From a virus: a stretch of 36,949 nt of DNA. Below the pieces are notes generated by a model, which saw nothing but the letters and a program-made list of their open reading frames with translations, searched no databases and had not been told where the DNA came from. Shown piece by piece: positions 1-36,949 of the stretch. A program made the translations under genes and the position numbers. The stretch lies in IMG/VR virus record IMGVR_UViG_3300034012_000707, positions 1-36,949 of that record; one strand, 5' to 3'. Every line of letters starts with the position of its first letter. The stretch's first letter is position 1.

Positions 1-27
1 CTGAGGAGCAGTGCGACTTTTTTTAAG
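1..27. other. left terminal non-coding segment
   Basis: These 27 bases lie beyond the stop codon of the HNH gene. A short inverted repeat, GACTT/AAGTC around a T-rich loop (15-29), touches that stop codon. Joined to the right end of the window it would form a gap of about 113 nt between the HNH gene and terS, the expected place for a packaging site. No direct terminal repeat with the right end is visible. Confidence 0.4.
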
Positions 28-435
28 TCATTCCTCAATCGAAATCTCCGCAACCTTGCCCGTCGTGAAATCATAAGCCATACCGCGCTTTTCGAGACCT
101 GTTTTGATGGAGTGGCATGGCCGGCACAGGCTTTGGAAGCGGTTGCCCATCCACTTATCCACGTTCATCTTATGCGGGATGATGTGGTCTACATCGCTTG
201 CCGGAGTTATTTTTCCCAATGATTGGCATCTAGCGCACAGCGGATATTTCGACAGGTGTATCTGTCTGAATTGTTTCCATTGCTTGCTGCTGTACTTGGT
301 ATTGAATGCCTTGCGCTCTGCTGTACTTTTAAGAGCTCTTGCTCCGCCGTGTTCAATGCAGAAGTAGGAGTGGTTTACTTTTGCATTGCCGCATCCTAAC
401 TCCCGACAGGTTGTCTGCTTGGGTGTACGTGGCAT
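28..435 (-). CDS. HNH endonuclease, terminase-associated
   Basis: This 135-residue protein is a zinc-supported HNH nuclease. Two CxxC pairs (C67/C70 and C104/C107) frame a DVDHI core (D83-H84), with N98 and the last histidine H108 completing the HNH set. A further cluster near the N-terminus (C10, C15, C26, H29) may bind a second zinc. HNH proteins of this type are commonly encoded beside cos-phage terminases and help terminase cut at cos. With the window ends joined, the gene sits immediately upstream of terS on the same strand, which supports that role. The ATG at 435 overlaps the end of the preceding small gene. Family is secure; the packaging role is inferred from position. Confidence 0.9.
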   Translation of the reverse strand: MPRTPKQTTCRELGCGNAKVNHSYFCIEHGGARALKSTAERKAFNTKYSSKQWKQFRQIHLSKYPLCARCQSLGKITPASDVDHIIPHKMNVDKWMGNRFQSLCRPCHSIKTGLEKRGMAYDFTTGKVAEISIEE

Positions 436-632
436 GAATATGTGGCTAGGTCTAGGAATAGATCCGACTCTTTGCGAGTCATATGCCTTGTGATTGACTC
501 TAACTGTTCACGCTCCATGAGTGCGTTAAGGAGACAGTAGAGCGAATAAGGCACATCATCCTGGTTGAACACGGCCTGGAAGATGAAATCCTTTTCGTTG
601 GCTAGATGTTCTAATGCTTTCTCGATCCTCAC
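396..632 (-). CDS. small hypothetical protein
   Basis: I do not recognise this protein of about 78 residues. It is mostly helical and charged at the N-terminus (RIEKALEHLANEKDF). I prefer the GTG at 632 because a full GGAGG (638-642) stands 5 nt upstream; the ATG at 647, five codons earlier, has only a weak AGAG. It overlaps the 3' part of the 61-codon gene upstream by about 77 nt and the HNH gene downstream by 40 nt, so this stretch is read in two frames for an unusual length. It could be a real overlapping gene, or a sign that one neighbour is mis-bounded. Confidence 0.55.
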   Translation of the reverse strand: MRIEKALEHLANEKDFIFQAVFNQDDVPYSLYCLLNALMEREQLESITRHMTRKESDLFLDLATYSCHVHPSRQPVGS

Positions 633-741
633 GATAACCTCCAGCATATGCTGCTCTTGCTACTGCTTGAGCTTTTTGTAGTGTTGGGAATGGTCCCTTA
701 CTGCCCCAAAACCATCCCTTTGTTGTCTTGCGGTACGGCAT
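556..741 (-). CDS. small conserved phage protein, aromatic N-terminus
   Basis: This is a 61-residue protein whose first 38 residues (MPYRKTTKGWFWGSKGPF, then a helical QKAQAVARAAYAGGY) resemble a short family I recall from other phages; its function is unknown to me. The last 20 or so residues are basic and low in hydrophobics, and overlap the next gene in another frame. They may be a neutral extension past the usual end of the family. The ATG overlaps the TAA of the upstream ferritin-like gene as TAATG, which fits translational coupling. Confidence 0.6.
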   Translation of the reverse strand: MPYRKTTKGWFWGSKGPFPTLQKAQAVARAAYAGGYREDRESIRTSSQRKGFHLPGRVQPG

Positions 742-1418
742 TACTTAAGAAACGTCAGCTTGTAGAGCGTCGATTGCATAAGCGCTGCAATCTCGTCTAT
801 TGCGTTCTGTATCGCTGAATCATCGCCCATCGAACTTCTATAGTCAGCGACATAAGCCAGCATGTACTCTAGCTCAGACTTAGCCGTACTCTCTGGCGCT
901 CTGTACTCGACGGGATAGTTCATCAGCTTGCCATTTAGACCCTGCCACTGCTCAACCACGGAATCCACTAAGTCGTCCAGATCCTCGTAGAAGCTGCCGA
1001 GCGCTTTATGTTGGGCATAGCTTTGGCTTTGCAAATGGAGAATATGAGCGTTAGTTACGGCGTGGAGCAGACACATAATGAATCTGCCCGGTGTATAGAC
1101 TTCTTGCGGTTGCGCTTGCTCTTTCTTATTTGCGTTCGCCCAACTCTTTCCCGCGTCGCCGCCCCACAATGCCCAGGCTATACGCCCTGCTGATGGATAA
1201 CCATCTTCGCCCGGAGACCATCCCTCGCCCTGCTTATCAACCTCGTGCCTTGCAAAGTAGCTAATCATCCGGCTGATCGTTTGCTGCGGAAGATCGGCTT
1301 TGTTGATGATGTCTCGGGCTCGCGCTACGCCTATGGCCGTTCCACCGCGCCCAAATTCTTCACGCCAAGCCAAGCCTTTCTTAGCCTCGGCAACCATCGC
1401 ATCGTTAGGAACTGGCAT
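741..1418 (-). CDS. two-domain protein with C-terminal ferritin/Dps-like helical domain
   Basis: This 225-residue protein has two parts. Residues 8-95 form a domain with the motif PSAGRIAWALWGGDAGKSWA, which I recall from phage structural and accessory proteins. Residues 112-225 are a helical region resembling Dps/ferritin-like phage proteins (DUF5856 type): H119, H125, H128 and H137 are followed by acidic E145, D146, D149 and D152 on one helix face, broadly like a metal site. Dps proteins bind DNA and oxidise iron, but whether this one does either is unknown. The start at 1418 is preceded by GGAG at 5 nt, and that site lies directly after the T-run of an intrinsic terminator. The gene therefore begins where upstream transcription should stop. 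Confidence 0.65.
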   Translation of the reverse strand: MPVPNDAMVAEAKKGLAWREEFGRGGTAIGVARARDIINKADLPQQTISRMISYFARHEVDKQGEGWSPGEDGYPSAGRIAWALWGGDAGKSWANANKKEQAQPQEVYTPGRFIMCLLHAVTNAHILHLQSQSYAQHKALGSFYEDLDDLVDSVVEQWQGLNGKLMNYPVEYRAPESTAKSELEYMLAYVADYRSSMGDDSAIQNAIDEIAALMQSTLYKLTFLK

Positions 1419-1427
1419 AAGCGCTCC

Positions 1428-1451
1428 AAAAAAAGCCCTCGGGGAGAGGGC
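1428..1451 (-). terminator. intrinsic terminator before the ferritin-like gene
   Basis: On the minus strand, GCCCTC (1451-1446), loop TCCCC and GAGGGC (1440-1435) make a perfect 6-bp GC-rich stem followed by seven T (1434-1428). This is a textbook Rho-independent terminator. It stops transcripts from the accessory gene run just before the gene starting at 1418, whose ribosome binding site follows the T-run at once. It is a candidate early/late boundary or antitermination point. Confidence 0.85.
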
Positions 1452-1472
1452 AAATACTCACAGGGGAAGGAG

Positions 1473-1664
1473 TCACTTTTTGAGTTTACTCCCACTTCTT
1501 GACGAATTCAACGCCATAATATAAGCCTCGATTCTGGTCGCAAATATGAGCATTTCAGCCTCGTTTTGCTTTGTGAGTAGGTTTCTACCCACAGCCTTCA
1601 TTTCTTCGACTGTAAGCCTTCTCCAAGGCTCCACGATACCCTTTACAGAGTCCCATTCACTCAC
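1473..1664 (-). CDS. small hypothetical protein
   Basis: This 63-residue protein of unknown function has a tryptophan-containing N-terminus (EWDSVKGIVEPWRRLTVEEM), a central amphipathic helix and a basic tail (SGSKLKK). It is the last gene before the intrinsic terminator. It overlaps the end of the upstream gene by 8 nt, so it belongs to the same close-packed operon. No catalytic motif or membrane segment is visible. Confidence 0.6.
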   Translation of the reverse strand: MSEWDSVKGIVEPWRRLTVEEMKAVGRNLLTKQNEAEMLIFATRIEAYIMALNSSRSGSKLKK

Positions 1665-1839
1665 CGCGAGCCCTCCTAAGATGTTCTTCTGCTTCGTCGG
1701 CTAACTGTTTTGCTCGTGCCGCTAGATCTTCAGCCATGTCGCACAGCTCGTCCATCTGAAGCATGAGCTTGTCGAAGTCGCTTAGGTTTTCTGTCAGCGA
1801 GTTTAGGAATGCTTGCCTTGCCATGTCGTTAATGTTCAT
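1657..1839 (-). CDS. small acidic coiled-coil protein
   Basis: This 60-residue protein is predicted to be almost entirely helical. Residues 14-58 show a regular heptad-like spacing of leucine, methionine and alanine with many acidic residues (DELCDMAEDLAARAKQLADEAEEHLRR), suggesting a short coiled coil. It overlaps both neighbours, with an ATGA junction upstream, as expected for a coupled operon gene. Function unknown. Confidence 0.6.
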   Translation of the reverse strand: MNINDMARQAFLNSLTENLSDFDKLMLQMDELCDMAEDLAARAKQLADEAEEHLRRARGE

Positions 1840-2183
1840 AGTTCCCTCTTAATTTGCTTTGCTAGCTCTTCGCCGCGGTCGGTAAGCATCCACACATAAG
1901 CCTTGCTTCCAGATGGAGCGGGTCGCTTTACCTTGTTCCCGTCGTCGTCTCGGTAATGCGTTACTAATCCCGCATCCTGACAGTCTTTCCTGCGCTTGCC
2001 GATACTGTTCTGCTGTAGACCTGTTTTATCTGCTAGTTCGTAATCGGTAAGGTTGCCGTGTTCGAGTAAGGCCAGTAAAGCAATTCGCCTGTGGTTGTTA
2101 GCCTTAAACCTTGCGTCTATTGCCGCCATATGTGAGGTCAGCGGGTCTGTTCGTCTTGCCGTTGGAAAAGTAAATGGAATCAT
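1836..2183 (-). CDS. winged-helix DNA-binding protein
   Basis: This 115-residue protein is probably a transcription regulator. After a short N-terminal arm, residues 30-75 form a helix-turn-helix (IALLALLEHGNLTDYELADK, then TGLQQNSIGKRRKDC), followed by a wing-like stretch (THYRDDDGNKVKRP) and a C-terminal helix (LTDRGEELAKQI). The pattern matches MarR-like and other winged-helix proteins of phage accessory operons. It is one of three small HTH proteins in this operon (see 2797-3153 and 3150-3470). Targets are unknown; with no CI-like repressor visible, these are the best candidates for timing control. Confidence 0.7.
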   Translation of the reverse strand: MIPFTFPTARRTDPLTSHMAAIDARFKANNHRRIALLALLEHGNLTDYELADKTGLQQNSIGKRRKDCQDAGLVTHYRDDDGNKVKRPAPSGSKAYVWMLTDRGEELAKQIKREL

Positions 2184-2401
2184 CCTTCGCCCCTAAGTAG
2201 GTCTGCTGCGTCTTTATGACCACGTTTCTCTAAAAGCTCAATACAATGATTGAGCCTTGCTTCTCCTACGTTGAACCTTACAAGCTCAGCAAAATCCTCT
2301 AGCTCTTTCAGATTCACCGGCTCGCCTGTCTTAAAGTAGGTTGGCAGTTTGGCAATTTTTGCCATCCTAATTGTCTCGTCTCGTTTTATCTCTGAAATCA
2401 T
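2180..2401 (-). CDS. small hypothetical protein, helical
   Basis: I start this 73-residue protein at the ATG at 2401, which overlaps the TGA of the upstream gene (ATGA); the same frame stays open upstream but only inside that gene. It is rich in charged residues and ends in a helix-rich part (ARLNHCIELLEKRGHKDAADLL). No motif or membrane segment is recognised. The ATGA junctions at both ends place it in a coupled accessory operon. Confidence 0.6.
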   Translation of the reverse strand: MISEIKRDETIRMAKIAKLPTYFKTGEPVNLKELEDFAELVRFNVGEARLNHCIELLEKRGHKDAADLLRGEG

Positions 2402-2622
2402 GGCATTCCTTTCAAATGCTTTGACATAAGAATCGTTTTTATATGCTCGGGAACCTTGGGCAGCGGAGCCCATGCCACAGCCCAATCTGTCCAGGTTCCG
2501 ATCACGCAAACACCACCAGCGTTAAGTAAAAGCATCTTTACCCCTCGCGGCGGCGTTTCATCTTCCGGCGTTCGCCAGTTGGATTCACCGGCTATATATG
2601 TTTTCAAGCCGGCCTCGGCCAC
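2398..2622 (-). CDS. DUF551-like small protein
   Basis: This 74-residue protein has the layout of small phage proteins of the DUF551 type: a middle part with WRTPEDETPPRGVKMLLLNA, then GTWTDWAVAWAPLPKVPE, where a tryptophan-rich strand precedes a W/LP-P motif. These proteins are common in phage accessory regions and have no assigned function. It overlaps the upstream gene by 19 nt and its TGA overlaps the next ATG. Confident as a gene, less so for the family name. Confidence 0.6.
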   Translation of the reverse strand: MAEAGLKTYIAGESNWRTPEDETPPRGVKMLLLNAGGVCVIGTWTDWAVAWAPLPKVPEHIKTILMSKHLKGMP

Positions 2623-2795
2623 AAGTAAGACACTGCCGGCTTATAGCCTTTGTCGATCAGCGTCTGTTCTTTGACTTCACGCCCGCCTGGAAGCACGAAC
2701 GTTTTTCTCTTGCTGTAGTGCGGCACGATCATGATCTCGTGCGCGTAGTAGACGTTTACCCAGTCGTGTTCCTGCATCTTTGCTTCTATTTTCAT
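2604..2795 (-). CDS. small hypothetical protein
   Basis: This 63-residue basic protein is unrecognised (MKIEAKMQEHDWVNVYYAHE at the start, VLPGGREVKEQTLIDKGYKP in the middle). The alternating hydrophobic pattern suggests a small beta-rich fold. It starts 1 nt after the upstream stop codon and overlaps the downstream gene, consistent with a real operon member. Confidence 0.55.
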   Translation of the reverse strand: MKIEAKMQEHDWVNVYYAHEIMIVPHYSKRKTFVLPGGREVKEQTLIDKGYKPAVSYLWPRPA

Positions 2796-2796
2796 G

Positions 2797-3153
2797 TCAT
2801 TGTCCTATGTTGAAAGGATTGTTAAAAAATCTTGGATCTGTTGTTACTCTGCTTTTGTGAAACTTTGGTTTTTGTTTAACCACGGGTTTTTCTGCCACTT
2901 TGTCGGTTGCAAACTCGTACACGCGCTCTTTCACAAACGTATCCATCGTCAGCCATGTTTTTAGGAATCCTTTGTTCACAAGCTGCCTGAGCGCTTGATC
3001 GCATGGCCTCTTTTCCATTTTGACTTGTAAGCAAACCTGTTTTAGCGTCGCCGGTGTCTTGCGTTTCTTGAGGTAGTTCAAGATCTTGGTTTGCTTGTCG
3101 GTTTGCGTGGATTTCCACTTTATAGAGTCGTGGAGATTGTGATCGCCGCTCAT
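2797..3153 (-). CDS. winged-helix protein
   Basis: The ATG at 3153 overlaps the TGA of the upstream gene (ATGA), giving 118 residues; an upstream in-frame start would run into that gene. Residues 20-65 carry a helix-turn-helix (TKILNYLKKRKTPATLKQV, then KRPCDQALRQLVNKGFLKTW) with a following wing strand (FVKERVYEF). The C-terminal 35 residues are basic and probably unfolded (KPVVKQKPKFHKSR). The fold suggests a DNA-binding regulator. Its upstream neighbour is also a winged-helix protein, so the two may act together or be distant duplicates. Confidence 0.65.
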   Translation of the reverse strand: MSGDHNLHDSIKWKSTQTDKQTKILNYLKKRKTPATLKQVCLQVKMEKRPCDQALRQLVNKGFLKTWLTMDTFVKERVYEFATDKVAEKPVVKQKPKFHKSRVTTDPRFFNNPFNIGQ

Positions 3154-3470
3154 GATTTTCTTTGATAGAAGTAAGACCAAGCGCCAACGTGTTGCTTAAA
3201 TAACTTCTCTTTCGAGATCAGCTTTCGAGCTTCTAACGCCCTAATTATCTTGAGCGCATTCTGCGTTGTGCAGCCAAACTGATTGGCTAGGTTTTGCAGT
3301 GACTTAGGCTCAGCCAGCGCGTCTAAGTAAATCTTCTGCGTTTTGGTTAGCGGTCTAAAGCGCTTGATGATTCGCTTGCCAAACCTCGCAACCGATTGCT
3401 CAAACTCAGGCCTCCCAGAGATCATCACGCCCATCGTCTTTGCAAGCATCAATACTTCTTGCTGGTTCAT
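3150..3470 (-). CDS. winged-helix DNA-binding protein
   Basis: In this 106-residue protein residues 40-90 show a helix-turn-helix of the winged type: TKTQKIYLDALAEPKSLQNL, then NQFGCTTQNALKIIRALEAR, then a strand pair ending FYQRKS. The N-terminal 38 residues are basic. It is coupled by ATGA overlaps to neighbours on both sides. A role as a small regulator is inferred from the fold alone. Confidence 0.65.
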   Translation of the reverse strand: MNQQEVLMLAKTMGVMISGRPEFEQSVARFGKRIIKRFRPLTKTQKIYLDALAEPKSLQNLANQFGCTTQNALKIIRALEARKLISKEKLFKQHVGAWSYFYQRKS

Positions 3471-3913
3471 GTGTTCTTCTCCTTTAGCTTGCGTAGTAGC
3501 TCAACGCGTTCCAAGTCCCACGCCTTTTGCTTTTGAGCCATAGTGCTGTTTGCCATATGGTCACACCGTTCAGCGTGAAGGAGTTGGGTTTCAATCATCT
3601 CGTCAATTAATTCAACCTCGCGCTCCGTCAGCCCAACCCATTGCTTTGGTGGTGCGGTGTAAAGAGGTGATCGACCTTCGCCAGCAGATTTGTAAATGGT
3701 TCCACACCCTACTGCATCGAAATGCTCACGCACCTCGTCGATCTTTACCCACCCTTCAACTGCGTTCCAGTATTCAAACGGCTCTGTCTCCAGTGCTTGG
3801 CGTAAAACGGCGATGGCTTCGACGTAGTAATTTTTATCGCCTGTTTCCATCAGCATCTCTGCGCTTGCATCCTCTAGCACTTCTATCGCTTCTTCAATGG
3901 CTTCTCTATCCAT
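3467..3913 (-). CDS. phage accessory paralog 1, LYTAPP family
   Basis: This 148-residue protein is the most diverged of three adjacent paralogs. Shared blocks are an N-terminal helix (MDREAIEEAIEVLEDASAEM), an AIAVLRQALE helix, and the signature SPLYTAPPKQWVGLTEREVE, with a variable segment between. The family is common in phages of betaproteobacteria and has no known function. Here the C-terminal part is longer, ending in a charged helix (LERVELLRKLKEKNT). It lies in a coupled operon with a MazG-like gene upstream of the cluster. Confidence 0.65.
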   Translation of the reverse strand: MDREAIEEAIEVLEDASAEMLMETGDKNYYVEAIAVLRQALETEPFEYWNAVEGWVKIDEVREHFDAVGCGTIYKSAGEGRSPLYTAPPKQWVGLTEREVELIDEMIETQLLHAERCDHMANSTMAQKQKAWDLERVELLRKLKEKNT

Positions 3914-4295
3914 GATTCTTTTCCTTTAGCTTGGCTTCAATGGCTTGAATAAAGTCAACGGTGTAAGCGCCAAACATAATGTGGTTTTCATCGCATAACG
4001 GCTTGAGTTCCTCATCAGTCAGTCCAACCCATTCACGCTTTGGTGGTGCGGTGTAGAGGGGCGTGATATTGCTTGACCATCTCCAAGCCTCTGATTTAGT
4101 CCAATGTAATTGCTTTCCGTTTCCTTTTGTGGGGCTATCGCTGATCCACGCCACCGGCTCTTGCTTTTCCTCTAGTGCTTGGCGCAGGGCGTTAATCGCT
4201 TCCGAGTAGTAATCTTCATCACTAAATTCCATGCGAGCCACATCGTTTGCATCCTCCAACGCCTCCAGCGCCATCTGCATAGCTTCTCTGCTCAT
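3906..4295 (-). CDS. phage accessory paralog 2, LYTAPP family
   Basis: The ATG at 4295 overlaps the upstream TGA (ATGA), giving 129 residues. It begins MSREAMQMALEALEDANDVA, followed by EAINALRQALEEKQEPVAWI and the signature TPLYTAPPKREWVGLTDEEL. It ends in a helix AIEAKLKEKNHG that matches the end of its neighbours. The first 14 codons are nearly identical in DNA to those of the next paralog (see repeat entry). Function unknown; the layout suggests recent tandem duplication with a diverging centre. Confidence 0.7.
   Translation of the reverse strand: MSREAMQMALEALEDANDVARMEFSDEDYYSEAINALRQALEEKQEPVAWISDSPTKGNGKQLHWTKSEAWRWSSNITPLYTAPPKREWVGLTDEELKPLCDENHIMFGAYTVDFIQAIEAKLKEKNHG
4254..4295 (-). 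repeat. direct repeat at start of paralog 2 (copy 1)
   Basis: The 42 nt covering the first codons of paralog 2 recur at 4694-4735 at the start of paralog 3 with one mismatch. Such identity next to strongly diverged centres indicates a recent duplication or gene conversion of the 5' ends. Confidence 0.85.
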
Positions 4296-4735
4296 GTGTT
4301 GAGTTCCTTTAGCTTGGCTTCGATGGCGCAAGCAAAATCACCCCAGTGCTGATTTCCTGAATGGATCTCTTGTATTTCATAAGCCGTCAGCCCAACCCAT
4401 TCACGCTTAGCTGGTTTGCTTGAAATACAAGTAACCGTATACGCTTTACCGCATTGACACTGCCACGCCGTAGGTTCTGGCTCATGCCGCCCCACTGGCT
4501 CTTGAGGTTGTCGCAGTACGGTGATGGCGCTAGCACGGAAGTGATTAAAACCTGTACCTTTACCGGGCGATACTGCGGTCTTTTGCTCTGTCTCCAGTGC
4601 TTGGCGCAGGACGGTGATGGCCTTGTGTGCCTCTCCACGGACTTCACTGTCTCTCAAAGTGCTTGGCGTTCGCGTGAAATTCCCAGTCACACTCTCCAAC
4701 GCCTCAAGCGCCATCTGCATAGCTTCTCTGCTCAT
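4292..4735 (-). CDS. phage accessory paralog 3, with internal repeat
   Basis: Starting at the ATG at 4735 (overlapping the MazG stop codon), this is a 147-residue member of the same family. It begins MSREAMQMALEALESVTG, and the AITVLRQ block occurs twice (HKAITVLRQALE and ASAITVLRQPQE), an internal duplication. The usual LYTAPP block is replaced by TAWQCQCGKAYTVTCISSKP, where C-x-C and a third Cys could bind metal, before KREWVGLTAYEIQ. It ends AIEAKLKELNT like paralog 2. No function is known. Confidence 0.7.
   Translation of the reverse strand: MSREAMQMALEALESVTGNFTRTPSTLRDSEVRGEAHKAITVLRQALETEQKTAVSPGKGTGFNHFRASAITVLRQPQEPVGRHEPEPTAWQCQCGKAYTVTCISSKPAKREWVGLTAYEIQEIHSGNQHWGDFACAIEAKLKELNT
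4694..4735 (-). repeat. direct repeat at start of paralog 3 (copy 2)
   Basis: This is the second copy of the 42-nt repeat, differing from 4254-4295 at one base. It encodes the shared MSREAMQMALEALE start and the codons just after it. Confidence 0.85.
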
Positions 4736-5139
4736 AATTTCCTCGCTGGGCATAGTCTTCCTTGCTCACAAACATCGTTACACGGTGGGCATTTATCCGC
4801 TCTGCGTTGCGCTGCCGCATTCGTATACTTCTCGCCGTAACGTTTTCTCAGCTTTTCTATGTTCTGTTGCAGAACGTATTCGCGGTCTATGCAGAATGCT
4901 TGCCGAATGCCTTGCAAATAGAACTCAATGTCGCCCAGTTCCTCAACAACGCTCTCCAGGTCTAAAGGCTTTTGGTAGATCGCAAACTTTTTAATTGCGT
5001 CTAACAGTTCACCAGCCTCACCAGATACGCCTATTGCCATGTGAAGGGCAAACGCTTGCGTCGGAGTCAGATCGTCGATGATCTCTTCCCCAGGTTTTGC
5101 AAGCTGTCTTACAAGTTCGTGATGTTCTTTCATAGCCAC
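4732..5139 (-). CDS. MazG-like nucleotide pyrophosphohydrolase
   Basis: This 135-residue protein belongs to the all-alpha NTP pyrophosphohydrolase (MazG-like) group, which removes pyrophosphate from (d)NTPs or related nucleotides. The metal-binding pattern is visible as SGEAGELLDAIKK (ExxE, about residues 39-51) and VVEELGDIEFYL (EExxD, about 63-74). Phage MazG proteins are proposed to shift nucleotide or alarmone pools during infection. Unusually, the last 20 or so residues are cysteine-rich (DKCPPCNDVCEQGRLCPARK), with four Cys that could form a small zinc site absent from the basic fold. The two nearby ATG codons (M1 and M3) are both possible starts. Confidence 0.8.
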   Translation of the reverse strand: MAMKEHHELVRQLAKPGEEIIDDLTPTQAFALHMAIGVSGEAGELLDAIKKFAIYQKPLDLESVVEELGDIEFYLQGIRQAFCIDREYVLQQNIEKLRKRYGEKYTNAAAQRRADKCPPCNDVCEQGRLCPARKL

Positions 5140-5140
5140 C

Positions 5141-5467
5141 TCAATTCATTTTTGCAAGAAGATGTCTGTTTGCTTCATCTATTAACATTTCTGATTCGCC
5201 TAACTTTTCATTCCAAACGACAACATGGAAGTACAACTTGATTTTCCAGTTGTGTTTTTCCTTTAGCCATTGCTCGAATTCTTTCTGAACTTTCATATAA
5301 ATAAAAGGCTGAGAAAGCGGTCTGATCGGAACCATGAGCCGCATGACGTTACCAACCGGAGCAACAAATTGCGATTGCTTGATAAATTGATAGCTAAACC
5401 CTGCACCTTCATAACTATCAATAAATTCCTGCCAATAATTGAATAAACGCTTTTCGTTCCTAGTCAT
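5141..5467 (-). CDS. hypothetical protein
   Basis: This 108-residue protein is unrecognised. It is rich in aromatic residues and alternates polar and hydrophobic stretches (NVMRLMVPIRPLSQPFIYMK, KIKLYFHVVVWNEKLGESEM), suggesting a small alpha/beta fold without signal peptide or membrane helix. It starts 3 nt after the stop of the 47-codon gene upstream and ends 1 nt before the MazG gene begins. Confidence 0.6.
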   Translation of the reverse strand: MTRNEKRLFNYWQEFIDSYEGAGFSYQFIKQSQFVAPVGNVMRLMVPIRPLSQPFIYMKVQKEFEQWLKEKHNWKIKLYFHVVVWNEKLGESEMLIDEANRHLLAKMN

Positions 5468-5470
5468 AAG

Positions 5471-5614
5471 TCACCACAACGCTGGTTCAAAAGGAATAGG
5501 CTCAGGCTTAATCTTTTTCGGCTTGACCCATTTGTTACCCACAAACGCAGGAAACGGCCATTTGCCAGCTTTTACAGCCTTCTTGATGATTTGGTCTACT
5601 TTCTCGTCTTTCAT
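5471..5614 (-). CDS. small basic protein, 47 residues
   Basis: This short gene encodes 47 residues, beginning MKDEKVDQIIKKAVKAGKWP and ending IPFEPALW. It is basic and proline-rich, with the motif GKWPFPAFVGNKWVKP. Its ATG (5614-5612) overlaps the TGA of the P-like replication gene, and its stop lies 3 nt before the next start, so it fills the gap exactly. Those junctions are the main evidence. Function unknown; position beside replication genes hints at a DNA-related role. Confidence 0.65.
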   Translation of the reverse strand: MKDEKVDQIIKKAVKAGKWPFPAFVGNKWVKPKKIKPEPIPFEPALW

Positions 5615-5925
5615 GCTCGCCTCATCAGTGATTTAAGTTTGCTGATCTCTTGCAATCCTCGCTCTTTATCAATCGGAGCAGCAAGCATTTTCACGATAGG
5701 CGGCGGCGCCATCCGACAGACGGCGCGAAACTGGATGACATTCGGTGGTCTGTCTGGCAAGCACTCAAGCCCGTAAGCAATCTCATGCGGCCGGAATCCT
5801 GATAGTTCCTTAGCCCAGTTTTGCATCACTTCTTGGATCTGAACGTCTCTGTACTGGTCTACAAAAGCCTTGCCATAGGTAAGCGCCATCTTCTTAAAGA
5901 TGACCTCGATAATTTGAATGTCCAT
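5611..5925 (-). CDS. replication protein P-like (helicase loader family)
   Basis: This 104-residue protein resembles the short lambda P-like proteins of many phages. It has an N-terminal helix with a YGKAF block, a WAKELSGFRPHEIAYGLE helix, then PDRPPNVIQFRAVCR, a pattern typical of the family (a PP-x-x-x-x-F-R-x-x-C-R signature). P proteins load the host replicative helicase at the origin. It follows the O-like gene with a 1-nt overlap, the same order as O-P in lambda. It is much shorter than lambda P (233 residues), so only the conserved N-terminal part is present. Confidence 0.65.
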   Translation of the reverse strand: MDIQIIEVIFKKMALTYGKAFVDQYRDVQIQEVMQNWAKELSGFRPHEIAYGLECLPDRPPNVIQFRAVCRMAPPPIVKMLAAPIDKERGLQEISKLKSLMRRA

Positions 5926-6698
5926 TAGCCCTCCAGCAGATCTTGGTGGGGCGTAATGTCGATCTCTCGCTTATTGCCAAAGATGACATCAATAGCATTC
6001 TTGTAGTGATTGTCTTTTCTTATGTCGTCAGTTATCCACTCGGCCTTAAATCCAGCCCATCCTCGCTCGCATGAAAGCTGAAAGACTTCAGCGATAGTCA
6101 TGCCGGCCGACTTAGCCTCTCTTTTCAAGCCTTCAAATGCTGCGGCTGTAAGCGGAGCCCTTTTCTGTTTTCGCAGCTCTTTGTAAGATCTCCAGAGAAC
6201 ATCAGAAACACCTTCTGGCTTCTCGACAATAATGTTTTTAATCTTATTTGAAGATGAAGATGAAGAAGAAGATGAAGGGGTTGGTTTTTGTTTAACCTCT
6301 TTTATAACCTCATGGTTATCCTCAAGGTTAACCTTACCCTTAGAAACAAGAGCTGGATTACCACCCTTTTTCCCGCCTAAAGCCCTGATTTCTCTAAGAT
6401 TTTCATCACGAATCATGCGCCGCGAGCATATAGAACCATCTTCGGCTACGTCATAAACGCCAGCAACCTTTAATTCGTTAAGCCAAGCGTTAACAACCTC
6501 AAGGGTCTCACCAACCATACGGGCAAGGTTATCTGGAAGGATAACCTTATCGCCAACCTTAAGGTGACCGTAAGGTTTACCTTCGTGCATAAAGCAGATC
6601 ATGTCAATCCAAAGCCCTCGGGCTCCAGTAGAGCAGGATCTAAGGCCTGTATCTCTTAACCAATCTGCCGGGTAAAACTGAAAGGAAGGCCTTTTCAT
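5925..6698 (-). CDS. replication initiator-like protein (O-like)
   Basis: This 257-residue protein starts with a conserved phage domain (SFQFYPADWLRDTGLRSCST, ARGLWIDMICFMHEG, about residues 5-110) that looks like a winged-helix DNA-binding region of DUF1376/replication-protein type. A nine-serine run (about residues 143-151) links it to a C-terminal helical domain (KELRKQKRAPLTAAAFEGLK, AGMTIAEVFQLSCERGWAGF). This arrangement, upstream of a P-like gene, fits an origin-binding initiator like lambda O, whose origin usually lies inside the gene. The serine linker DNA is a candidate variable site. No clear iterons were found by eye. Confidence 0.65.
   Translation of the reverse strand: MKRPSFQFYPADWLRDTGLRSCSTGARGLWIDMICFMHEGKPYGHLKVGDKVILPDNLARMVGETLEVVNAWLNELKVAGVYDVAEDGSICSRRMIRDENLREIRALGGKKGGNPALVSKGKVNLEDNHEVIKEVKQKPTPSSSSSSSSSNKIKNIIVEKPEGVSDVLWRSYKELRKQKRAPLTAAAFEGLKREAKSAGMTIAEVFQLSCERGWAGFKAEWITDDIRKDNHYKNAIDVIFGNKREIDITPHQDLLEG
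6249..6275 (-). repeat. TCT/TCA trinucleotide run encoding nine serines
   Basis: Nine consecutive serine codons (TCA and TCT, coding strand minus) form an imperfect trinucleotide tract in the O-like gene. Slippage here would change linker length by whole residues without breaking the frame. Confidence 0.8.
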
Positions 6699-7135
6699 TT
6701 AGCTTTCCCTTCTTCTTTATTCAAATAAAAATTCCAAGCCGCATGAAAGAACTGTCTTGCGCTTTTACCTAGCTCGTATACAAGTTTTGCGTTTGGATTG
6801 TCTTCGGGTAAAGAAACGCTTACGGCCTGGAAGCCAGCAATCAAAAAAGCCGTTTCATTTCTAAATGCTGGCTCGTCAGGAAGCCTTGAGATAATTTCGT
6901 TTAGCAAGTCAGAGCTGTCGTGGAAAACTTTATGGCAGGTCTCACACAAGCAAGCTAACTGCTCATTTTCGTAATCCCATACATCGCGGTTACATATGTA
7001 TTGCTTGTGATGTACATGCAATGTTTTCTCGCCGCTCTTACAGACGCTGCATAAAAAATCATTAGCCTGAAAAACTTCAAGACGTTTTTTTTGCCATCTC
7101 GGATCGAGATATTGGCTGCGATAAGACTTCGCCAT
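6695..7135 (-). CDS. HNH-type endonuclease
   Basis: This 146-residue protein has the zinc-HNH core: CSVCK, then LHVHHKQYICNRDVWDYENE, then CLCETCHKVFH. Two CxxC pairs bind zinc, VHH supplies the first catalytic histidines, and N and the last H follow. I chose the ATG at 7135 because GAGAGG stands 6 nt upstream; an in-frame GTG at 7165 has no good site. The C-terminal 80 residues are helical and unrecognised. Phage HNH proteins may serve replication, recombination or packaging; here it sits first upstream of the replication genes. Confidence 0.8.
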   Translation of the reverse strand: MAKSYRSQYLDPRWQKKRLEVFQANDFLCSVCKSGEKTLHVHHKQYICNRDVWDYENEQLACLCETCHKVFHDSSDLLNEIISRLPDEPAFRNETAFLIAGFQAVSVSLPEDNPNAKLVYELGKSARQFFHAAWNFYLNKEEGKAK

Positions 7136-7250
7136 TTTTGACCTCTCTTCAAAAGGTGCCTTCACTGATGATGCAAAGGGCAGGCGGGTGAAGAATCCGC
7201 TTTTCCCCCCGTCGGGGTATCCCTTGCCGTTACTACTCTAGCATCTTAGA
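7136..7250. other. 115-nt intergenic region with possible folded RNA
   Basis: This is the longest internal gap, in an otherwise overlapping gene run. GCAAAGGG (7173-7180) can pair with CCCTTGC (7221-7227, one bulge), enclosing two short hairpins (GCGG 7184-7187 with CCGC 7197-7200; CCCC 7207-7210 with GGGG 7214-7217), a three-way-junction-like layout. No T-run follows on either strand, so it is not a simple terminator. It also carries the GAGAGG site of the HNH gene. It may be a leader RNA or regulatory element. Confidence 0.35.
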
Positions 7251-7565
7251 TTAAAAATCCACAATCTTGCAAGTCCATCCTGCCTTTAGCTTCCCCCATC
7301 CGTGAACGGTGATTTTCCAGCCTGCCGCCAGGATCGTAGACAAATGCTCGGATTCTTGTATCTTGGTTACCCTAGCAGCAACATTACCTCGGCTCGTGGT
7401 CTGTACCAGTAGCGTCTCACCGGCTTTTATAGCCAGTATGTCGCCTATGCCAAATAGGTCTTGCCTGATCTTGGCATGTGGATTCCAGCGCTCGACAATC
7501 TGGCAGAGATAGCCTTCAGATCTGAGTTTTTCTAGTGATCGTTGTGTTGGTGATTTACCGCTCAT
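7251..7565 (-). CDS. PD-(D/E)XK nuclease-like protein
   Basis: This 104-residue protein matches the layout of small VRR-NUC/Holliday-resolvase-like phage proteins: a basic N-terminal helix (RSLEKLRSEGYLCQIVERW), then RQDLFGIGDILAIKAGETLL, followed by VQTTSRGNVAARVTKI. In this fold the aspartate of GDILAI is a metal ligand, and the usual E/D-x-K on the next strand is here Q-T-T, a variant seen in some relatives. It is the first gene of the leftward operon, beginning opposite the plus-strand recombination genes. Nuclease activity is inferred from the fold pattern only. Confidence 0.6.
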   Translation of the reverse strand: MSGKSPTQRSLEKLRSEGYLCQIVERWNPHAKIRQDLFGIGDILAIKAGETLLVQTTSRGNVAARVTKIQESEHLSTILAAGWKITVHGWGKLKAGWTCKIVDF

Positions 7566-7652
7566 CTGCTGGTTACCGCCTTTCGTCTGCCCGTGTGCAT
7601 AAGTCTAAGATACCTGTTCTATAGTCAAGTTTCTTACTTAACGGAGTTTTAC
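7566..7652. promoter_or_regulatory. divergent early promoter/operator region
   Basis: The 87 nt between two divergent gene sets should hold promoters for both directions. On the minus strand TTGACT (7628-7623) with TAGACT about 15 nt downstream is a weak sigma70-like candidate. On the plus strand TATAGT (7620-7625) could be a -10 box, with no good -35. An imperfect inverted repeat, TCAAGT-n5-ACTTAA (7625-7641), overlaps both and looks like an operator. Boxes were judged by eye. Confidence 0.45.
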
Positions 7653-7730
7653 ATGAGGAAAATAGAATGGATAGCTTTCGTAGCGTTAGGGATGTTTTAC
7701 GGGTTCCTGCTGTTCCTGTTCGTGAGGTGA
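7653..7730 (+). CDS. 25-residue membrane peptide
   Basis: A short reading frame encodes 25 residues: a charged start (MRKIEWI) then one strongly hydrophobic segment (AFVALGMFYGFLLFLFV) ending in Arg, as expected for a single-span membrane peptide. GGAG lies 6 nt before the ATG. Its end contains the GAGGTGA ribosome binding site of the ERF gene, whose ATG is 2 nt after the stop, so the two are probably coupled. Phages often carry such tiny membrane peptides; function unknown. Confidence 0.65.
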   Translation: MRKIEWIAFVALGMFYGFLLFLFVR

Positions 7731-7732
7731 CT

Positions 7733-8332
7733 ATGAACGTCTACAACTTAATTGCCAAAGTCTCTGCTGACCTTTGCCAGCAAGGCATCGCTAAAGACCG
7801 CAGAAACACTCAGCAGGGATACGGGTTTCGCGGCATAGATGATGTCTACAACGCGCTTGCTCCGATCATCAGTAAACACGGTTTGGTAATCCTGCCTCGC
7901 GTTATTAGCCGTGAGGTTAGCGAGCGCATGGGAAAAAGCGGATCTTCGCTGTTCTATGTCGTGGTCGAGGTTGAGTTCGATTTTGTCTCGTCGCATGACG
8001 GAACTAAACACACAGTTAAGACGTTTGGTGAAGCGATGGACTCTGGCGACAAAGCAACAAATAAAGCTATGTCGGCAGCTTATAAGTACGCGGCGTTCCA
8101 AGCGTTTTGTATTCCGACAGAAGGCGATAATGACGCTGACGCAACCACGCACGAAGTAAAGGCGCATACGCCAGAATTTACCGACAAACTGATGCTGATT
8201 GCTGGAGCCACAAAAGAAACACTGAGGGAAGTCTACGAAGCGTTACACACGGAATACAAAGGCCAGCCTGAGCTACAGAAAGCAATTGTTGCGGCTAAAG
8301 ATCAACGCAAAACTGCATTAGGCATTAAGTAA
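7733..8332 (+). CDS. erf: ERF-family single-strand annealing protein
   Basis: This 199-residue protein belongs to the ERF family of phage annealing proteins, which pair complementary single strands during recombination and genome circularisation. The family signature is clear in residues 1-130: a YGFRGIDDVYNALAPIISKHG block, a beta-rich centre, then GEAMDSGDKATNKAMSAAYK and the FCIPTEGDNDAD end. The C-terminal 60 residues are helical and variable, as usual. I chose the ATG at 7733 with GAGGTGA just upstream, rather than an earlier in-frame ATG (7667) that would overlap the membrane peptide. It heads the set with SSB and the YqaJ nuclease. Confidence 0.9.
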   Translation: MNVYNLIAKVSADLCQQGIAKDRRNTQQGYGFRGIDDVYNALAPIISKHGLVILPRVISREVSERMGKSGSSLFYVVVEVEFDFVSSHDGTKHTVKTFGEAMDSGDKATNKAMSAAYKYAAFQAFCIPTEGDNDADATTHEVKAHTPEFTDKLMLIAGATKETLREVYEALHTEYKGQPELQKAIVAAKDQRKTALGIK

Positions 8333-8646
8333 TGTCACCCAACAAAGCAGTTGAGTTTATCTACAAGAACTCCGAGCTGATTGCCAAGGCAAAAGCAGAG
8401 CGCGTTTATCTTGAAGAATTTCGTAAGGTAAAAAAAGCCCTGCTTATGCAAGACATGGAAGGATCGGTTGCAGCTCAAGAACGTGACGCTTACGCGCATG
8501 AGGATTACCAAGAGCTTCTGAAAGAGCTTAAAAAGGCCGTGGAACAAGAAGAAGCTCTAAGATGGAAGATGATCTCAGCCCAAGCTCACATCGAAGTCTG
8601 GAGGTCTCAGGAAGCGTCTAACAGAGCGGAGATGAAACTTGTATAG
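8332..8646 (+). CDS. conserved phage helical protein
   Basis: This 104-residue protein belongs to a family I recall as common next to phage annealing and exonuclease genes, without an assigned function. It is mostly helical, with the typical KAERVYLEEFRKVKKALLMQ block and a closing IEVWRSQEASNRAEM. Its ATG shares the A of the ERF stop (TAATG), implying coupled translation. Position in the recombination operon suggests a helper role there, which is unproven. Confidence 0.7.
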   Translation: MSPNKAVEFIYKNSELIAKAKAERVYLEEFRKVKKALLMQDMEGSVAAQERDAYAHEDYQELLKELKKAVEQEEALRWKMISAQAHIEVWRSQEASNRAEMKLV

Positions 8647-8926
8647 AAACCAAAAACTACTGGAAACCGTTCGTGAGTTTGAGTGTGTTTTGTGCGGCGC
8701 GGAAGATGGAACCGTCGTAGCCGCGCATTCCAACCAGCTACGTGACGGGAAAGGCAAAGGGATAAAGGCGCACGATTACAGAATAGCCGCCTTGTGTTAT
8801 CGGTGTCACATGGCTATAGATCAAGGTCATCGGATGAACAAACAAGAGAAAGAAGCAATGTGGGAAGAAGCCCACCGCAAAACAATCGGGTTTTTATTTG
8901 AAAGAGGAAAGTTATGGGTTCAGTAA
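8639..8926 (+). CDS. HNH-superfamily nuclease-like protein (DUF968/DUF1364/Ref type)
   Basis: This 95-residue protein starts at a TTG, preceded by GGAG at 7 nt; no ATG fits. Two Cys pairs (CVLCG near the start and CYRCH later) surround VVAAHSNQLRDGKGKGIKAH and DYRIAALC, a layout of the small HNH-like nucleases found in lambdoid recombination regions (DUF968, DUF1364, the RecA-dependent Ref nuclease). I cannot decide which subfamily. It overlaps both neighbours, between the helical protein and SSB, which fits a recombination or DNA-processing role. Confidence 0.7.
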   Translation: MYRNQKLLETVREFECVLCGAEDGTVVAAHSNQLRDGKGKGIKAHDYRIAALCYRCHMAIDQGHRMNKQEKEAMWEEAHRKTIGFLFERGKLWVQ

Positions 8927-9285
8927 ATAAAGCGATCATCATCGGCAACGCTGGCAAAGATCCAGAGACCAAATACACGGATGCTGGGGTTGCGGTTTGT
9001 ACTCTGGTGTTAGCAACGAAACATTCTTGGAAGCAGCAAGACGGTACGCGCCAGGAAAAGACAGAATGGCATCGCGTTGTCTTCTGGGGAAAATTAGCCG
9101 AGATCGTCGATAAATATGTAAAGAAAGGATCTCAGGTTTACGTCGAGGGAAGAATAGAAACTCGAAAATGGACAGATAAAAACGGTCACGACAAGTACAC
9201 CACCGAGATCGTTGCTGACCAGATGCAGATGTTAAGCGGCAGAACTAAAGCCGAGGTCGATAACGATGATGAGGTTCCGTTCTGA
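8914..9285 (+). CDS. ssb: single-stranded DNA-binding protein
   Basis: This 123-residue protein is a bacterial-type SSB with one OB fold covering residues 3-105 (NKAIIIGNAGKDPETKYTD, EWHRVVFWGKLAEIVDKYVK, KGSQVYVEGRIETRKW, TEIVADQMQML). The short linker ends in an acidic tip DNDDEVPF, the motif by which SSB binds host repair and replication proteins. GAGG is placed before the ATG. It coats single strands in replication and recombination, and sits between the nuclease-like protein and the YqaJ exonuclease. Confidence 0.95.
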   Translation: MGSVNKAIIIGNAGKDPETKYTDAGVAVCTLVLATKHSWKQQDGTRQEKTEWHRVVFWGKLAEIVDKYVKKGSQVYVEGRIETRKWTDKNGHDKYTTEIVADQMQMLSGRTKAEVDNDDEVPF

Positions 9286-9875
9286 TGGAGCAGGGAACCG
9301 AGGAATGGAAACTTGCTCGGCTCGGGAAAGTGACAGCTTCCCGTGTCTCCGCTGCCCGAGCAAAAAAAGGAACGGCAACTCGAGCCGACTACATTGCAGA
9401 CATCATTACAGAGCGTCTTACAGGCTCACCAATTGAGTCTTATACAAATGCGTACATGGAGTGGGGAACGGCCAACGAACCGCTTGCTCGAGCCGCATAT
9501 GAGATCAAAACGGGCATCTGGGTCGAGCAGGTTGCCATCGTCAATCACCCGACGATTCCAAACTTTGCAGCATCGCCTGATGGTTTGGTATGGACAGATG
9601 GCTTACTGGAAATCAAATGCCCTAAAACATCCACGCATTTAGGCTGGATGATGAAAGGAACCGTACCTTCTGAACACAAAAATCAGCTGCTTGCACAGCT
9701 CGCATGTACAGGTAGAGAGTGGGTTGATTTTGTATCGTTTGATCCACGGCTGCCCGAGCATCTCCAGTTGTTTGTTGTTCGTTTTCAACCAGAGCGCAAA
9801 GACATTGAAGACTTAGAGAAAGACGTAATGACTTTTTTAACAGAAGTTGACACAATGCAAAGGAAATTAGGATGA
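9285..9875 (+). CDS. YqaJ/lambda-exonuclease-like recombinase nuclease
   Basis: This 196-residue protein is a YqaJ-family nuclease like lambda Exo, which resects one strand of double-stranded ends to feed the annealing protein. It begins with the family motif GTEEWKLARLGKVTASRV. It then shows YMEWGTANEPLARAAYE, the metal-site stretch FAASPDGLV, and GLLEIKCPK (E-x-K), followed by HKNQLLAQLACTGREWVDF. Together these give the D...ExK pattern of PD-(D/E)XK nucleases. The ATG shares bases with the ssb stop codon (TGATG). With ERF and SSB it completes an exonuclease-annealase pair. Confidence 0.92.
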   Translation: MEQGTEEWKLARLGKVTASRVSAARAKKGTATRADYIADIITERLTGSPIESYTNAYMEWGTANEPLARAAYEIKTGIWVEQVAIVNHPTIPNFAASPDGLVWTDGLLEIKCPKTSTHLGWMMKGTVPSEHKNQLLAQLACTGREWVDFVSFDPRLPEHLQLFVVRFQPERKDIEDLEKDVMTFLTEVDTMQRKLG

Positions 9876-10063
9876 GCTGGAGAGAGTTAATTGCAGAGCA
9901 AAGAACCCCCAGAACCTTCAAGCCCGTCGAGGAGATCTGGCGACAGTACGGTTGGAAGCCGCCCTCAACCGAATGCGAAGACACCATCGAAAAACATAAA
10001 GCATTTCGAGCCTGGAGCCTCGGAGAACTGGTTGTCGATCATCAAGGAAGTCAAGAGCAGTGA
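9872..10063 (+). CDS. small hypothetical protein
   Basis: This 63-residue protein starts MSWRELIAEQRTPRTFKPVE with EEIWRQYGWKPPSTE in the middle, a compact tryptophan-rich motif. The ATG overlaps the YqaJ stop (ATGA). The last 10 residues or so overlap the next gene in another frame and look less constrained. I see no catalytic motif. A frameshift joining it to the next gene is possible but not needed, since the next gene has its own ribosome binding site. Confidence 0.55.
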   Translation: MSWRELIAEQRTPRTFKPVEEIWRQYGWKPPSTECEDTIEKHKAFRAWSLGELVVDHQGSQEQ

Positions 10064-10247
10064 TCGACAGGAAATTGCGGCAGCTTATGAGAAAGTTATG
10101 CCGCTGGTCGTCGAGGATTGGGCTCACTGGCTTTTGTCGAAGCCTAAGACTCGGCGGCTTCCGCTCATCGAGCAGATAGCAAAACACCACGGCGAGAGCG
10201 TCGGCCAAATGGTCAAAGACGCTCTTATCCGGCTGAATAAAGCATAG
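10032..10247 (+). CDS. small helical hypothetical protein
   Basis: I propose a TTG start at 10032 with GGAG 6 nt upstream, giving 71 residues (MSIIKEVKSSDRQEIAAAYE at the start, KTRRLPLIEQIAKHHGESVG later). The frame stays open upstream to 9891, but that part is proline- and serine-rich and is the shadow of the preceding gene. It ends 23 nt inside the lysozyme gene on the other strand. Function unknown; the sequence is helical and basic at the end. Confidence 0.5.
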   Translation: MSIIKEVKSSDRQEIAAAYEKVMPLVVEDWAHWLLSKPKTRRLPLIEQIAKHHGESVGQMVKDALIRLNKA

Positions 10248-10698
10248 ATTCATCACGCCGACGCTTTACCAATCCTGGTAACTCTTTGCCAGCAGCTTTT
10301 GTCCACATCATGAAGGCTTGCGCAGCTCCAGCGTAATCACCACGGTTATGCCGCATTCGGATCGTCGATCTTTGAAGGTTCCCTAATCCAACATTGAACC
10401 CAAAGCTGGCGAGTGCATCAGCGCGATTAGGAGTAAGGCTAGCAGGACATAATCGGCGAACGCCAGCCTCAAATGTCTGTAAATCCGCCGCCAGAATCTC
10501 ATCGACTTCTGCCATCGTGAGCGTTCGATCCCATCCGCTTGGGATCGGTAAAGAGAGTCTCTCTTCATACTTCACCCTTATGTGTGATGGGTCGATAACG
10601 TGGCCTACGCCGATTGTCCACAATCTCGCCGGGCAGCGGTAAGGTCTAAGCCTTACACCTTCGTGATGCTTGAGCATCTCAAGAGACTTACTTTGCAA
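10225..10698 (-). CDS. T4-type lysozyme (GH24 endolysin)
   Basis: This endolysin cuts the glycan strands of peptidoglycan at the end of infection. With a TTG start at 10698 (GGAAG 8 nt upstream) it has 157 residues, the usual GH24 length. The catalytic region is MLKHHEGVRLRPYRCPARLW followed by TIGVGH. E13 and T28 hold the positions of T4 lysozyme E11 and T26, but position 22, where T4 has D20, is Cys. Glu-Cys-Thr versions are known among phage endolysins. The SFGFNVGLGNLQRST motif and the closing GLVKRRRDE block are typical. No signal peptide is visible, so release depends on the holin encoded next to it. Confidence 0.9.
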   Translation of the reverse strand: MQSKSLEMLKHHEGVRLRPYRCPARLWTIGVGHVIDPSHIRVKYEERLSLPIPSGWDRTLTMAEVDEILAADLQTFEAGVRRLCPASLTPNRADALASFGFNVGLGNLQRSTIRMRHNRGDYAGAAQAFMMWTKAAGKELPGLVKRRRDESMLYSAG

Positions 10699-11170
10699 AT
10701 GCTCGGCTTCCGAAATGGAATGCAATGATTGCAGCCCAGATCTGCTGCGTCTCATCATCCCAAAGCTGATTCAGCATTTGATCAAACGGTACGTTCATTG
10801 TCCACGCGTACCAAAAGCCAGCAACATCCACAAAGACTAGTAGCGCAAACATGCCGTAAGTAATTACCGGTCTAACAAGGGCTCGGAGATTCTTTACCCA
10901 CTGCGAAACCCCGTCGCCAAGGGCTATATCGTGCGCGTAGAGCGCTTTCATCTCGTCTGCTTGCGCTTGTATTTGTACTTGCTCCGTTCGTATTTCCTCG
11001 ACCCTTTGCTGAGCTGCAAAGCCCTCTTTTGCAAGCTCTAGCTCACGCTCGATCTGCATCTGTGCAAGCTGTAGCTCGTGAGCCTTATCTTTGGAGTCTT
11101 GCCAAATATCGAGCAACCTGGGAACTCCGCCCGCCAGAAAAGAAAGAAGCGACGAAAGCAAAGTCATCAT
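10688..11170 (-). CDS. holin (3TM family)
   Basis: This 160-residue protein matches the three-transmembrane holin family: a hydrophobic start (LLSSLLSFLAGGVPRLLDIW), a long charged coiled middle (about residues 25-85, ELQLAQMQIERELELAKEGF), then LRALVRPVITYGMFALLVFV and a C-terminal WAAIIAFHFGSRAF. Holins time lysis by opening the inner membrane so the lysozyme can reach the wall. It overlaps the lysozyme start by 11 nt and the upstream membrane protein by ATGA, forming a lysis cassette. Starts at 11170 and 11167 are both possible. Confidence 0.85.
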   Translation of the reverse strand: MMTLLSSLLSFLAGGVPRLLDIWQDSKDKAHELQLAQMQIERELELAKEGFAAQQRVEEIRTEQVQIQAQADEMKALYAHDIALGDGVSQWVKNLRALVRPVITYGMFALLVFVDVAGFWYAWTMNVPFDQMLNQLWDDETQQIWAAIIAFHFGSRAFAK

Positions 11171-11436
11171 TTTTTGGTTAACCTTTCGCGCTCTTCTAAA
11201 AGCCTGACTTTGACTTGCAGCTCGTTGATATGGTGCATCAGTTGCTCTTTCTGCATTGCTCGTTTCTCTGCGCTGATCGGGCTGTCAGTAGGAACGCCTT
11301 CCTTCGTGATAAGCGCCGGCATTGAGCCCTCTATCTTTGTCAGCCTCGTTGAGAAGTCTGCAACCTGACCTAGTAACCAAGCAAGCGAAGCAACGATTAC
11401 GGGAATGACTGCCTTAAGAACGTCTGACCAATTCAT
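11167..11436 (-). CDS. membrane-anchored coiled-coil protein, lysis cassette
   Basis: This 89-residue protein has one N-terminal membrane segment (about residues 7-26, LKAVIPVIVASLAWLLGQVA) followed by a charged C-terminal coiled coil (HHINELQVKVRLLEERERLT). This layout resembles small holin-accessory or spanin-like proteins, but there is no lipobox or second spanin partner in view, so I do not call it a spanin. It is coupled by ATGA overlap to the genes on both sides. Confidence 0.6.
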   Translation of the reverse strand: MNWSDVLKAVIPVIVASLAWLLGQVADFSTRLTKIEGSMPALITKEGVPTDSPISAEKRAMQKEQLMHHINELQVKVRLLEERERLTKK

Positions 11437-11672
11437 TTATCTTGCTTATGGTCTAGCTTGTCAAAGATCTTAGCGAGCATGTTTTTTATGTCGCTGATGT
11501 CTTTTTCGTAATCAGGCTTTAGAACATAAGCGTGAGGTAAGCCTTTCTCTAGGTCTCTCAAGTCCTTCTGGAGCTCTTGCTGTGCTTCCCACATCACGCG
11601 GAAGAACCAACCAAAAGCAGTGCACAAAATGCCAAAGACAGCGTTAAGGAGCGTTTGAGAGTCCATTTTCAA
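11433..11672 (-). CDS. small membrane-anchored coiled-coil protein
   Basis: This 79-residue protein has a hydrophobic N-terminal segment (LLNAVFGILCTAFGWFFRVM), then a helical tail ending DISDIKNMLAKIFDKLDHKQ. The tail block resembles a small family next to phage lysis genes that I recall but cannot name. Starts at 11672 or 11666 both fit. It overlaps the preceding gene by roughly 25 nt. A role in lysis timing is inferred from topology and position only. Confidence 0.6.
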   Translation of the reverse strand: MKMDSQTLLNAVFGILCTAFGWFFRVMWEAQQELQKDLRDLEKGLPHAYVLKPDYEKDISDIKNMLAKIFDKLDHKQDK

Positions 11673-12018
11673 CCCATGTCAAAGTTGCCTCATCCCAACT
11701 ATACATTTTGCCATCGGAAGGCATTGCTACCGGAGGCTCCCACTGAGCGTCTGCGTTAAGCGTCCAACTAGCAAAAGGTTGTGGTGGCACGAAGGCGTCA
11801 ATGTCTGCTCGGTAGGTGTAGCCAATCCCTGCGTAATTTTTCCTGATGTTGCCGTTGTAGCTGGTCTGCTTCCAAGTGCCGCCAAGAATCTTCTCAAGAT
11901 GCGCTGCGCCGATGTGTTCTTTCTCAACGCCAGAAGCATCAGACATGTCCTTGTTATCAACGACAACCACTTGGGTTACAACGTTGTTCTCATCAATCTT
12001 TGCGTAGTGTCCCATCAC
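11644..12018 (-). CDS. small virion-associated-type protein of environmental phages
   Basis: This 124-residue protein begins MGHYAKIDENNVVTQVVVVD and carries GTWKQTSYNGNIRKNYAGIG, then PPQPFASWTLNADAQWEPPV and YSWDEATLTWVEN. I recall the same blocks in many marine and freshwater phage genomes, usually near tail-fibre genes; the function has not been defined. The protein is soluble and beta-rich. It follows the oxygenase gene with an ATGA overlap. Confidence 0.7.
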   Translation of the reverse strand: MMGHYAKIDENNVVTQVVVVDNKDMSDASGVEKEHIGAAHLEKILGGTWKQTSYNGNIRKNYAGIGYTYRADIDAFVPPQPFASWTLNADAQWEPPVAMPSDGKMYSWDEATLTWVENGLSNAP

Positions 12019-12623
12019 GCCTCCAGCTTTAATCCAGTTAAGTCCATCTCTTCCCCGACAACACCGACTGGGAAGGTATTAAACGATAGTGAAATCCGAG
12101 TGTCATCGCCTTTGACTTCAGGAACCATGTGCGTCAGTGACGATGGAAACAGAATCAGCTTGCCAGCAGTGGCTTCAAACCACCAGCTTTCAGAGTTGTA
12201 CGGGTTCCACTGCTCAGGTGGAAACTTAATCTGCTGCCAGCCATCACGGTAGAAGTAAATCCTGTCATCAGCGTTAGTCTGAACATAAAACACGCCTGAG
12301 ATGTAACTATTTGGGTGTGCGTGTTTGTGATGGTATTGCCCTGGTTCACTGTAGTTGCACCAGCTCTGAGTGACTCTCAGGCTTACATTGTGCTTTGGAT
12401 TGACTGTGCTTTTGAAGTAATCCGATACCGCATCTTCTATGAACGAACGCAGGGACGTTAGCGCAGGGTCACGCAGTACAAAGTTGTTCGTACTTGTGGT
12501 GTTACCCATGTTAGGTCGTGTTGGCAGTTCACGGATGAAGAACAACTCCTCATCGCTCAGCGGTCTACCAAGCTCTGCAAAGCCTACAGGGATAGGGAAT
12601 AAGTTATGCAACTGCACGTTCAA
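12015..12623 (-). CDS. 2OG-Fe(II) oxygenase family protein
   Basis: This 202-residue protein is of the putative 2OG-Fe(II) oxygenase group frequent in aquatic phages (PF13759-like). It shows HHKHAHPNSYISGVFYV (H101-x-H103 as metal ligands), LILFPSSLTHMVPEVKGDDT (H165) and TRISLSFNTFP (R176 for 2-oxoglutarate). Such enzymes hydroxylate or demethylate proteins or nucleic acids. In phages they lie near tail genes and their substrates are unknown. Residues 1-90 are a less conserved cap. It overlaps its neighbours on both sides. Confidence 0.85.
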   Translation of the reverse strand: MNVQLHNLFPIPVGFAELGRPLSDEELFFIRELPTRPNMGNTTSTNNFVLRDPALTSLRSFIEDAVSDYFKSTVNPKHNVSLRVTQSWCNYSEPGQYHHKHAHPNSYISGVFYVQTNADDRIYFYRDGWQQIKFPPEQWNPYNSESWWFEATAGKLILFPSSLTHMVPEVKGDDTRISLSFNTFPVGVVGEEMDLTGLKLEA

Positions 12624-12858
12624 ATTCCTCTTTAGCTATGCCCATCTCTTTCAGTTGTTCGTCGGTGTAAATCGTAGGGATGCTGTCCTCAAACTCTCTG
12701 ATCTTGTCAATGACCCAATACACTTCTTCTATGCTTGGGCATGGCCGTGGATCATCCCACCGAGTAAACACGTTGTTTGATATTTCCCACTTTGCACCTG
12801 GACGAAGCAAGTGCATGGCTGTATCGATTCCAAGAAATTTATAAACTTTTGTAGTCAT
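12604..12858 (-). CDS. small hypothetical protein after the fibre gene
   Basis: This 84-residue protein contains MHLLRPGAKWEISNNVFTRW and RPCPSIEEVYWVIDKIREFE, a pattern I have seen in small proteins next to phage tail-fibre and oxygenase genes, without known function. It starts 1 nt after the glycine-rich gene ends, so it is translated right after it. No membrane segment or signal peptide. Confidence 0.6.
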   Translation of the reverse strand: MTTKVYKFLGIDTAMHLLRPGAKWEISNNVFTRWDDPRPCPSIEEVYWVIDKIREFEDSIPTIYTDEQLKEMGIAKEEFERAVA

Positions 12859-12859
12859 G

Positions 12860-14653
12860 TTATTGATTGATTTTTATGATTACGATACCGGAGCCGCCGT
12901 TTGCGCCCGTACGATTGCTTCCAGTGTTACCAGGAGCGCCCCCGCCGCCACCACCAGTGTTATCTGTACCAGGAGTTGAAGTCGTTCCACCGCCAGTACC
13001 GCCGGCTCCGCCGCCTCCGCTTCCGCCTGCCCCGCCAGCACCACTATAGGAACCTCCGCCGCCGCCGCCAGCATAGGTTACTGAAGTACCAGTAATACTA
13101 GATGCCGTGCCGTTACCGCCCGCCCCTCCTAAATTACTAGTTGTGTTGCCACCAGTCGCTCCAGCACCGCCGCCACCTGACCCTCCATTGTTATTATTGG
13201 AAGATGATCCGCCGCTGTTTCCTTGGCTAGGTGTGGTACTAGGGGTATTGCCTGAGCCGCCTGCCCCAACATTTTGACCACCATTGCCACCGCCGCTTCC
13301 TCCAGAAGCGCCAAGATTGTTTGGTGAGGTGTTGTTACCTGTACCACCGCCACCGCCACCATAAGCCTTAAAAGTATTAGCACCTGCCCCAGAAGGACTT
13401 TCAGTAATTGGAGATCCTGCTATAGACGAATCGCCGCCAGAACCACCACGACCGCTTGATACGCCAGCCCCTGCTGCACCGATTGTAATTACATATTCTT
13501 GACCGCCCGTAAGAGTCAATCCTGTGCCAGTTCTAAAACCACCAGCACCACCACCACCACCACCTTTTTCAGCCGGTTGCGATCCACCACCGGCGCCACC
13601 ACCCGCAACCACAAGATAGTCAACACTGGTAACACCTGTCGGGCATGTCCACTTAGTAGTGCCTTTGAACGTAAATACGGTTTGGGATGCTACGGTGTAC
13701 TTGAGGATAACTATGCCGGAGCCGCCTGCGCCAGCCGACGCCGACCCACTGTCGCCGTTATTTCTTGTACCACCGCCACCACTACCTGTATTTGTGGCCC
13801 CTGATCCGGCTCCAGTTGGGTTAAACACACCATTTCCACCAATACTAGAACCACCTGACCCACCAGGATTACCGCCACCGCCGCCACCACCAGCATATGT
13901 TACGGAAGACCCTGTGATTGTTGATGCCTGCCCCGGCCCACCATTTCCGCCAGTACCTGCCGAACCATTAGATCCAGCACCTCCAGCACCTCCGCCACCA
14001 CCACTACCAGTATTGGAAACTGATCCGTTATTCCCGCCATCAAAACCCTGATAAGGAACAGCAGGGGCGCCATTACCTCCAGCGGATGGTTGGCTTGGTG
14101 TATCTCCTGACCCACCGTTTGGATAAATATCATAAGCCCCGCCACCTCCGGAACCACCATTTTTTCCATTAGATTGATTAAACGCTCCACCACCGCCACC
14201 ACCAGTTGACACAATCCCCGGAGAAGCAAAAGGAGATGGACTTGACCCACCTACAATAGACGAATTAAAACCATTTCCACCAACAGCGGCTGCGCTGTTA
14301 AAACCGGTTCCTGCCGTTCCAGCACCGCCTACAGTAATAACGTAATCAGTGTTAGCAGAAACGGTTGCCGCTGTTCCAGTTCTAAAACCGCCAGCACCAC
14401 CACCGCCACCTGTTGTACACCCGCCACCGCCGCCACCACCAACTACTAGGTAATCAACACTAGTAACACCAGCAGGGCAAGTCCAAGTAGATATACCGGT
14501 AAAGGTTTGGACGACGGTGTAGCCCGAAGATGCAACCGGCCAAATACCCTGACTTTTGGCTATCATCTGCTCCATGAGCGACCACACGCCTTTTGCTACA
14601 GACGTGGTAGGAATATTTGCCGGGCCAATGACCCCACCGTTACCTATGGGCAT
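12860..14653 (-). CDS. glycine-rich tail adhesin with internal duplication
   Basis: This 597-residue protein is probably a distal tail-fibre or adhesin protein. After a head region (about residues 1-44) it has two tandem units. Each opens with a beta motif containing TWTCPAGVTSVDYLVV or KWTCPTGVTSVDYLVV (about residues 55-75 and 332-352), followed by some 250 residues of glycine runs with Ser, Asn and Thr. Units of this type (Gly-rich domains) may form polyglycine-II helix bundles, as in T4-like gp38 adhesins, with variable loops contacting the host. Each half ends SGIVILKYTV or SGIVIIKINQ. No trypsin-like or enzymatic motif is visible. Function by analogy. Confidence 0.75.
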   Translation of the reverse strand: MPIGNGGVIGPANIPTTSVAKGVWSLMEQMIAKSQGIWPVASSGYTVVQTFTGISTWTCPAGVTSVDYLVVGGGGGGGCTTGGGGGAGGFRTGTAATVSANTDYVITVGGAGTAGTGFNSAAAVGGNGFNSSIVGGSSPSPFASPGIVSTGGGGGGAFNQSNGKNGGSGGGGAYDIYPNGGSGDTPSQPSAGGNGAPAVPYQGFDGGNNGSVSNTGSGGGGGAGGAGSNGSAGTGGNGGPGQASTITGSSVTYAGGGGGGGNPGGSGGSSIGGNGVFNPTGAGSGATNTGSGGGGTRNNGDSGSASAGAGGSGIVILKYTVASQTVFTFKGTTKWTCPTGVTSVDYLVVAGGGAGGGSQPAEKGGGGGGAGGFRTGTGLTLTGGQEYVITIGAAGAGVSSGRGGSGGDSSIAGSPITESPSGAGANTFKAYGGGGGGTGNNTSPNNLGASGGSGGGNGGQNVGAGGSGNTPSTTPSQGNSGGSSSNNNNGGSGGGGAGATGGNTTSNLGGAGGNGTASSITGTSVTYAGGGGGGSYSGAGGAGGSGGGGAGGTGGGTTSTPGTDNTGGGGGGAPGNTGSNRTGANGGSGIVIIKINQ

Positions 14654-14662
14654 GTCAGCTCC

Positions 14663-15034
14663 TTAGCTTATATCTTCATAAGAGCAGACGATCTGCAACG
14701 CGCTAGAAGTTCCCGCAGTTGCTCCTAAACTCGTGTTTTCTTCTAAATAAATATAAGCCTCTTTGTCGATCACTACTAAAGTGGCGTTCCCAGGCACTGA
14801 AATTGTCGAAGCAATCGGAAACGCCGTTCCGCCTAAAGCTGCGGCTGAATACTGATTAACTGTAATGTTAGCTGCCGTTGCAGTGGTGTTTGCAACATAA
14901 AGCGAATTTACTTTTAAGGCTTTACCAGAACTTGCGGCATTACTTAATACAGACGTAGCCGTCGTGGTTGTAAGATTTACCGTTACCGTTTTTCCGGTAA
15001 TAGTTGATGGCGATACTAAATTTGGTGCTGCCAT
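14663..15034 (-). CDS. small structural protein, environmental phage type
   Basis: This 123-residue protein is rich in Thr, Ala, Ser and Val (TITGKTVTVNLTTTTATSVL, LKVNSLYVANTTATAANITV) and appears entirely beta, as for a small virion surface domain. I recall similar proteins beside collagen-like fibres in aquatic phages. It starts 1 nt after the end of the collagen-like gene. No catalytic residues. Confidence 0.65.
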   Translation of the reverse strand: MAAPNLVSPSTITGKTVTVNLTTTTATSVLSNAASSGKALKVNSLYVANTTATAANITVNQYSAAALGGTAFPIASTISVPGNATLVVIDKEAYIYLEENTSLGATAGTSSALQIVCSYEDIS

Positions 15035-15035
15035 G

Positions 15036-16571
15036 TTAACCCCATATCATTGCGGCAGTAACGGCTTTTATACCGCTCCCACCTGAAACACTCGTCCAGC
15101 TCGTTACCCCAGACCCGTTTGTTGTCAAAACCTGTCCATTGCTACCTGTAGTAGTCGGTAAAACAAGCTCGTAATCTACAGCCAAAGCTGATGGAGCCCT
15201 GACCCCAATAAAATTAGTATTGCCTAAATTATAAAAATTAACATCATAGCCACCTCTAACCCTTAAGCCCCAAGTGGCATCCCAGGTCAAATCCGATAGA
15301 CCGCCAAAAGAACCGGCATTGTTGTATTGAATTTGTCCGCTAGAACCCCCAGGCGATCCGCTTCCTCCGGGAACGTTTACGGTTACAGCACCGCCGACTG
15401 CCGTAGCCGTTACACCAGAACCCGTAAAATTAAACGATGAAACCGCTGCCGTTATCTGGGTTCCCTCATCTGAAACTGCAATATTTGTTCCTGTTCCAGA
15501 CGGTCCCGTGGCCCCCGTTGGCCCGGTGATAGAAGCCCCCGTCGGCCCCGTGATGGAAGCACCTTGGGGCCCTGTTGGTCCGGTAATAGATACTCCAGGA
15601 TCGCCCTGGGCTCCCGTTGGCCCGGTAATGGAAGCACCGGTTGGGCCGGTAATAGATGCCCCTGTCGGGCCTGTAATTGAGGGGCCTGTAGCCCCCGTGG
15701 GTCCCGTGATCGAAGCCCCAGAACTCCCCGTGGGTCCCGTGATAGATGCACCTGTTGGCCCCGTAATGGAAGCACCCTGAGCACCCGTTGGGCCCGTGAT
15801 TGAGGCCCCAGGACTACCCGTTGGCCCTGTAATTGACGCACCAGAAGCCCCGGTTGGCCCCGTAGGACCGACGCTGCCAGATCCGCCGGTGATTGAAACC
15901 GTAACCGCATTTCCGACTGCTGTTGCCGTTACGCCAGCACCAACAAAATCAAAAGATGTAACACTTGTGGTTAACGTCGTTCCTTCGTCCAAAACGGCGA
16001 TCGCGCTACCACCGCCCCCTGCCGGACCTGTAGGCCCGGTCACTCCCTGGCTTCCAGTAGGCCCGGTTATAGATGGCCCCGTAGCCCCCGTCGGTCCCGG
16101 AACGGTTGAAGCCGCCCCCGTTGGTCCGGTTATAGATGCCCCTTGGGGTCCTGTAGCGCCCGTTGGTCCGGGAACTGTTGATGCGGCTCCCTGGGCTCCC
16201 GTTGGGCCAGTAATAGAAGCTCCCTGGCTTCCTGTAGGTCCCGTTATGGAAGCACCAGGGCTTCCCGTCGGACCGGTTACAGAGGCTCCCGTAGGCCCCG
16301 TTATAGACGTTCCTGCCGGTCCTTGGCTCCCCGTAGGCCCTGTAGGTCCGGTAGCCCCGCCGCCAACAATCGTTACGGTCACATCACCGCCGACCGCCGT
16401 AGCAGTGCCGCCAGGACCGGTTATGTTTAGCGAATTCAAACCAGAGGTTATTTGAACCCCGGCATTACTTACCGCAATATCAGTTCCGCTTCCCGCCGGA
16501 CCTGTTGGGCCGATTACGCCCTGGTCTATAACTAGCGTAATCTGGTTTGCGCCTGTAACTGTCGTGCTCAA
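15036..16571 (-). CDS. collagen-like tail fibre protein
   Basis: This 511-residue protein has a modular layout. Three related beta units (about residues 30-72, 186-229 and 371-415) each read [10 protein letters not shown]... or [10 protein letters not shown]... and close with [14 protein letters not shown]-like strands. Two long (Gly-Pro-Thr-Gly)-type collagen stretches (about 73-185 and 230-370, with repeats such as SITGPTGAS) lie between them. A C-terminal globular head follows (about 420-511, [20 protein letters not shown]). Collagen-like repeats give trimeric rods, so this is most likely a tail or side fibre. The long open frame on the opposite strand here is an artefact of the repeat. 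Confidence 0.85.
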
Positions 16572-17050
16572 TTTGTCACCCCGTTCGATCTCACCAAGAA
16601 CAAGAGAAAAATAATCAAGTCTTGCGCCGGGGTTGAACCGCTGGCAGGAATTGCAACCGTAATGTTTCCAGAGAAACCGACCGGGTTTGCAGCGTTAATA
16701 TCTAGTTCTGTGTCAGTAGAAAGAACCGACCACGCGGATTCGTCGATTACCAATGTGAACGAACCGCCGGAAAGATTTTGATTTGCAATCGTTAGGCTTA
16801 CAGGCGACGGAGGCGGCGTGTAGTCTGCTATGTCGAACGTGAGCCCATATCGAGAGTCTCGAACGTTAGAAAGCTGGCGACGGATTATTTGGCTTGTAAT
16901 CGTGGAACCCGTCAGATTGCGCGGAGTACCGTCTGAATTATTAAGCGTCAGATTCCAGTAAGTCTTTTGATTATAGACAAGCTCACCGGCAATGATTTGA
17001 TTGTCGAACCCACTAACTTGCGTAAGCGTGTTCTTGTTAAAGACGGCCAT
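16568..17050 (-). CDS. putative baseplate/fibre-associated structural protein
   Basis: This 160-residue protein is beta-rich and begins [20 protein letters not shown], with [20 protein letters not shown] following. The N-terminal layout resembles the attachment domain of baseplate upper proteins (BppU-like) that join fibres to the tail, but similarity is only by pattern. It lies just upstream of the collagen-like fibre with a 4-nt overlap, so an adaptor role is plausible. Its ATG has GAGGGAAC before it. Confidence 0.5.
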
Positions 17051-17118
17051 GTTCCCTCACTCGGTAAATTGACGTTCGTTAAGCACTCTCAACTGAACGT
17101 ATGGCTATCGTGTCTTTT

Positions 17119-18681
17119 TTAAGATTCTATCACCGCTTGTCTGTAAAAAGCTAGATTCGTTTTTAGTCGCTCATCATCAGGTGACAACTCAACTGCTTTC
17201 TCGCCGTACTCTAATGCCTGTTTGCGCATTCCCAAGTGATGAGCGGCAATCGCCGCTAAATCCCAGGGTTTCATGCCCCAGACTTCAGGGTCAACCGTGT
17301 AAACCAATTGTTTGTCATTGATTGTCAGCGCCATCGTCGCCGCGTGAAGGCACTCTTTCCACAATCCTTTCATATAGCAAGAGTTGGCAAGATCAACCCA
17401 CGGTTCCCTACAGTTTGGAGCCTCTGCAACTGCCCGTCGATGCCAAGATAAAGCCTCCCACTGATTACCCTTTTTGTCATATGCCTGCCCCATCAGACGC
17501 ATGGCATAAGCTCGTTCGTTGTACCACTTAGCCTCGGGGTTATCGAGATATTTCTTAAACGCTTCTATTGCTTCATCCCAAAGATTGTAAAAGGTTAGTT
17601 CCCGCGCAAAGTAAAACGCGTTCCTTGGGCAAGCAGGATCTTCCTTGACTGCAAGCCTAAGCAAATCCATGTATTGCCCCCTGCTCTTTGTTGCGTCTGG
17701 ATAGTGAGATACCAAGAGCGCAGGAGTCTCTGCATAAACCTCTGTAATTCTTTGATCGGGTCTCGGGTATTCGTGGACCGGATGATGCCAGTGGTAACCA
17801 TGTCGAGCGTGAATCTTCTCGTACATGAAATTGATGCCGCAGCCCCAGCAGAATTGATAACGCAGCCTTGTGGTATCAGGGTTCCATACTCGCTCAATTT
17901 CGTAACGCCAGCCTTCTTCTAGCACCTCGTCTAGATCCAACGAAATGCAAACGTCTACATCAGGAACCAAACACAAAGCAGTGTCTCGCGCTATGTCGAA
18001 CCTCCAAGGTCTGACCGAGATTTGATGGGTAATGATTCCGCATTCTTTCGCCAAACTTACAGTCTCATCTGTCGATCCTGTGTCAGCAATCAAAACGTAA
18101 TCTGCATCTTTTGCTGATTCATAAAAGCGCTTTACAAACTGCGCTTCATTTTTTGAGATAGCGTAAACGCAAAACTTAAGCCTTCGCTTATAAACATAAA
18201 CGCCTATCTCGTTTTCAACCTCATGCTCATGAGACTTACCGAAAGTCGCGTGAACTTCCTCATGGCTCCAATTGTCAGTGACATGCTTTTCGTGCGGGTT
18301 ACCCTCAAATTCATCTTGCGGGTAATACCCTAAAGGAATGGATACGATGGTGTAGTGCGCCGCTTCCCTGCATCGACTTAAAAGATGCTGCGCCTCTTCA
18401 ACTTCCATATGCTCAAGAACATCCCCAAGAATGATTGCATCCACTTTGGGGATTTGTAAATTGCGAATATCTGTAATTGCCAGCTGATCGTACAGGTCTT
18501 GCAACCCGAACTTTTCAACATAAGGCTGGTGAATCTCTACGCCTGTCCATATTTGCCCTTCTTTTTTTAAGAGCTTGGCGTAGGTTCCCGATCCGCAGCC
18601 GACATCTAAAACGGTCTTGGGGTTGATGCGATTAAATACTTTTGTGATGTAGTGTTTGCCACTGTTGCTTGAATAGGGCAT
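17119..18681 (-). CDS. methyltransferase-glycosyltransferase-TPR fusion protein
   Basis: This is a three-part protein of 520 residues. Residues 1-165 are a class I SAM-dependent methyltransferase: TVLDVGCGSGTYAKLL (motif I, 26-33) and ILGDVLEHM (motif IV/V region, 86-92). Residues 169-345 resemble a GT2 glycosyltransferase: CVYAISKNEAQFVKRF, ADTGSTDETVSLAKECG (200-207) and the D-x-D of LDLDEVLEEGW (249-251). About 350-520 is a TPR-like helical array. I start at the ATG at 18681, 1 nt after the upstream stop; an earlier TTG would overlap that gene. The gene lies between the tail tip gene set and fibre genes, so it may modify tail or fibre proteins or host surface sugars; this is inference. Confidence 0.85.
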   Translation of the reverse strand: MPYSSNSGKHYITKVFNRINPKTVLDVGCGSGTYAKLLKKEGQIWTGVEIHQPYVEKFGLQDLYDQLAITDIRNLQIPKVDAIILGDVLEHMEVEEAQHLLSRCREAAHYTIVSIPLGYYPQDEFEGNPHEKHVTDNWSHEEVHATFGKSHEHEVENEIGVYVYKRRLKFCVYAISKNEAQFVKRFYESAKDADYVLIADTGSTDETVSLAKECGIITHQISVRPWRFDIARDTALCLVPDVDVCISLDLDEVLEEGWRYEIERVWNPDTTRLRYQFCWGCGINFMYEKIHARHGYHWHHPVHEYPRPDQRITEVYAETPALLVSHYPDATKSRGQYMDLLRLAVKEDPACPRNAFYFARELTFYNLWDEAIEAFKKYLDNPEAKWYNERAYAMRLMGQAYDKKGNQWEALSWHRRAVAEAPNCREPWVDLANSCYMKGLWKECLHAATMALTINDKQLVYTVDPEVWGMKPWDLAAIAAHHLGMRKQALEYGEKAVELSPDDERLKTNLAFYRQAVIES

Positions 18682-18682
18682 G

Positions 18683-18973
18683 TCATGTCCAAGGTAAGGG
18701 TGGGTCAATAGTAGAGGGGTTCGCCTTTTCCGAAAGTCTTGTCGTGATGATTGATTCGGTTCCTTCTTTTGAGACTTTATCCCATACCCAGGTTAAAACC
18801 TGATCTTGGGTAAGCTGGTCAAATGGGATAAATGTATCGCCAGGAAGCCCGAGCGTCGTCACACCGTCAAATGATTCTGTATCTTGATTTACGATCCAAG
18901 AAATTCTGATGACTACATCAGTCAAAGAATCAAGTGATTTTAGACATTCTAGTTTAGTGACTGACCAGTTCAT
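18683..18973 (-). CDS. small conserved tail-region protein
   Basis: This 96-residue protein resembles short proteins next to tail-tip genes of marine phages. It has ECLKSLDSLTDVVIRISWIV at the start and DQLTQDQVLTWVWDKVSKEG near the middle. Function unknown to me. It overlaps the J-like gene stop by ATGA and sits directly upstream of the methyltransferase fusion. Confidence 0.6.
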   Translation of the reverse strand: MNWSVTKLECLKSLDSLTDVVIRISWIVNQDTESFDGVTTLGLPGDTFIPFDQLTQDQVLTWVWDKVSKEGTESIITTRLSEKANPSTIDPPLPWT

Positions 18974-21900
18974 TTCGCCTCCAGTGCGCTAACCCTAGCT
19001 TCTAACGCTTCGACTTTAGCGATTAGTTCTGCGATTACAAGATCTTTCAGGATTTGCAGCTTGTTGTTGTCAAAAGTCAAAACCCGCTCATCTGTGCCAG
19101 GAATCTTTTGATAATCGCCGTTGGGAAGAATAGGTGACTCGATAAGCGCTTGCGGTAAACCACTTCCCACTTGCTGCGCGGTATATCCCCAAGTCTCTGT
19201 GCTTTGCTCAAACTTCCACTTCCAGACGACCGGCTTACCAATTTGTTTGTAGGCATCAATCGCGCTAGAAACGGGAATCGCTCCGACTACATCTTTCATC
19301 CGAGCATCAGATGTAAACGTAGACCAAGTGGAAGTCGTGCCGCGCTGGTTAATAAACACGCCGGCGTAGGTTGAACCGGATAGCGTGAACAAGTCGAAAT
19401 TGTCTGAAGCTGTTGCGCCATCGGAACCGATAAACGAATTAAGAACGGATGTCGAACCGGTTCCGGCAATCCCAACTATGGTTCCCGTTCCATTCTTAAA
19501 CCCGCCAACGTATGACTCGGAAACGATTCCGCTCGTGATCTTGCTTCCAGGTAAATTTGGTATGTCGCTTGCGGAAAGACTGATTGTGCCGCCGAGCGTA
19601 AGGCTCCCGCTCGTGGTTACGGTTCCGCTCAGCGTAATGCCAGAAACGGAGCCTGTACCACTAACGCTAGTAACCGTTCCCCCGCTTGGCGTTGCAAAGG
19701 TTCCGTCTCCACGCAGGAACTGAGTCGTTGAGCCATTAAATGCCGAGAACGTGTAAGACCCGTATCGGATAGAACCGCTTCTAACATTAATCGCATATCC
19801 CGCAGAGTCAGCAATAGAAACTTCTGTGCCGCCAGCGCTGTTGTAACCTCGCACCGCAGCCGAATAAGAATTGTCTTGATAACCTAAAAACCCGCTGACA
19901 ACACCAGATCCGTAATCTCTCGTTCCCGCAGTGCCATAGCGAACCGTTGTTGCGCCAACTGTGTACCAACCGCAAAGAATGCCTTCTAAGCTCGCGTCGG
20001 TCGTCTGCCCGTAGTAACTTGCGGCGACATAATTTGTGCCGCTTGGATTTGGGATTACCGTTGTCGCGCCGTAAGCGGTAGTTCCGGCAATAACTGGATT
20101 AAGACGAAGGATTGCATCAGTCGATGTTCCTGTTCCGCCAAACGATGCTAGCAGGGTATTGCTTGAGTTGTAGACCGCTACTTTGTTTGACACACCTTTG
20201 TTAATCTCGACCCGCTGAGCTCCGCTAACACCCGTGACCAGCTCGCCGCGCAAATAGGCGGCATTTGCATAGAGGTTGCCCGAGGGCTGATCAAGATACC
20301 AACCAGCCGTTCCAAAGTTAGTTGTTGTTGGCGGATTTGGCCCGTTGTAATTATCAGACCTAATACTTTGGAAGATTGACGCGGCGATTGGGCCCGTCCA
20401 TGCCGTCGAGTTAGCAGGAACTCCATCAACCGTTACCGCGTTTGCGTTGTAACGTCCCTGGATGTACCAGAGAACCTGACCGATAGCCACAGCGGGAACC
20501 GTCGATGACCAGCCGGCAGGAACGGCTGAGCCGGATGTTGGCGTTGTAAATGTTGGCGTCGATGAGGATTGCGACTGAACCAAGTAAGCCGTAAGCGCAG
20601 CAATCCCTACTAAACCAGAACTTCCCGTTGGGCCTGTAAAAGATGCCCCTGTAGGCCCGGAACTCCCGGTTGGCCCTGTTGGTCCAGCCGCAGCAGTTGG
20701 CGACCAAACTAGCGCAGAACTTGTGGCCGACAATGAATTGCCGAATTCGTTACTTACGGAGAAAGCGAAGTAATACGTTCCAGACGACAGACTGATGTTG
20801 TCAAACTTAAATGTCGAGCTGTTGGCAAACGTTGCGCCATTGTTAAGGATTGCAGAATTCCATACACGCCAATCGGTCGCCGCCGGTGTTGTGGATGTTG
20901 TGTAAAACAGCGTTATAGACGTTACACGCCCGACTGCCGGCATCGTGCAAGTAGCCGAAAAAGTAGGAGGAGCCGCGCTTGGCGCTAGATCGCCAAGAAC
21001 TGGAGCATTAATGCTTGAAAAATAATTTGGAGAAGGTAGCGACGAATTAGGCGCTGGACTAAATGCCGTGATGGCCGCATCGTCATAAACGACAGCGTTG
21101 TATTCGGATAGCTCTAACGTCGCGCCAAGATTCCCATCGTCAACGGTTGCCTCCGAGACCTTCATCACCCGGAAGAGTTTGTTCGTCCATCCGTAGTCTG
21201 TGTTGGTGATGTCAACCACATCGCCAGCATCTACTTGAATGCCAGGATATGTCGAAGTGATGGTAACGATCAGATCTTCTCGCGCTTGCTCTAACCTTCG
21301 GTTTCCCAGGTATTGAGCCTGTACGGAGTCATTCGTAAACTCTAGCGTTGTGGTCTGCCTGTTGGCTGGCTCGTTTGGATACAGAAGCCCTGCCGGCGTT
21401 TCCATGTAAACCAGATCAGGTTGATCTCGGTTTAGCTTGGATGGAAACTCAATCTGAATCTGGTTGATCTGCTGGTTGATGTCAATAGCAGAAACTCTGA
21501 TTTCACCGATAAGATTTGTATCGTTGAAAGAGAACGAAGAAGTCTCAGCTTTATTGATGACTACCGACCAGAGACCGGATGCTGAGTTGTATGCCATCCA
21601 AGAGTCGCAGCACTCAAGAACTTTTTCGACGTTATCTAAAACGGGTTTGCCCGTATCAATTACGCCGTTGATTCGGTATCGAGCTTGAGTCGCAGATCCA
21701 CCACCGGCTGGCGTGTAGGTAATCGTCTGATCGGAGTAGGTATTAAGAGCGGTTGCGCTTGTAGCATCGACCAATCCCGTCATGCCAGCGCCGTAGCGCG
21801 TATCGGTCATGTAGTCGTACCAAACATCTCCGGGCTTAGCTACGCTGCCGCCCTTGGGGTAATGCTTGCAGTAAAACGTAATCGGCTGAAGCCCAACCGT

Positions 21901-22527
21901 TCCAGCGTCTGAGTTGTAGTTAAGTTTGACGATCGCAAACGCCAATCCATTCATCTGCCGACCAGATGCCGGCCAACGTAAAGCTACCGGAATATCTGCG
22001 CCGCCCATCGTGACATTGGGAGCGGTTCCGTTGACTGCGGTTATAACGCCGGCATTTGTAGATGTATAAAGACTGATATAAAGTTTACCGCTAATCTTGT
22101 CATCAACATTTGGAGGAGAAGCCCCATCCGTCAAAGAAACAACCTTGGTTAGATCTGTGTTGTCAAAAGTAACAAGACGGTCGCCGTAGTAAAACTTAGT
22201 GCGGTCAAATGAGAACGTTGCGGAAGCGTCTGACGAAATGGAAGAAATCGCCAGAACGTAATACATCGTTTTTTGATCGGTAGATAGAACCGCATCAACA
22301 AACGTACCGCCTAACCATGCGTCGCCGTACACCACAGGAATGGAGTTGTTGTTAGCCGGCGGAACTTGTTGTCTTGCGCCGGTGTCTTGAGATTGTGGAG
22401 GCTTAGATCCAAACACCCGAGTAACAACATAGGACACTGCAAAATTAATTGCAAATGTTGCAGCGGCATAAGAAAACGTTCCGGCAACAAATCCTAATAA
22501 TTGTGTGGCAAGAATTGAGCCGACCAT
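18970..22527 (-). CDS. J-like tail tip protein with collagen insert and S74 chaperone domain
   Basis: This 1185-residue protein is the receptor-binding tail tip homologue. A hydrophobic N-terminus (about 1-40) precedes a long J-like domain (about 55-520, with NSIPVVYGDAWLGGTFVDAV and GRQMNGLAFAIVKLNYN). A short collagen stretch ([20 protein letters not shown], about 615-640) follows, then beta-helix-type regions. The end carries a peptidase S74 intramolecular chaperone: FTSDARMKDVVGAIP (about residues 1075-1090), where the Ser of SDAR is the expected autocleavage residue, then WGYTAQQV and a coiled coil EALEARVSALEAK. S74 domains trimerise fibres and then cut themselves off, so the mature tip would end before that region. 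Confidence 0.9.
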   Translation of the reverse strand: MVGSILATQLLGFVAGTFSYAAATFAINFAVSYVVTRVFGSKPPQSQDTGARQQVPPANNNSIPVVYGDAWLGGTFVDAVLSTDQKTMYYVLAISSISSDASATFSFDRTKFYYGDRLVTFDNTDLTKVVSLTDGASPPNVDDKISGKLYISLYTSTNAGVITAVNGTAPNVTMGGADIPVALRWPASGRQMNGLAFAIVKLNYNSDAGTVGLQPITFYCKHYPKGGSVAKPGDVWYDYMTDTRYGAGMTGLVDATSATALNTYSDQTITYTPAGGGSATQARYRINGVIDTGKPVLDNVEKVLECCDSWMAYNSASGLWSVVINKAETSSFSFNDTNLIGEIRVSAIDINQQINQIQIEFPSKLNRDQPDLVYMETPAGLLYPNEPANRQTTTLEFTNDSVQAQYLGNRRLEQAREDLIVTITSTYPGIQVDAGDVVDITNTDYGWTNKLFRVMKVSEATVDDGNLGATLELSEYNAVVYDDAAITAFSPAPNSSLPSPNYFSSINAPVLGDLAPSAAPPTFSATCTMPAVGRVTSITLFYTTSTTPAATDWRVWNSAILNNGATFANSSTFKFDNISLSSGTYYFAFSVSNEFGNSLSATSSALVWSPTAAAGPTGPTGSSGPTGASFTGPTGSSGLVGIAALTAYLVQSQSSSTPTFTTPTSGSAVPAGWSSTVPAVAIGQVLWYIQGRYNANAVTVDGVPANSTAWTGPIAASIFQSIRSDNYNGPNPPTTTNFGTAGWYLDQPSGNLYANAAYLRGELVTGVSGAQRVEINKGVSNKVAVYNSSNTLLASFGGTGTSTDAILRLNPVIAGTTAYGATTVIPNPSGTNYVAASYYGQTTDASLEGILCGWYTVGATTVRYGTAGTRDYGSGVVSGFLGYQDNSYSAAVRGYNSAGGTEVSIADSAGYAINVRSGSIRYGSYTFSAFNGSTTQFLRGDGTFATPSGGTVTSVSGTGSVSGITLSGTVTTSGSLTLGGTISLSASDIPNLPGSKITSGIVSESYVGGFKNGTGTIVGIAGTGSTSVLNSFIGSDGATASDNFDLFTLSGSTYAGVFINQRGTTSTWSTFTSDARMKDVVGAIPVSSAIDAYKQIGKPVVWKWKFEQSTETWGYTAQQVGSGLPQALIESPILPNGDYQKIPGTDERVLTFDNNKLQILKDLVIAELIAKVEALEARVSALEAK

Positions 22528-22530
22528 AAT

Positions 22531-22971
22531 TTACTCTCGAAAAAATGTTGCTTGCATGGGCTTGAATTTATATCGTGTGTAATCAATCTCCGGGCTATTG
22601 TGCATAAGACTAGTTAGCACTACTTGAACACGATTTTGGTCTAACATGTCCTGCGCCAATTTATTAAACCTTAACCAAAGCCTTCCGCCGACGCTTGTAT
22701 TACGATATTCGGGCATAACCCACCAACCAACCTCGTGCAATTCTTTCACCGTGCTGTTCCAAAAGTTGCTTGTTACATAAGCTGCCAGGAACCCGCGAAA
22801 CTGATCGTCAATAAGAACAAAGCCTCGACCTTTTATCATCTCGTAAAAGAGCGTTTTTACATGCCCTTCATTCTGATTTTGCTTTAGTGTCTCTATTCCT
22901 GCTTCATCTGCATAAGCCTTCATCATTTCAATAAGATGCGGCATATCGTATTTGGTTGCGTATCTCATCAT
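22531..22971 (-). CDS. GNAT-family acetyltransferase-like protein
   Basis: This 146-residue protein has the GNAT pattern: an N-terminal helix pair (IEMMKAYADEAGIETLKQNQ), strands FVLIDDQFRGFLAAYV, then HEVGWWVMPEYRNTSVGGRL, where the R-x-x-x-x-G-G loop binds acetyl-CoA pyrophosphate, and a following helix. Phages of aquatic habitats often carry a GNAT here, in the lambda K/I position between the L-like and J-like genes. The acetylated target is unknown. It overlaps the upstream gene (ATGATGA) and ends 3 nt before J. Confidence 0.8.
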   Translation of the reverse strand: MMRYATKYDMPHLIEMMKAYADEAGIETLKQNQNEGHVKTLFYEMIKGRGFVLIDDQFRGFLAAYVTSNFWNSTVKELHEVGWWVMPEYRNTSVGGRLWLRFNKLAQDMLDQNRVQVVLTSLMHNSPEIDYTRYKFKPMQATFFRE

Positions 22972-23624
22972 CCTCCCTGCTCAATAACGGTAACGTCTGC
23001 TTGCGAAGGATTAACTGTTGCCGGATCTGATTGAGAGCCAGACTTTGGTGGTGCGCCAAAATCAAAAAACTGACCCGAGATTGCCGCCACGCGGCTCATG
23101 CTTGTATCTGATGCGTAACGTTGCTGCCATGTCGAAAGATTAGTTTTGATGCCGGCGATTCTGTTTTCTAGAATAGATCTGAACGATGTGCAAGAAATCG
23201 AAGCGGTAGCGGTACGGCTTCGGATGTTGTCGTTCCAATCTTCCGTGATCGACATGTTGGATACGATGCCCTGATAGCGCTTAAAAAACTGCGTCGTAGG
23301 GCTTGTAATGATCTGATAGTTGGAGTCAAAAAACCCGCGCCAAATCTCGACGGTTGAGCCTTTAATGTTAGAACCCAAGACCAAAGAAATGTTTGTTGGA
23401 TCAATGCCTATCAATCCAATGACCATATCAATCGAGGTCGCTTTAATTTCACGATTGACTGCGCCGACAGAAAGAAGGCTCCCCAAACCTGAGAACGTAT
23501 TCCCGCCGACGGTGATTGCGGCAGACGCATTGCAGAATGTGTAGGTTGTTGTTGAAGTTGTCAGTTTGACGAATTCACCGTGGGTAATGCTTGCGCTAGA
23601 AAGCGCTGTCATTGGGGTACTCAC
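22968..23624 (-). CDS. minor tail protein, L-like
   Basis: This 218-residue protein fits the minor tail protein placed between tape measure and J. It shows VGAVNREIKATSIDMVIGLI, FFKRYQGIVSNMSITED and TATASISCTSFRSILENRIA, a pattern like the lambda L / DUF2163-type proteins that build the tail tip. The last 30 residues (GAPPKSGSQSDPATVN) are probably unfolded. Lambda K and I equivalents are not seen, so the tip appears to be a shortened form. Confidence 0.6.
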   Translation of the reverse strand: MSTPMTALSSASITHGEFVKLTTSTTTYTFCNASAAITVGGNTFSGLGSLLSVGAVNREIKATSIDMVIGLIGIDPTNISLVLGSNIKGSTVEIWRGFFDSNYQIITSPTTQFFKRYQGIVSNMSITEDWNDNIRSRTATASISCTSFRSILENRIAGIKTNLSTWQQRYASDTSMSRVAAISGQFFDFGAPPKSGSQSDPATVNPSQADVTVIEQGG

Positions 23625-24268
23625 TGCACATTCTCCCTAAAGACAAAATCAGCGTCCCAATCGACAAACGCTCCGTTGGTCATGGGTCGTAATGTGTACG
23701 TTGGGCAAACCTCAGCAACTACGGAAAACGTACAAGCAGATCCTACAGCCGTAAGCGTACCGACAGACGGTGTACCGATCACCGGTCGATGCAGCGTAAC
23801 GCTAACCGTTGATCCCGAGCCTCTAAGAACCTGGGTCGTTACTTTGTAGGGATAGTTCCCGATCTGTAGGAAATCGCCAGCAGCAAAGACAATCGTTCCG
23901 CTCGCAACCGCTGGTAGATTGCCCACCGAAATCGTCGTTGCATTAGCCGCCGGAACAGATGCAAGCGTAAGCGCCGCAGCCTGAACGGATGAGAGCTGCC
24001 CTTGGTAAGCGGTAAACCACTGAAGGTTTGTAGAGCTAAACGTAATCGTCGCTGCTGTCTGCCGGTCGAGGTTGTCAATGGTCTGGATTACATCTCGAAC
24101 CTGTGGATAGTAAAGAAACGAATGAGGTTTGACTGTAAACACCCAGGGAACGGATGTAACGTAAAGCGCCGTTCTTACTTGCCCCGATCTGGAGTATTGC
24201 TGCCCAACCATACGCCGGTTGTTAACCGTGATTGTTTGGCTGATGTCTAGAATGGTTTGGAAGCTCAT
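23621..24268 (-). CDS. minor tail protein, distal-tail-like
   Basis: This 215-residue protein starts right after the tape measure gene with an ATGA overlap, the place of the M-like or distal tail protein. It has TVNNRRMVGQQYSRSGQVRT, PWVFTVKPHSFLYYPQV and an insert rich in Ala, Val and Ser (about 90-150), then CPTYTLRPMTNGAFVDWDAD. The strand-rich pattern and position suggest a ring at the tail tip. I do not recognise a named family with certainty. Confidence 0.55.
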   Translation of the reverse strand: MSFQTILDISQTITVNNRRMVGQQYSRSGQVRTALYVTSVPWVFTVKPHSFLYYPQVRDVIQTIDNLDRQTAATITFSSTNLQWFTAYQGQLSSVQAAALTLASVPAANATTISVGNLPAVASGTIVFAAGDFLQIGNYPYKVTTQVLRGSGSTVSVTLHRPVIGTPSVGTLTAVGSACTFSVVAEVCPTYTLRPMTNGAFVDWDADFVFRENVQ

Positions 24269-26001
24269 GCTCTGCCTCGCGGTGAGAGAGATTTCTGAGC
24301 GTAGGAGTTAGCCGCCCAGACCGCTCGATTGCTGCCCATGATTCTTTCCTCGAAAGACTTAACGTCAATTGCTTGTATGTTGTAGTTATTGACTGTCGAT
24401 GTTCCGCCCATTGCGTAAGACGGAACAACCTGACCGGCCATGCTTGGAACAAATAGTTCCGGCCCTCTTTCTCCTACAAGATACGGAGCGCCAGAGTTAA
24501 CCGGACCGCCGCCTGCTCGCTTACCAAAGATGCTCCCCAGAACGGGAACGTTAGACATAAAGTTTTCAAACAAAGACGGAGCGCCAGTAATGTTTGATTT
24601 GAAAATTGTGTCTAAAAACTTGTCTAACGAGCGGGAAGCTAGCTTTTGCAGTAAAGAGGAAAGGGCTGACTTGAACGCTTGCGCGGCAGACTTGCCCGAC
24701 ATGAATGCCTCAACGATTGTCGTGCCTATTGACTTAAACCCATCCCGAATGTCTTCTAGCATTTCTAATTGCTCTTGACCGTCTTTCTTCTTTTCCTGCA
24801 TGTCTTCCCATTGCTTGTTTGCCATGATTTGAGCCTGCTGATCTAGGTCTAACATGACTTGCATACGCTCTTTTTCGATCTCAACTTCGCGCTCGTAATC
24901 TTTAACGATCTGTTCTTGCCGCATTTTGCGGAGATCTTCCATCGCGGCCAGCTCTTGATTGGCTTCTTTTGTAAGCCTCTGCATCTCTTCTTGCTGCTCG
25001 GCTTCCTCGCGGCGCAGACGGATAATCTCTTCCATCTTCGCAAGACCGGCTGGCCCACCTTGCTTTGCAGCTTCAAACCGCAACGCCGCTTCTTCGCCTT
25101 CTTTTAGCTTAAGAATCTGAGCGTCTAAGCCTTCAAGATAAGTCTTAAGCGCTTTTGCAGCAGACTCCGCGCCCGAATCTTTTACCGCCTTTACCCTTGT
25201 TCCTGACTGCCTGCCGCCCTGCGTTACACCAACCACCGGAGCAGGAACCGCCGGTTCCTCTTCGCCAAAGCCGAGGAACTTTTTAACGCCCATGTACGCG
25301 TCACGCGCTTTACCCATCAGCGTTAGAAAGCCGATCTTTGCTTTCTCCGTCATCTGGTCGATAGCGTCGCCAATCTCACCGATAGCTAATACGCCCTTCT
25401 TTGCCTCGCCTGAAAACTTATCGGTATTCCTTGAGAGTTGGTCAATCTTGGAAATATCAAGATTGCCAAACTGTTTTCCAAAAAGCTGAACTTGTAATCG
25501 AGCGCGTTCCGCGCCAGCGCTCATGCCGGAAAGAACCGACGTTAAGTCTCGAAAAATGTCAATCTCGGGTCTTAACAAACCTCCAGCGTCGGCAATACTT
25601 ACGCCTAATTCTTTGAACAGATCCGCCTGTTCCTTTTGACCATCAGCGGCAGCGCCAAGCGTTACCGAGAACCGATCCCACATCTGCGCGGCGTTATCGG
25701 CTTCTTTCCCCGATTGAACCATTGCGCTTTGCAAAGCTAAGACTTCCTCAATCGCTAAGCCCGAGCCTTCAGCAAAATCATTAACCGCATCCGCAGCTTT
25801 GAAAAACGAAGTGGCAAACGCTCCCGCAGCGGCGGCGGCAAGCAACATCGGGCTTCGTAGAGCGCCCATCGCAGTGCCAAGCAAATTGACACTGACTTGC
25901 ATTTCGCGGGTTTTGGCTTTAGCCCTGTCGATCTCTTGAACGAACTTTGCGCTCTCAAGACCTAGCGCGACTTGTAGGGCTGCGATTAGCTTACCGGCCA
26001 T
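24265..26001 (-). CDS. tape measure protein
   Basis: This 578-residue protein sets tail length and is ejected with DNA. Typical features: an N-terminal helical region (AKTREMQVSVNLLGTAMGAL), a hydrophobic segment (AAAAAGAFATSFFKAADAVN, about 55-75), long charged coiled coils (about 290-420, EEEAEQQEEMQRLTKEANQ-like) and the C-terminal APYLVGERGPELFVPS motif of lambda-type tape measures. By the rule of about 0.15 nm per residue the tail would be roughly 85-90 nm. It overlaps the T part of the chaperone gene by 11 nt. Part of the helical middle may bind tail chaperone GT. Confidence 0.9.
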   Translation of the reverse strand: MAGKLIAALQVALGLESAKFVQEIDRAKAKTREMQVSVNLLGTAMGALRSPMLLAAAAAGAFATSFFKAADAVNDFAEGSGLAIEEVLALQSAMVQSGKEADNAAQMWDRFSVTLGAAADGQKEQADLFKELGVSIADAGGLLRPEIDIFRDLTSVLSGMSAGAERARLQVQLFGKQFGNLDISKIDQLSRNTDKFSGEAKKGVLAIGEIGDAIDQMTEKAKIGFLTLMGKARDAYMGVKKFLGFGEEEPAVPAPVVGVTQGGRQSGTRVKAVKDSGAESAAKALKTYLEGLDAQILKLKEGEEAALRFEAAKQGGPAGLAKMEEIIRLRREEAEQQEEMQRLTKEANQELAAMEDLRKMRQEQIVKDYEREVEIEKERMQVMLDLDQQAQIMANKQWEDMQEKKKDGQEQLEMLEDIRDGFKSIGTTIVEAFMSGKSAAQAFKSALSSLLQKLASRSLDKFLDTIFKSNITGAPSLFENFMSNVPVLGSIFGKRAGGGPVNSGAPYLVGERGPELFVPSMAGQVVPSYAMGGTSTVNNYNIQAIDVKSFEERIMGSNRAVWAANSYAQKSLSPRGRA

Positions 26002-26808
26002 TGTTTCCCCCTAAGATGTCTAAAAACTCTGACTTAAACCCTGGCAAACTTGTGAACGCCAGGAAGTCTCGCTCTTGTCTTGTCATGTAGTTTGGAGGGA
26101 CGAAATACTCCTCCAGATGCGGGAAAAACTCTCGACTCTTGATTGGGTTTTTAGACAACGCGTTATAAACAATCGCCATCAGATGCGAGATCAACATTAA
26201 GTTTTGTCTCGCGCCAATCATGCCATCGCGGTACATCAATTCTAACTCTCGGGTGGTCACTACATCAAGGCTTTCTATGACCTCGGGAGACTGACCGTTA
26301 AAGATCATTGCCGCCCGAATCTGCCGATATAGTGACCGCTTTAGTTTTTTTCGACTTCCTTGTAGTCTGGGTTTACTGCCTTTTCGATTAGCTCGGTTAG
26401 ATGCTTAATCTGCGCCGGCGAGAAGGCTTCGGAAATATCCTCATAGGAAAGCGCGAAGAGCTCTTGCCCTTCCTCGAAACCAACTAAATTTATAAGCGCA
26501 ATCTCGCGCATGATCTCTTGAGCTTTAAACCGTGATGCTTCTTTTAGGCTTCGACCCTCGACCACAATGTCATCGTCTTTACGCTCAACCTCTACAGTTT
26601 TATTGATCTTGTAGAGCTTCTCAAACGTATCGACTAGCTTTGTGTATTCCTGCTCTAACAGAGCATCAGGAGGGTTTTTAATTTTGCCCTCAAGCTCAAG
26701 CATTTCCTTCCTGGTAGGAAGATAGACCTTTAACGCATGACCAGCGAAATCAATGTCTGCGTATTTCTGTCTTTGGAACGAAGAACCAAACTTGTCTTGT
26801 AATCTCAT
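25991..26808 (-). CDS. GT tail assembly chaperone (made by -1 frameshift)
   Basis: A slip by -1 at A_AAA_AAC (26350-26344) joins the G frame to a second frame. After Asn155 the readout is LKRSLYRQIRAA and then MIFNGQSPEVIESL without any stop, giving about 272 residues. This is the lambda G-T arrangement: G is the abundant product and GT a minor one that binds the tape measure and recruits tail tube. The T part (from 26308, 105 residues) has TTRELELMYRDGMIGARQNL and FFPHLEEYFVPPNYMTRQER. An independent start at the 26308 ATG cannot be excluded. The coordinates here cover both segments. Confidence 0.85.
26341..26808 (-). CDS. tail assembly chaperone G
   Basis: This 155-residue protein lies directly upstream of the T frame and the tape measure gene, as in lambda G. 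It is helical and acidic (YADIDFAGHALKVYLPTRKE, FEKLYKINKTVEVERKDD, IMREIALINLVGFEEGQEL). Its last codons GAA AAA AAC are the slippery site, immediately followed by the TAA stop. The start ATG overlaps the preceding gene's TGA. By itself it stops at 26341; about 12 residues before the T frame would be added by frameshift. Confidence 0.85.
   Translation of the reverse strand: MRLQDKFGSSFQRQKYADIDFAGHALKVYLPTRKEMLELEGKIKNPPDALLEQEYTKLVDTFEKLYKINKTVEVERKDDDIVVEGRSLKEASRFKAQEIMREIALINLVGFEEGQELFALSYEDISEAFSPAQIKHLTELIEKAVNPDYKEVEKN
26344..26350 (-). promoter_or_regulatory. -1 ribosomal frameshift slippery heptamer A_AAA_AAC
   Basis: The heptamer A AAA AAC lies in the correct phase (GAA AAA AAC), one codon before the G stop codon. 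Both tRNAs keep good pairing after a -1 slip. It is the canonical position for G/GT frameshifting. I did not identify a downstream stimulatory stem. Confidence 0.85.
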
Positions 26809-27281
26809 TTTCTAACCTTTACTCGTTGTTTTGCCGCCCAGAGATCCATGTGAGCGCTCATGAGAGACGCTAACCGATCAAGAGCGGAGCTTGCCATTGA
26901 TTGAAAACTGTTTCGTATGAACGGTCTAGCAGGAACCTCTGCCGTACCGAATTCTATAGCCTCTGCTGCTGGCCTGTACTCACCCTTAGCATCTTTATAA
27001 CCAACACCAACGTCGACAAACCCAAAAGCAACTGTGTCGCGAGTAAGGTACTTTTTCTTTTTGTCTTTGCCCGTTGCAACCTTTGCGCCGTTGCGAACTT
27101 TGAGTTGCAGCTTTCCAGTATCGACAGGAACTCTTGCCCGGATCGCCGCTTTTACGGGCTCCATCGCAGACTTAAGACCGGGAAGTAAAGACCGACGGGC
27201 TTTGGTCGTACCGAACTCTTGAGCTAATTCTAAAAGAGAATCCTCAAACTCTCGAAAACCCTTAACCTCAATCTTTCCCAT
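26805..27281 (-). CDS. HK97 gp10-like tail completion protein
   Basis: This 158-residue protein has the HK97-gp10 family layout: KGFREFEDSLLELAQEFGTT at the start, then LPGLKSAMEPVKAAIRARVP with VDTGKLQLKV, GYKDAKGEYRPAAEAIEFGT and EVPARPFIRNSFQ. It is a neck/tail completion component joining tail tube to head. The gene lies two small genes downstream of the tail tube gene and just before the tail chaperones, a slightly unusual order. It is coupled to G by an ATGA overlap. Confidence 0.8.
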   Translation of the reverse strand: MGKIEVKGFREFEDSLLELAQEFGTTKARRSLLPGLKSAMEPVKAAIRARVPVDTGKLQLKVRNGAKVATGKDKKKKYLTRDTVAFGFVDVGVGYKDAKGEYRPAAEAIEFGTAEVPARPFIRNSFQSMASSALDRLASLMSAHMDLWAAKQRVKVRK

Positions 27282-27492
27282 TGGTCACGATCTTTTTAAA
27301 GATTAGATCGTTAAGACGAATCACATAATTTACCACTTCGTCTGGTGTCATATCTGGCGCATGATTCTCTGCGATCTTATGGCAGAGAGTGATGTTGATG
27401 AGCCTTTGTTGAGGATACCCAAACCAGTTTTTAGAACCGGTCTGGGCTTGCGTGACTAAGTAAGCCAGCAAATCATCACTCGCTCTTTGCAT
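27268..27492 (-). CDS. small hypothetical protein
   Basis: This 74-residue protein is helical and charged (MQRASDDLLAYLVTQAQTGS, then MTPDEVVNYVIRLNDLIFKK). It overlaps the upstream small gene by 17 nt and the gp10-like gene by 14 nt, so it is part of the head-to-tail gene run. No family recognised. Confidence 0.55.
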   Translation of the reverse strand: MQRASDDLLAYLVTQAQTGSKNWFGYPQQRLINITLCHKIAENHAPDMTPDEVVNYVIRLNDLIFKKIVTNGKD

Positions 27493-27664
27493 GGGCTCTC
27501 AACACTGAAAGACAGACGGCTTCGGCCCCGCCGGGGCTGGCTTCCTGTAGGGCGGCATCCACCTCTTGAAGGGTAAAGGGATGCCCTTTTGCCATTGCAT
27601 GAAGGTCGCCCGTGAATTCCGCCATCAGCGCTACTAATTCATCAAGTGTTGTTTGACCAGCCAT
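27476..27664 (-). CDS. small hypothetical protein
   Basis: I start this 62-residue protein at the ATG at 27664, with GAGG 8 nt upstream; the frame is open further but only inside the tail tube gene. It is helical (MAGQTTLDELVALMAEFTGD, LQEVDAALQEASPGGAEAVC) with a mildly acidic surface. It overlaps the tail tube gene by 23 nt. Function unknown; position next to tail tube hints at an assembly helper. Confidence 0.55.
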   Translation of the reverse strand: MAGQTTLDELVALMAEFTGDLHAMAKGHPFTLQEVDAALQEASPGGAEAVCLSVLRAHAKSE

Positions 27665-28136
27665 ATTGATTGCCTCGCGGATGAATCGTAAAAGTAACCT
27701 GAGCTTCTGCGCCTGGAGCTGGATCAATCGTCCACTGCGATACACGGCCATTGAAGGCGTAATAGACGTAATTGGTTCCGTCTGTAGCAGCAATTACAAA
27801 TGTACGGTCAATCGTACCGTTGTAAGCATCTGCGCGGAGCAAAAGAAGGTTTGTGTCTGCTGGATTCCATGCGGCCACAACCGTCATGGAAGTTGGAGCA
27901 GATTGCACTGGGATCTTGTCAGACTGACGCGAGCCAGCGACAGCAAAGTTAGCAACCGCATCGTCTTGACCAAATGCAGGAATAGCTTCAACGGGTACAA
28001 GCTGAGCAGAAACCGCAATAGCCGAAACCGACGCGTAAACGCTAAGGTTGGCAGTGGTTAAAGGAGTGGGCGCAGCCCCCGGCTGGCAATATAGCGAGGC
28101 GCTGAAGCCGGGTAAAACTTTATTAGGAAGAGCCAT
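27642..28136 (-). CDS. major tail (tube) protein
   Basis: This 164-residue protein is the likely tail tube subunit. It begins MALPNKVLPGFSASLYCQPG and is built of beta strands (LSVYASVSAIAVSAQLVPVE, TDGTNYVYYAFNGRVSQWTI, EAQVTFTIHPRGNQYGW), like siphovirus tail proteins that mention a central GSRQSDKIPVQS loop. It precedes the chaperone genes and follows the tail terminator-like gene, the normal order. Function from position and fold. Confidence 0.75.
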   Translation of the reverse strand: MALPNKVLPGFSASLYCQPGAAPTPLTTANLSVYASVSAIAVSAQLVPVEAIPAFGQDDAVANFAVAGSRQSDKIPVQSAPTSMTVVAAWNPADTNLLLLRADAYNGTIDRTFVIAATDGTNYVYYAFNGRVSQWTIDPAPGAEAQVTFTIHPRGNQYGWSNNT

Positions 28137-28144
28137 TTTTCACC

Positions 28145-28549
28145 TCACGAAGGAATGTCTAAAGTTGAATCTAAAACAATCTGGTGTAGCTTGCTGTCAT
28201 TATCGTATGTGTGGAAAAGCCAATCAACGTCTACTTTCGCCACAAAAAATAAGCCGCCAAATGTTCCCTGATAGCCGTGGAGCGCATCGACAATCTGCTG
28301 AGCCTTTGAGTAGCAGTTCGCCATCTGCTGAGCAAAGACTGTCGCTTGAAAGACAGGTCGGTCTATACCTTTAACCGATTGAGGGCCTGTATAAACCGGC
28401 TGATGTACATCTCTTAGCTGCCAAGTAACAAACGTCGGCTCGGTTGCAAAGTTGCGGTTAAACACAGCATAAACCGGCGTTGGCGTACAAACCGAAGTTA
28501 GCTGCGCCTGTATCGCTTGGGCATAGGTAACGGCTGAATTCTGACCCAT
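28145..28549 (-). CDS. tail terminator-like protein
   Basis: This 134-residue protein has a helical start (SAVTYAQAIQAQLTSVCTPT), strands with PVYAVFNRNFATEPTFVTWQ and a helix NCYSKAQQIVDALHGYQ. This alpha/beta layout, between head closure and tail tube genes, fits the tail terminator family that caps the tube end. The assignment is positional. It is separated from the tail tube gene by 8 nt, and touches the upstream gene at a shared base. Confidence 0.6.
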   Translation of the reverse strand: MGQNSAVTYAQAIQAQLTSVCTPTPVYAVFNRNFATEPTFVTWQLRDVHQPVYTGPQSVKGIDRPVFQATVFAQQMANCYSKAQQIVDALHGYQGTFGGLFFVAKVDVDWLFHTYDNDSKLHQIVLDSTLDIPS

Positions 28550-28890
28550 CAGACTGCAACCGTTGGTTCGTTACGGTAACAAGTAAACGTTACCCATTGC
28601 CTATCGTCATGCTCGTAAACCTCAGCGATCCGCCAAGACTTTTCGCGAAAGGAAATGCTGTAAGCCTCTTGAGCGTCTGAGATCGTACGCATGTTGGGCG
28701 TGTAGTTCACAGTGAACTCAATCATATTGTCGTATTGCCGAAACTTCTCAAGCGTCCGAATGCGGTTATGCACAGACTTCGTTTTTGCTCGCGTCTGAAA
28801 CCATGCGGTCTCTGTCGTTGTCTGCTCGCCAAGATTGGTAAGCCCAAACGTCAGATTGTTGATGGTGATTTGATCGACGCGTAAAACCAT
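28549..28890 (-). CDS. head closure/head-tail joining protein
   Basis: This 113-residue protein is beta-rich and has the layout of phage head-tail joining proteins: TNLGEQTTTETAWFQTRAKT, a central IEFTVNYTPNMRTI strand pair and a closing SWRIAEVYEHDDRQWVTFTC. This matches the SPP1 gp16/HK97 gp7-like pattern where the closing W-x-I motif fits a neck ring. Gene order (connector, this gene, terminator-like, tube) supports it. Confidence 0.6.
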   Translation of the reverse strand: MVLRVDQITINNLTFGLTNLGEQTTTETAWFQTRAKTKSVHNRIRTLEKFRQYDNMIEFTVNYTPNMRTISDAQEAYSISFREKSWRIAEVYEHDDRQWVTFTCYRNEPTVAV

Positions 28891-29534
28891 TACATCACCA
28901 AAGTTTTATAGGGTCGCAATAACTGGTCAATCGCCCACGGAAGCTGATACTGCTTAGACTCGGAAATTGCCGACCGGTTATTGTAGAAATGCGTGAGAAG
29001 CATGAGACCAGCTTGTTTAACCACGGGATACTGACCGATAACACTGCCTTGTAGTGTGTACTGACAAAGCATTGGAGCGGTCATGTAAGTATTGACGTTA
29101 TTGGGAACCTCGAAAAGAACTAACTTATTTCCTGTCGGGTCATAGTAATACTGGGAGCTTGCAATCGTCGTAAGAACCGGAGGGTTCAAGTCGTTGTAAT
29201 ACTTGACCCAGTTGATCGTCACGCCGTTTTGCGAAACTTCGGGAAGATCCAGCGAAACCGGAGCCGCCATCAAACCCGAGATTAGATACGAAGCCTGATA
29301 CGTCACATTGAAGATTGGTACACCTAAATAATCCTCAATTGCCATCCGCGCTGCCAGCTCAAGCTGCGACAAAAACTCATCTTGAGATTCATCCGCAAAC
29401 AAATTGAGCTGATTGGTGATTTCGTCGAGCGTAAGCCATTGCGTAACCGGATCGCGGTTACTCTGAATAACTTTCGAGTAGTTGAACGGGTTTCTAGAAC
29501 CCGCTCCGAAATTACCTTGCAGTTGGCTTGGCAT
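28890..29534 (-). CDS. head-tail connector (gp6-like)
   Basis: This 214-residue protein follows the capsid genes. It has a typical helical start (WLTLDEITNQLNLFADESQD, then LELAARMAIEDYLGVPIF) and a C-terminal QAGLMLLTHFYNNRSAISES block, like HK97 gp6-type adaptors that form a ring on the portal. An inserted beta region (about 70-160) makes it longer than minimal gp6. It starts 1 nt after the second capsid gene ends. Confidence 0.7.
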   Translation of the reverse strand: MPSQLQGNFGAGSRNPFNYSKVIQSNRDPVTQWLTLDEITNQLNLFADESQDEFLSQLELAARMAIEDYLGVPIFNVTYQASYLISGLMAAPVSLDLPEVSQNGVTINWVKYYNDLNPPVLTTIASSQYYYDPTGNKLVLFEVPNNVNTYMTAPMLCQYTLQGSVIGQYPVVKQAGLMLLTHFYNNRSAISESKQYQLPWAIDQLLRPYKTLVM

Positions 29535-29535
29535 A

Positions 29536-30564
29536 TCAGGTTCCGATCAAACGAACGCCAGCGGTTACATCACGAACAGTCGAGACCAAACGCTTTTCCG
29601 CGTAGATCGTAATTGTCCCAGGCTGCGTTTGCTCCATGCGTTGCAGCGTCATTTCTGAATAGTCAACGATCCACATAAACCGAGGCCAGTTGGCTAGGTA
29701 AATGGGAGAAGCGCCGGCAGCGGGAGCATCTAAGTAGGGATTGGCAATAACCGGCCATCCCATGATGTTTACAGCAGGACCCTCACCTTCTTCGCCAACT
29801 TCAACAAGCGCGTAAGAATTGCCGCTGTGCGTGTATTTCCTAAGCGTCTGGATCGCCGTGGGGTGCATCATCCAAGCCGTTCCCGGCATCTTCCAAAACT
29901 GCCCTGGAAGAGCGTTAGCAACGTCCACTAGAGTTTCCCACTCAATGCCGCCGCTATGCGTATAGCCGACCGTGTTAAGCGTATGGATGCCGTTAGTAAT
30001 GGCCGTACCTGAACTACCGTAAGCCGCCGTAGAACCCGCTGTTCCTGAGTACATCTTAAGACCACGCAAGCCGTTAGTTGCGCCTGTACTTGTCGTAGTC
30101 GATCCTGCCTGATCGTCATTGATCGCCATAGACGCGGCTTCGATCTGGCTGAATTCCATCGCAAGATCTTCAGCGAGCGCTGCATCTAAACCATTAATAT
30201 CATCCATTGCCGCTGCGCGGATAGGCATCTGAGCGCTAATAACGCGCATTGGAAGCTGCCAAATGCTCGTGGCAATGTTGGGAGATCCGCTGTTAGCGTT
30301 TACTGTGTAACCCCAAGGGTTTGTAGAGTTAGCCGCGTTACCGGTCTTAACAACAAACTGAATATCCGAATCCGAGGTCATCGTCTGGTTAGCGTAAACC
30401 CGGAAAGGGTTCCAATAGCGCAGACTTGCAAATACATCTTCGTTGTAGACCCGGCCACCAACGCCGGAGCCCGAGCCCGTGAGGGCTGAGGCTTCAGCGA
30501 GGTTCACCGTGGCTTTGCCCTCGTGGAGAGCCTGCTTAAGCCCTTCTAAAATTACCTGTTTCAT
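29536..30564 (-). CDS. second major-capsid paralog, lacking N-terminal scaffold-like region
   Basis: This 342-residue protein is homologous to the capsid protein encoded just upstream over nearly its full length. Shared blocks are EASALTGSG (residues 24-32; 107-115 in the other), VKTGNA, GYTVNANSG versus GYTVQNNGA, ATSIWQ, MPIRAAAMDDINGL versus FPIRTAALDDIDGL, GLRGLKMY versus GLRGLDQY, and the end TLQRMEQTQPGTITIYAEKR versus RYDQTLPGSITFYGETR. It lacks roughly 83 N-terminal residues and starts near the expected mature end. It may be a vertex or minor capsid subunit like T4 gp24, or a co-assembled variant. GGAGAG stands 3 nt before the ATG and can be hidden in a hairpin. Confidence 0.85.
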   Translation of the reverse strand: MKQVILEGLKQALHEGKATVNLAEASALTGSGSGVGGRVYNEDVFASLRYWNPFRVYANQTMTSDSDIQFVVKTGNAANSTNPWGYTVNANSGSPNIATSIWQLPMRVISAQMPIRAAAMDDINGLDAALAEDLAMEFSQIEAASMAINDDQAGSTTTSTGATNGLRGLKMYSGTAGSTAAYGSSGTAITNGIHTLNTVGYTHSGGIEWETLVDVANALPGQFWKMPGTAWMMHPTAIQTLRKYTHSGNSYALVEVGEEGEGPAVNIMGWPVIANPYLDAPAAGASPIYLANWPRFMWIVDYSEMTLQRMEQTQPGTITIYAEKRLVSTVRDVTAGVRLIGT

Positions 30565-30603
30565 AGTCTCTCCATAGAGGGAGAGGGCTTTCGCCCTCTT
30601 TAA
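30565..30603 (-). promoter_or_regulatory. inter-capsid-gene leader with alternative hairpins
   Basis: Between the capsid genes, minus strand, AGAGGGC (30599-30593), loop GAAA and GCCCTCT (30588-30582) form a perfect 7-bp tetraloop stem. CTCTCC (30585-30580) can instead pair with GGAGAG (30573-30568), the ribosome binding site of the second capsid gene, around a 6-nt loop. The stems share 30585-30582, so they exclude one another. There is no T-run, so the first is not an intrinsic terminator. This may tune the capsid ratio. Confidence 0.55.
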
Positions 30604-31953
30604 TTAAGCCGCAGTGCCGGTGGAACGGTAACGTACGCCAGCGTTTGGATCGCGCACAGAAGTTGCTGCGCGAGTCTCGCCGTAGAACGTGATCGAGCCT
30701 GGGAGCGTCTGGTCATAACGACGCAGAACCATGCTTAGACGCATAACGATGGTATGAAACTGCTGGAAGTCAGCAAAGTACATTGGGTAGTAAGACGTCG
30801 TACCTGCCGCGCCGGTTGTGGGCTGAGAAGGATTGTCAACGTACTTATTAACAACCACATCGAAGCCAAGCAGCTTACCAACGATGCCATCGTCACGGCT
30901 CAGACCGTCGATGTAGATTGGGCGCTTCTGATCATCAACCAAACCACGGATGCCCTGCAACAAGATTGGGTTAATCATGAAGCGAGCAGTCGGGGTCCAG
31001 TATTGCTGCGGCAAGCTGTAGATGAAGTTAACAACGTCTTTATAAACGATGTTATTTGCACCGACAGTGTTTGCGTTGGTGGTCAACTGGTCATAGGTTG
31101 CAAGGCTATGCAGACCGTTCGTGGTTGCGGTTCCCGAGGTTCCAAAAGCAGCCGTGGAAACTGTACCGCCCGTGTAGGTTGCATTTGCGCCCGCATACTG
31201 ATCCAAACCGCGCAGACCATCAGCGCCGCCAGTTGATACCGAGGTTCCGGTTCCCGATTGATCGTTGTTCTGGATCATCGAGGTTGCCATTGCCTGCTGG
31301 AATTCCATTAGCATGTCGTCAACAACGTTGGGCTCAAGACCATCAATATCGTCGAGCGCAGCAGTACGGATTGGGAACTGTGCGTTCAAGTCTTTGAGGA
31401 TCACCTGCCAAATCGACGTTGCTTCAGTCGTGGATGCGCCGTTATTTTGCACCGTATAACCCCACTGAGCGCCAGCGTTGCCGGTCTTTACGCGGAACTG
31501 ATAAGCCGAACCGTCAGTTGCAACGATGCGGGAAAGATCCATCATCGGATTGCCAAGACGCTTAGCGGCAAACACGGGGTCATAAGCGGTACGGCCACCA
31601 ACGTCATAACCAGAACCGGTAAGCGCAGATGCTTCACGAATGTACCCATCGAACTGATCAACCGATTCAAAGATCTTTACTTCGCGCTCAACCTGATTGC
31701 CGCCCTTCATGTACTCTTTGAGCACATCGCGGAAGCGACGGTTTGCCTCACCACGAACAGTCTTGTGGATGGGGCGAATGATAGAGGGAGCGGCAATTTT
31801 TGCCTCAAGAGCGGCAATTTTTTGCTCCGTTTCTGCTTTGACTGCCTGAACAGCTTCGGTAACTTGAGTCTTAACAGCCTCAGCGGTTTCAGCAAGTTTT
31901 GCAGCGTTAGATGCTTCGATTGCATCCAGTTTTTCAATAACTTTTTCAAGCAT
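30604..31953 (-). CDS. major capsid protein, HK97 fold
   Basis: This 449-residue protein is the main capsid subunit. Residues 1-55 are a charged coiled coil (EKVIEKLDAIEASNAAKLAE, AVKAETEQKIAALEAKI), the scaffold-like delta region removed by protease in HK97 phages. The linker to residue 106 contains RRFRDVLKEYMKGG, and the folded shell part starts near REASALTGSG (107). The order protease then capsid is normal. The C-terminal end TFYGETRAATSVRDPNAGVR matches the family. Cleavage position is inferred: somewhere between about 60 and 107. Confidence 0.93.
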   Translation of the reverse strand: MLEKVIEKLDAIEASNAAKLAETAEAVKTQVTEAVQAVKAETEQKIAALEAKIAAPSIIRPIHKTVRGEANRRFRDVLKEYMKGGNQVEREVKIFESVDQFDGYIREASALTGSGYDVGGRTAYDPVFAAKRLGNPMMDLSRIVATDGSAYQFRVKTGNAGAQWGYTVQNNGASTTEATSIWQVILKDLNAQFPIRTAALDDIDGLEPNVVDDMLMEFQQAMATSMIQNNDQSGTGTSVSTGGADGLRGLDQYAGANATYTGGTVSTAAFGTSGTATTNGLHSLATYDQLTTNANTVGANNIVYKDVVNFIYSLPQQYWTPTARFMINPILLQGIRGLVDDQKRPIYIDGLSRDDGIVGKLLGFDVVVNKYVDNPSQPTTGAAGTTSYYPMYFADFQQFHTIVMRLSMVLRRYDQTLPGSITFYGETRAATSVRDPNAGVRYRSTGTAA

Positions 31954-31963
31954 GATAGTTCCT

Positions 31964-32728
31964 TTATCGGGTTGCGATTGCCTTCAGCAGCTCGCGGTAT
32001 TGGAGCGCTTCCAGCAGTTTCACCGCTGCGTCCGACTCACTCGGATTAGCGGGTTGAGAAGTTGTCACGGCAGCATCACGCTGCTCTATGATCGACTTCA
32101 ACAAGCCGGATGCAGCGGCTGCATCCTTTCGAGAAAGCCCAGCATCACGCAGAGCTTTTTCAATCGTCCTGGGGTTTGGTTTATCCCCCATCCAGTATTC
32201 AAGTCTTGAGATCTCAGCTTTAGGATTGTTAGGGTTCATCACAATCGAAACCTCAGCCAATCCGCCTTTCATGATCTGAAAGAAGCTGTCAGGGTCGTCT
32301 GTAGGTTCGCCGTTCTCATCGACCATTTGGTATTCGTCAGCGTACGCGCCGACAGAGACACCACCGACCATGCGCGGCGATTCCTTCATGATCGTGTACA
32401 GATCTGATCCTGCCGTAGTATTCAGGAAAAGTTTCCCGGTTCCGGTCATGCCTTCGTCCGTAATATCAAACTTTGACCACTCGCCCACGGGCATCATGTC
32501 GCTTGAATGCTGGAAGTACATCGGCAACGGTCTGCCGGCTTCCATCCAGCCTTCGTGCCACATCTCGAACGCCGCTGGCGTGTAGAAAAATCTGCGCCCG
32601 TCTGCGCCTTCTCTTGCGCCCCAAGTTGTCAGGGTTGCCTCGATCTCGCCGGTAGGTTCGCCGGTTGCCTCATCAGCCATACGGCCAAGCTCAACCTTTG
32701 CCTCGGTGAAGAATTGAACATGTTTCAT
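31964..32728 (-). CDS. prohead protease (HK97 family)
   Basis: This 254-residue serine protease removes the capsid delta region and then itself. The catalytic residues are visible: H74 in PMYFQHSSDMMP, S125 in VGGVSVGAYA, and E159 in GGLAEVSIVMNPNNP, matching the S78 His-Ser-Glu arrangement. The C-terminal 70 residues (LSRKDAAAASGLLKSI and a charged helix) are the usual extension which binds the scaffold. It lies 10 nt upstream of the capsid gene. Confidence 0.93.
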   Translation of the reverse strand: MKHVQFFTEAKVELGRMADEATGEPTGEIEATLTTWGAREGADGRRFFYTPAAFEMWHEGWMEAGRPLPMYFQHSSDMMPVGEWSKFDITDEGMTGTGKLFLNTTAGSDLYTIMKESPRMVGGVSVGAYADEYQMVDENGEPTDDPDSFFQIMKGGLAEVSIVMNPNNPKAEISRLEYWMGDKPNPRTIEKALRDAGLSRKDAAAASGLLKSIIEQRDAAVTTSQPANPSESDAAVKLLEALQYRELLKAIATR

Positions 32729-32735
32729 AGTTGCC

Positions 32736-33239
32736 TCACATAAACCTAAATGGTGAACCGACCGAGCTTCTTTCCAGTATCCGCTGCGCTGAATGGAGCA
32801 TTACATCGTCTACATTTGCTGGCATCAAATTCATTTCCTGTATGACTGCTGGCGGCGATTGATACCACTGCATAATTTTCTCAACCGTCCCTTTAGACCT
32901 CTCACGCGCTCTTTCTAAGCAAACCTCTAAACCCGGATCAATTAAAACAAACTCAACGCGTCGGTTTCTGTAAAGCGCAATGTTTTCTTGTTTAGGGCTT
33001 GTGTCGATAATATAAGCATCCGATTTTAAGCCCTGAAATATTCTTCGTATCGCAGCCTCTCTTACAGCAAAAGCCACTTCTCTTATGTCGCCGGTTGATC
33101 TATGGCTAACCATCGAACCAAGCGCTTTAGCTAACGAATCAAAATCGACAACTACATCATCCGGTCCACGCACTTTCTTTATGTAAGTGCTTTTGCCTGA
33201 GCAGGGAGCGCCAATAACTACTTTAACTTTTCCGCTCAT
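32736..33239 (-). CDS. P-loop NTPase/kinase-like protein in head module
   Basis: This 167-residue protein has a clear Walker A motif GAPCSGKST (residues 10-18), then VVVDFDSLAKALG, a helix with REVAFAVREAAIRRIFQGLK, DAYIIDTSPKQEN (Walker B-like) and FVLIDPGLEVCLERARERSK. This resembles AAA/zeta-toxin or nucleotide-kinase-type P-loop proteins that phosphorylate small molecules or RNA ends. Such genes are seen between portal and protease in some environmental phages; the substrate is unknown. It overlaps the small gene from the portal end by 17 nt. Confidence 0.8.
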   Translation of the reverse strand: MSGKVKVVIGAPCSGKSTYIKKVRGPDDVVVDFDSLAKALGSMVSHRSTGDIREVAFAVREAAIRRIFQGLKSDAYIIDTSPKQENIALYRNRRVEFVLIDPGLEVCLERARERSKGTVEKIMQWYQSPPAVIQEMNLMPANVDDVMLHSAQRILERSSVGSPFRFM

Positions 33240-33339
33240 TTACCCGCTCTTTTTCCTGTCGTTTACCATCAACCTGTTTCGGCGGCGGTTTACGCTTTGC
33301 CGCCTCATTTTTAAGACGCTGAAGAACATCCTTAAGCAT
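33223..33339 (-). CDS. 38-residue basic small protein
   Basis: A short frame between portal and P-loop genes encodes 38 residues, starting MLKDVLQRLKNEAAKRKPPP and ending KERVNERKS. It is strongly basic and helical then proline-rich. Its ATG overlaps the portal stop (ATGCTTAA), and it ends inside the next gene, so it fills the gap between neighbours. The ribosome binding site is weak (GAGCTGG). It may be a real coupled gene, otherwise a chance frame. Confidence 0.5.
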   Translation of the reverse strand: MLKDVLQRLKNEAAKRKPPPKQVDGKRQEKERVNERKS

Positions 33340-34729
33340 TACCAGCTCGCCCGGTTTTACCTATGACCTTAAGATTTCCGCCACCGCCAGTATCCTGCGG
33401 CGAAGAGCCGGGAATAGGCTTATCAACACCACCGGCAGCAAGCAGAGAATCACCATCGTCCACGCTATCAAGCCCAAGATAATCTCTAGCTTCGTTGGGC
33501 GTGAGAATGCCATTCTTGACTCCGGCCACAACATAGTTCATCTGATCCAGTGGAGCGCCCTTTAGGAAATCCTGCGTCTGAAACTGCACATACAGATTGG
33601 GATAACCACCAAGAAGGCTTGTCTTTAGCTTTTGCTCGATGTTTGTGATGAACGGCATCATCGTTGACTTGTAGAACTCGTCGAGCATCGTCTGCGTGTT
33701 GTTGTACTTAGATTCACCCACGCCGATCATTGCCGGCGGAACACCAAATAAGCCAGCAATCCGCGCCATCGTTTGTTTCTTCAACTCTCGCGCGTCCACG
33801 TCTTGCAGCGTTAAAGGCTTAATACTTTCATACATCATACCTTGGTCTAATAGCATCGACTGCCCAGGCTTGCTTAAGTCCGAGGGCTGGCTGTTAAGCA
33901 TGTTCGTCCATGCTTCTTTCAGCCGCGCCGCGATCTCTTTGAACTTGGAATCGGGTATGACTTGCTCAGTACGGAACAAGCCAGAAGGCTTTGCGCCGTT
34001 GAGCATGATGAAGTTTGAGTAAAGATCAATATCCTGATCAAGCGAAATGAGCTCGACAGCTTGCAAGCGGTTAAATGAAGAAGAACCCTGCCAAGGCTCG
34101 CTCTTAACGTGCATAACCTGGAAGTATTGCAAGGGTTCGTCTTTGTTAAACCCGTAGGAAGAGCTTGTAAGCGTGTAGAAAGGGTATCTCGTCTCGGAGA
34201 TACGCGGAACAATTAGCGTCGAGTCGAGAACGTAGACTTCAAGCGGAACCTGTTGGGGATCGGACTCGTTCTTTCTCCAAAGTAATACGAAAGTTTCACC
34301 GGCCAGTTCATGCCACATCGTGAACTGATACCAGAACTCGTATTGAGACTGAAAGTTGTTAGGCTGAGCAAGAAGATTAAGAATCGACTTTGCGCGGTTT
34401 TTTTCGCGCTCAGGAACCCCAGGCTCAGTCTGCGTATCAACCAAAGTACCGTCAGCTTGCCGCGACATGATCTTTACAGGCAATTGTGCGAGCGCTCTAG
34501 CCTTAGTTCCCACGCAAGCCATGACTGTTGAGTTTCTGGCAAGCGTTGTAATGTCAAGCGAACGTCCAGCTTCGTTGACAGCAGAGGTTGTTACATAGAG
34601 AAGCTGGTTAGATCCGTAGCCTTGCCCCTTACCTCGGAGCATGACGTTGTTACCCAAAACGGTGTTGCCGAACAACGAATTCGACTCATTTTGGGTTGTT
34701 TTCTTGCGGAATCTGTCGAATATGCCCAT
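33332..34729 (-). CDS. portal protein (HK97 type)
   Basis: This 465-residue protein is the 12-fold portal through which DNA enters. It begins MGIFDRFRKK and shows the family blocks LARNSTVMACVGTKARALAQ, LPVKIM, QYEFWYQFTMWHELAGETFV, and the stem region with RELKKQTMARIAGLFGVPPA, MIGVGESKYNNTQTMLDEFY, and NGILTPNEARDYLGLD near the end. Length is typical of Phage_portal (HK97). The C-terminal 40 residues are Gly/Ser-rich. It lies 8 nt downstream of terL, as usual. Confidence 0.95.
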   Translation of the reverse strand: MGIFDRFRKKTTQNESNSLFGNTVLGNNVMLRGKGQGYGSNQLLYVTTSAVNEAGRSLDITTLARNSTVMACVGTKARALAQLPVKIMSRQADGTLVDTQTEPGVPEREKNRAKSILNLLAQPNNFQSQYEFWYQFTMWHELAGETFVLLWRKNESDPQQVPLEVYVLDSTLIVPRISETRYPFYTLTSSSYGFNKDEPLQYFQVMHVKSEPWQGSSSFNRLQAVELISLDQDIDLYSNFIMLNGAKPSGLFRTEQVIPDSKFKEIAARLKEAWTNMLNSQPSDLSKPGQSMLLDQGMMYESIKPLTLQDVDARELKKQTMARIAGLFGVPPAMIGVGESKYNNTQTMLDEFYKSTMMPFITNIEQKLKTSLLGGYPNLYVQFQTQDFLKGAPLDQMNYVVAGVKNGILTPNEARDYLGLDSVDDGDSLLAAGGVDKPIPGSSPQDTGGGGNLKVIGKTGRAGNA

Positions 34730-34737
34730 TTTTAGCC

Positions 34738-36396
34738 CTAAAAGACTCTAAATCCGTATGATTCAGACGGCATCGGATTGTCTAAGCTACAGTGCATGGC
34801 GATTATGAGGGCAACGATCCCGTCGACCTTCGCGTGGCGGTCAACTCCGGCCTTCTTGACCTTGATGTTGCCCTGCACATCTACAAACACTTCGCAGTTT
34901 CCCAATTGGTGGCCTAAAAACGGGTTGCCATCGTGTTTGATTTTATGGCCTAGAATAAGCCGCTCTACATGCTTGGAAGGGTTAGAAAGTACCGCCATCC
35001 CTTGCCCAACTTTTTTAACCGGCATTCCAGCTTCGTATAGTCGCGCAACCAGCGCAGCCGCATTATATGCGTCGTAGCCAACCTCACGAACGTCGTATTT
35101 CTGGCTTTGTCCGAGAATATACTCCGAAATCTCGCGGTCGTCCATAACATTGCCTTCGGTTAGATGCAAAATCCCCGAATTGATAGCCTGTCGAAAAATA
35201 TCCTGGTAATGCGCTGGTAAAAGGTCGAAACCATCTTCGGGTAAAAAGAACTTCCACTCGGCCTCGTAATCATCTTCGCTAAATCGTTTTAGCGTACAAA
35301 CGGCGTTTAGATCTCGCGTTGCTGCCAAGTCAAAACCAATAAATACCGCCTCGGGCTCACGGTCTGTAAGACCAACAGCTTCATCCCAATGTGAACGATC
35401 TACCCACGCAGTTTCGGCGGAAACGTAGACGTTAAGTGTTTTGCAAAGAAACTCATTGAGCGCTGCCGGCTTTATCTTGGCTTCCTCGCATCGAGCGGCA
35501 ATCGCATCGTGTGAAACCGAGATATTGTGCATGGGATTGGCTTTATGCCAGACCGTCGGGTCTCGCCAATCATCGCCAGCATCCAACGAATAAAGAAGCC
35601 CAAACCATCGCGGGTTATCCGGCACATCCTGATGAAGAATATGCTCCATCACCTGGAGATCTTCAAAGAACTTTGTGTCGCGGGTAAATGAAGCAGTCGT
35701 TATATATAGCCGCAACGGATTCGCTCGGGCTACCATCCCAGAGTGCAAGACCTCAATCGTATTCCTGTCGACGATCTGCGAAGCCTCGTCGATGATCGCG
35801 CACGAAGGGTTGAGCCCGTCACCCGTACGCTTAGTGTCCCTGCTGAGCGCTTTGAACACCGATTGAGAGTCTCCGTTCTTTACTATCGTAAATTTACCCA
35901 ACACGAAAAGACTAGAAACCTCTCGGGGCATAGTTTCAACGAAACCCTTAGCGGTAGTGAAAACAATGCTTGCCTGATCTCGATTAGTAGCGACTGTATA
36001 GACCTCTGCGCCGGCATCGCCAAAGGCGAGCTCGTAAAGAGCAATGAGAGCGGTAAGCGTTGACTTTCCTGCCTTGCGCGGGATGTAAACGATTACGTCT
36101 TGCACCATGCGCTTAGACCGATCCCGCTTAAGACGGAACCCGTAGATCGCGCAGATGATGAGTATCTGGAAAGGCTCAAGGCTTACAGGCTGATTAGCCC
36201 ATTGACCTTTTACATGTCGGCAAAGGCTTGTGAATTGTAGGAAGTGATTTACCGGCCCAGGGTCGAATACCCATTCCCACTCTTTGTTTTCAAGATGATT
36301 TAGAAACCGCTGGCAAGCCAACCGAACGTTTCGGCAAGCATTGATCTCGCCTTTCGCTACCGCCGCTGCGTAAGTAATGCCATCTTCTAATCTCAT
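34738..36396 (-). CDS. terL: terminase large subunit
   Basis: This 552-residue protein is the packaging motor. The ATPase part has Walker A RKAGKS (107-112) and Walker B AIIDEA (200-205), followed by YITTAS, the coupling motif. The nuclease part contains FIGFDLAATRDLNA (D356, D362), EVGYDAYNAAALV (D near 446) and HAKVDGIVALIIAMHC near the end, typical RNase-H-like metal ligands. This is of the Terminase_1 (HK97-like) type. It begins in the terS stop by ATGA overlap. It cuts the concatemer at cos or headful ends. Confidence 0.95.
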   Translation of the reverse strand: MRLEDGITYAAAVAKGEINACRNVRLACQRFLNHLENKEWEWVFDPGPVNHFLQFTSLCRHVKGQWANQPVSLEPFQILIICAIYGFRLKRDRSKRMVQDVIVYIPRKAGKSTLTALIALYELAFGDAGAEVYTVATNRDQASIVFTTAKGFVETMPREVSSLFVLGKFTIVKNGDSQSVFKALSRDTKRTGDGLNPSCAIIDEASQIVDRNTIEVLHSGMVARANPLRLYITTASFTRDTKFFEDLQVMEHILHQDVPDNPRWFGLLYSLDAGDDWRDPTVWHKANPMHNISVSHDAIAARCEEAKIKPAALNEFLCKTLNVYVSAETAWVDRSHWDEAVGLTDREPEAVFIGFDLAATRDLNAVCTLKRFSEDDYEAEWKFFLPEDGFDLLPAHYQDIFRQAINSGILHLTEGNVMDDREISEYILGQSQKYDVREVGYDAYNAAALVARLYEAGMPVKKVGQGMAVLSNPSKHVERLILGHKIKHDGNPFLGHQLGNCEVFVDVQGNIKVKKAGVDRHAKVDGIVALIIAMHCSLDNPMPSESYGFRVF

Positions 36397-36863
36397 GTTC
36401 CGAACTTAGGCCCGCTTAGAAAGTCGTTTATCTTTTTATCTTCTGTCTTGTTGGTTGCCAGTCTAGATTTAGGCGTTAAGCCTAATTCGTTCATCAGCTT
36501 GATCGCGTGAATAACCGCATTATTAGCGATTGCAATATGTGGGTTTGGTGCAGCGGTTTTACCGCCGTTCGTGTAAACCACTAACTCCCCAGTTAGCATT
36601 TCTTGTCGAGCGTTAACGTAGATCTGGAGTTGGTCTGCAAGCATGATGAGCGTATGCCGATCTTGAGCGCTGCCAATGCCGTAAACCTGATACAAATATT
36701 CGGCAGTCTCTTCGACAAACTTAGCCGCATTGAAAGCGCTTGGGTTTTGCGCCCACTCCGCAAATGGAATCCTTTGCTTGATTTGCTCAGGCAACTTGGT
36801 TCCCATTTTTGTCCCTTTGGTTCCGTGTATCGCGTGAACCTCAACCGGAATTCGAGCAGTCAT
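36393..36863 (-). CDS. terS: terminase small subunit (P27-like)
   Basis: This 156-residue protein lies directly upstream of terL and resembles small subunits of the P27 family: a basic start (VHAIHGTKGTKMGTKLPEQI), helices around AAKFVEETAEYLYQVYGIGS, a middle IMLADQLQIYVNARQEMLTG and GGKTAAPNPHIAIANNAVIH, where the APNP-x-I-x-I-x-N motif is typical. It binds the packaging site and starts packaging. AAGGA lies 6 nt before the ATG. It is the first gene of the head run. Confidence 0.88.
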   Translation of the reverse strand: MTARIPVEVHAIHGTKGTKMGTKLPEQIKQRIPFAEWAQNPSAFNAAKFVEETAEYLYQVYGIGSAQDRHTLIMLADQLQIYVNARQEMLTGELVVYTNGGKTAAPNPHIAIANNAVIHAIKLMNELGLTPKSRLATNKTEDKKINDFLSGPKFGT

Positions 36864-36949
36864 GACATGTCCTTTTTTGCGTCTTGCGTTCAGGGAATTC
36901 CCTATTTTGGACGAACCCCCCTATAAAAGTTACCTTGCAGAAAGTTAGG
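36864..36949. promoter_or_regulatory. right end: candidate packaging site and terS leader
   Basis: The 86 nt after the terS start hold two 7-nt direct repeats, TTGCGTC and TTGCGTT (36877-36890), a perfect 12-bp palindrome AGGGAATTCCCT (36892-36903) and a C6 run (36917-36922 region). Together with 1-27 this is the only non-coding segment between HNH and terS. Short repeats plus a palindrome fit small-subunit binding or a cos site; the cut position cannot be read from sequence. Confidence 0.4.

What the first reader, a model, noticed from the sequence alone, without database searches (positions are those of the whole stretch)
17119..18681. Methyltransferase-glycosyltransferase-TPR fusion inside the tail gene cluster
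A single protein joins a SAM methyltransferase, a GT2-like glycosyltransferase with D-x-D, and a TPR array. Its place between J-like and fibre genes suggests that it modifies a virion or host-surface component, perhaps glycosylating and methylating the collagen-like or glycine-rich fibre, which have many Ser/Thr/Asn sites. Such a tail-glycan tailoring enzyme would be unusual.
Basis: partly seen in the sequence, partly recalled or inferred. Interest (0 to 1): 0.65.

Follow-up and report, generated by a model that had tools for sequence, protein, structure and literature searches.

The report
Phage enzyme predicted to sugar-coat collagen-like fibre
A single phage protein joins a methyl-adding, a sugar-adding and a substrate-gripping part, and because its relatives in unrelated phages and in spore-forming bacteria keep turning up beside collagen-like proteins rich in Gly-Pro-Thr, it most likely puts (methylated) sugars on the threonines of the phage's own collagen-like tail fibre.

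Summary
On the minus strand, 17119-18681 encodes a 520-aa protein: class I methyltransferase (MT), GT-A glycosyltransferase with DxD, and TPR superhelix (model pLDDT 90.7); SAM and sugar-nucleotide motifs are intact and conserved. Evidence: (1) GT-TPR genes lie within 5 kb in 18/120 GPT-pattern viral loci against 0/118 Gly-Pro-Gln controls, outside the window's phage group; (2) of 80 bacterial relatives, mostly Firmicutes, 44 have a collagen-like ORF within 500 bp, Thr commonest at Y; (3) a sister phage group has Gly-X-Ser collagen, no GT-TPR, and another MT+GT2+GT9 cassette directly behind the fibre gene, also in cultured phage P19250A; (4) C. difficile SgtA, also GT-A+TPR, puts GlcNAc on Thr of GPT repeats (PMC7157674); (5) the best fold matches are peptide S-glycosyltransferases. 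The MT fusion recurs in unrelated phages and bacteria. The donor sugar and what the MT methylates (sugar is my guess) are inferred. Exceptions: one GPT-fibre contig lacks GT-TPR; some phages carry GT-TPR with only a short GPT tract. No glycan was measured.

The parts
17119..18681 (-). MT-GT-TPR gene (520 aa), ATG start at 18681
18184..18681 (-). class I SAM methyltransferase domain, residues 1-166
   Evidence: Pfam; homologs in DSL-LC01, Phrappuccino, prophiGD91-2; PDB 3dli E 1.8e-7
17677..18183 (-). GT-A glycosyltransferase domain, about residues 167-335, DTGSTDET and DLDE motifs
   Evidence: PHROG 13126; invariant residues; SunS/ThuS fold match
17122..17676 (-). TPR superhelix, about residues 336-520
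   Evidence: Pfam TPR_2/TPR_1; model helices 334-519
15036..16571 (-). collagen-like fibre, 25 GPT triplets (shuffled mean 1.9, max 7), triplets often interrupted; predicted substrate
   Evidence: tail-fibre PHROGs
16568..17050 (-). conserved 160-aa protein between the enzyme and the fibre gene ('P160'), used as anchor
18683..18973 (-). DUF7936 protein whose stop abuts the enzyme's start; a DUF7936 gene also lies 0.5 kb upstream of the fusion in L045
   Evidence: Pfam PF25590 E 7.5e-15 and 2.1e-15 for L045
18970..22527 (-). J-like tail protein with a short GPT tract (4 GPT)
   Evidence: PHROG 5616
12015..12623 (-). 2OG-Fe(II) oxygenase in the fibre region; possible fibre hydroxylase, role unknown
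   Evidence: PF13759 E 1.5e-22; homologs in many relatives
22531..22971 (-). GNAT acetyltransferase in the tail module; possible further modifier, role unknown
   Evidence: PF00583 E 1.8e-4, PHROG 1249 E 9.7e-11

Best explanation
The protein is a phage-encoded protein glycosyltransferase of the GT-A + TPR kind with its own methyltransferase. The TPR superhelix is thought to hold the collagen-like chain, the GT-A domain moves a sugar from a nucleotide donor (UDP-GlcNAc by analogy with SgtA) to the hydroxyl of Thr in Gly-Pro-Thr triplets of the fibre encoded at 15036-16571 (and perhaps the short GPT tract of the J-like protein), and the fused MT then O-methylates the attached sugar, capping or changing it. 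The product would be a rod-like, sugar-coated tail fibre. Shown: the domains, intact motifs, the fibre's GPT repeats, the recurrent neighbourhood with GPT collagens in unrelated phages and bacteria, and the change of enzyme set where the fibre repeat is Gly-X-Ser. Inferred: that the fibre is the acceptor, that Thr is the site, the donor sugar, and that the MT acts on the sugar rather than on the protein.
For: Strong GT-TPR hits lie 0.1-4.8 kb from the collagen motif in 18/120 GPT-pattern loci against 0/118 GPQ-pattern loci (Fisher p 3.9e-6), none carrying the window group's J, P160 or terminase; in whole records strong hits in 13/50 against 2/50 (p 0.004). GT-TPR in other phage contexts (L020, L021, L033, L035-L037, DSL-LC01, MT838491) sits with collagen-like ORFs whose commonest Y residue is Thr. 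Of the 80 best bacterial relatives, mostly Firmicutes, 53 have a collagen-like ORF in the locus, Thr the commonest Y residue, and 44 have it within 500 bp. In the window's group all 54 loci (some from the same contig) that hold both anchors carry GT-TPR; 26 of 32 distinct fibres beside it are long and Thr-rich. The sister group L176-L184 and isolate P19250A have Gly-X-Ser fibres, no GT-TPR match, and MT + GT2 + GT9 directly behind the fibre gene. The same MT family is fused to GT-TPR in unrelated phages (L214/L424, L423), precedes it as MT-GT-TPR in Brevibacillus, Paenibacillus and Shouchella, and lies in glycosyltransferase clusters of mycobacteriophages. SgtA, 358 aa GT-A + TPR encoded beside bclA3, adds beta-O-GlcNAc to Thr in the GPT collagen region (PMC7157674). 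Best matches covering GT and TPR parts are SunS/ThuS, peptide S-glycosyltransferases (Z 21-23).
Against: No glycan, donor or activity was measured. L160, a 40.8-kb record with 61 GPT triplets, has no GT-TPR (only a weak GT2-like ORF in the head region). Six distinct fibres beside GT-TPR have only 3 Thr triplets (L057, L077, L081, L111, L118, L171), so there the substrate would be short or elsewhere. More distant jumbo-phage homologs (PaBG, Lu11) lie in structural gene regions without an annotated collagen gene. Most GPT-pattern loci (102/120) show no strong GT-TPR, partly from truncated contigs. The window's own fibre is an interrupted collagen (longest perfect run 6 triplets). Most relatives have no fused MT, so methylation is optional.
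Confidence: 0.66

Rival explanations
1. Host-surface modifier: the GT-TPR alters the host's LPS or capsule during infection to block superinfection, as has been proposed for glycosyltransferases in the host-recognition regions of pelagimyophages; the MT caps the new sugar.
For: PHROG 13126 and record annotations call relatives beta-1,4-glycosyltransferase or LOS glucosyltransferase; such a role is proposed in PMC7029224. The gene lies in the host-recognition region.
Against: Neighbourhood follows collagen GPT repeats across phages and Firmicutes; most of those Firmicutes have no LPS (own knowledge); the GT set changes together with the fibre's acceptor residue; fold nearest to peptide GTs.
Confidence: 0.15
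2. Fibre glycosylation as above, but the MT methylates the protein (a side chain or the N-terminus of the fibre) or a free nucleotide-sugar, not the attached glycan.
For: MT is often absent while GT-TPR is present, so its substrate need not be the GT's product; the fold matches are spread over sugar, keto-acid and polyketide methyltransferases.
Against: Same MT family in mycobacteriophage glycosyltransferase clusters and fused to GT-TPR in phages and bacteria; the sister cassette pairs another MT with GTs.
Confidence: 0.25
3. The TPR protein is mainly a folding or assembly chaperone for the collagen-like fibre and its enzyme domains are vestigial.
For: TPR superhelix and adjacency to fibre genes; several phage fibres need dedicated chaperones (own knowledge).
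Against: The catalytic motifs of both enzymes are conserved, including invariant DxDE and DTGSxD.
Confidence: 0.05

Closest known systems
SgtA, O-GlcNAc transferase of the C. difficile spore protein BclA3 (PMC7157674)
   Same: About 355-aa GT-A + C-terminal TPR module; gene beside a collagen-like GPT-repeat protein; acceptor there is Thr in the GPT region.
   Different: Phage gene in a tail module; fused methyltransferase; SgtA's sequence was not compared here; donor here not known.
SunS/ThuS peptide S-glycosyltransferases (PDB 7msp, 7msn, 7msk)
   Same: Best fold match over GT and following helical part; SunS is prophage-borne; peptide acceptor.
   Different: Acceptor is Cys of a bacteriocin (own knowledge); no MT; about 14-18% identity.
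GmaR of Listeria (PDB 22ao, 7x9r)
   Same: GT-A part with weak sequence match E 9.4e-4; GT + TPR and flagellin glycosylation (own knowledge).
   Different: Also an anti-repressor; no MT; different acceptor.
Mimivirus L230 (reviewed in PMC4691112, PMC9614988)
   Same: Virus-encoded fused enzyme that glycosylates the virus's own collagen-like proteins.
   Different: GT + lysyl hydroxylase acting on hydroxylysine; giant virus of amoebae; no relation by sequence tested.
Mycobacteriophage virion glycosylation (Freeman et al. 2023, as cited in PMC12619734)
   Same: Phage virion proteins carry glycans; the window's MT has homologs in mycobacteriophage GT clusters.
   Different: Sites are C-termini of capsid and tail tube subunits, not collagen repeats; separate genes.
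B. anthracis BclA glycan with anthrose, a 2-O-methyl sugar (PMC6222408)
   Same: Methylated sugar on a collagen-like surface protein.
   Different: Multi-gene pathway on a spore; enzymes not compared here.

Membership tests
PHROG 13126 GT-TPR family | Full-length profile match over GT and TPR parts | tested here: met
   E 4.1e-103, residues 169-516 against 2-357 of 394
Class I SAM methyltransferase | Glycine-rich motif I and Rossmann-like fold | tested here: met
   VLDVGCGSG; Pfam PF13649 and PF08241 over cut-off; fold
GT2-type GT-A glycosyltransferase | DxD motif and GT-A fold | tested here: met
   D249/D251 invariant; SunS, WrtF, TarS fold matches; PF00535 only 20.6 bits against cut-off 23.3
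SgtA-like collagen O-GlcNAc transferase | GT-A + C-terminal TPR of about 350 aa | tested here: met
SgtA-like collagen O-GlcNAc transferase | Encoded beside a GPT-repeat collagen-like protein | tested here: met
   window 15036-16571, one gene away; relatives
SgtA-like collagen O-GlcNAc transferase | Sequence orthology with SgtA | not tested
   SgtA sequence was not fetched
SgtA-like collagen O-GlcNAc transferase | UDP-GlcNAc donor and Thr acceptor | not testable with these tools
   needs enzymology and mass spectrometry
SunS S-glycosyltransferase (NCBIfam TIGR04195) | Equivalog cut-off of 350 bits | tested here: not met
   20.7 bits

The most novel reading that the evidence does not exclude
Tail-fibre glycosylation is a general, exchangeable property of phages with collagen-like fibres: the repeat's acceptor residue and the enzyme cassette change together (Gly-Pro-Thr with GT-TPR, sometimes with fused MT; Gly-X-Ser with MT+GT2+GT9), the GT-TPR enzymes being shared with collagen-like protein systems of Firmicutes.
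Probability: 0.45. Interest if true: 0.8.

Novelty: new variant of a known kind. Interest (0 to 1): 0.64.

Why it matters
Phage virion glycosylation has been reported on capsid and tail tube of mycobacteriophages. If this reading is right, a large group of uncultured phages, some cultured ones (P19250A, DSL-LC01) and many Firmicutes use dedicated enzymes to sugar-coat collagen-like proteins. It gives a direct test (mass spectrometry of fibres of two existing isolates), names the sites (Thr or Ser at Y), and offers compact one-gene enzymes for making glycosylated, perhaps O-methylated, collagen-like protein in E. coli.

Tried and rejected
Glycine-rich fibre (12860-14653) as substrate: 0 GPT triplets and hardly any Gly-X-Y. 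Plus-strand reading: full of stops. TTG start: not preferred. The first genome-contig scan with the single protein found no relative; the alignment did. HNH-AP2 endonuclease genes next to GT-TPR in some relatives suggest mobility, but no mechanism for the gene's two alternative positions was shown; the tree of the GT part puts upstream-position and MT-fused members on several branches, without a test of gain or loss. Limits on handles restricted the whole-record association test to 50 records a side. No paper in the library joins phage, glycosyltransferase, tetratricopeptide and collagen-like. The full text of Freeman et al. 2023 is not held.

Full report
What is there. The interval 17119-18681 is a minus-strand gene of 520 codons with ATG at 18681. 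Residues 1-166 are a class I methyltransferase, about 167-335 a GT-A glycosyltransferase, about 336-520 a TPR superhelix. AlphaFold2 on a 28-row alignment gives mean pLDDT 90.7, pTM 0.76. The SAM motif VLDVGCGSG, the acidic residue of GVEIH, and GDVLEHM are kept or conservatively varied in the MT relatives aligned, and DTGSxD and DxDE of the GT are invariant in 28 rows. So neither enzyme looks dead at sequence level.

The record. G000 is an IMG/VR virus record of 36,949 bases with head, tail, lysis and recombination genes. The nearest cultured relative by terminase is Methylophilaceae phage P19250A (66%), so a methylotrophic betaproteobacterium or a relative is a plausible host (inference).

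The fusion. The GT-TPR part is a common phage gene without the MT: nearly 40 viral contigs at 41-72% identity have an ORF that begins at the GT. In the window's group it occupies one of two places, just upstream of the 160-aa protein (as in the window) or just before a holin-like gene. The MT is fused in the window's near-identical relatives L002/L003 and in L045/L056, L065/L136, L108, L114/L117/L119 and L123, at 55-58% MT identity, and in two phages outside that group, L214/L424 (533-aa ORF) and L423 (797-aa ORF with a further sugar-transferase domain). In Brevibacillus, Paenibacillus and Shouchella an MT-GT-TPR protein of 531-557 aa directly precedes a GT-TPR gene. Separate homologs of the MT sit in glycosyltransferase clusters of mycobacteriophages Phrappuccino and prophiGD91-2, and in DSL-LC01, 3 kb from a GT-TPR gene that itself adjoins a tryptophan halogenase and, two genes on, two collagen genes.

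The substrate. The fibre at 15036-16571 holds 25 GPT triplets against a shuffled mean of 1.9. Four tests bear on the link. First, viral contigs chosen only by a GPT-GPT-GPT DNA pattern carry a strong GT-TPR in the locus in 18 of 120 cases, those chosen by GPQ-GPQ-GPQ in 0 of 118 (Fisher p 3.9e-6). None of the 18 bears the window group's J, P160 or terminase markers; three share a distant holin-like gene. Relatedness among the 18 was not assessed, so the p-value is nominal. Second, of the 80 best bacterial relatives, mostly Bacilli and Clostridia, 53 have a collagen-like ORF in the locus and 44 within 500 bp, with Thr the commonest Y residue by far (2112, next Ala 395). Third, in the window's group the 54 loci with both anchors (some from one contig) all have GT-TPR, and 26 of 32 distinct neighbouring fibres are long and Thr-rich. 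Fourth, a sister group with 75-77% identical P160 has collagen of the Gly-X-Ser kind, no GT-TPR match in its records, and instead MT + GT2 + GT9 genes directly behind the fibre gene in L176-L184 and in isolate P19250A (Ser at 224 of 280 Y positions). Because the two groups are two clades, the fourth is one evolutionary contrast, not many.

Mechanism. The best matches covering the GT and helical parts are SunS and ThuS, which glycosylate peptides; the TPR part also resembles that of O-GlcNAc transferase. SgtA of C. difficile has the same GT-A + TPR layout and size, is encoded next to bclA3, and was shown in vitro to add beta-O-GlcNAc to Thr of peptides from the GPT collagen region (PMC7157674). 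I therefore propose Thr O-glycosylation of the phage fibre followed by methylation of the sugar. The methyl step is the weakest: it rests on fusion, on MT genes in other glycosyltransferase clusters of phages, and on the precedent of methylated sugars on BclA (anthrose, PMC6222408).

Limits. No chemistry was seen. L160 has GPT repeats without GT-TPR; six distinct fibres next to GT-TPR have only a short GPT tract; distant jumbo-phage homologs lack an annotated collagen neighbour. The bacterial adjacency has no matched random background. Orthology with SgtA was not tested.

Verdict. Observation confirmed; interpretation supported in its main line and sharpened to Thr of GPT repeats. Not a new kind of enzyme domain, but a new variant: a fused methyl- and glycosyltransferase for a phage collagen-like fibre, with an exchangeable enzyme-acceptor pairing that two existing isolates can test.

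Noticed in passing
window 29536-30564 and 30604-31953: Two neighbouring genes both match the major head protein PHROG 10; a capsid gene followed by a similar-sized gene also exists in P19250A at 4600-5988 and 6066-7124.
   Followed up: no
window 12015-12623: 2OG-Fe(II) oxygenase in the fibre region, conserved in many relatives and in L176; might hydroxylate the fibre.
   Followed up: partly
window 22531-22971: GNAT acetyltransferase between tail genes, conserved across the group.
   Followed up: no
L005 9508-10020, L013 2110-2622, L021 9417-9998, L027 134-616: HNH-AP2 endonuclease genes directly upstream of GT-TPR, a possible driver of its alternative positions.
   Followed up: no
G034 28786-29832 (L428): GT-TPR match with one in-frame TAG, perhaps an amber-recoded phage.
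   Followed up: no
L047 12222-13793 (DSL-LC01): Tryptophan halogenase gene beside GT-TPR, near two collagen genes.
   Followed up: no
L020 8882-9991: 2OG-Fe(II) oxygenase gene directly upstream of GT-TPR in another phage lineage.
   Followed up: no
L435 495-2768: Contig of an Anaerolineales MAG with MT + Gly_transf_sug + GT-TPR in one 758-aa frame.
   Followed up: partly
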